Below, in pieces: positions 1 to 64,000 of a stretch of DNA of 64,000 bases. Origin of the DNA: Nitrospinota bacterium (GTDB taxonomy: Bacteria; Nitrospinota; Nitrospinia; Nitrospinales; VA-1); NCBI GenBank assembly GCA_009873655.1, contig WAIB01000006.1:3674-67673 (forward strand), read 5' to 3'. Below the pieces are notes generated by a model. The model made no database searches. It was not told the DNA's origin and saw nothing but the letters and a program-made list of their open reading frames with translations. Position numbers and translations under genes: made by a program. The stretch's first letter is position 1; each line of letters starts with the position of its first letter.

Positions 1-257
1 TGAGCGGTGGTGTTGAAAATAACTCGAACATTATTATTGCTCTTTACCGCAGTGGTTCTGGCGAGCATCAGGTCAAAATAGATTTTTTGTGCCTGTGCAT
101 TGATTTGATGCTTCTCTTTCCATTTAGAGAAATTGGGTATTGCGAATGCTGCGACCACCCCGAGAATTGCCATAGTGACCACCAATTCGATTAAGGTAAA
201 ACCCTGTGGGCCCGCTTGAAAACGCTCCAACCTTCTCAACCCTATTTTTGGGGACAT
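1..257 (-). CDS. Type IV pseudopilin / prepilin (GspH/FimT-like), 3' end cut by window start
   Basis: Reverse-strand translation begins MSPKIGLRRLERFQAGPQGFTLIELVVTMAILGVVAAFAIPNFSKWKEKHQINAQAQKIYFDLMLARTTAVKSNNNVRVIFNTTA; classic G|FTLIE prepilin cleavage site and hydrophobic helix. Confidence 0.9.
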   Translation of the reverse strand, partial: MSPKIGLRRLERFQAGPQGFTLIELVVTMAILGVVAAFAIPNFSKWKEKHQINAQAQKIYFDLMLARTTAVKSNNNVRVIFNTTA

Positions 258-290
258 TTGATTTCTCTTTGTTATTCTCAATACTTTTAA

Positions 291-306
291 AGCAAAATAG
301 AGACCA
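291..306 (-). promoter_or_regulatory. Putative sigma-54 promoter (TGG-TCTC-TATT-TTGCT) upstream of pseudopilin
   Basis: Minus strand TGGTCTCTATTTTGCT; GG and GC elements separated by exactly 10 nt, about 34 nt upstream of the pilin ATG. Confidence 0.5.
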
Positions 307-309
307 AAA

Positions 310-330
310 TTACCCACCAATATGAGGGGA
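310..330 (-). repeat. Near-palindromic upstream element copy 1 (plus strand TTACCCACCAATATGAGGGGA)
   Basis: Similar to the element at 375-395; lies just upstream of the sigma-54-like site. Confidence 0.4.
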
Positions 331-374
331 ATAATTTAACCCTTTAAATACAATTGGTTAAAAGGAAATTTTTT

Positions 375-395
375 TTACCCCCCTAATATAAGGGA
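375..395 (-). repeat. Near-palindromic upstream element copy 2 (plus strand TTACCCCCCTAATATAAGGGA)
   Basis: Similar to the element at 310-330, 65 bp apart. Confidence 0.4.
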
Positions 396-500
396 TGCAA
401 ATTATTTAGTTTTAAGGGAATGGTTTTATCTTATTTTATACATTTTTTACGTTTTTCGCCCATAACTTTTTGAAAAACGCTAAATGAGAGGGTGGGTTAT

Positions 501-1214
501 TTATTTCTTTTGTTTTTCTTCGGGGGTTTGGAGGGCTTCTTCAATTTTCTTGAGGTACTCATTCTCGCTGGATGCCTGGCTTTTGAGCCGGTTGGAAAGG
601 TTATTGATTTGCGGACGCGTATTATCACTTAGGAGGGCCTTGACCTCTTTGAGTTTCTCATCTTCCTGAATCATCTTTTTCAAAAAAGATGCAATTTCTT
701 TTAACAAGGGAAGCATGGAGGTCGAAACCTGTTCCAGCAACCCTTCCTTTTGGGGAATGGTTTCTAAAACAGCACTCCTCAATATTCTCCATTTTGTTTT
801 CATTGCATTTCCGGCACTCAGGGGTCGTTGATAGATTGCGTCGTAACGAGGCATGTCTTCTTCAAAAAACGCAACGACTGATTCCAGGGCGCTTTTGTCA
901 GTTCCTGTCAGAGGATTCGATTTTTTTTCCCCGGGTTCCCCTTTGGTTTCTCCGGGAAGAGGAGGAATTTGCTTTTCCTCTTCTTTTGTTTCCGGTTCAG
1001 GCTTTACCTTCGTTGCTTTTATTCTGGGCAAGGCTCTTAGCCTCATTTTTTCCTCGCGAAACTCTTCGGGGACGCGGCTGGGATTGTCCGTGAAATGAAT
1101 TTTTCCGTTTTCATCTCTCCATTTATATATTGCCGCCTCAGACCCTGCACAAAACAGGATCAGAAAATGGACTGTAACTACCAGCAAAATTAATTTTTGA
1201 ATCACTCGGCTCAT
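501..1214 (-). CDS. DUF4124 domain-containing protein
   Basis: Signal peptide followed by AAIYKWRDENGKIHFTDNPSRVPEEFR, typical DUF4124 N-terminus. Confidence 0.85.
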   Translation of the reverse strand: MSRVIQKLILLVVTVHFLILFCAGSEAAIYKWRDENGKIHFTDNPSRVPEEFREEKMRLRALPRIKATKVKPEPETKEEEKQIPPLPGETKGEPGEKKSNPLTGTDKSALESVVAFFEEDMPRYDAIYQRPLSAGNAMKTKWRILRSAVLETIPQKEGLLEQVSTSMLPLLKEIASFLKKMIQEDEKLKEVKALLSDNTRPQINNLSNRLKSQASSENEYLKKIEEALQTPEEKQKK

Positions 1215-1223
1215 GAGTTGAAT

Positions 1224-2306
1224 TTAAATTTCTGATTGGAGCAATTTAAAAATATCTGCCTCGGGCATATCATCAACAATCTCTATTTTTCCAATTTCCT
1301 TAACCAGGATAAATTTTATTTTATTATTCATCGTCTTTTTGTCGTGATAAAGAGATTCAATGATGGACTGTGAATCCAAATCGGGAAGGTCTGCGGGCAA
1401 GCCACATTTTTTTACCAATTCTTTTATTCGAATTGGAACTTCTTCCGAGCATTTTCCCAGTTGGTGCGAAAGTTTTGCCGCACATACCATTCCAATGGCT
1501 ACGGCTTCCCCATGGATAAACTGCGAATAATGTGTCAAAGCTTCGATTGCATGCCCCAGGGTGTGGCCAAAATTTAAAATCATACGGTAATGGCTTTCCC
1601 GTTCATCTTTTTCAACCACATCGGCTTTGATCGCACAGGAAGTTTTAATAATATGAGCCAGGCACTCTTTATCCAGTTTCAAAATTTTTTCCACGTTCTT
1701 TTCCAGATAGTCAAAAAGGTCGGCATCATAAATGACCCCATATTTAATGACTTCCGCAAGCCCGGCACGGAATTCGTTTTTGGGGAGAGATTGCAGAGTA
1801 TCCAAATCGGCAATAACCAGGCGAGGCTGGTAAAATGCACCAATCATATTTTTCCCCCTGGGATGGTTGACTGCCGTCTTGCCTCCCACACTGCTGTCTA
1901 CCTGGGAAAGCAAAGTAGTGGGCACCTGGACAAAGGGAATCCCCCTTTGGTAAGTGGCTGCAACGAACCCCACCAAGTCTCCTATGACCCCACCTCCCAA
2001 AGCAACCAGAACAGACTTTCGATCGCATTTTAATTCCAGAAGCCGGTCATAAATTTTTTCCGCCTGCTTCAGGGTTTTTGAAGTTTCTCCTTCGGGAACT
2101 TCAATGACATCGGTTGCCCAGCCTTGATCTTTAAATCCAGATGAAAGCTTGTCGCCATAAAGTTGGCAAAGGAACGGATGAGTGATTAATACAATTCGGC
2201 TGGGCTGAAGAGTCTGGGAAAGGGACTCTCCCACTTTTGCAAGGAGTTCAGGACCAAGGAGAATATCGTAGCTTCTTTCACCCAGGTCAATTTTTAAGCG
2301 TTGCAT
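1224..2306 (-). CDS. aroB: 3-dehydroquinate synthase
   Basis: GGGVIGDLVGFVAATYQRGIPFVQVPTTLLSQVDSSVGGKTAVNHPRGKNMIGAFYQP and NFGHTLGHAIE motifs. Confidence 0.98.
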   Translation of the reverse strand: MQRLKIDLGERSYDILLGPELLAKVGESLSQTLQPSRIVLITHPFLCQLYGDKLSSGFKDQGWATDVIEVPEGETSKTLKQAEKIYDRLLELKCDRKSVLVALGGGVIGDLVGFVAATYQRGIPFVQVPTTLLSQVDSSVGGKTAVNHPRGKNMIGAFYQPRLVIADLDTLQSLPKNEFRAGLAEVIKYGVIYDADLFDYLEKNVEKILKLDKECLAHIIKTSCAIKADVVEKDERESHYRMILNFGHTLGHAIEALTHYSQFIHGEAVAIGMVCAAKLSHQLGKCSEEVPIRIKELVKKCGLPADLPDLDSQSIIESLYHDKKTMNNKIKFILVKEIGKIEIVDDMPEADIFKLLQSEI

Positions 2307-2362
2307 AAAAGGGAAATCAATTTCTTAGTAAAGATTATAATTTTTTAAATTCCTATTTTCCC

Positions 2363-4204
2363 TTAATTGTAGCCATTGTCAACAATCGTCGGAGTCACAA
2401 ATATCAGCAGTTCACTAAGAGTATCGGATTCATTGAATGATTTAAATAAAACCCCCAGAAACGGAATTTTGGAAAAAAATGGGACTGCCTTTTTATTTTC
2501 AGCTACGTTGCTGGTATAGATTCCCCCGAGTACCGTTGTGTCGCCGTTTTCCACCAAAACTTCTGAATGGGTTGTCTTAGTGGTAACTGTGGGAACATTT
2601 TGCACCTGTTGAGAGAAATCAACATCGTCGTTGGTTGTGTCAATCGTCATATAAACCTGCCGGTCAAAAGTTACGTGCGGCACAACAGTCATACTGAGGT
2701 TTGCATCGATAAACTGGATGGCACTTCCATTTACTCCAACCGTTTGATAAGGAACCTGGCGGCCACTTGTAATCCTTGCCTCCTTATTGTCCGCCGTGGT
2801 TACTTTCGGGCTGGAAATTATCCGGGCCTTACCTTCCTCTTCCAGAGCTTCCAATTGAATATCGACTGCAATCCCTCTCGCAATGCTGCCCAGGGTCAGG
2901 TCAAAACCTGACACGCTTCCTGATTCAATATTTGTTGATTGTCCCAGGTCAACCAGAAAGTTTGAGTTTGCGGTTGCGTTAGTGGACTGCGCCAATATGG
3001 CAGCATTTGGATTATTGGTTTGAGCCAGTGAACCGGTAAACCCCCATTGTACTCCCAACTCCTGACTGACAGTTTTTGTTAGCTCCACTATTTTCGATTC
3101 TATCAATACCTGCGGTGTTGCGACATCAAGAACCCGGATGGTCTCCAGCATATCATCCACGTGCTTGCGGAGGTCATTCAAAATTATGGTATTGGTGCGG
3201 GCATCAACCGTAACACGCGCATCTATCCGTGTGCTCCTCAACGCGCCCAGCGCGGCGGAAAGTTCAGTGATATCGGCATTGTTGATTCTCACTACTTCGG
3301 TAACCAGCTCTTGCGCGTTTCTTTGATACGCCAGGTCCGCCGCTTTTTGGGCTTTCTCGGCAGTGCGGGCCGCTTCTTCCGCAGCAAGAGTTGCCTTAGT
3401 CGCGACTCGAACGATGTTGTTTTCCAGACATTCCCTGCCCAAATCATTGTTCGAAAGAAACACCTCCATGGCTTCGTTCCATGGAACATCGTTCATTCGC
3501 ATATTCACGGTGCCGGACAGATCGGATGAAAGAATAATATTGAACCCGCTTACCTCAGCGAAAATCCGGATCAAACTACGAACATCTGCTCCCTGGAATT
3601 CAAATGAAATGTTTTCTTTTTCTCCATACAACATGGGATAACAGGTATCATCAGAAGAGTTCTCGCCTTCACTTATGATGGTTGCCGCATCTTTGATGTC
3701 TTCCAATTCCGCCTTTTTAACGTCTTTCGTTTCTTCTGGTTTTGATTTTTCAGAGGATGCACTTTCGGCCCGGGCCAATTCCAAAGCCTCGGATTGCAAT
3801 TGGACAGACAAGGTATTGGCGGTCGGCTTGAGAATTTCATAATTCACCGACTGATTGAGGACGACTTCAAGACGTAATACCCCCGCTTCTTCAAATTCCA
3901 ACGAGCGAATCGATTCCACCGCTCCTTTTTTCACCAGGGTGATCCCCGGGAGATTTCCTTTTTCCATATCCGGAAAGTCCAGCACCAGACGAAGGGGGTT
4001 CAGCAATTTAAACGCGGTGTACTGGATCGGCTGGGTGGATTCAATCGAAATAACCGCACCATCACTTCCCGAAGAATCCGTTTTCAGCGCGACGATACTG
4101 CCTTTCGATGCCTGGGCCTGGACCAGATTGGAGGGGATCCAAACGCTGACACCGGCACAGACAATCAGAAAAAGTATTAAAAAAGATTTTTTGAATAAAC
4201 GCAT
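2363..4204 (-). CDS. pilQ: Type IV pilus secretin PilQ (AMIN + STN + secretin domains)
   Basis: N-terminal AMIN-like region, VRSLIRIFAEVSGFNIILSSDLSGTVNMRMNDVPWNEAMEVFL, C-terminal secretin motif VPFFSKIPFLGVLFKS...ELLIFVTPTIV. Confidence 0.96.
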   Translation of the reverse strand: MRLFKKSFLILFLIVCAGVSVWIPSNLVQAQASKGSIVALKTDSSGSDGAVISIESTQPIQYTAFKLLNPLRLVLDFPDMEKGNLPGITLVKKGAVESIRSLEFEEAGVLRLEVVLNQSVNYEILKPTANTLSVQLQSEALELARAESASSEKSKPEETKDVKKAELEDIKDAATIISEGENSSDDTCYPMLYGEKENISFEFQGADVRSLIRIFAEVSGFNIILSSDLSGTVNMRMNDVPWNEAMEVFLSNNDLGRECLENNIVRVATKATLAAEEAARTAEKAQKAADLAYQRNAQELVTEVVRINNADITELSAALGALRSTRIDARVTVDARTNTIILNDLRKHVDDMLETIRVLDVATPQVLIESKIVELTKTVSQELGVQWGFTGSLAQTNNPNAAILAQSTNATANSNFLVDLGQSTNIESGSVSGFDLTLGSIARGIAVDIQLEALEEEGKARIISSPKVTTADNKEARITSGRQVPYQTVGVNGSAIQFIDANLSMTVVPHVTFDRQVYMTIDTTNDDVDFSQQVQNVPTVTTKTTHSEVLVENGDTTVLGGIYTSNVAENKKAVPFFSKIPFLGVLFKSFNESDTLSELLIFVTPTIVDNGYN

Positions 4205-4216
4205 ACTTTCTCTTAT

Positions 4217-5683
4217 TTATATATTTTCCGCAAACTCGATGGTTCTCTGTCGAGTTAAAATATTTCCCAGATAGTCACGAGATTTTTCAATTACAATAAT
4301 TCTTTCAGGCTGGACCTCTTCAACAAAGCCAAACCGGGGACCAATCAGGTCTCCCTGATCCACTACATGGCCCTTTTGGTCCGGAGTTTCAATCAAAGCT
4401 AAGATTTCAGTGTTTTTTGAAATGGTGCCTGTTAACTTTAAGGTTTCATATTCGGCCTGCAAAGGGGTTTTGGAAACCTTGGTCTCACTGGCTTGTTCGA
4501 GAACCGTCCGATATGCCTCAACGGAATCAGCATATTCATCATCGTTCATTGCCATTAAGTCTTCCCGGTTATTGAATAAACGCTCATAGTATTTTAATTT
4601 TCTGAACAATTCGGGTTGTTTCTTTTCGATTTTACTCATCACATAAAGAGAGATGGGAGGTATATTTTCCAGTTCACCTCCAAATTGTCGAGCCATGGAA
4701 ACAATTTCAGTTTCTTGCGTTTGCACCGGGCCTTGATCCGTAAAAAGCGGCTTGAAGGGATCACGAAGCCGGACCAAAAGATACCTTTGCCCTGCCGGGG
4801 CAAGTTGCCTCATTAATGGAAATTCGGGTCCCCCCTCCTCGATTTCAAGCAATAACTTTTTTTGTATTTTATGGACTTCGGCTAATGTACTTTTGGTTCC
4901 TTTTGCAAAACCATTTATCGCTGAAAAACTAAACCATCGACCTGCGGGGGATTCCAGGTAACGGGCATAAGATTTTAAATCCGCTTCCTTAATATCTCTA
5001 AAATCAAATAATCTCTGGAGCCTGACCTGTTCCCGGATGTACTCTGCCTTTTCGTTTTTTAGCATTTTCATCACTTTGACAAGCCTTTTTCCCTGCAAGT
5101 TGTCGTTAAAGGGAAACATGGTTTCAACATAGGCAAGAAAAAGGGTCTGGATATTCTCCACCATCGCTTCCTCAGACAGGATCCTTTCCATCACCAACAA
5201 ACGGGACTCATTTGGAGGTGTCACCGTGATTTGCTTTTTGAATTTTTCCCGTTCATTTTTATTGTCCGAAGAATTGCCCTCTATTTTTGCCCTTAAAATA
5301 TTTTGTCCTGTTCGGCCTTTAAACCATGCTATAGAGGTCTCTGCATGTCCCCGATCGAACCCTGCAAGAAAAGTTTTCCTTAAATTTGCCAGGACCCTGC
5401 GCGGCCCCTTTTCATGCCGCATAAGATTTTTGGCAAACCCCGTCTGGCTCGGCTTTAGTGACTTTCGATCAATATTTTTATATTCTTCAAGAATAGATTC
5501 CACTTCTTGATAGCGAGTGCTTAATCCGCTTGTCCTCAGTAACTTTTCAATGGTTTTAATCTGGAGTTTGTTCTCACGAGGCATTGCCTCCATCTTGGCC
5601 TGGACTTCTGCGCTCAAAGCCAATACCCATATGGCGCCAAAGAAAAATATAATAAGTATGTTTACTTTTTTATCTATCCTCAT
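4217..5683 (-). CDS. pilP: PilP-type pilus assembly protein with extended N-terminal DUF2059-like region
   Basis: Contains RDPFKPL and C-terminal LTGTISKNTEILALIETPDQKGHVVDQGDLIGPRFGFVEEV (PilP); position between pilO and pilQ; YLESPAGRWF is DUF2059-like. Confidence 0.75.
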   Translation of the reverse strand: MRIDKKVNILIIFFFGAIWVLALSAEVQAKMEAMPRENKLQIKTIEKLLRTSGLSTRYQEVESILEEYKNIDRKSLKPSQTGFAKNLMRHEKGPRRVLANLRKTFLAGFDRGHAETSIAWFKGRTGQNILRAKIEGNSSDNKNEREKFKKQITVTPPNESRLLVMERILSEEAMVENIQTLFLAYVETMFPFNDNLQGKRLVKVMKMLKNEKAEYIREQVRLQRLFDFRDIKEADLKSYARYLESPAGRWFSFSAINGFAKGTKSTLAEVHKIQKKLLLEIEEGGPEFPLMRQLAPAGQRYLLVRLRDPFKPLFTDQGPVQTQETEIVSMARQFGGELENIPPISLYVMSKIEKKQPELFRKLKYYERLFNNREDLMAMNDDEYADSVEAYRTVLEQASETKVSKTPLQAEYETLKLTGTISKNTEILALIETPDQKGHVVDQGDLIGPRFGFVEEVQPERIIVIEKSRDYLGNILTRQRTIEFAENI

Positions 5684-5715
5684 TTTCCATGACTCACTAA
5701 ATCAACAAACCAGGC

Positions 5716-6402
5716 TTAGTGCCCGGCCTTTTTTTTCTTCTTCTTTTTCTTTTTCGCAGCTGGCTTTTTACCCGCTACGGGCCTGTTATCCGAACCTTCT
5801 ATAAAAGAGTATGCTTTCGCGGTCATCGCAGTTTGCAAAAGATGAGCGCTCTGTCCCGTCGGGCCATTTGGTCCAATGATGGGAACCTCTAAAGTTTCCA
5901 GAGTCAGGTTTTCGAAACTGACGAGCTGTAAAAGGTTTTGCATGTACTCAAAAAAGTCAAGAGTGCTCCACAAATCACCCCGCAACCTTATTTGAAGAGG
6001 AATCTCTTTATAAAAATCGTTTATTGTGCCCTCGGTTAGTTCGAAATTTAACAATTCTATTCTTCGGTTCTCTCCGAATCTCGACACCTTATTCAACAAA
6101 TCAGGCAGTTCATCGACAACCGGCATTTGGTTTTTATATGCATCAAGCTGTCCGGACACCCTTGCTAAACCCTTTGCAGCCAAATCTCCCTTTTTTACGA
6201 TGGCCTTATGGCGCTTTAATGTTTGCTCTGCATTTTTCTTTTTCTTCTCAAGTTCCGCCAATTCGGTGCTGGTAGCGCTGAACAAGGTAAAGTAATAAGC
6301 CACAATGATAACAAGGCCCACACCCGCAGCGCCCGCAATCAGGTGCATAAACTTGATATCTTCAAGCGTATCGTATGGAAGTTTGTCGAAAAATTTGTCC
6401 AT
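5716..6402 (-). CDS. pilO: Type IV pilus inner membrane protein PilO
   Basis: Single N-terminal TM, coiled coil, ...YKEIPLQIRLRGDLWSTLDFFEYMQNLLQLVSFENLTLE; position after pilN. Confidence 0.92.
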   Translation of the reverse strand: MDKFFDKLPYDTLEDIKFMHLIAGAAGVGLVIIVAYYFTLFSATSTELAELEKKKKNAEQTLKRHKAIVKKGDLAAKGLARVSGQLDAYKNQMPVVDELPDLLNKVSRFGENRRIELLNFELTEGTINDFYKEIPLQIRLRGDLWSTLDFFEYMQNLLQLVSFENLTLETLEVPIIGPNGPTGQSAHLLQTAMTAKAYSFIEGSDNRPVAGKKPAAKKKKKKKKKAGH

Positions 6403-6408
6403 AAAATT

Positions 6409-7083
6409 TTATTTCTTTTTCTTCTTTTTATCTTCCGGCATATAGCTGTAAGCCGTAAAAGAATAAACGGGATACCCCCCCATAATGGTTTGTGTTGACC
6501 TTTGAAGGAACGTCATTTTGTAATAGGGAATTGCCTGGAGATTTTTTATGTATTCCGCTATTAATTGTTCTCCCAAAGCTTTGCCGTTGATTTCTATAAA
6601 TTCGTATGCCGGCTTCTCCTTTTTCTTGCCTTTTTTCCTTCTTTTTCTTTTTTTCTTTTTCGCAGTCGGGGTTCCGAAAAGTATGACCGGAACTTTTTTA
6701 TCTTCCAGTTTTTTGGCTGTCATCTGGGAAACACTATCCAACCAAACTCCTGAAGGGACAGCCATATTCAGGTCGTTTATTATTTTGCTGACGGGCAACT
6801 GCTTTCCGCGCAAACTGTCGATCCCCCCTACAATCTGCTCCTTTCGTTTTTGGGAGGATTGCATTTTTTGAATTGCTTTTACCTGGGGATCCAGTTTTTT
6901 TACAGCCATTTCCAACTTTTGTGTTTCGGCTCTGACCTTGTCGAGCTGAACCTGCGAAACCGCCCAATTGGCCAGAGCCAGAAAAATGATGACGCCAATA
7001 ATGGAAATCGCCTTTACGACACGTTTTTGAATTTCTACCTTTTTTAATTCTTCGCGATAGTCATGGAGGTTTATATGAATCAT
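6409..7083 (-). CDS. pilN: Type IV pilus assembly protein PilN
   Basis: MIHINLHDYREE N-terminus plus TM; position after pilM; PSGVWLDSVSQ motif. Confidence 0.92.
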   Translation of the reverse strand: MIHINLHDYREELKKVEIQKRVVKAISIIGVIIFLALANWAVSQVQLDKVRAETQKLEMAVKKLDPQVKAIQKMQSSQKRKEQIVGGIDSLRGKQLPVSKIINDLNMAVPSGVWLDSVSQMTAKKLEDKKVPVILFGTPTAKKKKRKRRKKGKKKEKPAYEFIEINGKALGEQLIAEYIKNLQAIPYYKMTFLQRSTQTIMGGYPVYSFTAYSYMPEDKKKKKK

Positions 7084-8261
7084 GTGTGGTCGAACCTCCT
7101 TGTAGCAAGACCCATTGCAACCGTCGATAAACCGGCTAAATCCGTAATCAACCCCTGGTCGAAATTTTTCGGATTGATTTTCACTGCCTGCATGGGGTTC
7201 AGCATTTCAGCGGGGACTTTCAAATAATCCTCCATAAAGCCGTCCATTCCCTGAATCAGGCAACCGCCTCCCGATAAAAGAACGCGTTCCACCTTGCAAT
7301 TGGAAATGGTGGAAAAATATTCAAATGATTTCTGAATCTCTTCCAGGATTTTTCTATATCCCCGTACGATCAGGTCAAGAATTTCTTCCTTCTCGATCCC
7401 ATCCGGAAGGTAGCCCCCTTTTATTCTATGGGTTTGTTTAAAAGGAACCTGGTATTTTGACATAATCATGGTTGAGCAATATCCACCCCCAACCGGGATA
7501 TCTCTTGTATAGCCTATGGAACCATTTTGTAATATGTTTACGTGGGTGAAGGAGTCGCCCAGGTCAATCAGAGCAATGGAGCCCATGGCGGAAAGGTCAT
7601 TGCTCAAGCTGGCAGCATTCATCAATGCAAACACATCAAGATCAATGATGGCTGGTTTCAATCCCGCTTCCAGAAGGACATCGGTTCTCTCATCGATGAC
7701 GTCTCTCTGCACCGCTACCAGGAGGGCTTCTACCATCGGCTCATCCGAGGTTTCGGTTTCATTTTCCGGTTTTTTTTCATCAGGATCGGTTTTTTCATCT
7801 ACTTTTTCCTGACTGTTGTTCCCATTGGCCGGGCCTAAAATCTGGAAATCCAACGCCACATCGTTAATATCGAAAGGAATATATTGTTCCGCTTCTTCGG
7901 TGATTTTCTCCGATAGCTCCTCTTCTGTCATTTGAGCTACTTTAATTTTTTTTATGAAAACCGCTTCCCCGGATACGGAGGCAACCACAAAATTGGATTT
8001 GATTTTTTCTGCTTTTATAAGGCGGGAAAGGGCTTCTGAAACTTGATCCGGTTTTTTAATCGATCCTTCAACGATACTTCCTTCTTCCAGAGGCATCATT
8101 CCTAAGTTGACCAGCTCAAAATTTCCACCCTTAATTTCCGCAAGTTGAACCATTTTTATGGAATGAGATCCCATATCGATTGCAACCAAAGGTGTTTTCT
8201 TAGATAAAAACATTTGAAAATTTCTTAAAGGGTTTTGAATCAAGCCTAAAATAAAAAGCAA
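7080..8261 (-). CDS. pilM: Type IV pilus assembly protein PilM (actin-like ATPase)
   Basis: LVAIDMGSHSIKMVQLAEIKGG, IALIDLGDSFTHVNILQNG, RVLLSGGGCLIQGMDGF. Confidence 0.96.
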   Translation of the reverse strand: MLFILGLIQNPLRNFQMFLSKKTPLVAIDMGSHSIKMVQLAEIKGGNFELVNLGMMPLEEGSIVEGSIKKPDQVSEALSRLIKAEKIKSNFVVASVSGEAVFIKKIKVAQMTEEELSEKITEEAEQYIPFDINDVALDFQILGPANGNNSQEKVDEKTDPDEKKPENETETSDEPMVEALLVAVQRDVIDERTDVLLEAGLKPAIIDLDVFALMNAASLSNDLSAMGSIALIDLGDSFTHVNILQNGSIGYTRDIPVGGGYCSTMIMSKYQVPFKQTHRIKGGYLPDGIEKEEILDLIVRGYRKILEEIQKSFEYFSTISNCKVERVLLSGGGCLIQGMDGFMEDYLKVPAEMLNPMQAVKINPKNFDQGLITDLAGLSTVAMGLATRRFDHT

Positions 8262-8525
8262 TCCTTATACCAACTCATCAAAACTGTAAAAATAAGCTCT
8301 AAAAGCAGATATTGTTATTAAAAGAATTTTTCAAATTCATAAAAGCGTATGAATTTGTGCTTACCTGTTTAAGAAAAATCATAACTGAACCTTTAATTTT
8401 GCTTTTCTCGTTAAAGTATTCAAAATTAGTTCCGATAATCGAGAAGACCGGGTTCATCCGGGACCGATTTCTCAACCTATTTTTTTTCCCGGGAATGGAA
8501 CCGGAACCCAAAACTCCTTTTTTTC

Positions 8526-8795
8526 TCAGCCTTTTTTCTTTACTGGTTTTTTTGGAACTGCCGGAGGATTTCCATTGTCCTCCTCAAAGATTCGTGTTCG
8601 ATCTGCCAATTTGTATCCCAGAGCTAAAATTATTTTACGTTTGGTATCGAGCCGACATTCATTCCCCTTTTCAATACGGTCAATGGTCTGAACGGTGACA
8701 TCGGCTTTTCGCGCGAGTTCTGCCTTGCTCATCATCTTGGATTCACGGATCTGCCGAACGCTATTGGACTTAGCCACAGTATTACCCCCCTTCAA
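8526..8795 (-). CDS. XRE-family helix-turn-helix protein
   Basis: SNSVRQIRESKMMSKAELARKADVTVQTIDRIEKGNECRLDTKRKIILALG. Confidence 0.88.
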   Translation of the reverse strand: MKGGNTVAKSNSVRQIRESKMMSKAELARKADVTVQTIDRIEKGNECRLDTKRKIILALGYKLADRTRIFEEDNGNPPAVPKKPVKKKG

Positions 8796-8999
8796 ATGGT
8801 TCTAGCGCATAAGGTTTTGCTTGTTTAATTACTTTTATGGAATGTTAAGACCTTATTTTAAATCCACCAATTTGTCAACAAAATTTTATTAATACCTTAA
8901 AATTTGATTAAATTTTAACAAATTTAAACCCCTGATTAATCCGGGTCTCAATGAAAGTTCGGTTGAAAACAAAGGCCAATTCCCTTACAGTCTTCCCTT

Positions 9000-10331
9000 A
9001 TGAAACAAGTATTTTTGGAAACTTTTGGATGCCAGATGAACGTGGCGGATACAGACCGGATGGAGCTTATCCTGTTCCATTCGGGATATCGCCGGACCCA
9101 GGAAAAGGAAGACGCCGACCTGATTCTGGTCAACACCTGTTCCATACGCGAAAAAGCCGAACAAAAGACTTTTTCACTGTTTGGCGGGCTCAAACCTTTG
9201 AAAACCACCAATCCCGATCTCATTCTCGGCTTGACGGGTTGCATGGGTCAGCAGGATGGGGAAAACATGCTGAAACGGATGCCTTTTCTGGATTTTGTAT
9301 TGGGACCGGATCAGGTAGAGGGTATTGGAAGGGCGGTTGATCTCGCGCGGGAATCAGAAAAATCGTTTGTCTGGACCGGGTTCGATTCAGAAAAAAAATA
9401 TTCCATACCCGAAATACCGGGTGACCTCCCAAAAAAACCGGGACCCAGCGCCTTTGTTAACATTATTAAAGGCTGCGACAAGTTTTGCACTTTTTGCATT
9501 GTTCCTTTCACACGGGGGAGAGAAAAATCGAGGGAACCGGATGAGTTGTATCAGGAAATCCGTCACCTGATTCTTCACGGCGCAAAAGAAATCATCCTTC
9601 TTGGCCAAAATGTGAATTCTTATGGAAAACGCGGCCTGACCAATCCCATGCCCTTTCACGAACTTCTATATAAGGTAGCGGAAATTCCCGGATTGCAAAG
9701 GTTAAGGTTTACGACCAGTCACCCAAACGATTTTACAAAAGAAACGATCCGTGCCTACCGGGACCTGGACGTATTGGTAAACCATCTGCATCTACCCATT
9801 CAAAGTGGAAATAACGAAATTCTAAAATCCATGCGTCGGGACCACACTGTGGAAGGGTATCTGGAATTGATCGATGAATTAAAGGCCGAAGTTCCAGATG
9901 TATCTCTTACGACAGACATCATTGTGGGATTTCCAGGGGAGACGGATGCGCAGTTTAAAGATACTTTAAATGTGATGGAACGGGTTGGCTATAGCAGCAG
10001 CTTTATGTTTTCCTATAGCCCAAGACCTGGAACTCCTGCCAATGAAATGCAAGACTCCGTTCCAGAAGAGGTTAAGAGGCAACGTCTCCAGGAAACCATT
10101 CAACTGCAAAACCGACTGACCGAAGAACAGGGAAAAGATTTTGTTGGAAAGACAGTGGAAATGCTTATCGAGGGTAATTCCTCCCGGCCCGACTATTCCT
10201 TTAAAGGACGGAATCCACAATACTGGAGAGTAAACGCCAAAGGCGACGGGAGCCGTTACCACGCCGGGGATATGGTGGAAGTCCACATCGATCAGGCATC
10301 AGGTCACGGCCTGAGCGGGGTCATTCAATAA
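9000..10331 (+). CDS. miaB: tRNA-2-methylthio-N6-dimethylallyladenosine synthase MiaB
   Basis: ETFGCQMNVADTDRM, CDKFCTFCIVPFTRGREKSR radical SAM motif, C-terminal TRAM-like region. Confidence 0.97.
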   Translation: MKQVFLETFGCQMNVADTDRMELILFHSGYRRTQEKEDADLILVNTCSIREKAEQKTFSLFGGLKPLKTTNPDLILGLTGCMGQQDGENMLKRMPFLDFVLGPDQVEGIGRAVDLARESEKSFVWTGFDSEKKYSIPEIPGDLPKKPGPSAFVNIIKGCDKFCTFCIVPFTRGREKSREPDELYQEIRHLILHGAKEIILLGQNVNSYGKRGLTNPMPFHELLYKVAEIPGLQRLRFTTSHPNDFTKETIRAYRDLDVLVNHLHLPIQSGNNEILKSMRRDHTVEGYLELIDELKAEVPDVSLTTDIIVGFPGETDAQFKDTLNVMERVGYSSSFMFSYSPRPGTPANEMQDSVPEEVKRQRLQETIQLQNRLTEEQGKDFVGKTVEMLIEGNSSRPDYSFKGRNPQYWRVNAKGDGSRYHAGDMVEVHIDQASGHGLSGVIQ

Positions 10332-11770
10332 ATGGCGATCTGGGAATATATTTCCTCCTCAAGCAAGGCGAGCTGAGGGACAACGACTTTTAAAGCCACT
10401 CTTAAATCACGAATGAAAATAAGTTCAGGGGGTTCTTCACGCATGGAAAACCTACGCAATGAATCATTACAAAATTGGTCGAGCTCGATGATCTGGTTGA
10501 GTATATCCGCTGGCAAATCTTCGAGTCCCACCTCCTGATCCTCAAGGAACCTCATTATTCCAACCAGGCTCATTTTAATATCAACACATTGCTCCCGCAG
10601 GCCTGATATTAGAATCGATTCTTTGGTTTTCAAATCTTCACAAATTTTAAACAACATTTCCCGCAAATTTCCATAAAACACTTCGTGCTGCTTCTTATCC
10701 TTGAATAACTCTCCCTGGCCTCCGAACAAAAGGAAAAAAACCGTTTCCAATTTATATTTATCCGAGGACATAACGGTATAAAGAATGGATTTAAATTCCT
10801 GCGCATCAAATGAAAGTTCCAAATCCTGAAAAATTTCATTGAGTGTTCCCATTTCACCTTTTATCGTGCGGCGCTGACTGCTCTTCACAAAAGGTCCGGG
10901 CTCGGATTTCCAAACGGGAATCAATTGAACGCCCCCCTTTTCTCTCCCCACCACGGTCCATTCCTTCAGAGATTCAAGAAAATCAATCACGGAGAAAACC
11001 TCGATATTTTTCAGGGTTTCTGCCTCCAGCGAGAAGAGAACTCTCAACAATTGTTTGTCGAGTGCTTCAGAACAGAATTTTTCGTCCTGGCTTAGAGGGT
11101 CCATCTGGGTAGCCAGCGCAAGATAAAATGAACGTTTGCGTAATCGGCCCGATCGCATTTCACTTGCGGAATAGGGCCGGACCTGAAAAACTCCCTTTTC
11201 ATAATCAACAAGATCAACCAAAAGGGCGTCCCCTGGTTTTGTGCCAAACTTTTTATAATAAGGGCCCATATCCCAAGCGGTAACGGTCATGCAGCTTTTT
11301 CCAGGGACTTTTTCATTTATCTTTATCTCTTCAGGGAAATTACCACAGTATTGGTAAAAGGAAGCCACATCCTGAATAAAAAAAGTCTGCTTTAATTTTT
11401 TAATTTCGTTCCCGTCAGCATCCACAAACGTCAGGTCTTCTTCTTTTCTATCCGCTAAAAGAAAGGGCATAAGGCGGTGCCCGGGGATCAGCATACCCTG
11501 CTTCAATTCCCAGGTTCCTAACGGGACTGCGAGGGAAACATGATTGATTTTTTCAATCACTGCCCGGCAGGGTACAAAATCATTTTCTTTAATCCCTATC
11601 AAACTATGGTGATTGAGCAAAATCTGCCTCACCTTTTTCAGGGATGAATCCGAAATTTGTTTTTGCCATCTTGTTTCAAGGTTTTTCGCGAAATCATTAA
11701 TCGTGAAAGGGCGTTTTGATTCACGAATCATTTCTTCGGCCAGTTTATTGAGAGTGAATTTTTTTGTCAT
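10325..11770 (-). CDS. Uncharacterised 481-aa protein, possible N-terminal winged-helix-like region
   Basis: Long ORF convergent with miaB; N-terminus FTLNKLAEEMIRESKRPFTINDFAKNLETRWQ resembles HARE-HTH-like helices. Confidence 0.75.
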   Translation of the reverse strand: MTKKFTLNKLAEEMIRESKRPFTINDFAKNLETRWQKQISDSSLKKVRQILLNHHSLIGIKENDFVPCRAVIEKINHVSLAVPLGTWELKQGMLIPGHRLMPFLLADRKEEDLTFVDADGNEIKKLKQTFFIQDVASFYQYCGNFPEEIKINEKVPGKSCMTVTAWDMGPYYKKFGTKPGDALLVDLVDYEKGVFQVRPYSASEMRSGRLRKRSFYLALATQMDPLSQDEKFCSEALDKQLLRVLFSLEAETLKNIEVFSVIDFLESLKEWTVVGREKGGVQLIPVWKSEPGPFVKSSQRRTIKGEMGTLNEIFQDLELSFDAQEFKSILYTVMSSDKYKLETVFFLLFGGQGELFKDKKQHEVFYGNLREMLFKICEDLKTKESILISGLREQCVDIKMSLVGIMRFLEDQEVGLEDLPADILNQIIELDQFCNDSLRRFSMREEPPELIFIRDLRVALKVVVPQLALLEEEIYSQIAIY

Positions 11771-11848
11771 TTACAGGATGGGTTGAAAGTTGCAGGAAAT
11801 AGGACCCTATGGGAAGAAGGGAACCTTTATCAAAAAAGGCGAGGCCAG

Positions 11849-11876
11849 CTTAACATAAATATATTCCCATGTTAAG
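11849..11876. repeat. Inverted repeat CTTAACAT-N12-ATGTTAAG
   Basis: Perfect 8-bp arms in the divergent intergenic region. Confidence 0.5.
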
Positions 11877-11987
11877 TAGGGGAATTGACCTTTGCAGAAA
11901 AACCAAAAAATTTGATTTTGAAAAACCTTGGGGCTAATATTGTACTCAAATCCAATCGCAAACTATTTTTAAAGCTGGAGATTTCAT

Positions 11988-12239
11988 ATGGCCTTAAATC
12001 TGGAACCCATATATCAGGGCATTTTTTCCAAATTAAAAACCCGCAAGAAGTTTGTTATACGTTCTATAGAAAAAAACCTGTTGACCGTGGAGCAGGATGA
12101 GGAAATCTGCGGACAAAAGGAGCCCAAGCTTTTTGAATTTAAAAGTCCCAAGGAGTTTGAAGAGTTTGTGCACAAGGAAAATACGGTTGAAGCAGATATC
12201 GTCAGGCAACTCGAAGGGAACACCATGCCTTATCGTTAG
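11988..12239 (+). CDS. Small hypothetical protein (83 aa)
   Basis: ORF MALNLEPIYQGIFSKLKTRKKFVIRSIEKNLLTVEQDEEICG... Confidence 0.65.
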   Translation: MALNLEPIYQGIFSKLKTRKKFVIRSIEKNLLTVEQDEEICGQKEPKLFEFKSPKEFEEFVHKENTVEADIVRQLEGNTMPYR

Positions 12240-12245
12240 GGCAAA

Positions 12246-12836
12246 TTACTTTCTTCCCGCCTTCAAGGACCACGCCCCATCTTCCGATTGAATCTTTTCT
12301 CCCGCAAGGGCGTTATCGCGGTTCAGGCTGCCCGATATTTTCTGGACTTTGGGCAAATCATTTTCAGCGAAGTTCTCATTTGTTGCGACAATGCGCCTGA
12401 GGATCGTCAACCGGTCTTCATTTTCTTCTTTTAAAATAGTCACAACAAACTCTTTGTACCTGGAATCTGTTTCGGTCCGCTCATTTTCAAAGAATTTGAG
12501 AAGCCCGTCGTTTCCTTCGCCGGCGCAAAGAGTTCTTTTGAATTCCTGAATATCATCATGGTTGAACTCCTGCCGTTGCATGGCCCTGAGGGCCTCTCTT
12601 TTTCCTTTAGGAACTTCAATAACCGGTTTTAGTTTTCCCTCTTCATCGACAGACCTGACAGAAGCCAGCAGCAACACATCATTTTCCAGCTCTTCGTAAC
12701 TTCCCAGGATCTGATTTTCAAGTGCCGTTTTCTGGTCCACGATAGTTACATTGACATCCACCAGCTTTTCTGCGCAACCCATGAGACAAAAGGAGAAAAC
12801 AATTGATCCCAATCCTTTTATATTAAAAAATCTCAT
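12246..12836 (-). CDS. Predicted lipoprotein, DUF1318-like or uncharacterised
   Basis: MRFFNIKGLGSIVFSFCLMGCAEKLVDVNVTIVDQKTALENQILGSYEEL; lipobox LMGC. Confidence 0.75.
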   Translation of the reverse strand: MRFFNIKGLGSIVFSFCLMGCAEKLVDVNVTIVDQKTALENQILGSYEELENDVLLLASVRSVDEEGKLKPVIEVPKGKREALRAMQRQEFNHDDIQEFKRTLCAGEGNDGLLKFFENERTETDSRYKEFVVTILKEENEDRLTILRRIVATNENFAENDLPKVQKISGSLNRDNALAGEKIQSEDGAWSLKAGRK

Positions 12837-12845
12837 TATTATGAA

Positions 12846-14096
12846 TTATTCGAACCTTTTTAAAACGATGGCAGAATTTTTTGAACCAAAAGAAATGCAG
12901 TTGCTTATAGCTACATCGATTCTTTTTTCCCGGCCGACATTTGAAACATAATCCATATCGCATTCCGGGTCCGGGTTTTCCATATTTATCGTTGGGGTCA
13001 TAAATCCATTTTTCAATGAAAGAGCAGAAACGGTTACCCCAAGGGCTCCTGAAGCGCCTTGTGGATGACCCACCATGGATTTAGTTGAACTGGAAGGGAT
13101 TTTTAATGCTTTTCCGTTAAACGTGTTTTTAACCGCCATGGTCTCGACTTTATCGTTGATCAGGGTGGAGGTTCCATGGAAATTGATGTAGTCCACCTCA
13201 TCCTCGTTTATTCTGCCGTCTTTCATCGCAAGTTTTAAGGCCCGGGAAGATTGTTTTCCATCCGGCATGATAGCGACTCGATGGTAGGCATCACAGGTAG
13301 TTCCATACCCCACCAATTCGGCAACAATGTCTGCCCCTCTTTTCTTAGCGTGTTCCAATTCTTCAAGAATAATCATCCAGCAACCTTCTGCCAGGACAAA
13401 TCCTTCCCGGTCTCGATTAAACGGACGCGACCCGCGAGAAGGGTCATCATTGTAATTCATGGGATTTACTTTCATCCTTTCGAACCCCTGCATCATTGCG
13501 GGAGTAACACAAGACTCCACCCCTCCGCTTATAAACCAATCTTCCTGACCATAACGGATGGCATTGAAAGCATAACCCAGGGCATCGGTGGAACTGGTAC
13601 AACCGTTGGAAACCACATGACTTCTACCCTGAAAACCGAAACGCATCGAAATTTCACTTGAAAGCATTCCAACCAGGGAATTGGATATTGCGTAAGGACT
13701 GATTTTGTTCTTTTGCTTTGAAAAATATATTTCAAACTGTTTTTCGGAAAAATCGAATCCGGAACCGCCGCTCCCGATCAGAACACCGAGTGATTCAAAA
13801 TCTTCATCCGAAAAGGAACTGAGATCGATCCCCGCATTTTTCAGGGCTTCCTGTGTTGCGGCAACCGCAAGCGGCACCGAACGCGGCATCTTTTTTAAAT
13901 CTGATGAAGAATAATAAAGAGAAGGGTCAAAATCGGTCACTTCACCTGCAATTTGGCAGGCCAGTCCTGCCGGGTCAAAGCTTTTAATACGGTCGATTCC
14001 ACTTATTCCTTTGCAGGTATTCTCCCAGAATTCTTTCTTCCCAATCCCATTTGGGCTGACCGCACCTAAACCGGTTACTACAACTCTCCGAAACAT
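12846..14096 (-). CDS. Beta-ketoacyl-ACP synthase II-like (FabF family)
   Basis: VVVTGLGAVSPNGIGKKEFWENT, SNGCTSSTDALGYA active-site Cys, INFHGTSTLINDKVET and KSMVGHPQGASGA His motifs. Confidence 0.93.
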   Translation of the reverse strand: MFRRVVVTGLGAVSPNGIGKKEFWENTCKGISGIDRIKSFDPAGLACQIAGEVTDFDPSLYYSSSDLKKMPRSVPLAVAATQEALKNAGIDLSSFSDEDFESLGVLIGSGGSGFDFSEKQFEIYFSKQKNKISPYAISNSLVGMLSSEISMRFGFQGRSHVVSNGCTSSTDALGYAFNAIRYGQEDWFISGGVESCVTPAMMQGFERMKVNPMNYNDDPSRGSRPFNRDREGFVLAEGCWMIILEELEHAKKRGADIVAELVGYGTTCDAYHRVAIMPDGKQSSRALKLAMKDGRINEDEVDYINFHGTSTLINDKVETMAVKNTFNGKALKIPSSSTKSMVGHPQGASGALGVTVSALSLKNGFMTPTINMENPDPECDMDYVSNVGREKRIDVAISNCISFGSKNSAIVLKRFE

Positions 14097-14137
14097 ATTA
14101 TTGAATCAGCTTTCTAATTGAACTTGAATTAATAAGT

Positions 14138-14149
14138 TATGTTAACATA
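14138..14149. repeat. Perfect 12-bp palindrome TATGTTAACATA
   Basis: Between divergent fabF-like and nagZ starts. Confidence 0.45.
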
Positions 14150-14229
14150 GCAGAACCAGGACGAACAAGGCTACGCCTTGTAGAAGAATATCACACCTGC
14201 GGCCGTTCGCCGTCAAGCTATCTGCCAAC

Positions 14230-15303
14230 TTGCTTTCACTAAAACACAAAACAGGGCAAATGATCGTTTCAGGGTTTGAGGGTACTTGCCTCAATTCCCA
14301 AACGGAAAAACTGGTTGCCGAGCAAGGAATAGGGGGATTGATTCTATTCGAACGCAATTTCGAAGATCCCCGGCAGTTGAAAAAATTGATTGAGGATTTG
14401 CAAGCCGTTACTGCTACAAATTCTCCCCCGTTATTTATATCCGTAGACCAGGAAGGCGGACGTGTAGCACGATTGAAAGAACCCTTCACACAATTTCCTC
14501 CCATGTGCTGCCTGGGGCAGGCAAACTCGGAAGATTTAGCTTACCGTTTCGGGCTGGCCATGGGAAATGAAATGCGGGCCGTCGGAATAAATATGGATTA
14601 CGCGCCTGTACTGGATGTCCATTCCAATCCTGAGAATCCCATTATTGGGAAACGGGCTATAAGTTCCGACCCTGAAGTGGTGGCTCGACTGGGGTGCAAG
14701 ATAATTAAAGGATTCAAAGATGCCGGAGTCTACCCCGTTGGCAAACATTTTCCCGGTCATGGCGACACTTCTCAGGATTCCCATTTGACCCTGCCGCGGG
14801 TGGAGCGAAAGAATGAATCCCTAGAGCAGGTCGAGCTGGCTCCATTTAAAATGGCTTTCCGGGAGGGACTGGAAATAATAATGACCGCCCATGTCGTATA
14901 CCCGGCATGGGATAAATCTTCCGCCGCCACCTTTTCCTCCCCTATTCTAAAAGATTTGCTCCGGGATAAAATGGGCTTTGACGGGCTGGTAATGTCAGAT
15001 GATTTGGAAATGCAGGCGGTCACCCAGGATCCTGAAGAGATACCTGCTCTGGCGGTGAATGCGGGTGTCGATTTATTTCTTATCTGCCACGATCTTTCTA
15101 AAGTAACCCGAATTCAAAATGCTTTGATTGCGGGAGTTGAATCGGGAAAAATTCCCGCTGAAGCGGTTGAGCGTTCGTTTGAAAAAATTTTGAAGGCCAA
15201 GCAGAATCTTACTGGCCAGGCACATGAAGAAATTGATCTCAACCAGGTTCTGGAAGAAAATAAAAAACTCGCCGATGAAATGAGTGCTCACCTGACTCAA
15301 TGA
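14230..15303 (+). CDS. nagZ: Beta-N-acetylhexosaminidase NagZ (GH3)
   Basis: GLILFERNFEDPRQLKKL, VDQEGGRVARLKEPFTQFP, VGKHFPGHGDTSQDSHLTLP, GLVMSDDLEMQA. Confidence 0.95.
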   Translation: MLSLKHKTGQMIVSGFEGTCLNSQTEKLVAEQGIGGLILFERNFEDPRQLKKLIEDLQAVTATNSPPLFISVDQEGGRVARLKEPFTQFPPMCCLGQANSEDLAYRFGLAMGNEMRAVGINMDYAPVLDVHSNPENPIIGKRAISSDPEVVARLGCKIIKGFKDAGVYPVGKHFPGHGDTSQDSHLTLPRVERKNESLEQVELAPFKMAFREGLEIIMTAHVVYPAWDKSSAATFSSPILKDLLRDKMGFDGLVMSDDLEMQAVTQDPEEIPALAVNAGVDLFLICHDLSKVTRIQNALIAGVESGKIPAEAVERSFEKILKAKQNLTGQAHEEIDLNQVLEENKKLADEMSAHLTQ

Positions 15304-16958
15304 ATAAATTAATCGAAAAGGGGGAATACTTTGCAAAAAACTGGGGGTTGACCCTTCTCCTGTATGTCGCACTGGCGGGTTATTTCCTGTCTTTCTCCCG
15401 GTATGGATTGAATATCTGGGACGAGGGGGGGTACGCCAACGGAACCCTAAGGACTCTTAACGGCGATAAGGCCCTTATCGATTTTAATCCCAATGGATAT
15501 CTCCCCGGCCGTTATTGGTATGGGTTGCTCTTTTTTAAACTATTCGGTGTCGAAATCCAAAGCCTTAGAATCGGGGTGGCACTATTTACGCCATGCATGG
15601 TTTTAATGGTTTATTCCATCAGCCGAAAAATAATGCCCGCCGGGTTTGCTTTTTTGGCAGCCTTGTTTATGCTTTCAGCTCCCTCAATGTACTATAACCG
15701 CTTTTATCCTTTTTTCGTGGTTCTCGTACTTTACTTCCTTACCAATACCATTCAAAAAAGAAATCTTGTTTCTATTATTGGACTTATCCTTTCAATTTTT
15801 CTGAGCTCCTTTTTTAAAATTGAGGTCACTCTGTTTTCCATTTTGATCTGCCTGGTTGTCCTGGGCATATTATTTTTCAAAAATTCTGAAGGTGCCGGTT
15901 TTCGATTTTCGACCATTCCAAACCTTTCTTCAAAACAAATTACTTTCCTTTCTGCAGGCGGGTTAATTCTTGGCGGCCTGTTTCTTTTTTACCTGGGAAA
16001 AGACGGGTATTTTTCACAAGTTTTCAAAATAGTTGTAAGCGCGCATGAGGTGTGGGGAAATCCTTTCCCAGCGCTGTTCCCCTTTTTCGAACTCTATAAC
16101 GAGTTGGGATATCACCAGATTTTCGAAAGAGTCCTGTTTTATCTTCCCATTTGGGTTTATGCATTGGTAGCGGTAATAATTCCGGTACGGTTCTTTTCTG
16201 ACCAGCGCAAAATCACTATTGCTAATTTGTATCTGATCGCAATAGCCGGTTTTGGAATCTGCGCTTTCGGGCTGGTAATATGGAGAGCCGGTTTCGACAA
16301 CCTTTTAAGAACGCTCCCTCCTTTTTATATTTTATTCTGCTATTTACTCTACCAGGTTTGGCAAAAGGTTCTTTTATTTCAGGGGACCTCGGAAAATTCA
16401 ATCCACGCAAGGATCACCCGCATCCCCTTAAGCCTGTTGATCGTATTCCTCCCGTTCCTTTTTTATATTGAAATGAATACCCACCATGGATTTTATGCAG
16501 GAAGCATAGGAGCAAAAGATTGGGTTATTAATCAAAAAGTAAAAGCCATGCATCCAGAAACCACCCGGATTAAACTGGAAAAATTAGATGTATGGACAAG
16601 CCCTAATGAAGCCAAGTGGATAAACGAGGTGGTTAAACAGATCGACTTATATTCAAAAAAAGGGGACCCCATTCTTGCACTTCCCCTCAATCCACTTTTT
16701 TATTTTTTGACGGATCGCGTGAACCCAACCCCTTACGAATGGGTTTTACCGGGTATGCTGAGCGAGAAAGATGAATTAAAAATGGTTGAAACTCTCAGGG
16801 AAAACCTTCCCAAAGTAGTGGTGTATGTGGACATTGCCATTGATGGTAAAGATGAAAGAAGGCTTAAAAACTACGCTCCCCATCTTTATCAATTCCTTGT
16901 GGATCATTATGGTTTCAAGGAAATGATCGGACTTTTCCAGATTCTCCTTCCTAAATAA
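15300..16958 (+). CDS. Multi-TM glycosyltransferase-like membrane protein (PMT/ArnT-like)
   Basis: NIWDEGGYANGTLRTLNGDKALIDFNPNGYLPGRYWYGLLFFKLFG followed by many TM helices; ATGA overlap with nagZ. Confidence 0.75.
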   Translation: MNKLIEKGEYFAKNWGLTLLLYVALAGYFLSFSRYGLNIWDEGGYANGTLRTLNGDKALIDFNPNGYLPGRYWYGLLFFKLFGVEIQSLRIGVALFTPCMVLMVYSISRKIMPAGFAFLAALFMLSAPSMYYNRFYPFFVVLVLYFLTNTIQKRNLVSIIGLILSIFLSSFFKIEVTLFSILICLVVLGILFFKNSEGAGFRFSTIPNLSSKQITFLSAGGLILGGLFLFYLGKDGYFSQVFKIVVSAHEVWGNPFPALFPFFELYNELGYHQIFERVLFYLPIWVYALVAVIIPVRFFSDQRKITIANLYLIAIAGFGICAFGLVIWRAGFDNLLRTLPPFYILFCYLLYQVWQKVLLFQGTSENSIHARITRIPLSLLIVFLPFLFYIEMNTHHGFYAGSIGAKDWVINQKVKAMHPETTRIKLEKLDVWTSPNEAKWINEVVKQIDLYSKKGDPILALPLNPLFYFLTDRVNPTPYEWVLPGMLSEKDELKMVETLRENLPKVVVYVDIAIDGKDERRLKNYAPHLYQFLVDHYGFKEMIGLFQILLPK

Positions 16959-17283
16959 TAAAAGACAATTTTATCTTTTTTAAGGGTTTTTTTCTGAAAA
17001 TAAGGGATTGACGATCGACTTTTTTTCGGGAATTATGATTTCATCAGGTTGGGAATAATTGAAACAGGAATCGTGTGCTCGCTGCCCCCACAAACCTGCC
17101 AAATAGGCTAGAAACAGGCCTGAAAACAAGGCTTTTTACTGGTTAGCGGTTGCCTTGAAAAAATATATTTCTTCTTAATCCGCGATTTGTATTTATCAGA
17201 AAGAAGGCGTTTGGAAATTTTTTCGGAGTCCCGTCGCACCACCCTTGGATTTTATTAATTTTCGATTGGAAAGAGTAGAGAAC

Positions 17284-17694
17284 ATGCAAGAAACAAAATC
17301 AGGTACAGCCAAATTTTTGGGAGTCAGACTTCGGCAGTGGAGAAAATCACTTCCCTTAAAATCCTACCAACTTGCCAAACTTATTAAGATCTCACAGGGT
17401 TCTCTGTCAGATATTGAGAACTGCAAATCACTTCCGTCTGCCGATACCATCGCCAAATTGTACCAACATACAAACCTGAACATTATCTGGTTGCTTACAG
17501 GTAAAGGTCCCATCAGAAAAACCCAAAATGCCCCCGGAGAAGAACCTGACGTCAATGAAGAATTGGAAGCTTACGGGGAAGATCCAAATCTGACAGAATT
17601 AATCCAAAGGCTGATCCGAACTTATTATCGAGGGGACGCAGAAAAGAAAGCGCACTTGATCGGGTTCCTGATTGGTGCCGACCCCGGAGAATAA
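17284..17694 (+). CDS. XRE-family HTH transcriptional regulator
   Basis: LGVRLRQWRKSLPLKSYQLAKLIKISQGSLSDIENCKSLPSADTIAKLYQHTNLNIIWLLTGKG. Confidence 0.88.
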   Translation: MQETKSGTAKFLGVRLRQWRKSLPLKSYQLAKLIKISQGSLSDIENCKSLPSADTIAKLYQHTNLNIIWLLTGKGPIRKTQNAPGEEPDVNEELEAYGEDPNLTELIQRLIRTYYRGDAEKKAHLIGFLIGADPGE

Positions 17695-17702
17695 TTTATT
17701 TA

Positions 17703-19442
17703 CTAATCGCCTAAAGCTACAGGGTCCCGCATTTTTAATTTATACAAATTGTAATAAAGGTTTTTATTGTTCATTAATTCTTCGTGTTGACCTGTTTCAA
17801 CAATTTTTCCATTTTCCAGAACAATGATTTGATCGGCTTTATGAATGGTGCTCAGGCGGTGTGCCACAATAAACGTGGTGCGGTTTTCCATCAGCTTTTC
17901 AACTGCCTCCTGAATTAAAGCTTCGGAACGATTGTCCAAAGAAGAGGTAGCTTCATCCAGCACCAGAATTTTCGGGTCTTTTAAGATAGCCCGGGCAATG
18001 GCGATTCTTTGCCTCTCCCCGCCTGAGAGCTTGGTTCCCTTTTCACCTACTGTCGTTTCATACCCCTTTTCAAGATTCATAATAAAATCATGAGCATTGG
18101 CTTTTTTGGCAGCATCTTCCAGTTCTTCATCCGTCGCATCCAATTTTCCATAAAGGATATTTTCCTTAACCGTACCGCCAAACAATAACGTCTCCTGTGG
18201 AACCAGTGCGATTTGACTGAGAAAGCTCTCTCGATCTAAATCTCGAATGTCATGTCCATCCAACCGAATGCTACCCTGGCTTGGATCGAAAAATCGATGC
18301 AACAATTTTATGACCGTCGATTTTCCCGCACCGCTGGGTCCCACCAAAGCGACAGTTTGACCCGGTTGAATATCGAAGTTGATATTGTGAAGAACTTCTG
18401 ACTCTTCGCGATAACCGAATGAAATATTTTCAAATTGAATTCGGCCCGTTATATTTTTCAGAAAAACCGGGTTTTCCGGATTATCGATTGCGGGGGCCGT
18501 ATCCAAAATCTCATAAACCCTTCGGATTGCACCGGATGCTTCCTGGATCTGCGTATAGAGCCGGACAAACGTTCCTATCGGTCCTGCAACAATAAGCGCA
18601 TAAAGAAAGAACGCAGCCAATTCTCCCGGTGTCGTAGCCCCGGACATGACTTGATAACCTCCATACCAGATTAATACGGCGGAGACCAGAAAAGTGAGTC
18701 CCAGGATGAATGGACCAAAGAAAGATGAAATTTTAAGTTTGTCCAGCGCTCTTTCAAAAGCGGTTTCAATTTCTTTCGCAAACCGCTCTTTCTCATACGC
18801 TTCCCGGGTAAACGATTTAACAATTTTTATGGAGGAAGCAACTTCTTCCAGGACTACCACGGCCCGGGCAACCTGATCTTGTAATTTTTCAGCAAAAAGT
18901 CTTAAACGCTTTCCAAAAATCCTTGCAAAAATCATCAAGGGCGGAAGGATCAACAATATGAGACCGGTGAGTTTCCAATTCAAATATAAAATGATCGCCA
19001 TTGCTCCGATCAAAGTGATGCTCTGCCGTAACAATGCGACCGGTATGGTCACCAAGGCATTTTGTATGATAGAGATGTCATTATTCATTCTTGAAAGAAT
19101 TTCACCTACACGACGATTTTGAAAAAACCTTAAAGACAAGGATTGGACATGGGAAAAAAAATCAATTCGAAAATCGGTGGTCATTCTGTGGCCAACAAAC
19201 CCGAAAATATAATTATGGGTTACTGCAAAGACCACCTGTAAAAAAATTATAAAAATCAAATCCCATGCAAGCCCATCCAGTATCTGGCTATCCTTCAAAA
19301 CCACCACCGCATTGATCATATTGCGAACAATCAAAGGCAAAATCAGGTTGACCAAGGAAGTGAGGGTCAAACAAATGAATGCAAAAACCAGACTTTTGGT
19401 ATAGGGCCTGGCATGCTTCAATATTTTTCGAAATTCATTCAT
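17703..19442 (-). CDS. ABC transporter, fused TM-ATPase (MsbA-like)
   Basis: VALVGPSGAGKSTVIKLLHRFFDP, TKLSGGERQRIAIARAILKDPKILVLDEATSSLD, 6-TM N-terminus. Confidence 0.96.
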   Translation of the reverse strand: MNEFRKILKHARPYTKSLVFAFICLTLTSLVNLILPLIVRNMINAVVVLKDSQILDGLAWDLIFIIFLQVVFAVTHNYIFGFVGHRMTTDFRIDFFSHVQSLSLRFFQNRRVGEILSRMNNDISIIQNALVTIPVALLRQSITLIGAMAIILYLNWKLTGLILLILPPLMIFARIFGKRLRLFAEKLQDQVARAVVVLEEVASSIKIVKSFTREAYEKERFAKEIETAFERALDKLKISSFFGPFILGLTFLVSAVLIWYGGYQVMSGATTPGELAAFFLYALIVAGPIGTFVRLYTQIQEASGAIRRVYEILDTAPAIDNPENPVFLKNITGRIQFENISFGYREESEVLHNINFDIQPGQTVALVGPSGAGKSTVIKLLHRFFDPSQGSIRLDGHDIRDLDRESFLSQIALVPQETLLFGGTVKENILYGKLDATDEELEDAAKKANAHDFIMNLEKGYETTVGEKGTKLSGGERQRIAIARAILKDPKILVLDEATSSLDNRSEALIQEAVEKLMENRTTFIVAHRLSTIHKADQIIVLENGKIVETGQHEELMNNKNLYYNLYKLKMRDPVALGD

Positions 19443-19628
19443 AAAAAGCCATCTATTTTCTCAGGGGGGTCGGCTTGGCCCGCTTCGGTGAAATCTGGCA
19501 AAAACCCCTAAAATGATAATAATTTCAATAATTTTGAGCAGACATCATAACCCCTTGAAAGGTCCAATTCAAACCTTATCGCAAGGTTTTCCCCGCCAAA
19601 TTTCAGGGATTTTTTTTAAAAAAATTTC

Positions 19629-19655
19629 TAAAGTTTCCACTAAAGTCACCGTTAA
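19629..19655 (+). promoter_or_regulatory. Putative sigma-28 (FliA) promoter TAAAGTTT-N11-ACCGTTAA
   Basis: Exact -35 TAAAGTTT, 11-nt spacer, -10 ACCGTTAA vs consensus GCCGATAA; about 95 nt upstream of the FlaG-like ORF. Confidence 0.65.
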
Positions 19656-19749
19656 GAAGAATGCAAGCACTGGCTAAAAAATAAATCCAGTCAGGGCTTC
19701 AACACATTAAATGCTTTAAATTCAATATTTTGAGGTAAAAGTAAAAATA

Positions 19750-20085
19750 ATGGATACCCAGGCAGTCAATAATGTGGGCACTCAGACAGCACAAAAACCG
19801 AAACCGGTGGCAACCATTTCGTCTTCGAGAACAAGCTCGGCTCCTCCGCCAACGGAAGATACCGTCAGCTTGTCCTCAGAGGGGAAGGATCTGGCTCGGA
19901 AAGTAGTTGAACCCAGCTCCAACTCCTCTTTTGGCGGTGAGCAAAGAAAATTCTCGGTGACAGAAAATAACGATGTCGTGCTTAAGGTCATTGACCCACA
20001 AACACGGGAAGTCGTTAAGTCTGTTCCTTCAGAAGAGGAACTTCAATTAAGAGACGCCATTCGCAACGAATTGGATAATACTTAG
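19750..20085 (+). CDS. FlaG-like flagellar protein
   Basis: C-terminal FSVTENNDVVLKVIDPQTREVVKSVPSEEELQLRDAI matches the FlaG pattern V.KVID..T.EV...P.E. Confidence 0.8.
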   Translation: MDTQAVNNVGTQTAQKPKPVATISSSRTSSAPPPTEDTVSLSSEGKDLARKVVEPSSNSSFGGEQRKFSVTENNDVVLKVIDPQTREVVKSVPSEEELQLRDAIRNELDNT

Positions 20086-20130
20086 GTTTTTCTTTAATTT
20101 TTTTAGAAATAAAAAAAGGGGCACACAACC

Positions 20131-20406
20131 ATGGACGTTCAAAGTATAGGAAGTTTATCGACCGCACCAAGACCAACTGCGGAAACCAGTACTGATACCA
20201 CAGAAACAAATCAAACAGCATCCAATGAGACACAGGGCCAGGTTTCTCAAGAAGCCCAGACCAGCACCGTTCCCCCGGTGCAGGCACCGAGTGATTTAGG
20301 CGGTGAGGAGGGAAGCGTTGTGACTCAGGATAATTCGGGTTCAGCAAATACTCAAGGGTCTGCAACCGAGTCCGAATCAGGCGGGCAGGTAGACGTCCTG
20401 GCCTGA
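20131..20406 (+). CDS. Small Ser/Thr/Gln-rich hypothetical protein (91 aa)
   Basis: ORF MDVQSIGSLSTAPRPTAETSTDTTETNQ...; RBS-like AAAGGGG upstream; start resembles the FlaG-like ORF start MDTQAV. Confidence 0.6.
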   Translation: MDVQSIGSLSTAPRPTAETSTDTTETNQTASNETQGQVSQEAQTSTVPPVQAPSDLGGEEGSVVTQDNSGSANTQGSATESESGGQVDVLA

Positions 20407-20446
20407 GCCCCTATTTGGACAGGCAAATAAAACTTTATTTTCCATA

Positions 20447-20487
20447 AAACCGTTGTCCTTTTTAAGGGCAACGGTTTTTTTATTTTT
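20447..20487 (+). terminator. Rho-independent terminator
   Basis: AAACCGTTGTCC-loop-GGGCAACGGTTTTTTTATTTTT. Confidence 0.85.
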
Positions 20488-20576
20488 CAATTTCGGCGGA
20501 GTCGTTTATTTCCAGAAACCAATCCGGAAAGGGATGCGGATCCAAGTTCTGACCCGTTTCTTCGAGGGTGGCCCGA

Positions 20577-21137
20577 TCAGCCTACTGCTTCCATGAACCG
20601 TTCGGTGATTTCTTCAGGGGTATGGGTTACCCGTCCTGTAGAGTGGTCAAAACAGGGCTCAACCTTAATGAGCAAAAAATTGGGTCCGGGTAATTCTTTC
20701 AGTCTTAAAAATTGCGGTTTTACATCTTCTTTTTTCTCAACTCGAAAAACGTTCTTATACCCCGAGCTTTTCGCAATTTCTTCCAATTGGACCTTGCCGG
20801 ATAGAGATCTCTGGCTCCCTGTTGATTCATAGACCTCATTATCAATCACAACATGGAACAGGTTTTCCGGAGCTTCCGCGGCAATCATGGCCAGGGTTCC
20901 CAAAGCCATCAGCACATTTCCATCGCCATCAATTATGATTACTTTTTTTTCCGGCTTGCATAATGCCACGCCCAAACCAATGGAAGAGGCTAACCCCATC
21001 GATCCAATCATATAAAAATTGGCTTTACGATCCTTAAGGGCAAACGATTCACGGCAGATGAACCCGTTTGCGTGAACCACGGGTTCATCATCCTTTATTA
21101 GAGGAAGCAATTCCTGAAATGCTTCAGTGCCTTTCAT
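20577..21137 (-). CDS. Thiamine-pyrophosphate decarboxylase beta subunit (sulfopyruvate/phosphonopyruvate decarboxylase, ComE-like)
   Basis: IGSMGLASSIGLGVALCKPEKKVIIIDGDGNVLMALGTLAMIAAEAPENLFHVVIDNEVYESTGSQ TPP motif; start re-assigned to MKGTEAF. Confidence 0.85.
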   Translation of the reverse strand: MKGTEAFQELLPLIKDDEPVVHANGFICRESFALKDRKANFYMIGSMGLASSIGLGVALCKPEKKVIIIDGDGNVLMALGTLAMIAAEAPENLFHVVIDNEVYESTGSQRSLSGKVQLEEIAKSSGYKNVFRVEKKEDVKPQFLRLKELPGPNFLLIKVEPCFDHSTGRVTHTPEEITERFMEAVG

Positions 21138-21630
21138 CAAATAACCCTTTCTCAACAATCAATGTATATGGCAATTTCTCTTCCCCAATTTTCTTTTTGG
21201 CCTTTTGTAGAACGGAATCGCAATTACCTTCATTGAGCAGGGAATACTCCATCCCCGCTGTTTGAAGAAGTTGCTTATCTATGTCACCCATAATGATATG
21301 TTCGGGAGCATCTTTCCCGTCTTTCCCTCGCCAACTCATAATCACCAGCATGGGAATGTGATAAATCAAATTGAGCGAGGTGAAGGCATTGAGACTGTAC
21401 CCCAATCCGGAATTCTGCATGAGCATGACAGGCCTGGCCCCCGCAAGGTAAGCTCCGGTGCATAACCCCACTGCCGCATCTTCACGTACGGCGGGAATAT
21501 ACCGGGCCTCCTGCTGGTCTTCCAATTCATAAATCAACCCGGACAATAACGAACAGGGAACCCCGGTGAAAAATTTATAATCCTCCTGGATCAGTCGCTT
21601 AATAAATGATTGGGATGTGAGGGAAGGCAT
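21124..21630 (-). CDS. Thiamine-pyrophosphate decarboxylase alpha subunit (ComD-like)
   Basis: YKFFTGVPCSLLSGLIYELED...EDAAVGLCTGAYLAGARPVMLMQNSGLGYSLNAFTSL. Confidence 0.85.
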   Translation of the reverse strand: MPSLTSQSFIKRLIQEDYKFFTGVPCSLLSGLIYELEDQQEARYIPAVREDAAVGLCTGAYLAGARPVMLMQNSGLGYSLNAFTSLNLIYHIPMLVIMSWRGKDGKDAPEHIIMGDIDKQLLQTAGMEYSLLNEGNCDSVLQKAKKKIGEEKLPYTLIVEKGLFDERH

Positions 21631-21635
21631 ATTTT

Positions 21636-22586
21636 TTACCAGTTTTGGATGTTTCGTTCGCCTCCATACTGGCCCTGAAGTTTGTGGATGAGTTTTATAT
21701 ATTCTTTGATTGCTTCCTCACCCCTGAACTCCACACCAATATCTTTAGCAGCCTGATTGGACATGGGAACTCCCTCTTCACCCATAACCCCTTCACATTC
21801 ACCAAAGGAATCGATGGTTTCGGCGATCATTTTTCCTAAATTCAAATTATGAATATGACCATCTATGAGATGATAAATTTTCCCCGCTGCCTCGGAATTG
21901 CCCAAAACGCATTGGATGCCTTGAACTACGGAATCGACAGAAACGTATTTGGTGCTTCCCTTCAAATCCACATTGTAGTTTGTGGCCAGATAGTCAATTG
22001 TCTGAAACCATTCTGACTTGTCAATTTGCGGGCGCACGCCATAAATGGTTACCGGGCGCAAAATAGTGATGTCGAACGCCCGGCTTTTTTGGAATTGAAA
22101 ACAAAAGCCCTCTATGGAGTTTTTTATAGAACCATATAAACTGCCCGGCCTTACCGGGTGATTCTCATCCATGGGATTTTCTTTATTAACGGTGGGCAGC
22201 ACTTCTCCAAAAATAGTACAGGAGCTCAAAAAAATGACTTGTTTGACTTTGGCTTTCCGTGCTTCTTCAAGAAGGTCAAAAGTGCCATCTATATTAACTT
22301 TTATCAATTCTTCGACGGTTTGGACGGGCCCCGGAAAGTGAGCAAGATGTATCAGAATATCCGCATCCTGGACCAGTTTGGCGAGCGACTCTTTATCTTC
22401 GAGTGCACCAATAATATAGTCAATATCCTCGAAGGTTTTTAAATGCTCAACAACACTATTTTCGCGAATCAAAGCTTTGATGTTGTATTCGGAACTTTCA
22501 GAATCATTTTCCAAAAGCTTTTTAATAAAATGGGATCCCACCATTCCTGTTATACCGGTGAGTGCAATATTCATTTGTTCCTCCAA
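21636..22586 (-). CDS. NAD-dependent epimerase/dehydratase
   Basis: IALTGITGMVGSHFIKKLLEN Rossmann fold and YGSIKNSIEGF. Confidence 0.92.
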   Translation of the reverse strand: MEEQMNIALTGITGMVGSHFIKKLLENDSESSEYNIKALIRENSVVEHLKTFEDIDYIIGALEDKESLAKLVQDADILIHLAHFPGPVQTVEELIKVNIDGTFDLLEEARKAKVKQVIFLSSCTIFGEVLPTVNKENPMDENHPVRPGSLYGSIKNSIEGFCFQFQKSRAFDITILRPVTIYGVRPQIDKSEWFQTIDYLATNYNVDLKGSTKYVSVDSVVQGIQCVLGNSEAAGKIYHLIDGHIHNLNLGKMIAETIDSFGECEGVMGEEGVPMSNQAAKDIGVEFRGEEAIKEYIKLIHKLQGQYGGERNIQNW

Positions 22587-22733
22587 ATCCTTTCGGATTG
22601 ATTTTTATAAATTAAAGCTGCCACGCAGAATTTTTTATTATGATTACCCGAAAAAATGATGTCAACTTTTTTCAAGGATTTTGTCTGAACAAGAGTCCTT
22701 GCCGACAGAATTCGGGACCTGAAAATATTTTTT

Positions 22734-25358
22734 TCAGGGCTCTTCCTTTATAACCGCCTGGGCCGCAGCAAGAATGGCCGTGGGCACTCGATAGGGAGAA
22801 CAGCTCACATAGTCAAGATTCAATCGGTTAAAAAAATCAATGGATACTGGGTCCCCCCCATGTTCTCCGCAAATCCCCATGTGGATTCCCGGTTTAACCC
22901 CTCGGCCTTTTTCAACGGCCAATTGCACAAGTTGTCCGAGACCGTCCTGATCGAGTGACACAAACGGGTCATGATTCAGCAACCCCTGATCGACGTATTG
23001 CCTGAGAAAATTTCCCGAGTCATCGCGGCTGAGCCCAAGTCCGGTTTGCGTGAGATCGTTGGTTCCAAAGGAAAAGAAATCAGCCTCACGGGCAATCTCA
23101 TCTGCGGTAAGGGCCGCGCGGGGAAGCTCAATCATGGTCCCGATTTTAAATTTAAGGTCGACACCTTCCTTCTTTAGCACTTCCGAAGCAACTTCTAATA
23201 TAAATTCACGGACAATTTTAAATTCATTGACGTGCAACACCAGAGGAACCATGATTTCCGGATATACTTTAACGTCTTTTTTGGCCATTCGGCATCCCGC
23301 TTCCAATATGGCGCGAACCTGCATTTTGTAAATGTCTGGAAAGGTGATTCCGAGCCGACAACCCCGGTGACCCAGCATGGGATTCATCTCACTCATACTT
23401 TCGATTTTTTTGCCCAGGGCTCCCACTTTCATTTCCCGCGCAAGGCTGTTAATCTCTTTCGTCGAACGGGGCAAAAATTCATGGAGGGGAGGATCGAGCA
23501 ACCGGATCGTTACCGGGAGGCCGTCCATCGCCTTAAAGATCCCGGTGAAATCCTTCCGCTGAATCGGGAGCAGCTTCTTCAACACTTCGGTGCGAACCTT
23601 GTCATTTTTTGCAAGGATCATTTTGCGGACCAGAAAAATGCGTTTCTCATCGAAAAACATATGTTCGGTTCTGCAAAGTCCTATACCCTGCGCCCCAAAA
23701 TCCCTTGCCAGCAAAGCTTCCTGCGGGGTATCCGCGTTCGCCCTGATTTTTAACCTGCGAATTTTCCCGGCCCAGCTCACCATGCGCGTAAAAGACGCGG
23801 TTAAATGAGATTTAATCAAATTGACCTTGCCCTCTATAACCTGTCCCGTGGTCCCGTCCAGGGTGATGGGAGCCAGCTCTTTGAGTTTGATGGCACCCAG
23901 CAGGCAGTTTTTCCTTTTCCCGTTGATGGCCAGTTCTTCAACCCCGGAGACACAGGGTTTTCCCATGGCCCTGGCTACCACCGCCGCATGGGAGGTCATT
24001 CCCCCCTTTGCGGTAATGATGCCTTCGGCAACACTCATTCCATGAATATCTTCGGGAGAAGTTTCCGTTCGAACAAGAATCACCTTCTCCTTTTTTTTCG
24101 CAAGTTCCAGCGCCCTTTCCGATGAAAAAACTATTTTACCGGTCGCCGCACCCGGTGACGCTCCCAACCCTTCACCTAATATTTTGGTTTTTAACTTGGG
24201 GTCTATCGTGGGGTGAAAAATCTGATCGAGTTGATCAGCGGGAACCCTCATTAAGGCTTCTCTCTTGTTTATCAGGCCTTCATCCACCATATCGACCGCT
24301 ATTTTGACCGCCGATGCGGCCGTTCTTTTGCCGGCCCGGGTCTGTAACAGGTATAATTTTTCATTTTCAATGGTGAACTCCATGTCCTGCATATCTTTGT
24401 AATGGTTTTCCAGCTTTTTATAGACCTGCACCAACCCTTTATAAATTTCCGGCATATCTTTTTCGAGCTGGTCAATCGAATTGGGAGTGCGAATTCCCGC
24501 AACCACATCTTCACCCTGGGCGTTGATCATATATTCACCGAAGAAATTTTTCTCTCCGGTAGCCGGGTTGCGGGTAAATGCAACACCGGTGGCCGAGGTG
24601 GTCCCCATGTTCCCGAAAACCATGGACTGCACGGTCACCGCGGTACCCCAATCATGCGAATACCCTTTCATTTTCCTGTAGACCACGGCGCGTTCGGTAT
24701 TCCAGGAGTTGAACACCGCTTCCACAGCCATTCGCAACTGCTTCATCGGATCATCCGGAAAGTTTTTACGGGTTTCACGGGCCACAAGGGTTTTGAATTT
24801 TTTAATGACGGACTTTAAGTCCCTGACCGATAGTTCCGTATCGACTTTGATGCCGCGTCTTGATTTTTCTTTTTCGAGAATGTGCTCAAAACGGGTCCCG
24901 TCAATACCCAGCACCACATTACTGAACATGGAAATAAAACGGCGATACGTATCCAGGGCGAACCATTCGTTCTCTGTTTTCTGGGCCAGGCCGCGCAGGG
25001 TGTCCTCGTTCAAACCCAGATTCAAAACGGTGTCCATCATGCCCGGCATGGAAACCCGTGCTCCCGAACGGACGGATACAAGAAGGGGGTTATCGGAGCA
25101 GCCAAATTTTTTGCCGACAGATTTTTCAAGGGATTGCAAATGCTCTAAAACCTCATCCCATAATTTTGGCGGCAGTTTCTTTTTATTTTTAAAAAAGTAA
25201 ACGCAGGCTTTCGTGGAAATGGTGAAGCCGGGTGGAACATTTATGCCCAACAAAGCCATTTCAGCCAGGTTGGCACCTTTGCCTCCCAGGTCATTTCTCA
25301 TATCTGCCTTGCCATGGGTTTTTTCCCCGGCAAATGCATAAACAAATTGTTTGCTCAT
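22734..25358 (-). CDS. ppdK: Pyruvate, phosphate dikinase
   Basis: DLGGKGANLAEMALLGINVPPGFTISTKAC, GGMTSHAAVVARAMGKPCVSG, GLCRTEHMFF, FGTNDLTQTGLGLSRDD. Confidence 0.98.
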   Translation of the reverse strand: MSKQFVYAFAGEKTHGKADMRNDLGGKGANLAEMALLGINVPPGFTISTKACVYFFKNKKKLPPKLWDEVLEHLQSLEKSVGKKFGCSDNPLLVSVRSGARVSMPGMMDTVLNLGLNEDTLRGLAQKTENEWFALDTYRRFISMFSNVVLGIDGTRFEHILEKEKSRRGIKVDTELSVRDLKSVIKKFKTLVARETRKNFPDDPMKQLRMAVEAVFNSWNTERAVVYRKMKGYSHDWGTAVTVQSMVFGNMGTTSATGVAFTRNPATGEKNFFGEYMINAQGEDVVAGIRTPNSIDQLEKDMPEIYKGLVQVYKKLENHYKDMQDMEFTIENEKLYLLQTRAGKRTAASAVKIAVDMVDEGLINKREALMRVPADQLDQIFHPTIDPKLKTKILGEGLGASPGAATGKIVFSSERALELAKKKEKVILVRTETSPEDIHGMSVAEGIITAKGGMTSHAAVVARAMGKPCVSGVEELAINGKRKNCLLGAIKLKELAPITLDGTTGQVIEGKVNLIKSHLTASFTRMVSWAGKIRRLKIRANADTPQEALLARDFGAQGIGLCRTEHMFFDEKRIFLVRKMILAKNDKVRTEVLKKLLPIQRKDFTGIFKAMDGLPVTIRLLDPPLHEFLPRSTKEINSLAREMKVGALGKKIESMSEMNPMLGHRGCRLGITFPDIYKMQVRAILEAGCRMAKKDVKVYPEIMVPLVLHVNEFKIVREFILEVASEVLKKEGVDLKFKIGTMIELPRAALTADEIAREADFFSFGTNDLTQTGLGLSRDDSGNFLRQYVDQGLLNHDPFVSLDQDGLGQLVQLAVEKGRGVKPGIHMGICGEHGGDPVSIDFFNRLNLDYVSCSPYRVPTAILAAAQAVIKEEP

Positions 25359-25439
25359 AAAAATATTAGCGGCGGATGCCTGTTAAAATAGGGTTAAAGA
25401 CAGGAAGTAAAACTCTTAATCAACGAGTACCTCCAACCA

Positions 25440-27512
25440 TCAATCTTTTTTCAAAACAATTTTTGAAAAATCCGCCAGGTCTGAAAACAGGCTGGATATA
25501 TCCCGAAGCAGGCAAAGCCTGTTGGAACGCAATGACAGGTCATCTACCATGACCATCACGTTATCAAAGAAATTATCGACGGAGGGTTTTATTTCGCCCA
25601 TTTTCTCCAATGCGCTTGAGAATTCTTTCTTCTTTATATGGTCCAAAACCGGGTTACGAACTTTCAAAAATGCTTCATATAATTGCTTTTCCGCGGGTTC
25701 ATTCAATATTCCGGGATCGATTTCTCCATCCACCTTTTTATCTAAAATACTGGCCACCCGTCTGAAAGCAATTGCTAAAGGTTCAAAATAAGGCTGCTTC
25801 TTCAAATCGGAAAAGGCCGCCACTTTTGCTTTTACATCAACAATAGAGTCCAACCCTGTTGACAGCACGCAATCAATAGCGTCATATGGAAAACCCTCTC
25901 CATTTAACAAGGTTTTATATCTCTGAAAAAACAAATCTTCCACATGTTTTTTTATTTCCTCTTTTTCCAGCTTGGCTTTGTCCGCGATTAAATTGATGCT
26001 GTCGTTGACGATATTCCGAAAAGAAACCTGCCAGCCCCGGTCCAGTATGATTTGCAGCACACCCAGGGCATGCCTTCTCAATCCGTAAGGATCTTCGGAA
26101 CCGGAGGGAATAAGCCCCACAGCTATGCAACCCGTAATCGTATCCAGCTTGTCTGCCACAGCCACAGCAGCCCCGATATCATCAGACGGTAAATCATCGC
26201 CCGCAAAGGTGGGACGATAATGTTCCTTGATGGCCTGTGCCACCTCTGCACTTTCACCGGAGTGGGCCGCATAATACCCACCCATAATGCCCTGCAGTTC
26301 CGGAAACTCGAATACCATTTGACTGACCAGATCCGCTTTACTCAAATAGGCCGCCCTTCTTACCTGCTCTTCCTTTTGCTGACAAACCTGGTTCGAAACA
26401 ATTCCTGCAAGGTCCGTAACACGGCCTACTTTTTCGTAAATGGTTCCCAGTTTTTTTTGAAAGACCACCCCTTTCAGAAGATCCACAAATTCTTCAAGGT
26501 TTTTCTTTCGGTCTTCATCGTAAAAAAAGCGGGCGTCTTCAAGTCGGGCGCGCAACACCCGTTCATTTCCTTTTCGGATTTCATCACCTTCACTGCCCGG
26601 CATATTGCTGACGGTAATAAAGCAGGGTAGAAGCTTTTCCTCTTTATCCCATACAGGAAAATACTTCTGATGAGATTTCATCGTTATGACCAGAAGCTCT
26701 TTCGGCAACTTCAGAAACTCCGGATCAAAATCTCCTTTTATCGCTACCGGGTATTCCACCAGAAAATTAACCAGGTTCAGCAAGTCTTCATCTTTTTTAA
26801 CCTGTCCCCCGGCCTGTTCGGCCAAGCGCCTGATTTGTTCCAGAATGGAATTTTTTCTTCTCTCCGGATCCACTATTAGCGAATGTTTATCACATTCATC
26901 CAAATAAGACTCGAGATTTTCAATATTAAACTTCTCGGGTTTTAAAAAACGGTGCCCTCTTGAAACCGCACCGTTTTTAATGCCGTCGAACTCAAATTCC
27001 AGAGCCTTCCCGTCAAACAGGGCTGCCAACCAATGCAGGGGCCTGGCAAAAGGACGGGTTTTATTTTCCCAGCGCATTTTTTTCTTAAAAGGAATTTCAT
27101 TTATCAACTGGGGCAGATAATCATTCAACAAAGATGGCGTTGCCCTACCTTTGTTTTCAACCTGGGCACAAACGACTTCCCCTTTGGGGGTCTGTTTACG
27201 AATAAGATCGGCTACATCAACCCCCTTACCGCGGGCAAAACCGATTGCGGCCTTGGTGGGATGACCCTGATCATCGTAAGCCACCGAAACCCCCGGCCCT
27301 AAAAACTCGTCGACAGAATCTTCCTGCATTTCCATGACCCCCTTTACCGATACGATCAACCGTCTGGGGGTACCCATTGTTTTTGGAGTTTCTGCATCAA
27401 TCCGGTTCCTCGTGAAAAAGGAGGATAACTCTTTTTCCATATACCTTAAAGCAGGTTCCACGTAACCGGATGGGATCTCTTCAGATCCAATTTCCATAAA
27501 AAATTCAGCCAT
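25440..27512 (-). CDS. glyS: Glycyl-tRNA synthetase beta subunit
   Basis: FFMEIGSEEIPSGYVEPALRYMEKEL, FARPLHWLAALFDG, SDPYGLRRHALGVLQI. Confidence 0.98.
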   Translation of the reverse strand: MAEFFMEIGSEEIPSGYVEPALRYMEKELSSFFTRNRIDAETPKTMGTPRRLIVSVKGVMEMQEDSVDEFLGPGVSVAYDDQGHPTKAAIGFARGKGVDVADLIRKQTPKGEVVCAQVENKGRATPSLLNDYLPQLINEIPFKKKMRWENKTRPFARPLHWLAALFDGKALEFEFDGIKNGAVSRGHRFLKPEKFNIENLESYLDECDKHSLIVDPERRKNSILEQIRRLAEQAGGQVKKDEDLLNLVNFLVEYPVAIKGDFDPEFLKLPKELLVITMKSHQKYFPVWDKEEKLLPCFITVSNMPGSEGDEIRKGNERVLRARLEDARFFYDEDRKKNLEEFVDLLKGVVFQKKLGTIYEKVGRVTDLAGIVSNQVCQQKEEQVRRAAYLSKADLVSQMVFEFPELQGIMGGYYAAHSGESAEVAQAIKEHYRPTFAGDDLPSDDIGAAVAVADKLDTITGCIAVGLIPSGSEDPYGLRRHALGVLQIILDRGWQVSFRNIVNDSINLIADKAKLEKEEIKKHVEDLFFQRYKTLLNGEGFPYDAIDCVLSTGLDSIVDVKAKVAAFSDLKKQPYFEPLAIAFRRVASILDKKVDGEIDPGILNEPAEKQLYEAFLKVRNPVLDHIKKKEFSSALEKMGEIKPSVDNFFDNVMVMVDDLSLRSNRLCLLRDISSLFSDLADFSKIVLKKD

Positions 27513-27724
27513 ATCTTAAAATTTCGAAACTTTCAAAATTTCCTGAAAATGAGGGCAATAAAGGCAAAAATCAGTATTATCGAGTAAAAAACTTCAAAGT
27601 CAACCTTCAGAATTGTTCAACGAAGCTCAATTCCGTGCATTATATTATGATATATTCACTAACTTATGCGAAGTTTAATGTCTATTCTGTATGGTTTTAA
27701 TCGAATCATAATGCGGAACTGGGA

Positions 27725-30112
27725 ATGACAACCATTATTCTAGTCATAATAGCCTTGGCCATTGCTGCCGGAGTGGTTTCTAAGTTTGTAAAAAAAGACC
27801 CCCCACCGAAAAAAAGCTCTTTTTCCGAAAGCGATTCTGATGAAACTTCGGGCCGTCCCAAATTACGGGATCCCAACCAGACAAAAAAAGCCAAAGCGGT
27901 AGTGGAAAAGGCCATAAAGATGTCCACGGAAATGGGAGTGGGAGATATCAAACTATATCTTCCACCAAAGGAACCCGAGTTATTCATAGGGAGGAAGGAA
28001 ATATTTAAAGATATTGTTGCCCGCACCGGAAAACCTCCTGTAATGATCAGTTTCAGTGGTCCCCAGGGGTTAGGGAAAACCACTATGGCGATCATGATGA
28101 TCAAAAGGTTTAACTCACAATTTCCGGGGGACCAGGTTTTTATGGACATGCGTGGAAGCGACCCCAAGGCCCCTTCCCCAATGGAAATAATGAGCAGGAT
28201 AATCACCCGCTTTAAACCCAATCAACCCTTACCTACAGATTTAAAATCCCTGACAAAACTGTATCGAACCATAATAAAAAAGCAAAAAGGGATCCTCATT
28301 CTCGACAATGCTTCGGGGCCCAAGCAAATCAAACCCCTGATTCCGCCCCCTTCCTGGCTTTTAATAACCACATCAGTAAAACCGATAAATTTACCCGGTT
28401 TTATTTCCATCCACCTGGAGCCCCTGGAATATCTGGATTCACACAATATGCTCACACGGCTTTGCCCAAAGCTCAGCCACGCGATTAAAGATATTTCGAA
28501 AATCTGTAAAGATGTGCCTATCGCCCTGGAATTGATCGGAAAACTTTTCGCCATCAACTCCACCATGGACCCGGAATATTTTGCCAATAAATTTCGCGAT
28601 ATAAAAAAGACCCTCGGGCATGGCGACAATGAAACCCCGGCTACAGGTATCGAATCCTCTTTGAAATACAGCTACACTCTTTTACCGGATAAAGCCTCAG
28701 TAGTGTTAAGGAAGCTTACCGCTTTTCCAGGATCCTTCAGTGCAAAAGCAGAGTCCTTTGTTTGCGAAGATACCGATAATTTATCGCTGATTGGCCTTGT
28801 CCAATATGGCCTGGTTGAAGTCAATGAAAATACAGACCGTTTTACCCTGCATGATCTGGTAAGAAAGTATTTAAAACCCCTTGCTTCTGCCGGTGAACTG
28901 GCAATGGCGGAACGGCGGCTTGCCACAGAGTTTATGAATGCCCTGGAAACCGTGGCAAAGCTGACTGCAAAAGGGGGAAAAGCTGCAATAAAAGGCATGA
29001 TGTATTTCGATCAGGAGCTGGATAACATTAAAGCAGGACAGGAATGGAGCCAGAAAAACTGTTCCCGAGACAAAGACGCCGCCAAAGTCTGCAGTGCTTA
29101 CACGGAAAATGGAGCGGAAATAATTGTTAAAAGACTGCAACCCGACGATACCATCCGATGGTTTGAAGCCGCTTTGTCAGCCGCTCAGCAACTTGGCGAT
29201 AAAGAAGCCGAGCGGATGCATCTCCTGAATCTCGGCCCGGAATACAACAGGAAAAACCAGCCGCAAAAAGCCCTTGAGTTTATGGAGAGAGCACTCAACC
29301 TGTGCGGAAAAGAAGGGGACTCGCAGGGGGAAAAAATAGCGATAAGGCATTTGGGCGTTGCCTGCATGGCCCTGAAAAATTATAAACAAGCAGTGGAATA
29401 TTTAGAACAGGATTTGAAATTCACACAAGCAGCCGGTGAAATAAAAGATGAAATGGATCTCCTGGAAAAACTGGGGGAAGCGACTCACAATATCGGCGAC
29501 CTTCAAAAAGCGGTCAAATACGGAGAACAAGCTTTTGAAATGTCCAAAAATGCGGGTGACAAATTAAAGCAAGTCAACCTTTTGAAAATGCTGGGGGAAA
29601 TAAGCCAGGAACTGCAGGAAACTGAAAAAGCGATCGACTATTTTGAAAATGCGCTTGATCTGGCACAAAGAACCAAGGGACAACCTTTTGAAACTGAAAT
29701 TACCAAAATGCTGAGCGAACTGGCAACTCAATCCGGGGATATTCAGAAAGCCCTCTCTTACCTGGAGAATGGATTGATTTCAGCAAAGAAAAATAATGAC
29801 TCAAAGGGAGAGGGCAAAATTCTGATTGAACTTGGAAACACTCATCGGGAAAACAACGATATCGATCAAGCCGCTATTTATTTTGAAGACGCATTGGAAC
29901 TTTCCAAAAAATCGGGAAACAAAGAGTTAGAAGCTGACGCGCTTTGGAAAATTAGTATCGGCCTGGGAAATGAAGAAAGATTGATCGAAGCAACCGAGCG
30001 GGCCAATGAAGCTTTGAAAATTTATGAGGAGATCCAACACCCGGATATCATGACGGTGCGGACACAAATTAGAAAATGGTCGAGCGGGGGAGGCCAGCCT
30101 CCTGCAGAATAA
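27725..30112 (+). CDS. STAND NTPase: N-terminal TM helix, NB-ARC-like ATPase, C-terminal TPR repeats
   Basis: TTIILVIIALAIAAGVV TM; SFSGPQGLGKTTMAIMMI Walker A; GILILDNASGPKQIKPLIPPPSWLLITTSVKP (AfsR-like Walker B/sensor); multiple TPR units. Confidence 0.88.
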   Translation: MTTIILVIIALAIAAGVVSKFVKKDPPPKKSSFSESDSDETSGRPKLRDPNQTKKAKAVVEKAIKMSTEMGVGDIKLYLPPKEPELFIGRKEIFKDIVARTGKPPVMISFSGPQGLGKTTMAIMMIKRFNSQFPGDQVFMDMRGSDPKAPSPMEIMSRIITRFKPNQPLPTDLKSLTKLYRTIIKKQKGILILDNASGPKQIKPLIPPPSWLLITTSVKPINLPGFISIHLEPLEYLDSHNMLTRLCPKLSHAIKDISKICKDVPIALELIGKLFAINSTMDPEYFANKFRDIKKTLGHGDNETPATGIESSLKYSYTLLPDKASVVLRKLTAFPGSFSAKAESFVCEDTDNLSLIGLVQYGLVEVNENTDRFTLHDLVRKYLKPLASAGELAMAERRLATEFMNALETVAKLTAKGGKAAIKGMMYFDQELDNIKAGQEWSQKNCSRDKDAAKVCSAYTENGAEIIVKRLQPDDTIRWFEAALSAAQQLGDKEAERMHLLNLGPEYNRKNQPQKALEFMERALNLCGKEGDSQGEKIAIRHLGVACMALKNYKQAVEYLEQDLKFTQAAGEIKDEMDLLEKLGEATHNIGDLQKAVKYGEQAFEMSKNAGDKLKQVNLLKMLGEISQELQETEKAIDYFENALDLAQRTKGQPFETEITKMLSELATQSGDIQKALSYLENGLISAKKNNDSKGEGKILIELGNTHRENNDIDQAAIYFEDALELSKKSGNKELEADALWKISIGLGNEERLIEATERANEALKIYEEIQHPDIMTVRTQIRKWSSGGGQPPAE

Positions 30113-30114
30113 GA

Positions 30115-30984
30115 TTATTTTTTTAATAAAGGAAATTGCATGGCTTCTCTCTGTGCCACATAACCTTCAGCACACAAACGAGCCAGGTTTCTGACCCTGC
30201 CGATAAAGCCTGTTCGCTCGGTAACACTAATAGCCCCTCTTGCATCCAACAGGTTAAAAGCATGCGAACATTTCAACGTGTAATCGTAAGCGGGAAGAAC
30301 CAGCTCCTTCTCCAGCAATTCCCTGGTTTCCGCCTCATACATATCAAACCATTGAAACAATCTTTCCTTGCTTGAAGCCTCAAAATTGTAACGGGAAAAC
30401 TGTTTTTCCGTTTCGAGGTGAACATCGCCATACAAAAGATTTTCATTCCACTTCAAGTCATAAACGTTTTCTACATTCTGCAGGTACATGGCAATTCGTT
30501 CCAACCCATAAGTCAATTCTGCCGTAACCGGTTTTAAATCGATGCCGCCCACCTGTTGGAAATAAGTAAACTGGGTGATCTCCATTCCATCCAGCCAAAC
30601 CTCCCAACCCAACCCCCAGGCTCCCAAAGTGGGGGATTCCCAATCGTCTTCCACAAAACGAATGTCGTGTTTCAATGGGTCCACCCCTAAAACAGTGAGA
30701 CTGTTTAAATATTGATCCTGCACATCCTGGGGGGAAGGTTTGAGAATGGTCTGGAACTGGTAATAATGTTGAAGCCGGTTCGGGTTTTCTCCATACCTGC
30801 CATCCGTGGGACGACGGGAAGGTTCAACATAGGCCGCGTTGTACGGTTCAGGCCCCAATACTCTAAAAAAGGTGACGGGATTGAACGTGCCGGCACCCAC
30901 CTCTATATCATAGGGCTGATGGACAGCACACTCACGGGTTGCCCAATAGTTTTGCAGGTTTAAAATGATATCTTGAAAATACAT
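30115..30984 (-). CDS. glyQ: Glycyl-tRNA synthetase alpha subunit
   Basis: [70 protein letters not shown]. Confidence 0.99.
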
Positions 30985-31027
30985 AACCGATAGGGTTTAA
31001 CAGAGTTCAACCAATAAAGTCAACCCC

Positions 31028-31222
31028 GCGGAGAACCTCCGCAGGCAACAGCTCCATACCCGCCAAGCCAAGAAAATCCACAAGCCTTTTACCCATGCTT
31101 TTAAAAGGCAAACAAATCTAGAGGGTGGCGAACCGCCACAGGCAACAGCTCCATACCCGCCAAGCCAAGAAAACCCACAAGCCTTTTGCCCATGCTTTTA
31201 AAAGGCAAACAAATCTAGAGGG
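31028..31222. repeat. Two-copy 97-bp tandem element, each copy with two hairpins
   Basis: Copies offset by 97 bp; shared core GGCAACAGCTCCATACCCGCCAAGCCAAGAAAA(T/C)CCACAAGCCTTTT(A/G)CCCATGCTTTTAAAAGGCAAACAAATCTAGAGGG; flanking hairpins GCGGAG-AAC-CTCCGC and GTGGCG-AAC-CGCCAC. Confidence 0.95.
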
Positions 31223-31571
31223 AAGGAAACTTCAGTTTGGCTCCGGGGTAGGCTTTTTCAATAAGAATATCGATGACTTGTTTGATCGCTTTTATATGTT
31301 CTTTTGCTGATGGCATGGCATCGTAATCAGATTCCTCCTCATCAACAGAAATGATCCCTTCCCCCATGTAATTGCAATAGAACGAACCGAGCGGCTTGAA
31401 TTTTTCCAGGGGCTCATTTCCCTGATGTGAATTTACAATCACCATTACCTGCGAATCCCTTTCCCCGGGATAGATTTCAAAGGGCCCGCCCGTTTTAAGA
31501 GTGTGCTGCTTGCAATAATCAATCACCCGCTGCATCTCTTCGGGTGAAATGGCTTTATAGACAGTGTGCAA
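31215..31571 (-). CDS. Hypothetical protein (118 aa)
   Basis: ORF MHTVYKAISPEEMQRVIDYCKQHTLKTGGPFEIYPGERDSQVMVIVNSHQG... Confidence 0.75.
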   Translation of the reverse strand: MHTVYKAISPEEMQRVIDYCKQHTLKTGGPFEIYPGERDSQVMVIVNSHQGNEPLEKFKPLGSFYCNYMGEGIISVDEEESDYDAMPSAKEHIKAIKQVIDILIEKAYPGAKLKFPSL

Positions 31572-31611
31572 TTTATTTATGAAGAATTTATTGGGCCTTT
31601 ATAATCAGGCC

Positions 31612-32391
31612 TCAGCCGCCAGACTGGCCGATACCCATGAAAACAGATTCACCTTGATACGCAAAGACGGCTCCCGTAGATTCTATTTTCATAAGAGTAG
31701 CCGAATCAATGGTGTCTCCAATGCGCATTTTATGATTGCTGGTTTGCGCATTCGAAACAAAAATATGGTTGGATGAACTGTCCGGAGAAAAAAATATTAT
31801 TCCCTTCACTATTAATCCCGGTATGGAAAGGTGGCTGTTGATTTGCGGAATGCGGATATCATCCGGCTCGTCGGCAAGGGATTTTGCCGATGCAATCAAA
31901 GATTGAATTTCTAAAATACCTTTCTCGTGTGAGAGATTACCTCGCATACCAGGAACAATTGGCTTGGCGCGCTCAGCCGCTTTTCTCTCAATTCCAGAGC
32001 TTTCTTTTACCGGCTTTGGGGCCCTGATTTCCGAACTGGTATCTTGAGGAGTTTTGGATATTACCTGCTCGGGAATATTTGAAAGGGGAATACCGGGAAC
32101 GGAACTGACGGTTTGTTTTTTCACCGGAGGGGTTTGCTGCAGATATCCCGGTTGAGCCCGGGCAAATTGGACCACGGGTTGTTCTGGGGGATTATCCTTC
32201 CATAACCAAACCACCCCCAACACGGTTCCCACCAAAATCAAAACGCTTTTCCAAAGAAACTTAAGCGGGATTTTCGAATCAACACCAAAACCATCTTCGT
32301 CTTGAAGAACCAGTTCTTTTAAATCCAGTTTCTTTTCTAAAACGCTTTTTTCTTCTTCAAGTTTTTTTAGCGTTTTTAAAATCGTGCTCAT
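31612..32391 (-). CDS. GspB-like general secretion/pilus accessory protein
   Basis: Single TM and C-terminal IPGLIVKGIIFFSPDSSSNHIFVSNAQTSNHKMRIGDTIDSATLMKIESTGAVFAYQGE; adjacent to ExeA-like ATPase. Confidence 0.75.
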   Translation of the reverse strand: MSTILKTLKKLEEEKSVLEKKLDLKELVLQDEDGFGVDSKIPLKFLWKSVLILVGTVLGVVWLWKDNPPEQPVVQFARAQPGYLQQTPPVKKQTVSSVPGIPLSNIPEQVISKTPQDTSSEIRAPKPVKESSGIERKAAERAKPIVPGMRGNLSHEKGILEIQSLIASAKSLADEPDDIRIPQINSHLSIPGLIVKGIIFFSPDSSSNHIFVSNAQTSNHKMRIGDTIDSATLMKIESTGAVFAYQGESVFMGIGQSGG

Positions 32392-32416
32392 TGCTACGCC
32401 TGTAATTGAAGAAGAA

Positions 32417-34501
32417 CTACCGGGCTACCAGTTCCGGGGTTGAGTAAATTTGCAGTAGATTATAGACAAGCATTTTACTATCTGTTTTAAATTGACCGTC
32501 ATCTATAATATTGTTCTTTCGCTGAAATTCCCTGACAGCACGGATGGTTTTCGGCCCATATAAGGGAGCCTCCCTTCCCTGAAAATAACCAAGAAGCCGA
32601 AGATTTTTCTGCAGCCAGACAGCTTCCTTGCCCTCGAAACCGAGACCCAGGGATTCGGGCAGATTTTCAAAGTCCTTCCAGTAAACGATTGCCTTTCGTG
32701 TCCACAGGGAATTGATAATTGAAAGTGGCATCTCAATTTTATCCACCGATCCAAACACTCCCATATCTTCTTTGATAGAAGACAAAGACAGGTACTTCGT
32801 TCCCTGGGCATTGGGAAGCGATATTTCCAGTAAGGCTGGATAATTGAGGCTTTGCAGCCGTTTCATTGTTCCATTCATTTCATATTGGAGCAACTGGTTA
32901 TCCATTGTCAGTTTTTCCAAATCCTCCCGGGTATGCAAATCTTCAGGGGTGATGTTCCAGGTTTCGAGAATCCATTTAACCGCTTCCAGTTTACTTTCCA
33001 TGAGTGTCAGACTGGATAAATAGGTCACCAGTTTTTCTGAATCCGAAATATTCAATGCCCCATTTGTTTGCGCTTTGACAGGGGCCGGTTCAACAACAGC
33101 CGCCGGCTGGGGAACCGATTCGGGAACATCCAAAGGAAAGCTGGGAGTGACCGTCGCCGATGAAGCTGAATAATTTATCAACTCACCAGGAGACGACAAG
33201 TCGATTGGGTTTTCCTTTATCAATGCGGCAATGTCTTTTTCCCGGGTTTTGTTTTCCAAATCCGGCAGCGCAAAATAGTTCAATGCAAAAAAACCAATTC
33301 CGGCAGCCACCGCAGAGGGAATCACCAGTTTCCAGAACTTACTGGACCAGGACTCAAGAGGCGCCAAATTGCCAATATCCTTCACGGCTGTTTTGACAAT
33401 TTCGGGGACGATCTTTTTCGTACTCTCGGTGTAAGCGATCAGCAAGGTCCGGTCACAGATGACGTTGATCATTCGCGGAATACCGCGGGAAAAACGGTAA
33501 ACCGTCTCGGCCGCCTGACGGGAAAAACGTACTTTTCCTTTTCCCAAAGCAACATTCAACCGGTGCTGAATATAACCCCGGGTCTCTTCCAGGTTGAGCG
33601 GCAACAGTTCCCATTGAATGGTAATGCGTTGCCTCAACTGGCGTAGATCTTCTTTAGCGAGAACCTTGTCCAGCTCGGGCTGACCGATTAAAACAATCTG
33701 AATGAGTTTTTCGGTATCGGTTTCCAGGTTGGAAAGCAATCTCAATTGTTCCATCACATTGGGCTGTAAATCCTGGGCTTCATCAATGATAACAACTACT
33801 CGATGGCCTTTGGCTCTTTCTTCAAGCAAAAAAGTGTTGAGCAAATCAATCAGCTTCTTTTTACTTTTACTTTTGCCCGGCAAACCCAATTCACTATTGA
33901 TGGTCTGCAGCAATTCCAGCTCGTTGATGGCAGGATTAAATATGTAAGCTATATTAAAATCGGTTCTCAATTCCCTGAGGAAACTTCGGCAGATCATCGT
34001 CTTGCCGGTGCCCACTTCACCCACAATTTTTAGAAAACCATTGTTCTCCTGCAGACCATAAACCAGATGGGCCAGGACCTCCTTATGCTTGGGACTCAAA
34101 TAAAGATATTTCGGGTCGGGGGTCAGGTCGAAGGGTTTTTCAGAAAAACCAAAAAAGTCCTGATACACATTCTGGTGTTTGGGATTCTTAGCGCGTTCTT
34201 TACTCCCTATGAATTGAAGAGGACCGGGCTTAACAGGCGAGACAGGCTCAGGACCCTTTTTCACCCGCACCACGGCATCATAGGCCTCACGCTTCTCTTT
34301 ATTGGAGAGCGTATCATAAGCCTCCTGCGCCATCTCGATTTGCTCTTTTAAAGTAGGCTTTTCAGGTGATTCGGTTTTGCCGTCTGAAGAATCGAACTTG
34401 CTTATTAATTTCTGATATGCGCGATCGATCTCTTTTTGACTGGCATCAGGCTTTACGCCCAACAATTTGTAAAAATTCGGGGATTCAACTTCAATAATCA
34501 T
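32417..34501 (-). CDS. ExeA/GspA-like AAA ATPase with N-terminal J-like domain and C-terminal peptidoglycan-binding domain
   Basis: NFYKLLGVKPDASQKEIDRAYQKLISKF (J-like), FGFSEKPFDLTPDPKYLYLSPKHKEVLAHLVYGLQENNGFLKIVGEVGTGKTMICR (ExeA), LGYFQGREAPLYGPKTIRAVREFQRKN (PG-binding). Confidence 0.92.
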   Translation of the reverse strand: MIIEVESPNFYKLLGVKPDASQKEIDRAYQKLISKFDSSDGKTESPEKPTLKEQIEMAQEAYDTLSNKEKREAYDAVVRVKKGPEPVSPVKPGPLQFIGSKERAKNPKHQNVYQDFFGFSEKPFDLTPDPKYLYLSPKHKEVLAHLVYGLQENNGFLKIVGEVGTGKTMICRSFLRELRTDFNIAYIFNPAINELELLQTINSELGLPGKSKSKKKLIDLLNTFLLEERAKGHRVVVIIDEAQDLQPNVMEQLRLLSNLETDTEKLIQIVLIGQPELDKVLAKEDLRQLRQRITIQWELLPLNLEETRGYIQHRLNVALGKGKVRFSRQAAETVYRFSRGIPRMINVICDRTLLIAYTESTKKIVPEIVKTAVKDIGNLAPLESWSSKFWKLVIPSAVAAGIGFFALNYFALPDLENKTREKDIAALIKENPIDLSSPGELINYSASSATVTPSFPLDVPESVPQPAAVVEPAPVKAQTNGALNISDSEKLVTYLSSLTLMESKLEAVKWILETWNITPEDLHTREDLEKLTMDNQLLQYEMNGTMKRLQSLNYPALLEISLPNAQGTKYLSLSSIKEDMGVFGSVDKIEMPLSIINSLWTRKAIVYWKDFENLPESLGLGFEGKEAVWLQKNLRLLGYFQGREAPLYGPKTIRAVREFQRKNNIIDDGQFKTDSKMLVYNLLQIYSTPELVAR

Positions 34502-34862
34502 GCGCTCTCTTCCGTCTTGTTAGTCAAGAACCTGCCATTTGAGTACAAATTCATTGCAGAACTATAAGCTATTGAAACTTAATCTATTACTAATCTCTGG
34601 TATTTTTTTGCAAAAGTTCTCCCTGAAAACCATCCAGAATATCTTTAACACTTTATTTTCAAATAGTTATAGATTCTCCAAATTGTAATAATTGTATCCT
34701 TATTTTCACAAAAAATCAATAACTGCATAATAAACAATTAGTTATTAGATCCCCGGCAAAAATTGAGAATCGGGAGGATATTTTCAGGAAGTCGGGGCTA
34801 TTTTTTTTGAAAATGGAGTTGGGTTTCGGTGCTAAGATTGCCGAAAAATCTCAGGCAGTGAA

Positions 34863-35045
34863 ATGGAAGAGGAAAGAAAATTTTTTAAATGCCCCATATG
34901 CAAAAAACCCGCTTTGGCGGACAGAGAAAAAAACCCCTATCTTCCGTTCTGTTCGGAACGTTGTCGCACCATTGATCTGGGTGCCTGGCTGGATGAGAAA
35001 TACGTCATCGAAAGCGACGAACCTTTTTTCGATTCAGAGCAATAA
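34863..35045 (+). CDS. yacG: DNA gyrase inhibitor YacG (zinc-binding)
   Basis: FKCPICKKPALADREKNPYLPFCSERCRTIDLGAWLDEKYVI. Confidence 0.93.
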   Translation: MEEERKFFKCPICKKPALADREKNPYLPFCSERCRTIDLGAWLDEKYVIESDEPFFDSEQ

Positions 35046-35063
35046 GAAAACTTTTTTAAGGAA

Positions 35064-36200
35064 TTAGATATCGACAGGCGGGGCAGCGGCCTTCCTTAAA
35101 AAGACCTCGAGTATCTTTTTCTGATAAAGAACCACCGCAATATCCATCATGCCGTCCCGGTTAAAATCAGCACCTGCAATGGATCTGGGTTGGGACCCCA
35201 CCGCATAATTGTAGTGCGGGTATACAAAGCTTCCATCTCCGTTTCCGGGTATAACCGATATAGACGCACTGCGCCGGTTGCAAACGACAATGTCGGGAAC
35301 TTTATCACCGGTGAAATCACCTACCACAATATTATGCGGCCCTTTCTCTCCCGCAAAATCGTTCAGCTTGGTGAAAGCGCCTTTCCCGTCTCCCATAAAA
35401 ATACTGATGCTGTCTTTCATGGGGCTTGAGGCAATCAAATCCATCTTCCCATCCATATTCATATCATGATGCGTGAGAAAAGAGGATTGACTGCCCCCCT
35501 CAATCAACCTGGGTGGGGCAAAGGTTCCATCGCCGTTTCCGTAAAACATTTTTATGTAGCGCACCTTGACCGCATTGAGGGCCATAGCGATATCCTTATT
35601 ACCATCGCCGTTATAATCGCTGATGGTCATATGGGCGGGGGTGGGAGAGGCCTGGTAGGCTTCGGCCACCTTGAAAGTACCGTCACCAACCCCTAAAAGA
35701 ATGATCAATTTATTAAACCGAAGGGTTACAGCCAGATCGTTGATTTCATCGTTGTTAAAATCTCCGGATGCTATTGCAATGGGCAGACGCCCCACTTTCA
35801 CACTGGTCTTCAGTCTGAATAACCCATCTTTCTGTCCGAGGATTATTGAAACCTCGCCATCGCCATAGTTGCATAAAGCGATGTCAGCGATACGGTCGCC
35901 ATTAAAGTCTGCCAATTCGATAGCAAAAGGTTCACGGCCTGTCTCAATGGTCTGTGCTTCTTTGAAGGTTCCATCTCCCATGCCTTCGAAATAACTCAGC
36001 GAATTTCCGGCAGAGTTCACAACAATCAAATCGGGAAACTCATCATTGTTCATATCGTGAGCCCGGACCACTTCCGGCTTTTTGCCAACCATATAAGAGA
36101 CAGGTAAAGCAAAGATATCGGGTGAAGGCTGGCTCTGCCCGCAACCGGAAAATAACAATGCAGTTAAGATTAATAAAATCGGCTTATTAAGTTTCATCAC
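35064..36200 (-). CDS. FG-GAP/VCBS repeat lipoprotein
   Basis: Lipobox LFSGCGQ; repeated DMNNDEFPDLIVVNSAGNSLSYFEGMGDGTF-type units. Confidence 0.92.
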   Translation of the reverse strand: MMKLNKPILLILTALLFSGCGQSQPSPDIFALPVSYMVGKKPEVVRAHDMNNDEFPDLIVVNSAGNSLSYFEGMGDGTFKEAQTIETGREPFAIELADFNGDRIADIALCNYGDGEVSIILGQKDGLFRLKTSVKVGRLPIAIASGDFNNDEINDLAVTLRFNKLIILLGVGDGTFKVAEAYQASPTPAHMTISDYNGDGNKDIAMALNAVKVRYIKMFYGNGDGTFAPPRLIEGGSQSSFLTHHDMNMDGKMDLIASSPMKDSISIFMGDGKGAFTKLNDFAGEKGPHNIVVGDFTGDKVPDIVVCNRRSASISVIPGNGDGSFVYPHYNYAVGSQPRSIAGADFNRDGMMDIAVVLYQKKILEVFLRKAAAPPVDI

Positions 36201-36325
36201 GATGCCTCAACCAAACTCACATATAGAACGATTTTTCGTTTATACAGGATGCCCGGCAACTTGTAAACGAATTTGAAAAAATGATATACTTTTCAATAGT
36301 TTATATCTCACTTCGCCTCGAAATA

Positions 36326-37045
36326 ATGCCCTTCCATAAGTATTCGAAAATCTTTTTTCTTTTCGCCTTTTTATTGCTGGGTGCTTGCCAGGGATTTAAG
36401 TACGACCCCTGGCCAGAGACTCCCCTGGGTGTTCATCATACCGTCCAGAAAGGCCAAACCCTATTCGCCATTGCGCAGGCTTACGGAATCGATATAGAAG
36501 TCCTGCGCCGGGCCAACCAGATTCGAGACGCATCCAAAATTAAAGCGGGAACCCAGTTATGGATTCCCGGTGCAAGCCGTGTCCATTCGATTCCAAAAAC
36601 CACGAGCCCTCCATCGTCTAAGGCAACCCGATCTGCGAAAAAGAAACCGACTGTCCGACCTCGAAAGGGTATTCTCATCTGGCCAGCAAAAGGCACTCTC
36701 ACGTCAGGGTTCGGAAAAAGAAATGGACGTAAACATGAAGGCATTGATATTGCCGGACCCAAAGGGACACCCATTTATGCGGCAGCAGCAGGAAAAGTTG
36801 TTTTCAGCGGCTGGGGTCCGACAGGTTATGGAAAGATGGTTATCATAAAACACCGAAACCACCTGACCACCGTATACGCGCACAATTCAAAGATACTGGT
36901 AAAAAAAGGAATACAAGTAAAACAAGGTCAAAAAATTTGTTTAATGGGAAGCACGGGGCGCTCCACCGGATCGCATTTGCATTTCGAGGTAAGAAACGAC
37001 ACCGAACCCAAAAATCCAATAAAATATCTACCTGTGAGAAGATAA
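36326..37045 (+). CDS. LysM + M23 peptidase lipoprotein (NlpD-like)
   Basis: LLLGACQ lipobox; HHTVQKGQTLFAIAQAYGIDIEVLRRANQI LysM; GRKHEGIDIAGPKGTPIYAAAAGKVVFSGWGPTGYGKMVIIKH...GSHLHFEVR. Confidence 0.93.
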   Translation: MPFHKYSKIFFLFAFLLLGACQGFKYDPWPETPLGVHHTVQKGQTLFAIAQAYGIDIEVLRRANQIRDASKIKAGTQLWIPGASRVHSIPKTTSPPSSKATRSAKKKPTVRPRKGILIWPAKGTLTSGFGKRNGRKHEGIDIAGPKGTPIYAAAAGKVVFSGWGPTGYGKMVIIKHRNHLTTVYAHNSKILVKKGIQVKQGQKICLMGSTGRSTGSHLHFEVRNDTEPKNPIKYLPVRR

Positions 37046-37116
37046 AGTTTTCAACGCGACCTATTTTTGGTAAAAACGACTGGCAACTTATCGATCAGTT
37101 TTAGAAAGGCAAATTC

Positions 37117-37638
37117 ATGGAATCGGTTAAACAGATCATCCGAGATATTCCCGACTTTCCAAAGGAAGGAATTATTTTTAAAGACATCACTCCGCTTCTT
37201 GCCGATGCATCCGCATTTGGGAAAACCATCAACACTTTAAAAGAAAGATACGCTGGCAAGCAGATCGACCGGGTGGTGGGTGTGGAGGCACGCGGCTTCA
37301 TCTTCGCCTCGGCTTTGGCCTATGCCCTGGAAGCGGGTACCACCATGGTTCGCAAACCGGGGAAGCTTCCTTATGAAACTTTTCAGGAAACTTATTCTCT
37401 CGAATACGGAACCGATACCATAGAAATTCATCAAGACGCATTTCAACCGGGCGAGCGTATTGTCCTTATAGACGATGTCCTCGCTACCGGGGGAACCGTG
37501 GCGGCTACCTTGAACCTGATTCGAAATAATTTTGAAAGTGTAGAAATCGTAGAAGTCGCCTTCCTCATTGAACTGGATTTTCTCAACGGACGCGAAAAAA
37601 TTAAAGACGTCCCCGTCCATTCGCTCATCCACTTCTAA
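37117..37638 (+). CDS. apt: Adenine phosphoribosyltransferase
   Basis: IRDIPDFPKEGIIFKDITPLLAD, VVGVEARGFIFASALAYALEAG, VLIDDVLATGGTVAA. Confidence 0.98.
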   Translation: MESVKQIIRDIPDFPKEGIIFKDITPLLADASAFGKTINTLKERYAGKQIDRVVGVEARGFIFASALAYALEAGTTMVRKPGKLPYETFQETYSLEYGTDTIEIHQDAFQPGERIVLIDDVLATGGTVAATLNLIRNNFESVEIVEVAFLIELDFLNGREKIKDVPVHSLIHF

Positions 37639-37776
37639 CGGACCACGCCTGGAAGGGAACGGATTAAATTAAGGCTGGGAAAGCGATTATTACCTTCATT
37701 ACCGGAAAAAACAGGTGGGGCCTCCATTTTTTCCTTGTCAGTATTTAAAATGACCCCTATCCTGACTTTATCCGTT

Positions 37777-38337
37777 ATGAAAACTTTCTCATCAAAAATC
37801 CCGTTAGGAATTTTTACACTGGCTCTACTTCTTTGTTCTTTTCTGGTTCAACCGGTAAGGGCAGACCTGATTGAAGAAAATAAATCGGACACTGCCATAA
37901 AGATGCTTGTGTTTCCGAAATCACTCAGGGTGATTGAAAACCGGCAAAGCGGGAATACGGATGACCGTTTTTCCGATCCTAAACGAATTCGAAAAACACT
38001 TTTGAAACTCGATCCTGCCCGCATTGTACCTGCCAAGACCGGGGAACCGGTCATCGGCCCTGTGACCCGGGTCCGGCTCAGGGAACTGGCCAAACAATAT
38101 AATGAAGATGTGATCTTTATTTTCAGGCGATCCTCAAACAAAGAAAAAAACTCCATCCGCCACCAGGGGTTGCTTTATCTGGCGAGGCAGAAAAAGGTAC
38201 TGGCCTTGAAAGAAAGTACAGAAGCGGGGTCCGGAAGTCTTGATGAAATGGATCTGGCAGGCCTCCAGTTCCTGGCGAAGGAAGCAAGAAGAGTTCTCCA
38301 TTCCCACAAGTTCGAAAAACGCCAATCGGCTTACTAG
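37777..38337 (+). CDS. Hypothetical exported protein
   Basis: Signal-peptide-like MKTFSSKIPLGIFTLALLLCSFLVQPVRA. Confidence 0.65.
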   Translation: MKTFSSKIPLGIFTLALLLCSFLVQPVRADLIEENKSDTAIKMLVFPKSLRVIENRQSGNTDDRFSDPKRIRKTLLKLDPARIVPAKTGEPVIGPVTRVRLRELAKQYNEDVIFIFRRSSNKEKNSIRHQGLLYLARQKKVLALKESTEAGSGSLDEMDLAGLQFLAKEARRVLHSHKFEKRQSAY

Positions 38338-38346
38338 CTATCTTTC

Positions 38347-38589
38347 TTAACCGACCCGGTTAAATGGAATTTCCCTGGCAAGGGCGTCTGTGAGTTTTTG
38401 GGTATCTTCCAGGAAATCGGGAGAGATCATCAGCTCGATGAGACCGCGTGACGGGTCTATGGTCCGCACCACCGCGAGGTGATCGTAACCTTCGAAGATG
38501 CTTACGATATAGGCAATGTCTTTTTTATCTACCTCTACCTGCCATTGAATGGAGTCGTTGTGAGGTGATACGGTTTCAGGAATACTCAC
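38347..38589 (-). CDS. DUF4911-like small protein, GTG start overlapping the mnmG 3' end
   Basis: [70 protein letters not shown]; upstream ORF extension lies antiphase in mnmG and is unlikely coding. Confidence 0.7.
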
Positions 38590-40534
38590 GGTTTTTCTCC
38601 AGCAACAACATGATAAGACTGATTGCTGAGGGTGTGATGCCGGAGATGCGCGACGCCTGCCCCAATGTGACGGGACGAATGGCTTCCAGCTTTTGCGCCA
38701 CTTCATGGGAAAGACCGGGCACACCTTCGTACCTGAAGTTTTCGGGAATGCGGTAATGCTCGAGCTTTTTCTGCTTTTCCACCAGTTGGTTCTGGCGGGC
38801 AATGAACCCTTCATACTTGACGCGAATTTCTACCTGCTCGCCGACGAGTTGCGGAACTTCTTCTGCTTCGAAAGCACGCAGCAATTCATCATGTTTCACT
38901 TCCGGCCTACGCAATAAAACATTCAGCGTCGTCGCATTTCGCAATTCATGTATACCCAGTTTGGACAGGCGCGTTAAGTTTTCCGGATTGGGCACCACCG
39001 TGGTAGCCTCGAGTCTCTGGATCTCCTTGTCTACCGCATTGTATTTTTCCATGCAATGGTTATAAAGGTCACTGCTTACCAGACCCAGTTCGTGGCCTTT
39101 TGCCATCAATCTCTGGTCGGCGTTGTCTTGCCTCAGGATCAATCTGTATTCGGCACGGGAAGTGAACATGCGATAGGGTTCCTGCGTTCCCTTGGTAACC
39201 AGGTCGTCAATAAGCACCCCGATATAGCTGTCCATTCTTGTCAGCAAAAAGGGTTTGCGTTTTTGCGATTTGAGTGCCGCATTGATTCCCGCCATCAAAC
39301 CCTGGCACGCCGCTTCTTCGTAACCCGATGTTCCATTGATCTGGCCCGCGTGAAACAATCCGCTCACCCTTTTTGTTTCCAGCGAAGGGGTCAGCTGTGT
39401 CGGAGGAACAAAATCGTACTCCACCGCGTAACCGGGAAGAACAATCTCGGCATCTTCCAGACCCGGAATCGTGCGGACCAGTTGATGCTGCACTTCTTCA
39501 TCCATGCTGGTGGAGATTCCGTTGGGATAAATCCAGTCTGTGTCCAGACCCTCAGGCTCCAGAAAAATATTATGCGATTTCTTGTCAGGGAATTTAACCA
39601 CCTTGTCTTCGATGGAAGGGCAATAGCGAGGTCCCACCCCTTCTATAATCCCGCTGTACAACGGTGAGCGATCCATATTGTTTCGGATCACCTCGGCGGT
39701 TTTTTCATTCGTCGCGGTAATATGGCAAGGCACCTGTTCCCGTTCGATATGCGATGTGGAAAATGAAAAAGGTCTTGGAATGGCATCTCCATCCTGCACG
39801 ACACATTGGGAAAAATCGATGCTGTCCCGTTTCAATCGCGGCGGGGTGCCTGTCTTTAAACGTCCGAGCTCGAACCCTGCCGCGAGAAACGATTGCGATA
39901 ATTGGGTCGAGGGTTTTTCCCCCACTCTACCCGCAGGCCGGCTGTTAAGCCCTACATGAATCCGGCCATTTAAAAAAGTTCCGGTGGTGATGACAATGGA
40001 GGTGCATTGTATTTCCGTTCCGCCCGCGGTCCGCAATCCTCTCACTTCGTTTTTTTCGAAAACCAGTTCATCGACTTCATCATAGATGAGTTCCAGGTTG
40101 GCAGTGTTCTCGAGCACCCGGCGCATGGCGTTTTTGTATTGGTGCTTGTCGGCCTGGGCACGATACCCGTGGACGGCGGGTCCTTTAGAAGAATTCAATA
40201 AGCGAAACTGAATTCCTGTTTCATCGATTACCTTTGCCATCTCGCCACCGAGGGCATCGATCTCTCGAACAATATGTCCTTTGCCAACCCCACCGATGGC
40301 AGGATTGCAGGGCATCAGGGCAATTTTATCCGCTTCAAGGGTGACCAACGCTGTCTGGCAGCCCATTCGCGCAGAGGCCAAAGCGGCTTCACAGCCCGCG
40401 TGACCTCCTCCTATTACTATGACATCGAATCTTTTCATGTTATCTTGCAACTGGCGGTTTTTACCCGTCGGCACAACCTGGCTTTTAATAAATTTTTTTG
40501 GATGCCCCATCCCATTGCGCACGGAGCCCTCCAT
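38576..40534 (-). CDS. mnmG: tRNA uridine-5-carboxymethylaminomethyl modification enzyme MnmG
   Basis: [68 protein letters not shown]. Confidence 0.98.
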
Positions 40535-40588
40535 CGGGAACCGTTATTCTACAATAAATCTTCGGTTTTTTAGAACGAATAAACATAA

Positions 40589-41392
40589 ATGGATCTGGAA
40601 GCAGTAAACAGGGAAGTTAAACGCGAGTTTGAGGAGGAATGGGCAGGAACTTCTGTTGAGGCTCTTTTAGAAACCAATAAGTACCCGCGCACCAAAGAAG
40701 AATTCGCCTGCCTGGAAAGGTTTCTTCCCAAAGATGATTTGATTCTGGAAGCAGGCTGTGGACTCGGCCCCAAACTCATTTATTTTGACAACAAAAATTA
40801 TAAAATCTGGGGAATCGATTACATCTTCCCCGCACTCAAGCAGGTAAAAAATTTTAATAGTGAACTGATTCTCGCTCAATCCGATGTTCATGAACTGCCT
40901 TTCCCTGAATCGACATTCGGTGCCTACCTTTCTTATGGTGTTGTTGAGCATTTCCCCCAGGGGCCGCAACCGGCGATCATCGAAGCTCATCGGGTATTAA
41001 AACCAGGGGGACTGATTTTCATGATGGTTCCTGCCGCCAACCCGGTAACCCATTTCGTTTATGACGAAAACAATTTTCTCCACAAACTGAGAAGAAACGG
41101 CCTTGTTAGAAAACTGATGGGCAAACCCCCGTTGCCCCCGAAAGAAGACCACCTCACTTATTTTAAATTGCATAGTCGAGAGGAAATGCGGGTCATCCTG
41201 GAAACATCCAAGTTCAAAATCATTCATGAGCAGCCCATGAGCCACAGTTTCAATTTGTATCTTGGGTGCGAGTGTTTTCACAAGGATACCAATGGAAAAA
41301 CCAACCGCCTCGCAGAAGGACTTGCGTCATTGATGCGCAGGTTTTTCCCCTGGTCTTCCTGCAATTACCTTTTGTTCGTTGGGGAAAAATAG
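40589..41392 (+). CDS. Class I SAM-dependent methyltransferase
   Basis: LILEAGCGLGPKLIYFDNKNYKIWGIDYI; AYLSYGVVEHFPQGPQPAIIEAHRVLKPGGLIFMMVP. Confidence 0.92.
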   Translation: MDLEAVNREVKREFEEEWAGTSVEALLETNKYPRTKEEFACLERFLPKDDLILEAGCGLGPKLIYFDNKNYKIWGIDYIFPALKQVKNFNSELILAQSDVHELPFPESTFGAYLSYGVVEHFPQGPQPAIIEAHRVLKPGGLIFMMVPAANPVTHFVYDENNFLHKLRRNGLVRKLMGKPPLPPKEDHLTYFKLHSREEMRVILETSKFKIIHEQPMSHSFNLYLGCECFHKDTNGKTNRLAEGLASLMRRFFPWSSCNYLLFVGEK

Positions 41393-41403
41393 AGGTTCTC
41401 ACC

Positions 41404-42903
41404 TTGTCTCCATTTCAAAAATTCCTGGCTAATGTGGGTTGGACGGTCCTGGGAAAAACCGGGGTTCAGATTATTATGTTCGCCGTCTCCATTATTTTGA
41501 CACGCTATCTTGGCAAGGAGAATCTGGGAGACTACGCTACGCTTCTGGTTATCCCCGTATTCATCCGGCTGTTGAATTCTTTTGGACTGGAAACGCTGAT
41601 CAATAAAATTTTGCCGGAGTTGAATGTCAAGGATCCTTCCGGATCCCAGGGACATTTCCTCGTAAGCCGAATCATGGCCCTCCGGTTTTTAACCACTATT
41701 GGATTCTGCATCCTGATCTACCTGTTTCTGCCGAACTATCTCGATTTCATTCATAATCCCCAACTCATTGAGTTCCGCTGGACATTGATTTTTTATTTCG
41801 CGGTTATCACCATAGATTCCATATTGAGCGTCTTATACATGGCCCAGCTTCGATTCAAGACTTTGGCGAAAACAGAAGTTTCCGGGGCTTTGGCAAACCT
41901 GGTTTTACTGATTTTGTTCATTCGTCTGGATTATGGAATTTACGCGGTTCTCTACGCTTATATCATCGCGGCAACCCTTACGAGCATAGTTTACCTTGCG
42001 CTTGCAAAAATCAGGTATCCTGACTCAACGCACAAACCCGAATGGAACAATATGGGGCACCTGGCCTGGGTGGCTTATGGAATAGGACTGTTTGGTTTTG
42101 GCGTAATGACCCAAAGCGATGTCCTTTTGATGAACTATTTTAAAATCAGCCGGGGCGATGTGGGCTTGTATCATCTGGCGGCCGGACTGGGCGCAACCCT
42201 GCCCTTCCTTCTAGCGGGCATCGCCCCGATGGCGTTATCCCTTTTCTCTGAAACCCACGCAAAAGAAGGAGCGCAGGGGCTCGGAAATCTTTATTGCAAG
42301 ATTGTGGGATTCGCTTCTTACCTGACTATTCCCGTATACGTCTTTTGCGCCATCAACTCGGTTTATGTCATCGAATTTATTTATGGATTGGAATTTTCTG
42401 AAGGAAGAACGGCCTTAACCACCTACGCCGCCTTTGCGGGAATTCAAACCGCTTTGGGAGTCAACTTTTCCGTCTCCGCCCTGTTTGTCGTTAATCAACG
42501 CGACATAGCACTTCGATCCACGGTGGAAGGCAGCCTGTTAAATATCGCATTGAATCTTTTTATGATTCCCACATTCGGTATGATGGGGGCTATTACAGCC
42601 ACGGGAATTACTATGGTCTATATGGTATTGCGACAGCTCAAAGTTCTCAGCGGTGAGATAGAAATAAAACCCGGTTTTCCTGTTGTGGGGCAATGCTTTT
42701 TGTTTTGCATTTTCGCCTCGGTTCCCCCGCTTCTGCTGTCCGCGTTTGGTTGGGGGCATTTAGTAACAAACCTATTAATTTATTTAATAACGTTCGTATC
42801 GCTGCTTATTGTCCTGAAACCATTCAATAACGAACAGCGACAACTTTTGACCAACGTGTACCCTGAACTGGGGAATAGAACGAAGTGGTTTTTCCGTTCT
42901 TAA
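41404..42903 (+). CDS. Oligosaccharide flippase / polysaccharide biosynthesis protein (Wzx-like)
   Basis: 12+ TM helices, VGWTVLGKTGVQIIMFAVSIILTRYLGKENLGDYATLL; TTG start chosen because the ATG at 41266 lies inside the upstream CDS. Confidence 0.9.
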   Translation: MSPFQKFLANVGWTVLGKTGVQIIMFAVSIILTRYLGKENLGDYATLLVIPVFIRLLNSFGLETLINKILPELNVKDPSGSQGHFLVSRIMALRFLTTIGFCILIYLFLPNYLDFIHNPQLIEFRWTLIFYFAVITIDSILSVLYMAQLRFKTLAKTEVSGALANLVLLILFIRLDYGIYAVLYAYIIAATLTSIVYLALAKIRYPDSTHKPEWNNMGHLAWVAYGIGLFGFGVMTQSDVLLMNYFKISRGDVGLYHLAAGLGATLPFLLAGIAPMALSLFSETHAKEGAQGLGNLYCKIVGFASYLTIPVYVFCAINSVYVIEFIYGLEFSEGRTALTTYAAFAGIQTALGVNFSVSALFVVNQRDIALRSTVEGSLLNIALNLFMIPTFGMMGAITATGITMVYMVLRQLKVLSGEIEIKPGFPVVGQCFLFCIFASVPPLLLSAFGWGHLVTNLLIYLITFVSLLIVLKPFNNEQRQLLTNVYPELGNRTKWFFRS

Positions 42904-43850
42904 TTTGTTCCCACCTTTCTTCGGGGCATCAAAAGAAGTCTTACCTTTAAAGACAGCGAGTCGTCCGCACTGGCGGTTCCCAGCAAATGCCTTAAGGCGG
43001 ATGTCACCAGCCCCGCAAGAAAAACCGCTTTATAGAGAACCCTTAGAATAATATTCCATCCCCAGGAATAATACTTGGAATAGAAATACAAGTTGCTCTG
43101 ATAAGCTTCGACGATTACTTTTTTCCGGTGACGGTCCTGGTGTGTGCTTTGTCCTAATAAATGCTGGACCGAAGTTTCCGGGTAAAAACAAATCCTTTTC
43201 CCTTTCTTCCTGGCTCTTCGACAAAGGTCGTCTTCTTCGTTGTATAAAAAATAATTTTCATCCATCATGCCGATGGTCTCCACCAGATCGCGGGTGATGA
43301 CAAAACAACAACCGGAAATCACCTTGGCTTCCCGCGCCAGCTTCGGCCCCATTCTCTTCAGTTCGTTTGCAGGATTGTATTTTCCCAATATCTTTAATGC
43401 CGCGTCCTGGGGACGGTCTTCCCACAGGCGAATGGGACAGGGCTGATTATTCTCATCGACAATGCCCGCTCCAAGAATGGAGAAATCAGGATGTTTTTCC
43501 AGAAAGTCATTGATCTTTTTAAAACTGTTTTCAGTTAAAAGCGTGTCCGGATTCAACAACGCGATCTTCCTGCCTTTCGACGCGATGATCCCCTGGTTAT
43601 TCGCTGCTGAAAATCCGCGGTTGTCTTTATTGGCAATCACTTCCACTTCCGGGAAAAGCTCCACCACAGCATCCACCGTCCCATCCTCCGAAGCGTTATC
43701 CACAACAATCACTTCATAAGAAATATCCTGGGTGTGTTTTTTGATCGATCCCAGACAACGCAATAGAATTTCACGGGTATTGAAACTGACGATGATAATC
43801 GTCATGTCCAGTTCGGCGGGTTGGGAAAATTTAAAAACAGGAGAGTTCAT
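42900..43850 (-). CDS. Glycosyltransferase family 2
   Basis: DMTIIIVSFNTREILLRCLGSIKKHTQDISYEVIVVDNASEDGTVDAV...ALLNPDTLL. Confidence 0.95.
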   Translation of the reverse strand: MNSPVFKFSQPAELDMTIIIVSFNTREILLRCLGSIKKHTQDISYEVIVVDNASEDGTVDAVVELFPEVEVIANKDNRGFSAANNQGIIASKGRKIALLNPDTLLTENSFKKINDFLEKHPDFSILGAGIVDENNQPCPIRLWEDRPQDAALKILGKYNPANELKRMGPKLAREAKVISGCCFVITRDLVETIGMMDENYFLYNEEDDLCRRARKKGKRICFYPETSVQHLLGQSTHQDRHRKKVIVEAYQSNLYFYSKYYSWGWNIILRVLYKAVFLAGLVTSALRHLLGTASADDSLSLKVRLLLMPRRKVGTN

Positions 43851-43929
43851 TTTTTTGTTTACGGAGGGGAACCTTGTCTAGAAGCAGTTAAGGTAAAGTT
43901 TCGCTTTATTTAGTTCTGACCTATTGAAT

Positions 43930-43957
43930 GTGGCCTTCAGGCCACCCCTTAAAGGGG
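43930..43957. other. Two adjacent hairpins GTGGCC-TTCA-GGCCAC and CCCCTT-A-AAGGGG
   Basis: Perfect inverted repeats in the same-strand intergenic region between radical SAM and GT2 genes; no clear U-tract. Confidence 0.5.
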
Positions 43958-44040
43958 ATTAAACTAAACAAACTAAAATAAAAAGCCTGGTGACAATTAA
44001 CGCCTTATGGGCACCGACCTGTTGGCCCCACGCCGAGTGG

Positions 44041-45219
44041 CTAGCCCATGATGAATTTTCTGTCAGGCAAAAAGTTTCCGTTGCTGTCGTAATACTCTTT
44101 CAGGTTATGCCAACTCAAATGGATATCGCAGTCCTGGCAAATGGGGACGTCAAACCGTTTACGGCCGACCATCTGGTTGCGGTAGCTTTTCATCTTCGGA
44201 CCGTTCCAGACTTCGGTGATGGAATGGGTTTTCAAGTCGCCAACAACGGTCTGGGAAAACATATCAGCGCAGCAAAGAACCACACTGCCATCCCAGTAAA
44301 CCACCATCCACTTCCACAATTGCGTGCAGGGTGCGACATTGGCTTGATTGAACCGCTTGTGCGTGTAACGCGTTTTATTGACCGTGGAAATTTCATAATC
44401 TTTGATGAATGCGTCTTTATCCAGTTTACCCGCCCAGTTGGAAATAATATTGTCATCGATCGAATTCAACACCACCGAACAATCGTGGGAAGCGATGATT
44501 TTAAACAACTCCTGCTGCATCGTTTCTTCCACCGTTTTCAGAGTCTTGATACGGATGTTGACGGGAACCGGTTTAGCGGACTTTTTATTCTCTTCAAGGA
44601 AATAAACAATATTGTCGCGGACCACATCGAAACTCATTTTCTTGACATCTTCGAACGTTTCCTTGTCGAGCTCATCGAGACTGATGTCCACTCCAACCCC
44701 GTGTTTGAGAAGTGTGGGAACAATTTTTTCGTTGAGGAAAAATCCGTTAGTAAGAACCTCGACCTTATGAATTCCGGGATATCGCTTGAGGTACTCGATG
44801 CGCTCCTGCATATGCTTGTCCATCAACGGTTCGCCAAACGTGCCGAACGTCACCACGCCGCCACGGGTTCCAAAATCGTCGATGATCTTGCGGTATACCT
44901 CCATATCCATCGCGCCTACGTTGGTCAGGTCGGGATTCGGGCACCAGACACATTTCGCGTTGCACCGGTTGGTGATATCGATCAACAGGGCGCCCGGCCA
45001 TTCCTCAAGGGTTCTGGCAAGGGGCCGGACCGCTCCGTCGAAAAGAGGCGAGTCGTAAACCCTGCGGCGAAAATAGTCCATTGCCGGGAAGAAAGGGATT
45101 TTCTTGATCCACTTCTTAACGGGATTCTCACGAATGGGATCCGGGATATTTGGTGGAATGACAGGTTCAGGCAATTCAGCCTGTTTTTCTGTTTTTTCCA
45201 GTGTGGAGGTTTCGTTCAT
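44041..45219 (-). CDS. Radical SAM/SPASM domain protein
   Basis: LIDITNRCNAKCVWCPNPDLTNVGAMDMEVYRKIIDDF; C-terminal SPASM-like Cys set CTQLWKWMVVYWDGSVVLCCAD...CQDCDIH. Confidence 0.92.
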   Translation of the reverse strand: MNETSTLEKTEKQAELPEPVIPPNIPDPIRENPVKKWIKKIPFFPAMDYFRRRVYDSPLFDGAVRPLARTLEEWPGALLIDITNRCNAKCVWCPNPDLTNVGAMDMEVYRKIIDDFGTRGGVVTFGTFGEPLMDKHMQERIEYLKRYPGIHKVEVLTNGFFLNEKIVPTLLKHGVGVDISLDELDKETFEDVKKMSFDVVRDNIVYFLEENKKSAKPVPVNIRIKTLKTVEETMQQELFKIIASHDCSVVLNSIDDNIISNWAGKLDKDAFIKDYEISTVNKTRYTHKRFNQANVAPCTQLWKWMVVYWDGSVVLCCADMFSQTVVGDLKTHSITEVWNGPKMKSYRNQMVGRKRFDVPICQDCDIHLSWHNLKEYYDSNGNFLPDRKFIMG

Positions 45220-45360
45220 AGGGGGTTCACTTGTGAAAAGTCCTTTAATCCCTAGCGGATATTTTAACTTATTTCTTGAGCAGATATAACCGGGAGAAGG
45301 CGCCCGTTTTTAAAAGCCTTCCCCGGATCGGGAAATGTGAACATGGCCCTTTATGGGCCA

Positions 45361-45729
45361 TTATTGTTCCTGGTTTTCATTGCGACGGGAGGCACTCCAG
45401 AGCGGTTTCCAGAAAAAGGAAGAGGCGACCAGAACCAGAAACGCGACGGACAGATAAACCACAAAATCGGCAGCCATCCCTTCCACATAAATGATCCGGC
45501 GCAGCCAGGTGGCGATGAAAGAACCTTCATACACCGCGCGGCCCCTTAAATGTTCTTCGAGGATCGTTAAGGGACATGGCTTTCCCAGAACCATCAGTGT
45601 AGAAATATAGGCCAGCAGACAGGCATGAAAAATGCGGAACCGGTGTAGGTTGCAATAGAGTCCCACCGGGAAGCCGAAAATAACAAAAAGGATAACCAGA
45701 AAATGAAGGATGAGAACAAATTCGATCAT
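45361..45729 (-). CDS. DUF2784 family membrane protein
   Basis: FVLILHFLVILFVIFGFPVGLYCNLHRFRIFHACLLAYISTLMVLGKPCPLTILEEHLR. Confidence 0.8.
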   Translation of the reverse strand: MIEFVLILHFLVILFVIFGFPVGLYCNLHRFRIFHACLLAYISTLMVLGKPCPLTILEEHLRGRAVYEGSFIATWLRRIIYVEGMAADFVVYLSVAFLVLVASSFFWKPLWSASRRNENQEQ

Positions 45730-45787
45730 ATTTCATTATTACACACCTCTTTGCCCTATAATGGGGATGTTAAAAGTGGAGAATGCC

Positions 45788-46120
45788 ATGCAGGTAACCG
45801 GAGAATTAAAAAACAACGCCTTTGTCGTGACCATCCAGGGACAGATCGATACGGAAACCTACGGTGAGTTCAACAAAATTCTGGAAGGTTACGTGGAAGG
45901 GAACTTCACACCTTTTGTTATTAATTGTAAAGACCTGGAATATATCAACAGCAGTGGACTGACCAGCTTTGTTCACCTGTCGCAAATGCTGGAAACCTTC
46001 CAACTGAAACTTTTGTTTTGCGAAATACAACCTGCGGTCCAGGAGGTGATCGACATCACCGAGTTGGGAACCTACTTCAATATCTACGCCACCGAACAAG
46101 CGGCACTGGAGAGTTTGTAA
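45788..46120 (+). CDS. STAS domain anti-sigma factor antagonist
   Basis: MQVTGELKNNAFVVTIQGQIDTETYGEFNKIL...DLEYINSSGLTSFVHLSQML. Confidence 0.9.
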   Translation: MQVTGELKNNAFVVTIQGQIDTETYGEFNKILEGYVEGNFTPFVINCKDLEYINSSGLTSFVHLSQMLETFQLKLLFCEIQPAVQEVIDITELGTYFNIYATEQAALESL

Positions 46121-46203
46121 CAGACCTACCTCCCTCGACCCTTTGAAGCTCACTTGAAATGAAAAAGTTTTGTCACGCGCACTTGCCTGCTGCTATTTAC
46201 CTT

Positions 46204-46635
46204 CTAATGGCGGAGGCGCGGGTTGGCGTAAAAAGCCACGAGGTCTTTAACGGAGATGATCCCTTCGATTCTGCCTTCTATGGTTATCGCCAGATGGCGG
46301 ATTGTATTTTTCGCCATGAACTGGTTGGCGTCGGTCACCGGTTGAGTTCCTTCCAGAGTGATCAGGGGACTGCTCATGACTTCTTTTACCGCAGTGGTTT
46401 CCGCGTCCAACCCCTTGCCGAGGACCTTGCGGGTGAGGTCTCTCTCGGTGACGATGCCGATGTATTCCCCTCCGTTTTTTACCAGCACCGAGCCGATGTT
46501 TCTTTCGGTCATCATTTGCGAAACTTCGCGGATGGTTGAATCGCGCGTCACGCTTTGCACAGGGGACGACATGTATTCAGCGATAGTTTCTTCTACCTTT
46601 TCCTGTTTGGCGAAGTGATGCGTTTTATGTTTCAT
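46204..46635 (-). CDS. CBS-domain pair protein
   Basis: MSSPVQSVTRDSTIREVSQMMTERNIGSVLVKNGGEYIGIVTERDLTRKVL... Confidence 0.92.
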   Translation of the reverse strand: MKHKTHHFAKQEKVEETIAEYMSSPVQSVTRDSTIREVSQMMTERNIGSVLVKNGGEYIGIVTERDLTRKVLGKGLDAETTAVKEVMSSPLITLEGTQPVTDANQFMAKNTIRHLAITIEGRIEGIISVKDLVAFYANPRLRH

Positions 46636-46991
46636 AAGAAGACAAAGCTCCTCTCAAGGGAAGGTGATTGAGGTTTATTAAAAACCTTTATAAAAGATGG
46701 GCCCTGATTCCGGTTTTCGCTACTCAAAGGTGAAAACTTTTAGAAATCAATTGTCTCAAGAGGGGAGATATCTGGATATGGAAGAACGGTTGGAAGGTTT
46801 TCGAAAAATTGCCGGGTTCGAAATTTTCCAGACAAACAACCGCCCCACACCCCATACCGTAAGGCTTTTCATTTCAAAATATTAGTGATGTTCCGACAAC
46901 CATGATCGTGATAAAATACGGTTTAACAACATTTTGTGATGCAACTGAAACAAAATTGAGGAGCAATTGAAATATTCATATGCGATATTAA

Positions 46992-47201
46992 ATGGAAGAA
47001 AAAGAGTTGTTGTTCGGGGAAAAAATAATGAATGCGAAAAAGAAGGTCTTGTCCTTCGACGAGTTGGATGCCGACGAGTTGAAAGAATTGATCCAATCGT
47101 GATCCATCAAGAAACCGGCAAAGAAAACCAAGAAGCTTCCACTGAAAGAAGAAAAACCGAAATCCCGGAGGCATTGGGAAATCCGGGAAGCCCACTTATA
47201 A
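46992..47201 (+). pseudogene. Short Lys-rich ORF with one in-frame TGA
   Basis: MEEKELLFGEKIMNAKKKVLSFDELDADELKELIQS-TGA-SIKKPAKKTKKLPLKEEKPKSRRHWEIREAHL-TAA; single reading frame with TGA at 47100-47102. Confidence 0.35.
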
Positions 47202-47280
47202 TAAACATTTCATATTTTCATGCCTCATCGGGAAACATTCAATCCTCCAGCCAATGATTCCCGCGGGGCGCTACACCTCA

Positions 47281-50010
47281 CTAGACTTTCCAGTTTCTGG
47301 CTGCGCTGAGTTTTAGAAGTGCGGGTAAAAAAGTAATGCTCGCAATCAGGCAGCAAAGCACTCCCAGAGAAAGCACCAGTCCGAGGCTGAACACGCCGTA
47401 ATGGTCGGCCACCATCATGCTGCCAAAACCGATGATCGTGGTGAGTGAGCTCAGCACTACTGCCTGTCCGGTGCTTTTGCCCAGCACCACTTTGGTCTTG
47501 TCTTCTTCTTCACGGTAACGGTGCGTGATATGAATTCCATTCACCACACCGATTCCCAGAATCAATGGCAGGATAACCAGGTTTGCCATATTGAGTTTGA
47601 GGTTGAAAACGTCCATGATTCCCAACGTCCATATCGAACCTACGAATACGGGAAGCAGAATGAAGATAACGGTCCGCAGGTTTCTGAAGACAGCAAAAAC
47701 ATAAATGATGATCGCTGTCATGGCATAGATGCCGCCGTTGATGTAGCCTTCTGTCATCAACCGGGTGGAATTGAACATATGCACCGCGCTGCCTGTGACA
47801 TGGGGATCGACCGAGCGAAGGTCTTTTAAGTATGCCTGGCGTTTCTCAAGGTTCCAGATATCCACACTGGGGAAAACAGTAATGAGATATTTTCCCTGCT
47901 CGGAGATAAATCGCTCGCGCAAACTTTTGGGGAGACCTGAAATTTCAACGAACTGCGGATCGGCGTTTTGTTTGAGTTCTTCCATCAGGCCGCGATAATC
48001 CACAAAAAGTTCTTCTGAAAATTTTTCCAGCCTGGCAGCGGCGAGGTCCGGCTGCAAGCTTTCAACACCTTTTGAGAATTGGTCTATTTCCCGTGCCGCC
48101 TGGGCCACCTTGTCCTCCTTTCCTTCCCGTCCCTGCAGTTTGAAGCGGATGCGTTTCAAGGTTTTTTTCAGGGCCTTGAGTGAGAAAGGCTCATCCTCTT
48201 CTTCTACATAAATTTCGTTCAGCATGGATGCCAGGTTTTCTTTCACATACTCGGCATTTTCTTTCTGGTTCTCAGGAACCATTGCGGCGATGCTTTCTAC
48301 ATTCTCCACGGTGGGCAGGGTTTTCAGTTTGGCTTCTTTTTCCCTCACCTCTTCCAGCGAATCTGCGAGGAAGGCCGCGGACCAGGCTGAGCGACCGGCA
48401 TTTTCCAGAATGCGCATTTCATATCGCACCGCTTCGGTTCCCTTGGCCTGCAGGTTCAGCAAATTGTAATCAAAAAAGTTTTTCCGGAGAGAAAGCGAAG
48501 CGACCCCCACCAGTACGGTACAGACAATAATAATGAGTTTATAGTGGTCGAAAAACGAATCGAGTTTGCTGATCCTTGCGGTGACGGGTTTTTCTTTAAA
48601 TTTGGGATAATGAGGTGTGCGCCATTTTTCCTCAACCGTTACCAGTGCCGGGAGCAACAAAATCATCGCTATCATGCAAAAGAGGATTCCCCACCCGGCA
48701 ATCCAACCCAACTCGACAATTCCTATAAAATCTGTGAGGACCATGGCCCCGAAGGCCATCGCGGTGGTAATGGCCCCTGAAAAATTTCCCTGTCCTGTTC
48801 CCTGCAATGTTTTTTGCAGCGCGGGAAGGATGTCGTTTCCGGATTGTCGCTCTTCTTTAAAACGTTCGAGAATGTGGATACCAAAATCGATGCCAAGCCC
48901 AATAAGAATCGTTGTAAAAACCACCGAAAGAATATTGAGATGACCCACCGTCAGGGATGTGAAACCCAACGACCATGCCAGGGCAATCAGCAGGCTGAAC
49001 ACGGCCAACAGGGGTTTTACGATACCCTTAAACGCGATGATGAACAACAGGGCAACACCAGCGAGCGCGATTTTAGATGCCAGCTCCACATCTTTTTGCG
49101 TGGTCACCATTTCATCGGTGGATATGACATCTTCACCGGTGAGGCCCACTTCGATTTCAGGAAAATCTTTTTTCACTTCCGCGATCAGGTCGCGTGCAGA
49201 GTAAACCGAATCTTTATACCCGGTAAAACTGGTTTCGTCTTCGTTTGGAACGGCGAGAATAAAAAGCAGTTTCTCGTTTTTTGAAACGAGGTATCCTTTA
49301 TCTCTCAGTGATTCCTCCCCGTCATTGAAAAGGGATTGCCAGGGGGATTGGTAAATATAATTTTTTTCCAGAGATCGGTTCATCTCTTCAAGAAGACGAA
49401 TCAATAAATTCAGATCGTTCTCATCGTTTTTATCTTCTTCCTCCTCATCGCCCTCTCCAAGAAAGTCCGTCATCAAAGAATCCACCATACCGGAGCTGAT
49501 TTCCGTATTGATCTGGTTGAGCAGGGGGTTGAGTCCCGGCGAAGAATTTATCGATTCGATGAAGTCCTGATGTTCCTCCAGTTTTTCCTGAAGACTTTTC
49601 AAATCATCGGGGTCGAGGTAAAGCAGGAAACGCGAGCGGAAGTAACTGGTATCGAATTTATAGATGACCTGTGAAAACAGGTCTGGATGGTTTTTCAGTT
49701 TTGCGGCCAGGGATTCCGAAAACTGCGCCAGGCGCGAAGGGGTTCCCCCTTCGGCAACAATGACCATGCCTTCCAGGTCTTTAAAATGTTTACGGTACTC
49801 TTTGTAGCGTTTTACGTAGGGCAGTCCTTTGGCAACAAGGTCTCCCCGCCCGGTTTTAAAAGTCAATTTTTCTCCGGTGACCCAGATTGAGAGTGCCGCG
49901 AGAATTAAAGAAAACGCAATGATGATGAGGGAGTGCCTGAAAGCCAGACGCTCAATCAAATAGAAAAGTCTATTGAGCAAAGAAGGTCTATCTCTATTGG
50001 GATTTGACAT
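47281..50010 (-). CDS. RND/MMPL superfamily exporter (HpnN-like)
   Basis: Two sets of TM clusters with large loops; GLGIDFGIHILERFKEERQSG and GIGVVNGIHITHRYREEEDK duplicated RND motifs. Confidence 0.9.
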   Translation of the reverse strand: MSNPNRDRPSLLNRLFYLIERLAFRHSLIIIAFSLILAALSIWVTGEKLTFKTGRGDLVAKGLPYVKRYKEYRKHFKDLEGMVIVAEGGTPSRLAQFSESLAAKLKNHPDLFSQVIYKFDTSYFRSRFLLYLDPDDLKSLQEKLEEHQDFIESINSSPGLNPLLNQINTEISSGMVDSLMTDFLGEGDEEEEDKNDENDLNLLIRLLEEMNRSLEKNYIYQSPWQSLFNDGEESLRDKGYLVSKNEKLLFILAVPNEDETSFTGYKDSVYSARDLIAEVKKDFPEIEVGLTGEDVISTDEMVTTQKDVELASKIALAGVALLFIIAFKGIVKPLLAVFSLLIALAWSLGFTSLTVGHLNILSVVFTTILIGLGIDFGIHILERFKEERQSGNDILPALQKTLQGTGQGNFSGAITTAMAFGAMVLTDFIGIVELGWIAGWGILFCMIAMILLLPALVTVEEKWRTPHYPKFKEKPVTARISKLDSFFDHYKLIIIVCTVLVGVASLSLRKNFFDYNLLNLQAKGTEAVRYEMRILENAGRSAWSAAFLADSLEEVREKEAKLKTLPTVENVESIAAMVPENQKENAEYVKENLASMLNEIYVEEEDEPFSLKALKKTLKRIRFKLQGREGKEDKVAQAAREIDQFSKGVESLQPDLAAARLEKFSEELFVDYRGLMEELKQNADPQFVEISGLPKSLRERFISEQGKYLITVFPSVDIWNLEKRQAYLKDLRSVDPHVTGSAVHMFNSTRLMTEGYINGGIYAMTAIIIYVFAVFRNLRTVIFILLPVFVGSIWTLGIMDVFNLKLNMANLVILPLILGIGVVNGIHITHRYREEEDKTKVVLGKSTGQAVVLSSLTTIIGFGSMMVADHYGVFSLGLVLSLGVLCCLIASITFLPALLKLSAARNWKV

Positions 50011-50110
50011 GAATGGGAAAACCGGGGAGTCGCCGCGCTTCTTTCAGGAACGGGTTTCGGCTGGAATTAAAGGAATTGCCGGGTTTCATTTCCCACAGGG
50101 CGTGGCCCGG

Positions 50111-50803
50111 TTAGAAGCGCATGCCCAGACTGAAAATGTGGGCGTTAAGGCCAATGTTGGGAAATTCGATTCCTGAATTAGAAACGTGCCACAACCGGTA
50201 GTTTAAAGACCAGGCACTGTCTTGATTATAAAACTCGATCCCCGCACCGATGTGCAGCAAAAATTCGAATTTCGTAGCGATTTCCCGGGTAGCTAAATCA
50301 TTCCAATCTCCGTATGAGAAACCGGCACCGGCTAGAATATTGGGTGCCCATTTTCTTTCCGGACTGAGAAACTTGTACTGAGCCATGAGAGGTGAAAAAC
50401 CCCATTGTGTGTTCCCCCCCCGGTCCGCAGCGATGGCAACCCCTGCTTCTGCATGGTAGAACAAGGCACCCTGGTACCAGGACTCACCGATCAGACCGGT
50501 TATATTGTGCTGCCAGTTTGGGAAGAGAAAAAGGGTTCCTATATTGATCCGGTCCCTTCCCGGAGGCAAATCGAAGGTATAACCCCATCCCGCCTGAGCA
50601 CCAAAGTCATGCGACCCTTTTTCAAACCGCTGAGAAAAGGTCTCTGCATCAGCCGGACTGGAAAAGGTTGAAAAGGTCAGGAAGAGAGCGGTGACAGCGC
50701 CAAGCAAAAATCTCATAACTAGTTGTTTCCCAAAGTCTAATTTAATAATCATTTCTACTTCAAAGCCGAAATTGTAACATAATGGTTTGCTATTTTCATG
50801 CAA
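50111..50803 (-). CDS. Lipid A 3-O-deacylase-like (PagL family)
   Basis: Signal peptide, beta-barrel pattern, C-terminal NYRLWHVSNSGIEFPNIGLNAHIFSLGMRF (PagL His-Ser signature). Confidence 0.85.
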   Translation of the reverse strand: MHENSKPLCYNFGFEVEMIIKLDFGKQLVMRFLLGAVTALFLTFSTFSSPADAETFSQRFEKGSHDFGAQAGWGYTFDLPPGRDRINIGTLFLFPNWQHNITGLIGESWYQGALFYHAEAGVAIAADRGGNTQWGFSPLMAQYKFLSPERKWAPNILAGAGFSYGDWNDLATREIATKFEFLLHIGAGIEFYNQDSAWSLNYRLWHVSNSGIEFPNIGLNAHIFSLGMRF

Positions 50804-50876
50804 TTATTGGGGTTTGCATGGTCAAGGTTTAATGTTATAATCGGCCTTTTCTCAAATAAATAAAGGGATTTTCGCT

Positions 50877-51155
50877 ATGATGGGAATTGGTTTTCCAGAA
50901 TTAATGATCATTTTGGTCATTATTATGATTATCTTCGGTGCAGGCAAGCTTCCTGAAATTGGCAGCGCTTTTGGAAACAGCATCCGGAACTTTAAAAAAT
51001 CGATGAAGGATGCGGAACAGGAAAATGAAGAATTACCTGAAGGCTCGAATGCAGAAAACGCTATAACAGAGGGTGACGCTGAAGGACAACCTGCTGAAGG
51101 TACCAATCCTGCCGAAAACCCTGTTGCCTCAACAACAGAACCCGAGCAAAAGTAA
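50877..51155 (+). CDS. tatA: Sec-independent protein translocase TatA/E
   Basis: [40 protein letters not shown]. Confidence 0.95.
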
Positions 51156-51237
51156 ACCGTTTCTTACTGTTTTTTGCCTGAATCCGGGTTTCTTGACACG
51201 AAAATATTCAGGCAGAGCCTTCAAATTGAATCGCTTT

Positions 51238-51286
51238 GCTATTTTGCGCATCTTATTTATTACGATGGGCGAAATAGCATATTTCG
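51238..51286 (+). promoter_or_regulatory. Leader hairpins upstream of ECF sigma factor
   Basis: Arms 51238-51252 and 51264-51278 (imperfect 15-bp stem) and alternative stem CGAAAT 51270-51275 / ATTTCG 51281-51286. Confidence 0.45.
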
Positions 51287-51348
51287 GCGGTTTTCTGAGA
51301 ATAAAGAGACACACGCCCTTCCGATTAATTTAAAGCCGAATTGCTATA

Positions 51349-51978
51349 ATGTCTTTTTCCCAGCCAAAAGAAGATAAAGAAGTTGAAGAAGCGCTTGTGC
51401 GCGAGTTCCAGGCGGGCAACCTGGAGGCTTATGACAAAATAGCGGATATATACCAGAAAAAGATTTACGGGCTCAGTTTCAATTTAACCCGCAATCAAAT
51501 GGATGCGCAGGATGTGACTCAGGAAGTGCTCCTGACTCTATTCCGAAAGATCAACATGTTTCAGGGTAAATCGGCTTTTTCAAGTTGGGTTTACCGGATT
51601 ACATTAAACGCCAGCTACATGAAGCTGCGCAGTAAAAAGAAAGAACCGAATATATCCATAGACGAATTGATGCCTTCGTTCAATGGAGCGGGGTTTCAAC
51701 AGGAAAAAATTCAGGACTGGTCAGAAAATACCGAATCCTTAATGTTTACGAATGAAACTCGTGACGTTATTAACAAAGCGGTTGATCTTCTTCCAGAAAA
51801 GGAAAAAGTGGTTTTTTTATTGCGGGATGTAGAAGGTCTTTCCACAGAAAAAACCGGGGAGATTCTGGATTTGACGGTTCCGGCCGTTAAATCGAGGTTG
51901 CATCGAGCGAGATTGTTTTTAAGAAAAAAACTTTCAAATTACTTTGAAGAGTTTGCCTCAAGGAAAGCGGAAAAATGA
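51349..51978 (+). CDS. ECF RNA polymerase sigma factor (RpoE-like)
   Basis: LTRNQMDAQDVTQEVLLTLFRKI, FSSWVYRITLNASYMKLRSKKK, LDLTVPAVKSRLHRARLFLRKKL. Confidence 0.95.
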   Translation: MSFSQPKEDKEVEEALVREFQAGNLEAYDKIADIYQKKIYGLSFNLTRNQMDAQDVTQEVLLTLFRKINMFQGKSAFSSWVYRITLNASYMKLRSKKKEPNISIDELMPSFNGAGFQQEKIQDWSENTESLMFTNETRDVINKAVDLLPEKEKVVFLLRDVEGLSTEKTGEILDLTVPAVKSRLHRARLFLRKKLSNYFEEFASRKAEK

Positions 51979-52214
51979 TTTGTTGTAAAGAATGCCTAGA
52001 CCTGCTTTATGATTACCTTGAAGGGGATCTGGACGCAGAAACCACAAAATCACTTGAAGAACATTTTGAGGATTGTCCTCCCTGCATTTCATTTTTAAAC
52101 ACCTATCAATCGACAACCAAGATCTGCCGAGAAACCCTGAATCAGGTAGAAATTCCGGAAGCGATAAGAGATACCCTGCTCAAGGTTCTTAAAGACCATA
52201 AAGAAAGCAATTGA
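51975..52214 (+). CDS. Zinc-finger anti-sigma factor-like protein
   Basis: CCKECLDLLYDYLEGDLDAETTKSLEEHFEDCPPCISFLNTY (HxxxCxxC); ATGA overlap with sigma gene. Confidence 0.9.
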   Translation: MICCKECLDLLYDYLEGDLDAETTKSLEEHFEDCPPCISFLNTYQSTTKICRETLNQVEIPEAIRDTLLKVLKDHKESN

Positions 52215-52399
52215 CCTTAAGCGGGTTTAAAAACAGGGTCCCTATCACGCTCCCATATCCAACTAACCCGTAATTAGACAATTATTACCGCTTCCGCTAT
52301 AATTTTTTCAGGGGCATTTTATTCCAATTTGCCTTCATGATATCTGTTAATATATAAGTATCCTATCATTTATGGCACATTTACCTGAGGCTAAGGGAC

Positions 52400-52888
52400 A
52401 TGGTTGAAATGAAAGTTGAGGGGCTGACATTAGATCCACTGACGAACATGCCCATCATTATTTTAAAAGATTCGACAGGCGCAAAAGCATTGCCTATTTG
52501 GGTGGGATATTTTGAGGCCAACGCAATTGCCTTGGAAATTGAAAACATTTCCACGCCACGTCCCATGACCCATGATCTGTTGAAAAATCTGATTCTGAAT
52601 ATGAAAGCCGAGGTGAACCATATCCTGGTCAATGAATTAAAGGACAATACTTTTTATGCGGTTATATCTGTGGTCTGTGGAGACATCACCCTTTCCATTG
52701 ACTCGCGGCCTTCCGATGCGATCGCTCTGGCCTTGAGAACCAAGTCCCCCATATATGTAGAAGAAAAAGTAATTGAGGCCGCCAAGAGCCTGGATCTCCC
52801 TGATCCGGAAAAAACGAACACAGATGATGAAAAACAATGGCAGGATTGGCTGAATAAAATAAAGCCGGAAGATTTTGGCAAGCTATAA
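52400..52888 (+). CDS. Bifunctional nuclease family (DUF151) protein
   Basis: MPIIILKDSTGAKALPIWVGYFEANAIALEIENISTPRPMTHDLL...SRPSDAIALALRTKSPIYV. Confidence 0.95.
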   Translation: MVEMKVEGLTLDPLTNMPIIILKDSTGAKALPIWVGYFEANAIALEIENISTPRPMTHDLLKNLILNMKAEVNHILVNELKDNTFYAVISVVCGDITLSIDSRPSDAIALALRTKSPIYVEEKVIEAAKSLDLPDPEKTNTDDEKQWQDWLNKIKPEDFGKL

Positions 52889-53007
52889 GCGTCTACATGC
52901 CTTTCTGACAATTTTTCCCCAAACATTTTTTATAATTGCATCGTTGGCTTTTTTGGCCAACCTTATTATTATTACCCCATGAAGTAATTAATTTTCAGGG
53001 TGCCTTT

Positions 53008-53883
53008 GTGAAGAAGATCGGAATATTCTGCAAACAAAAACCCAATGTCGACCCAACCATTGTCAGCCAACTTTCCAAATGGTTAGAGGCCAGAAACTGC
53101 ACCGTCTATCTGGAACCGGATACCGCCGTACTCATCGGAAAAAAAAGTTCCGTCTCTAAAGAAGAAGTCGCTTCCAAATCGGATCTTGTAATTGTTTTAG
53201 GAGGAGATGGGACTTTACTCAATGTAGCCGGGATCGCTCATCCGCATAAAGTACCCATTTTGGGAGTCAACCTGGGTAGCCTGGGATTCCTGACAGAAAC
53301 GACAATGGAAGATTTTTATCCGACCCTTGAACAGGTGTTGGAGGGAAAATGCGAAATCGAAAACCGCATGCTTTTAAATGCGGGTGTCTTAAGAGATGGA
53401 AAAAAAATTGCTGACTTTAATGTACTCAACGATATCGTGATCAATAAAGGGGCCCTGGCAAGAATCGTCAACCTGGAAGTTTTTGTCGATGATCATTACA
53501 TGACTTCTTACAGGGCGGATGGGCTCATCATTGCCTCTCCGACAGGTTCTACGGCCTACTCACTTTCAGCGGGAGGACCGATTATTCATCCCCGGATGGG
53601 AGCGCTGGTTTTAAGTCCCATTTGCCCATTTGCGCTGACTAACAGGCCGATAGTCATTCCCGACTCATCGACCATTAGAGTACAACTCACAACAAGAAAT
53701 GAAGAAGAAGATGTGAGAATCACATTGGACGGACAAACGGGATATTCCATGAAGTCTGGAGATATTCTGGAAGCAAAAAAAGCGAATATTCCTGTCATAC
53801 TTGTTCAGGCTCCAGGAAAAGATTATTACCAGCTTTTAAGAAAAAAACTGCATTGGGGCGGAACGACAGAAAAAATTTCCTGA
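53008..53883 (+). CDS. nadK: NAD kinase
   Basis: LVIVLGGDGTLLNVAG, GVNLGSLGFLTE, SPTGSTAYSLSAGGPIIHP; GTG start at VKKIGIFCKQKP. Confidence 0.96.
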   Translation: MKKIGIFCKQKPNVDPTIVSQLSKWLEARNCTVYLEPDTAVLIGKKSSVSKEEVASKSDLVIVLGGDGTLLNVAGIAHPHKVPILGVNLGSLGFLTETTMEDFYPTLEQVLEGKCEIENRMLLNAGVLRDGKKIADFNVLNDIVINKGALARIVNLEVFVDDHYMTSYRADGLIIASPTGSTAYSLSAGGPIIHPRMGALVLSPICPFALTNRPIVIPDSSTIRVQLTTRNEEEDVRITLDGQTGYSMKSGDILEAKKANIPVILVQAPGKDYYQLLRKKLHWGGTTEKIS

Positions 53884-53895
53884 CCCTTTTAACCA

Positions 53896-54801
53896 TTGAC
53901 TATGAAACGAGATATCATCGCCTGCGGACAAAAGGTGGATATTGGCACACGGGTTGTTTTATGGTCTGAACAAGAGGGATTTGAATGCCCAAACCCGCGA
54001 GGGCGAAACAGCTGCAGTCAGCACGATCCCTCTTTGAACGATGCCCCCAGCCAAAAATTCAAAAACTATAAAATCAAAAACCCCAAAACGGCCTACCAGG
54101 AATTAAACGAAAACGTTTACCAGCTGGTTTTGCACTACGATGTCTGCTACACCTCCTCCCACTGCCATCAACTAATGCGGGAAAGTCCATTTAAGGGAAG
54201 CCATTTTTATCTGGACCTGGACGGCACTCTTTTCCAAACCTGCGATTTATACTGGAAAACCAATACAGCCCCTTCCGATGATAAAAAAGGCAACGAAAGG
54301 GCCGTTCATGTTGAAATTTCCAATTTATCCTGGGAAGCATTGGCAAAGGAATCGGAATATTACCCCTCAAAACAGGATAAGTATAAGAAAACGGATAAAG
54401 GCTGGAAACTGGTTCTTCCTCAAGAATACAAAACCAAAATTTTGAAAAGGCCTTTCAACGCCATACCCGCCAGAACATTTGGAAAGAGGGGCTACTTCAG
54501 CAAAAAAGTGAATGGAAAAACGGTGAGGATGTGGGACTTTACTGAAGAACAATATAAATCTCTTGAAAAACTTTGTATTGGACTGAACAAGCTTTTGCCT
54601 GGCATTAAACTAAAAGTTCCCTTCGATAAAAAAACAGGCCGACACCCCTTGGATCGATTAAATAACTATTCGCGCTTTCACGGGGTATTGGGTCATTGCC
54701 ATGTTCAAAATGGTTCCACCGGGCTGGAGTGCAAATACGATCCCGGTTCCGCTTTCAATTGGGGACGACTGCATCGGGCTTTTAAAAAGACAAAACCATG
54801 A
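53896..54801 (+). CDS. Amidase_2/PGRP-like N-acetylmuramoyl-L-alanine amidase-like protein
   Basis: VYQLVLHYDVCYTSSHCHQLM, GSHFYLDLDGTLFQTCDLYWKTNTAP, NERAVHVEISN, HGVLGHCHVQNG. Confidence 0.75.
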   Translation: MTMKRDIIACGQKVDIGTRVVLWSEQEGFECPNPRGRNSCSQHDPSLNDAPSQKFKNYKIKNPKTAYQELNENVYQLVLHYDVCYTSSHCHQLMRESPFKGSHFYLDLDGTLFQTCDLYWKTNTAPSDDKKGNERAVHVEISNLSWEALAKESEYYPSKQDKYKKTDKGWKLVLPQEYKTKILKRPFNAIPARTFGKRGYFSKKVNGKTVRMWDFTEEQYKSLEKLCIGLNKLLPGIKLKVPFDKKTGRHPLDRLNNYSRFHGVLGHCHVQNGSTGLECKYDPGSAFNWGRLHRAFKKTKP

Positions 54802-54807
54802 ATCCCC

Positions 54808-55392
54808 GTGGAATTTTGGGTTGACCTTTTTCCCCGTTTAGGGGAAGCTGGGGCTTATCTAAATCAATTTTCATTGTGGGACCCTGAAATGCAGCGACTC
54901 GTTTACAGCCTTGTGTTTTTACTGGTAGGGATTGGATTCTCTTCACCCGTTGCGGCAGAAACCTGGTATGTAAAAAAATCTGCGACCAGGCTTCAAGCTC
55001 AAGCCAAAGCCCGCTCAAAAGTTTTAGCCAAACTTAATAAAGGAACTCCTGTTGATGTTTTGGGAAAATCCGGAAAATTTTTCAAAGTCTCCGCCGGGGG
55101 GGAAAAAGGATGGATTTTCAGATTTAAACTAACCAAAAAGGCTCCCTCGGGAGGTGGCGGTGATGGCGATGTATTGGGCGCATTGGGAGGGCAACAACAA
55201 ATCGCGGCGCGGGAGTCGGCTTATGGTTCGAGCATCCGCGGTCTGAGTCCAGTCTCAGAAAAACATGCCCTTAACAAAGGAATATCCCCGGCCAGCATCG
55301 AAGCGGTAAAGGAAATGGAGCGATATAAGGTCAACGATGAAGCCCTGGATAAGTTTCTTGAAGAAGGCCGGCTGGGAGCCTATGGAGATTAA
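54808..55392 (+). CDS. SH3-like domain exported protein
   Basis: TWYVKKSATRLQAQAKARSKVLAKLNKGTPVDVLGKSGKFFKVSAGGEKGWIF; real start probably internal ATG at MQRLVYSLVFLLVG. Confidence 0.82.
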   Translation: MEFWVDLFPRLGEAGAYLNQFSLWDPEMQRLVYSLVFLLVGIGFSSPVAAETWYVKKSATRLQAQAKARSKVLAKLNKGTPVDVLGKSGKFFKVSAGGEKGWIFRFKLTKKAPSGGGGDGDVLGALGGQQQIAARESAYGSSIRGLSPVSEKHALNKGISPASIEAVKEMERYKVNDEALDKFLEEGRLGAYGD

Positions 55393-55394
55393 TT

Positions 55395-56396
55395 ATGAAA
55401 ACTAAATCTATTTTTATAATTTTATTTTTATTGGGCGCGTTTATCTGGGTAATGCCTTCCTACTCCCTGAACTTTGGAAATATATTAAAGGAAGTTGAGA
55501 AATCGACAAAACCTCCTGAAAAATCCCAACCCAAACCGGAACCCGAAAAAACCCAGCAACCGCAGCAAACCCAACAAACGACCAACCAAAATGGGGGAGG
55601 AGGATTAATAGGCCTTGGCAATTCACTGGGAATTTTTGATAAAAAAACATCTAAACTATTAAACCAGGGCGTGAACACGCTGAAAGCTTTGCAGCCCATC
55701 GGTTATGAAGAAGAAAAAGCGATAGGAGGGCGATTGGCGGCAGAGGTTTTCAATCGCTATGGTGGCGCTTACAATGACCCGAATCTGCTTGAATATGTCA
55801 ACCTGGTGGGCCAGGCTGTCGCCGATGTTTCAAGCCGACCGGATATCGATTATCACTTCGCAATATTAAATACGGAATATCCCAACGCGTTTGCCACTCC
55901 CGGGGGTTATGTTTTTGTCAGCATCGGCCTGTTAAAAATGATCGATAATGAAGCCCAACTTGCCGGGGTATTGGCGCACGAAGTAGCCCATATCGCCCGC
56001 AAACACGCGTTGCAGACATTGGAAAGAAGCCGTAGTCTGCAGGGTATCAGTTCCCTCACCCTGACCGTTATGGACAAAGACCCGGGATTATTCGATAAAT
56101 TGATCGATGAAGTTTCGAATGTTCTCTTTACAAAAGGCCTGGATAAAAACCTGGAATTTGAAGCAGACAAGTACGGAAGAGAATTTGCCTATCGAACGGG
56201 ATATTACCCCGGTGCCCTCGGCAGATTTATTCAGAAACTGGGTGCCAGCAAAAAAAATCAAGGCTCCATTTTCAGCAGCACGCATCCAACCTCTGGAGAG
56301 AGATACCGTCTCCTGAATAGATCATCATCCCGTTATAAAAAAGCTTCCCTTTACCCAATCCTGGGGAATAGATTTAAAGTAGCTATGAAAAGGTAG
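55395..56396 (+). CDS. M48 family metallopeptidase
   Basis: NAFATPGGYVFVSIGLLKMIDNEAQLAGVLAHEVAHIARKHALQ (HEVAH) and EFEADKYGREFAYRTGY. Confidence 0.95.
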   Translation: MKTKSIFIILFLLGAFIWVMPSYSLNFGNILKEVEKSTKPPEKSQPKPEPEKTQQPQQTQQTTNQNGGGGLIGLGNSLGIFDKKTSKLLNQGVNTLKALQPIGYEEEKAIGGRLAAEVFNRYGGAYNDPNLLEYVNLVGQAVADVSSRPDIDYHFAILNTEYPNAFATPGGYVFVSIGLLKMIDNEAQLAGVLAHEVAHIARKHALQTLERSRSLQGISSLTLTVMDKDPGLFDKLIDEVSNVLFTKGLDKNLEFEADKYGREFAYRTGYYPGALGRFIQKLGASKKNQGSIFSSTHPTSGERYRLLNRSSSRYKKASLYPILGNRFKVAMKR

Positions 56397-56402
56397 AACC
56401 GA

Positions 56403-56870
56403 ATGGCAAAAAATTCCATATTTCGGGACGAACTTCCCGGCGAAAAAAAAAGCATCATCAATCTCTTAATGACCGGGTATATCGTTGTCATTTCCTGCCT
56501 GGGTTACGCGGCATTCTTCCTTTATGTCCAATTGGGTCAAGTCGAACGAATTGTTTCCACCATGAACACCGAAACACTGAAACCGGACCAGTTGGAATTA
56601 TTGAAAGACAGGATCGTTCGCAGCGCGGGCCAGTTGAAAAACGAAATGATCGGGATGGCGGTTGTGGGAACACTTGTTTGTATCATTGGCGGGCTTTACA
56701 CCATCAGCATGGTAATTCGACCTTTAAAAAAACTGGTGCGTTTTGCCGAGGAAAACGGCAAAACAGAATTGCCGGAAATGAAATCCAATACGGAAATAAA
56801 ACAGTTGGCCACCGCCATTACCGTTTTGACAGAGAAGTTAAACCAGGAAGAAAAAAACCCCTCCCCCTGA
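56403..56870 (+). CDS. Two-TM protein with HAMP-like C-terminus
   Basis: TM helices flank a short periplasmic region; GLYTISMVIRPLKKLVRFAEENGKTELPEMKSNTEIKQLATAITVL. Confidence 0.75.
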   Translation: MAKNSIFRDELPGEKKSIINLLMTGYIVVISCLGYAAFFLYVQLGQVERIVSTMNTETLKPDQLELLKDRIVRSAGQLKNEMIGMAVVGTLVCIIGGLYTISMVIRPLKKLVRFAEENGKTELPEMKSNTEIKQLATAITVLTEKLNQEEKNPSP

Positions 56871-56883
56871 ACCTCTTCTCTGC

Positions 56884-57657
56884 TTAAGAATCGTTATAAT
56901 ACCGGGACAAGCCCTTTAGCTCTTCATTAAATGGAAAAACAACACCCCTGGGAATTCCTGTCTCTTCCAAAAGCTGCGCGAAATAATAAAAGTTCATCGT
57001 ATCTTTTAAACGAAAAATAGAATTCCGGATTTCCTGGGGGGTGGTGCCTTTAGAAACTAAATCTTCGCAAAGATACTCCACTTCCAAAGGTTCTTTTCCT
57101 GCACGCGAAACCAGTGTGGTTAGTTTGGAAGTTTTCAATCCATCTTCCTGAAAGAGCCTTTCCTCTTTTTCCTTTTTAAAATACTTAATACATTTTTCCC
57201 TCAATATAAGCCTTTTCTGCCAGGGTTTGATTTTTTCCCACTTTCCAAATCTTACTTTTACAGGTTTGATAATCTGAAGGTTTTTTAATTCCTGGATTTT
57301 GGATTGATCCTCTTCAAGTTTTACTTTTCTTTCTTCTTCCCTGGTTAAAAGTTCGTCGTCGTAAGATTTTTCCCGGAATTTTTTATCAGCTTTTCTTTTT
57401 TCCAGAAATTTCCTGTATCTAAGGTCAATGACTTCCTCAAAAGTCATTTCATCAAGTTCCTTGTAAAGTTTCATGGTTTCTTTTACATGAAACGCTTTGG
57501 CTTCTTCCCCCATTTTTTTGTATTTTTCCGGGTCTTTTTCTTCAAGCTCCGCCAGAACCGGTTTGAATTCCTCCCATTCCTGGTTCGCCAGGTAACCCCC
57601 ATAGATCATCGCTCCAAAAATGGAAAGCCTTATAATTTTTTTAATGAATTTTTTCAT
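56884..57657 (-). CDS. Hypothetical charged membrane-anchored protein
   Basis: N-terminal TM then highly charged coiled region. Confidence 0.7.
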   Translation of the reverse strand: MKKFIKKIIRLSIFGAMIYGGYLANQEWEEFKPVLAELEEKDPEKYKKMGEEAKAFHVKETMKLYKELDEMTFEEVIDLRYRKFLEKRKADKKFREKSYDDELLTREEERKVKLEEDQSKIQELKNLQIIKPVKVRFGKWEKIKPWQKRLILREKCIKYFKKEKEERLFQEDGLKTSKLTTLVSRAGKEPLEVEYLCEDLVSKGTTPQEIRNSIFRLKDTMNFYYFAQLLEETGIPRGVVFPFNEELKGLSRYYNDS

Positions 57658-57896
57658 TCAATAAATATCAACAGAATCAACTTGTCTCAAACCGGAAATA
57701 AGCTTTTAAACCCCGGGCCTTTAATATATCTTAACGGCTTTTAAAACAAACTATTTACCCCTAAACGGGTTTCTCCCCCTGCTGACCGTCAGCTTAATTT
57801 TGGAAAGCAAAAAAATCAGGGAAACAAAAATATAATATTAAATTAATCAGATGAAGGCCAGAAAAGGGAGGGGGATGGAAGGGAAGAGACAGTGCC

Positions 57897-59447
57897 TTAA
57901 TGTTTGAAGTGGCGGGTACCTGTAAAAACCATGGCTATGTTATGCTCTTTGGCGGCCTGCAGAACTTCCTCGTCGCGGATGGAACCCCCCGGAGAAATAA
58001 TAGCCGAAATTCCATTTTTTGCGGCTTCATCCACCGAGTCTCTGAACGGGAAAAATGCATCGGAAGCCATGACAGCCCCCGAAAGGGATTTTCGGGCTTT
58101 TTCAACCGCCACCCGGGCAGAATCCACCCGGCTCATTTGGCCTGCTCCAATTCCTAAAATCTCTTTATCTTTTGCGTAGACGATGGCGTTGGACTTCACA
58201 TGTTTTGCTACCAGCCAGGCAAACTTCATATCTTCCATTTCCCGTTCATCCGGTTGCCGTTCGCTGACGACCTTGAGCCCGCCGTCGACAAAATTTAAGG
58301 AATCCGGGCTTTGAGCCAACAACCCACCGCTGATCCTTTTCAAATCAAAGCGCGTGTCCTTTGCATCAAAATCCGCGCTGGGCATTAGCATGAGACGAAT
58401 ATTCTTCTTGGTAGAAAATAATTTTTCAGCTTCCTCATCGAATCCGGGAGCCACCACGGCCTCAACAAAATTTTTAAGAATTTCTTCAGCAGCCGGGGCA
58501 GTGACCGGCTGGTTGAAACCTAAAATACCCCCAAACGCGGAAACCGGGTCTACTTCTCTCGCTGTTATGAATGTTTTCAGTTGATCCTCTCCCACGGCCA
58601 CGCCACAAGGGTTCGTATGCTTGATGATGACCACCGCCCCGGGACCCAACTCACGCGTCAGTTCCCATGCTGCGTTTAAATCAATGTAATTGTTAAAGGA
58701 TAATTCCTTACCCTGAAGCTGTTGGGCCGAAACAATATCTGCGGGTCGCGGGCTGCTCTCCTTATATAAGGCCGCGGACTGGTGGGGGTTTTCCCCATAA
58801 CGCAAATCCTGAACTTTTGCGTAGGGTTGATTCAAAAAGGGCGGAAAACCGGGTTCATCTTTCCATTGACTGGATAAAAAAGTTGAGATCAACGAGTCGT
58901 AGCGCGCCGTGTGAGCGAAAGCGTCGCGGCTCAACCGCCTGCGGGTTTCAAGAGAAACCGAACCCTCTTTCATTTCTTCCAGCACCAATCCGTAGTTCCC
59001 GGGATCGACAATGATAGTAACATCATTGCAGTTTTTTGCCGCGGACCTGACCATGGCAGGACCCCCGATATCTATGTTCTCGATGGCTTCTTCCAACGTA
59101 CAGCCTTCTTTCGCGACCGTTTGTTCAAATGGGTAAAGGTTAATGACGACAAGATCAATCGGGCGAATACCATGCTCTTCCATAACCTTCATATGGTCAG
59201 GGACATCCCTTCGAGCAAGAATTCCCCCATGAACGCGAGGATGGAGGGTTTTGATTCTGCCATCCATCATTTCAGGAAAACCGGTATAGTCGGAAACCTG
59301 GATTACCGGCACCCCCCCTTTACGCAGAAGTTCGGCGGTCCCCCCCGTGGAGAGGATTTCAATTCCGCAGTTATGCAGTTCTTTAGCGAATTCGAGGACA
59401 CCGGTCTTGTCCGAAACACTGATTAATGCCCTTTGAATGGGTTTCAT
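57897..59447 (-). CDS. purH: Bifunctional AICAR transformylase/IMP cyclohydrolase
   Basis: RALISVSDKTGVLEFAKELHNCGIEILSTGGTAELLRKGG, DLRYGENPHQSAALY, HTNPCGVAVG. Confidence 0.98.
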   Translation of the reverse strand: MKPIQRALISVSDKTGVLEFAKELHNCGIEILSTGGTAELLRKGGVPVIQVSDYTGFPEMMDGRIKTLHPRVHGGILARRDVPDHMKVMEEHGIRPIDLVVINLYPFEQTVAKEGCTLEEAIENIDIGGPAMVRSAAKNCNDVTIIVDPGNYGLVLEEMKEGSVSLETRRRLSRDAFAHTARYDSLISTFLSSQWKDEPGFPPFLNQPYAKVQDLRYGENPHQSAALYKESSPRPADIVSAQQLQGKELSFNNYIDLNAAWELTRELGPGAVVIIKHTNPCGVAVGEDQLKTFITAREVDPVSAFGGILGFNQPVTAPAAEEILKNFVEAVVAPGFDEEAEKLFSTKKNIRLMLMPSADFDAKDTRFDLKRISGGLLAQSPDSLNFVDGGLKVVSERQPDEREMEDMKFAWLVAKHVKSNAIVYAKDKEILGIGAGQMSRVDSARVAVEKARKSLSGAVMASDAFFPFRDSVDEAAKNGISAIISPGGSIRDEEVLQAAKEHNIAMVFTGTRHFKH

Positions 59448-59467
59448 TATTTTTAGAAATGAAAATT

Positions 59468-59644
59468 TTACTGGGGAAGTTTTTTCTTCTCAACCGGTTC
59501 CTTGGAAATCAGGAATTCCGGGGTGATTGCATCAATTAATTTCAGGGACCATACAGGAAACGACCCATAGGATTCCATCAGCCCTGGTTCTTCTTTTTGC
59601 TCCGGGCTATCGGAAGATTTTTTTTCTTTATCCACATCACTCAT
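59468..59644 (-). CDS. Small hypothetical protein (58 aa)
   Basis: ATG at 59644: MSDVDKEKKSSDSPEQKEEPGLMESYGSFPVWSLKLIDAITPEFLISKEPVEKKKLPQ; RBS-like GGTAGGG upstream. Confidence 0.55.
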   Translation of the reverse strand: MSDVDKEKKSSDSPEQKEEPGLMESYGSFPVWSLKLIDAITPEFLISKEPVEKKKLPQ

Positions 59645-59863
59645 AACACACCCTACCTTTTTTTCCGATTCTGAATCGGGGAACGATTGAAAGCCGAAGT
59701 CTACACTTTTTCCAACCAAATTTAAAATAAAACTCACCTCCGTGAGTGGGAGAGAAAAATCGGGCCGGTTAAAAGCTAATTGGTTCAGCTTGTTTGACGA
59801 GCATCGACCTATTGCCCCTGCGGCGAGCAGTCACTTCCTCGAGAGGGAGAAAGTTTGGCCCCA

Positions 59864-60484
59864 TTAAACCTTTGAATATCTAAAACAATCTGTTGTGTGG
59901 TCATTCACCATCCCCGTGGCCTGCATGAAGGCATAACAAATGGTTGACCCTGCAAATTTGAATCCTCTTTTTTTCAAATCTTTACTCATGGCATCCGATT
60001 CTTTTGTGGTCGCGGGTACTTGTTTCAATGATTTCCATTTGTTTTTCAGGGGCTTGCCGCCTGTAAACTGCCAAATGTATTTATCAAAGCTGCCAAACTC
60101 TTCCTGTACCTTTAAAAATGCCCGCGCGTTGGTTACCGAAGCAGCCACTTTCAGCCGGTTTCGCACAATTCCTTTATTTTCTAAAAGCTGTTGCTGCTTA
60201 GCATCATTAAACTTCGCGACTTTTTCGGGGTCAAAATTTTTATAGGCCATGCGATAGTTTGCGCGTTTGTTGAGAATGGTTGTCCAGCTAAGTCCCGCCT
60301 GCGCACCCTCCAATATAAGAAATTCGAACAGCAACGCGTCCTCATGAACCGGGACACCCCATTCTTCATCGTGATACTTGATATCCAATTCCGTCGGTTT
60401 TGAAAAATGACCCACCCAGGCACATCGATTGACCAATTCCTTGCCCCTCCATTTATTCTGACCAAACGGCCAACTCGTTTCCAT
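59864..60484 (-). CDS. tag: DNA-3-methyladenine glycosylase I
   Basis: NRCAWVGHFSKPTELDIKYHDEEWGVPVHEDALLFEFLILEGAQAGLSWTTILNKR; FVGSTICYAFMQATGMVNDH-type C-terminus; true start may be downstream of the ATG. Confidence 0.95.
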   Translation of the reverse strand: METSWPFGQNKWRGKELVNRCAWVGHFSKPTELDIKYHDEEWGVPVHEDALLFEFLILEGAQAGLSWTTILNKRANYRMAYKNFDPEKVAKFNDAKQQQLLENKGIVRNRLKVAASVTNARAFLKVQEEFGSFDKYIWQFTGGKPLKNKWKSLKQVPATTKESDAMSKDLKKRGFKFAGSTICYAFMQATGMVNDHTTDCFRYSKV

Positions 60485-60724
60485 TGGGCTCGAAAATAAG
60501 AAATCTCCCCCCCCCTCAGGAAACTCATAAAATTTACAATTTCCCTATCCCGATCATCAAGCGGACCAAAGGCTATCGAACTAAGGAAAAACCCTCAAGC
60601 AGATTGATCGGTTTAAAGAAAGGGGCTTGCACCTAGTAGTTGTTGCTATTTAGGTCGGGAATTTGGTATATTTTTTATTTCCAGTAAGATTTTATGATCC
60701 CATAAATTGTCAGGAGAAGCAATA

Positions 60725-61087
60725 ATGTCCAATTCTGCTGCTGCATTGAAAGAAGCTGTCGAGTTTGAAAAAAAAGCCTTGGAAAAGTACCAGGAAGCCG
60801 CCGCGATGGTGAAGCATCCTGAAACCCAAGAAACCCTGCAAAAACTAACCACTGAAAAGCAACAAACGATCGAATCCATGCATTGGATCATCATGGCGGA
60901 AGCCGGGAAAATAGAAACAGAAAAACCCGCTGAACAAGCCGAAGAACCCAAAAGTGGGGCCAGCAAATGCCCATTCTCCGGTGCTCTGGCTGACATGGGA
61001 ATTGATATCACCAAGATGTCCAAAGAGGAAGCGATGGCGAAAATGGGCGATATGTCAAAAATTTTTCCGGAAAGCTCTGATTCCTGA
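60725..61087 (+). CDS. Small ferritin-like two-helix protein
   Basis: ALKEAVEFEKKALEKYQEAAAMV ... TTEKQQTIESMHWIIMAEAGKIE (ExxH). Confidence 0.7.
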   Translation: MSNSAAALKEAVEFEKKALEKYQEAAAMVKHPETQETLQKLTTEKQQTIESMHWIIMAEAGKIETEKPAEQAEEPKSGASKCPFSGALADMGIDITKMSKEEAMAKMGDMSKIFPESSDS

Positions 61088-61092
61088 TTCTC

Positions 61093-61509
61093 ATGGCTGC
61101 TGAACAATCATTTTTGATTGAGTGCCCGGCTTGCGGTATAGACAATCTTCTTTCCGATTTCACTCCGGGAAGATCAGCGGTATGCAATCAATGTCGAGAA
61201 ACTCTGCTGGATCCGGGCCTGGTGGATACTCATAAAGGTCATACCTGTGATGATTGCGGTATGGCCTTCATTCTCAAAAATGAGACCGAGTTCCTGTCAG
61301 GAGAATCGGAATGCCCATGTGGCAGCAGCGAATTCAGCAGTTTTGAAATCGGTCCTTTCCTAGCCGATCTTCAAGCCGCTGAGGTCTCCAACATCGCTGA
61401 AGAGGATACGGAGGAGGATGATTTTGACTGGTGTCGATCCGATCCGGACAATCCCCTGGAAGGCGATTACAACAATATTTTTGATGATGATCCCGGATTT
61501 GGAAGATGA
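61093..61509 (+). CDS. Zinc-ribbon protein
   Basis: CPACGIDNLL, CNQC, CDDCGMAF, CPCGSSEF Cys pairs; acidic C-terminus. Confidence 0.75.
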   Translation: MAAEQSFLIECPACGIDNLLSDFTPGRSAVCNQCRETLLDPGLVDTHKGHTCDDCGMAFILKNETEFLSGESECPCGSSEFSSFEIGPFLADLQAAEVSNIAEEDTEEDDFDWCRSDPDNPLEGDYNNIFDDDPGFGR

Positions 61510-61580
61510 AAAACTGCCATGGAAACCGCCCCTAATCTCTCAACATAACCTCCCTTTCTCCTTGATATTATTAAATTTAT

Positions 61581-61608
61581 TTGTCAAAAAACCGCTATCA
61601 GATATAAT
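61581..61608 (+). promoter_or_regulatory. Putative sigma-70 promoter TTGTCA-N16-TATAAT
   Basis: Exact TATAAT, 16-nt spacer, 44 nt upstream of DHH ORF ATG. Confidence 0.65.
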
Positions 61609-61651
61609 ATAAAGTCAAATATTCCCAAATAAATGTGCATCTTTTTATTCT

Positions 61652-62878
61652 ATGAATGAAAAAAAACCTCTTGAGGACAACGCCTGGAGAGAAAATCTGC
61701 GAGAAGCCCTGAATGTAATCAACAGCAGTGAAAGTTTTATGTTCAGCGGAGACATTGACCCCGACTCAGTGGGATCCATGTTGTCCCTTTCGCTTTACCT
61801 GAATCAGCTGGATAAAAAAGTATTTTTGATTTTGCCCGAATTCATTGGCGAAAACCTGGACTTCTTCGAGGCAATCATCAAATACAACTCCATCCGAATA
61901 TTACGAAACAAAGAACAAATTGAAGCTGTCAAAGATGAGGTGGAAACCGTTGTTTTTTGTGACACCGCAAATACGAAACTGGTCCCGCATTATTCTTTCA
62001 TAGCAGAAAATATTTTGACCCAGAAACCCAAAATCATTGAGATCGATCATCATTTTGGGGCAGACAGCGAAGAACTAACAGATTATGGAATCAAGCTGTT
62101 TCGCAAAGCCAACGCCAATACTGAGATTATAGGCAAATTACTTTTAACCTATCATGAGAAATATCATGAAGGTCCCAATCCTTTTGATCAGCGAAATATC
62201 ATTCTTGGTTTAATAACCGGCCTGCTGGGGGATACGGTTGGCGGAAAAGTCATTCCCTATAAAGAAGATTATAATTACTGGATGGACATGCTCCAGGAAA
62301 GGCTTAAGAATATTACACGCTGGAGAGGGGGAGATAAGGAACGGGTATTAGACTGCAGAGATTCAAAATTTGGCGACCCCAAACAAATCCTGGACTACAT
62401 GAACCGTCTGACGTCTGAACAGGAAGCCTGTTTCAATTTACTGAATGACCGGGCCGAAATGAAAGGCCAGATAGGCTTTCTAAATCTATTTCCTTCTACG
62501 CAAGAAGAAGTTAAAGATACCTGCAAACCTTTTGGCTCAGACTGGTTTGCAGATATCCAGAATTTTTTATTGAATTCAGTTCCTGAAAAATCAGGTTGTG
62601 CTGGAATGGTTGTTTTCAAGGGAGAAAACGCAGACGGTGAAGAGTGTTTTTTTATCAAAATCAGAAGAGCTGTTAAATTTTCCGGTATCGATCTGCGAAC
62701 CGCTGAAGACAAACTGAAAGATTTATTTGGTGACCTTTATATGGGCGGAGGGGGTCATGCCGGTGCCGTTTCTTTCAGGACACACACCATGGACGAAAAA
62801 GAATTTCTGGAAAAAATTGAAACCCTATTCGACTTTTTTAACCAGAGCCTGGTGGCATCCAGCGACAAAACCAATTAG
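61652..62878 (+). CDS. DHH family phosphoesterase (NrnA-like)
   Basis: FMFSGDIDPDSVGSMLSLSLYLNQ, VVFCDTANTK, IIEIDHHFGADS, MGGGGHAGAVSFRT. Confidence 0.92.
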   Translation: MNEKKPLEDNAWRENLREALNVINSSESFMFSGDIDPDSVGSMLSLSLYLNQLDKKVFLILPEFIGENLDFFEAIIKYNSIRILRNKEQIEAVKDEVETVVFCDTANTKLVPHYSFIAENILTQKPKIIEIDHHFGADSEELTDYGIKLFRKANANTEIIGKLLLTYHEKYHEGPNPFDQRNIILGLITGLLGDTVGGKVIPYKEDYNYWMDMLQERLKNITRWRGGDKERVLDCRDSKFGDPKQILDYMNRLTSEQEACFNLLNDRAEMKGQIGFLNLFPSTQEEVKDTCKPFGSDWFADIQNFLLNSVPEKSGCAGMVVFKGENADGEECFFIKIRRAVKFSGIDLRTAEDKLKDLFGDLYMGGGGHAGAVSFRTHTMDEKEFLEKIETLFDFFNQSLVASSDKTN

Positions 62879-64000
62879 CCGGCGTTCGATTCCTCCAATA
62901 CCTTTTTGTAAAGAGCAAACGTCTTCTCAGTCATCCTTTCTAACGAGAATTGATCCCGTAATCTCGCTATTCCATTTTGCTCCATTGCCTGTCGCTCCGC
63001 TGCACCCAGCTCCAGCATGTTCAAAATACCGTGGGCCAGAGATTTTGCCGAATTGGAAGGAACTAAAATACCTTCCACAGATTTCCTAATGATATCGTTA
63101 TTCCCGGGGATATCGGTTGCAATCACGGGTTTTCTTACCCCCAGGGCTTCCAATAAATTATAAGGCAGGCCTTCACTTTGCGAAGGTGAGATATAAAAAT
63201 CGACACACTTCAATAACTCCAGGGCATCTTCCCTGGGACCTAAAATTTTTACCCATTCATTTAATCCATTGAATTCGATAAATTGCTCGATGGTTTTGAT
63301 ATATTTTTCATGTTCATCGGGGCAATCGCCGATCAGGATCAGTCGAATGGCTGGAACTATTTTTCTCGCTTCGAAAAACCCTTCCAACAAGGTCATCAGG
63401 CCCTTTTCCGGGGAAAGCCGTGAGAGTGTGGCAAAGATTTTTACCTCTTCAGAATCCCGCAAACCCAAGGCAGCGAAGGCTTCCGTCGCGGGCGCAAGAT
63501 TTTCAATCGAATCCAGATCGATTCCGTTATTGATCACGCTGGAATTGGAATCATTTAAAAATTTCAGGGCTCCAGCCTTGCCTTTTTCTCCATGACCGAC
63601 AAAAATATGATGCCGTGTCAATAAGGTAAGAAAATTCTCCACAAACAGATAAAAAATTCTATTCAATATTGGCAAAAACCTGTATTGAAAACCGTGGAAG
63701 GTATGAATAACGGGAATCCCCAATAACCTTCCAATCAACCGCCCGTAAAGTCCGGGCCCTTTACCATGCGTATGAATTAGATCGGGTTTTTCCTCCCGTA
63801 AAATTTTTAACAGTTGAAAAAATGTGGAAATTGAAATTCGCCTTAAAACCAGATCATAAGGCGTGATTCCCAGGGCAACAAACTTGTCCCAGTAGGACCC
63901 ATCTTTACGGGTACAAACCGCAACGTCCCATTGATTCCGGTCTATATTTTCAAGAAGGCTGTAAATATGTCTGGGGCCACCACCGGGTGCAGTGGTTCCG
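62875..64000 (-). CDS. Glycosyltransferase group 1 (GT4-like), 5' end cut by window end
   Basis: Continuous minus-strand frame GTTAPGGGPRHIYSLLENIDRNQWDVAVCTRKDGSYW...KPDLIHTHGKGPGLYGRLIGRLLGIPVIHTFHG...SPSQSEGLPYNLLEALGVRKPVIATDIPGN. Confidence 0.93.
   Translation of the reverse strand, partial: GTTAPGGGPRHIYSLLENIDRNQWDVAVCTRKDGSYWDKFVALGITPYDLVLRRISISTFFQLLKILREEKPDLIHTHGKGPGLYGRLIGRLLGIPVIHTFHGFQYRFLPILNRIFYLFVENFLTLLTRHHIFVGHGEKGKAGALKFLNDSNSSVINNGIDLDSIENLAPATEAFAALGLRDSEEVKIFATLSRLSPEKGLMTLLEGFFEARKIVPAIRLILIGDCPDEHEKYIKTIEQFIEFNGLNEWVKILGPREDALELLKCVDFYISPSQSEGLPYNLLEALGVRKPVIATDIPGNNDIIRKSVEGILVPSNSAKSLAHGILNMLELGAAERQAMEQNGIARLRDQFSLERMTEKTFALYKKVLEESNAG

Follow-up and report, generated by a model that had tools for sequence, protein, structure and literature searches.

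The MITEs of DDE insertion sequences (ERIC, Correia elements, IS711-type targets) are small, non-coding elements with inverted ends, which insert at TA-containing sites (TA/YTAR) and occasionally supply a stop codon, and the related layout of two hairpin-bearing ends is found in REPINs, which are tied to RAYT genes. Common to the GTAG and CGTC REPs and the BIMEs is that they are short interspersed palindromes found mostly at the 3' ends of genes, that REPs and BIMEs occur as singles and as tandem and inverted pairs, and that their stems vary while pairing is kept (PMC3733652, PMC2817692). The GTAG REPs often provide the TAG stop codon of a flanking ORF (PMC3733652), and the variants of REPs keep their palindromes, "suggesting selection for complementary mutations" (PMC2817692).

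The window, that is the whole 64-kb stretch of Nitrospinota DNA analysed here, holds two 97-bp units arranged head to tail close to glyQ (31028-31221, counted from the hairpin), which form the only array reported in it by Tandem Repeats Finder. The tandem-repeat tool places the units at 31030-31125 and 31127-31222, and the hairpin-based register is the one given in Table 1. The units are 95% identical and spaced 97 bp and, as the sequence-only reading had described, their differences are concentrated in a hairpin: 2 of the 82 positions outside it differ, against 4 of the 15 inside, where pairing is kept at all four (Fisher P = 0.005 for the surplus). That the units differ at six positions speaks against the tandem pair being an artefact of assembly. 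Each of the two stems is one paired change away from GCGGCG, the stem of the commonest hairpin of the family presented below (GCGGCG-AAC-CGCCGC), by C:G to A:T in unit 1 and by C:G to T:A in unit 2. It was also correctly seen that the duplicated unit contains, on the minus strand, the tail and stop codon of a 118-aa ORF (hereafter ORF118), which reads ...CCCTCTAG and ends at 31215; its TAG stop forms the far end of the repeat pair. The second hairpin of the sequence-only reading, GCCTTTT...AAAAGGC, is likewise present in both units. As a feature of the family we reject it: of 57 genus copies, 6 have a perfect 7-bp inverted repeat at this place, two of them being the window's own, and shuffles predict 2.2. 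The whole 97-nt unit folds no better than its dinucleotide shuffles (z = 0.65, 0.43, -0.51 and 0.10).

Table 1. Features of the tandem pair and of the neighbouring glyQ region (window positions; R1 is the covariance model of the family hairpin).
Feature	Position	Strand	Evidence or remark
glyQ, glycyl-tRNA synthetase alpha subunit	30115..30984	-	PF02091, E 7e-150
Putative glyQ promoter, TTGACT (31018-31023)-17 nt-TTAAAC (30995-31000)	30995..31023	-	Read from glyQ upstream alignment
118-aa ORF (ORF118)	31215..31571	-	Conserved beside glyQ in several genus members; no Pfam match
Repeat unit 1 (97 bp), family orientation, hairpin first	31028..31124	+	R1 match 31024-31058, 41.2 bits
Repeat unit 2 (97 bp), tandem copy	31125..31221	+	R1 match 31121-31155, 39.3 bits
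Terminal hairpin, unit 1, GCGGAG-AAC-CTCCGC	31028..31042	+	
Terminal hairpin, unit 2, GTGGCG-AAC-CGCCAC	31125..31139	+	
Conserved motif 3' of hairpin, unit 1, AGGCAACAGCTC (family form NGGYAAYARGTC)	31043..31054	+	Column counts
Conserved motif 3' of hairpin, unit 2	31140..31151	+	Column counts
Second inverted repeat, unit 1, GCCTTTTA...TAAAAGGC	31084..31109		Local, not kept in family
Second inverted repeat, unit 2	31181..31206		Local, not kept in family

The 97-bp pair belongs to a lineage-restricted dispersed repeat and is not a single-locus element. The BLASTN search of the unit that had been proposed, run against its own genome and 60 relatives, returned homologues in the form of many short matches, most of which span the hairpin together with flanking bases. 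For the pattern GGCGGTTCGCC the own genome gave 10 occurrences versus 0 for its reversed control; GAGGTTCTCC scanned by itself did not exceed its control, so this stem alone is no marker. With R1, which has 35 positions and includes the hairpin, 16 matches at E <= 1e-3 and about 20 at E < 0.02 were obtained in the own genome, which is 92% complete. Among 78 genomes of the phylum, those compared being mostly fragmentary, 41 gave R1 matches (1-60 per genome), all of them in the window's own order, and none was obtained in the 13 phylum genomes outside it. Within the genus the distribution is patchy, with 8-21 copies in most members and 0-1 in three of them (G003, G004 and G006). Searches of Rfam at gathering and at permissive thresholds gave no match, the best sub-threshold hits being eukaryotic families at chance level, in agreement with the earlier statement that the unit resembles no known RNA family. 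In the literature, our search found no description of REPs for Nitrospinota or Nitrospina, and one for Nitrospinae transposons gave unrelated work only. In our view the pair arose by tandem duplication of a single copy from a non-autonomous REP/MITE-like palindromic repeat family, a reading to which we give a probability of about 0.75.

The core of this family, in the orientation of the window's plus strand, has a stem of 6 bp and an AAC loop, after which comes NGGYAAYARGTC, which by column counts makes up the 3' side, and the four bases 5' of the hairpin vary across the family. The covariance model and covariation test that had been suggested as a check gave a clear result: among 98 aligned matches 98.2% of cells are paired, double changes occur at all six pairs, and the covariation score is 0.386 versus 0.078 for shuffles (0/500) and at most 0.045 for slid-arm controls, figures that lean upward because the match set was gathered by BLAST and a hairpin-containing model, so that well-paired copies are over-represented. 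The flanking motif helped to find stems such as CCGGGC/GCCCGG and CTGGGC/GCCCAG, which the BLAST query did not contain. The joint changes of the two arms fit either selection on the hairpin, as a DNA substrate or as RNA, or an arm-to-arm correction by templating, and the fact that the tandem pair has changed more in its hairpins than in its body agrees with selection and with correction alike. The proposal of an undescribed structured element thus stands in part, in that the element is real, has homologues, a covarying stem and no Rfam counterpart, and fails in so far as it meant an RNA specific to this junction, since it is a dispersed repeat. A REP-like element, an outcome which the sequence-only reading had itself counted against its proposal, is in kind what was found, together with the homologues and the covariation whose lack it had also counted against it.

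The idea of a leader or 3'-UTR element belonging to the ORF118-glyQ junction does not hold. A cis-regulatory element specific to this junction would agree with the position of the pair between the two genes and with the covarying hairpin, but hairpin and motif recur at about 20 other loci, Rfam has no match, and the pair lies upstream of the putative glyQ promoter. This promoter, which a strict consensus scan did not pick up, is conserved among the genus members compared, with or without the repeat. Unit 1 begins 4 nt upstream of its -35 box, and the distance from the TTAAAC box to the glyQ ATG is only about 10 nt, so that the repeat falls outside any glyQ leader. Moreover, in G007 and G008 glyQ has the same promoter, with a different upstream gene and no repeat. 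We therefore consider a junction-specific element very improbable; a locus-specific control RNA of glyQ is refuted by the dispersal of the repeat and its position upstream of the promoter. Four other genus members with the order ORF118-glyQ (G001, G002, G005 and G009) have a related, non-tandem element filling the same gap and ending in a hairpin that abuts the -35 box TTGACT, and the tandem duplication at glyQ is seen in the window's genome only. An old copy may have been set in the gap between ORF118 and the promoter and later tandem-duplicated in the window's species, after which each hairpin would have acquired one paired change, presumably through selection (on DNA or RNA) or arm-templated correction. 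The GlyQ of the window has 83% identity to the GlyQ of a Nitrospinota MAG, on which basis the host is assigned to this phylum. On the other side of glyQ, and convergent with it, a plus-strand gene (27725-30112) has its stop 3 bp from the end of glyQ and encodes a STAND-like protein of 795 aa, which has a weak NB-ARC/AAA region and, at its C terminus, TPR repeats.

Across the genus, the copies are placed at stop codons. Of 57 genus copies, 34 begin at offset 0 or +1 from the stop codon of an ORF that lies on the same strand and is 100 aa or longer; other offsets are almost absent. The count is based on ORFs, some of which are also backed by Pfam. In other genera 5 of 28 copies start at an ORF stop. 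The stops at copies are TAA or TAG in 33 of 34 cases versus 94 of 127 control genes (P = 0.002), a CTAG stop context is found in 18/34 versus 12/127, and Y before TAR is also commoner at copies than in controls (P = 0.001). The bias is thus towards particular stop sequences and not towards stops in general, which speaks for a sequence like YTAR as the target of insertion. ORFs ending at copies include nuoB, moaA, dxr, and carbamoyltransferase and chlorite-dismutase-like genes. In the case of nuoB, the repeat is present in G000 (the window's own genome), G002, G005, G007, G008 and G009, and a native TAG without the repeat is found in G003, G004 and G006; the final residue is the same with or without the repeat, indicating that the stop is native. 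At these orthologous nuoB ends of six species the stems are paired but different.

Some individual loci show further details of the gene ends. At TAA stops the stem begins with A; at one locus (L265) its partner is T and not C, so that pairing passes through the last base of the stop codon, and at another (L075) this A is unpaired. At four nuoB loci (L301 of G007, L251 of G009, L302 of G002 and L305 of G008) the convergent gene seems to enter the right end of the repeat, which, judged by eye, would then encode the final 15-20 codons of that gene, where G003 and G006 have the native end.

The placement at stops could also be explained if the hairpin were a 3'-end RNA element, kept for a role in the mRNA (termination, 3'-end protection or ribosome release) and spread thereby. 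Its exact position at the stop codon in the genus, the paired changes at all six stem positions and the nuoB ends of six species with stems that differ yet pair would all be expected, and in G001 the repeat is located where G005 and G009 have a terminator-like hairpin and T-run. However, the hairpin is missing at the same gene ends in G003, G004 and G006, genomes nearly without copies, and the TAR/CTAG bias of the stops is needless for a function exerted after the stop, whereas it is expected of an insertion target. In addition, the copies of other genera are mostly not at stops, and neither of the two window copies is at any same-strand stop codon. For these reasons we judge a 3'-end RNA element unlikely. 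Quite unlikely, too, is a combined reading as a mobile family whose insertion is aimed at stop codons, in which an enzyme recognising CTAG/YTAR at gene ends would set the hairpin there, the stem would even take in the last base of the stop (TAG...C, TAA...T), and the repeat would be a 3'-end RNA structure from the start and spread without harm to genes.

The reading as a mobile repeat agrees with an insertion polymorphism close to the locus studied. The gene upstream of ORF118 ends in GCTAG, without a repeat, in G005 and G009, and in G001 the repeat follows directly after the same GCTAG, with the shared downstream sequence then resuming; these are the empty and the filled allele, respectively. 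The filled site of G001 is short of about 36 bp of native sequence, and no clean target-site duplication is readable there or at nuoB, so that the G001 site is not a textbook insertion. Directly after the stop, at the place where G001 has the repeat, G009 (L212) and G005 (L211) have a terminator-like hairpin with a T-run.

Part of the copies have a second, inverted end. In a search range of 50-260 nt, the motif occurs in inverted orientation downstream of 10 of 56 genus copies, versus 1 with the reversed control. It lies at a distance of about 70-200 nt, as a rule with a further hairpin after it; a recognisable second end is missing from most copies. The clearest two-ended case is L245, with R1 matches at both ends. 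These two-ended inverted copies have the layout of a MITE or REPIN. Further tandem or inverted pairs of the family are found in G001, G016, G063, G053 and G007. In another genus of the family, loci of G016 (L276, L277, L282) and similar ones contain repeats that are mosaic with the hairpins CCAGCGTNACGCTGG, CCCACGCCTAGTGGG and CCCTCGYTAGAGGG, which suggests several interchangeable terminal hairpins, and at the nuoB of G016 one of these other hairpins lies directly 3' of the TAG stop.

The family is probably an old non-autonomous mobile element. A complete copy consists of a terminal hairpin, with a freely varying but always complementary stem, followed by NGGYAAYARGTC and a variable body of about 50-180 bp, and often closes with the same motif inverted and a further hairpin. 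The most likely agent of placement is a transposase supplied in trans, which would act on the ends formed by hairpin and motif, under a putative target rule that prefers gene ends, especially CTAG/YTAR, that is, the stop codon at the end of a gene. We searched for a Y1 transposase (RAYT) and found none in the own genome (92% complete) nor in most of the genus. Around 8 Y1 genes of relatives (within 1.5 kb) R1 gave no match of credible score. Furthermore, G022 and G014 have a Y1 gene and no copies, and G046 and G048 have copies and no Y1 gene. A RAYT as the mover is hence unsupported, there being no linked Y1 gene and a copy number that does not follow Y1 presence. Against the reading as a mobile element count the lack of a mobilising enzyme in these searches and the position of the two window copies away from any same-strand stop. 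Across the order there are Y1 transposases (L063-L069) that occur as single copies, measure about 330 aa and carry a long extension at the C terminus, with no R1 hairpins nearby.

The compensatory changes at this locus can thus be explained without a new RNA, since dispersed palindromic repeats show paired changes generally, and covariation in a tandem repeat alone should not be taken as evidence of a regulatory RNA. The family is a new one for Nitrospinota, and its fixation at stops makes it a case for asking whether such repeats reflect target choice or an mRNA 3'-end function.

Among systems also found 3' of gene stops, a recombination-site array such as that of integron attC sites would share the position directly after stops, the palindromic form and the variable body. 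Yet the family ends, in the copies read, do not show the paired attC core sites (RYYYAAC ... GTTRRRY), and the host genes, such as nuoB, moaA and dxr, are dispersed housekeeping genes with no cassette array, which makes such an array extremely improbable. With the MITEs of DDE insertion sequences the family shares, as far as their general description goes, the small size, the non-coding nature and, in part of the copies, inverted ends, and it would also share insertion at TA-containing sites and an occasional supply of stop codons, but the inverted motif at its termini measures no more than about 12 bp and is preceded by a hairpin of changing sequence. REPINs have, like L245, two hairpin-bearing ends inverted around a variable body, but no RAYT is linked to the family. 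With REPs it shares the short palindromic hairpin, interspersed, mainly intergenic and in many copies, as well as the position near gene ends, the occurrence as singles and pairs, and stems that change but stay paired. Unlike REPs, it has no conserved GTAG/GTGG or CGTC tag beside the hairpin, the side motif being NGGYAAYARGTC, and the TAG at the stop belongs to the gene itself in empty sites and so is not a repeat tag. It also differs from REPs in that no RAYT is linked to the Nitrospinota repeat, and in that the start of the hairpin is fixed to the stop at 0/+1 in the genus, and not merely near it. The family behaves in the manner of a REP or MITE, but as both the GTAG/CGTC tag and a linked RAYT are lacking, we do not file it in the RAYT-REP families; the most fitting class is a new repeat family of REP/MITE-like kind, whose nearest relatives in kind are the REP elements.
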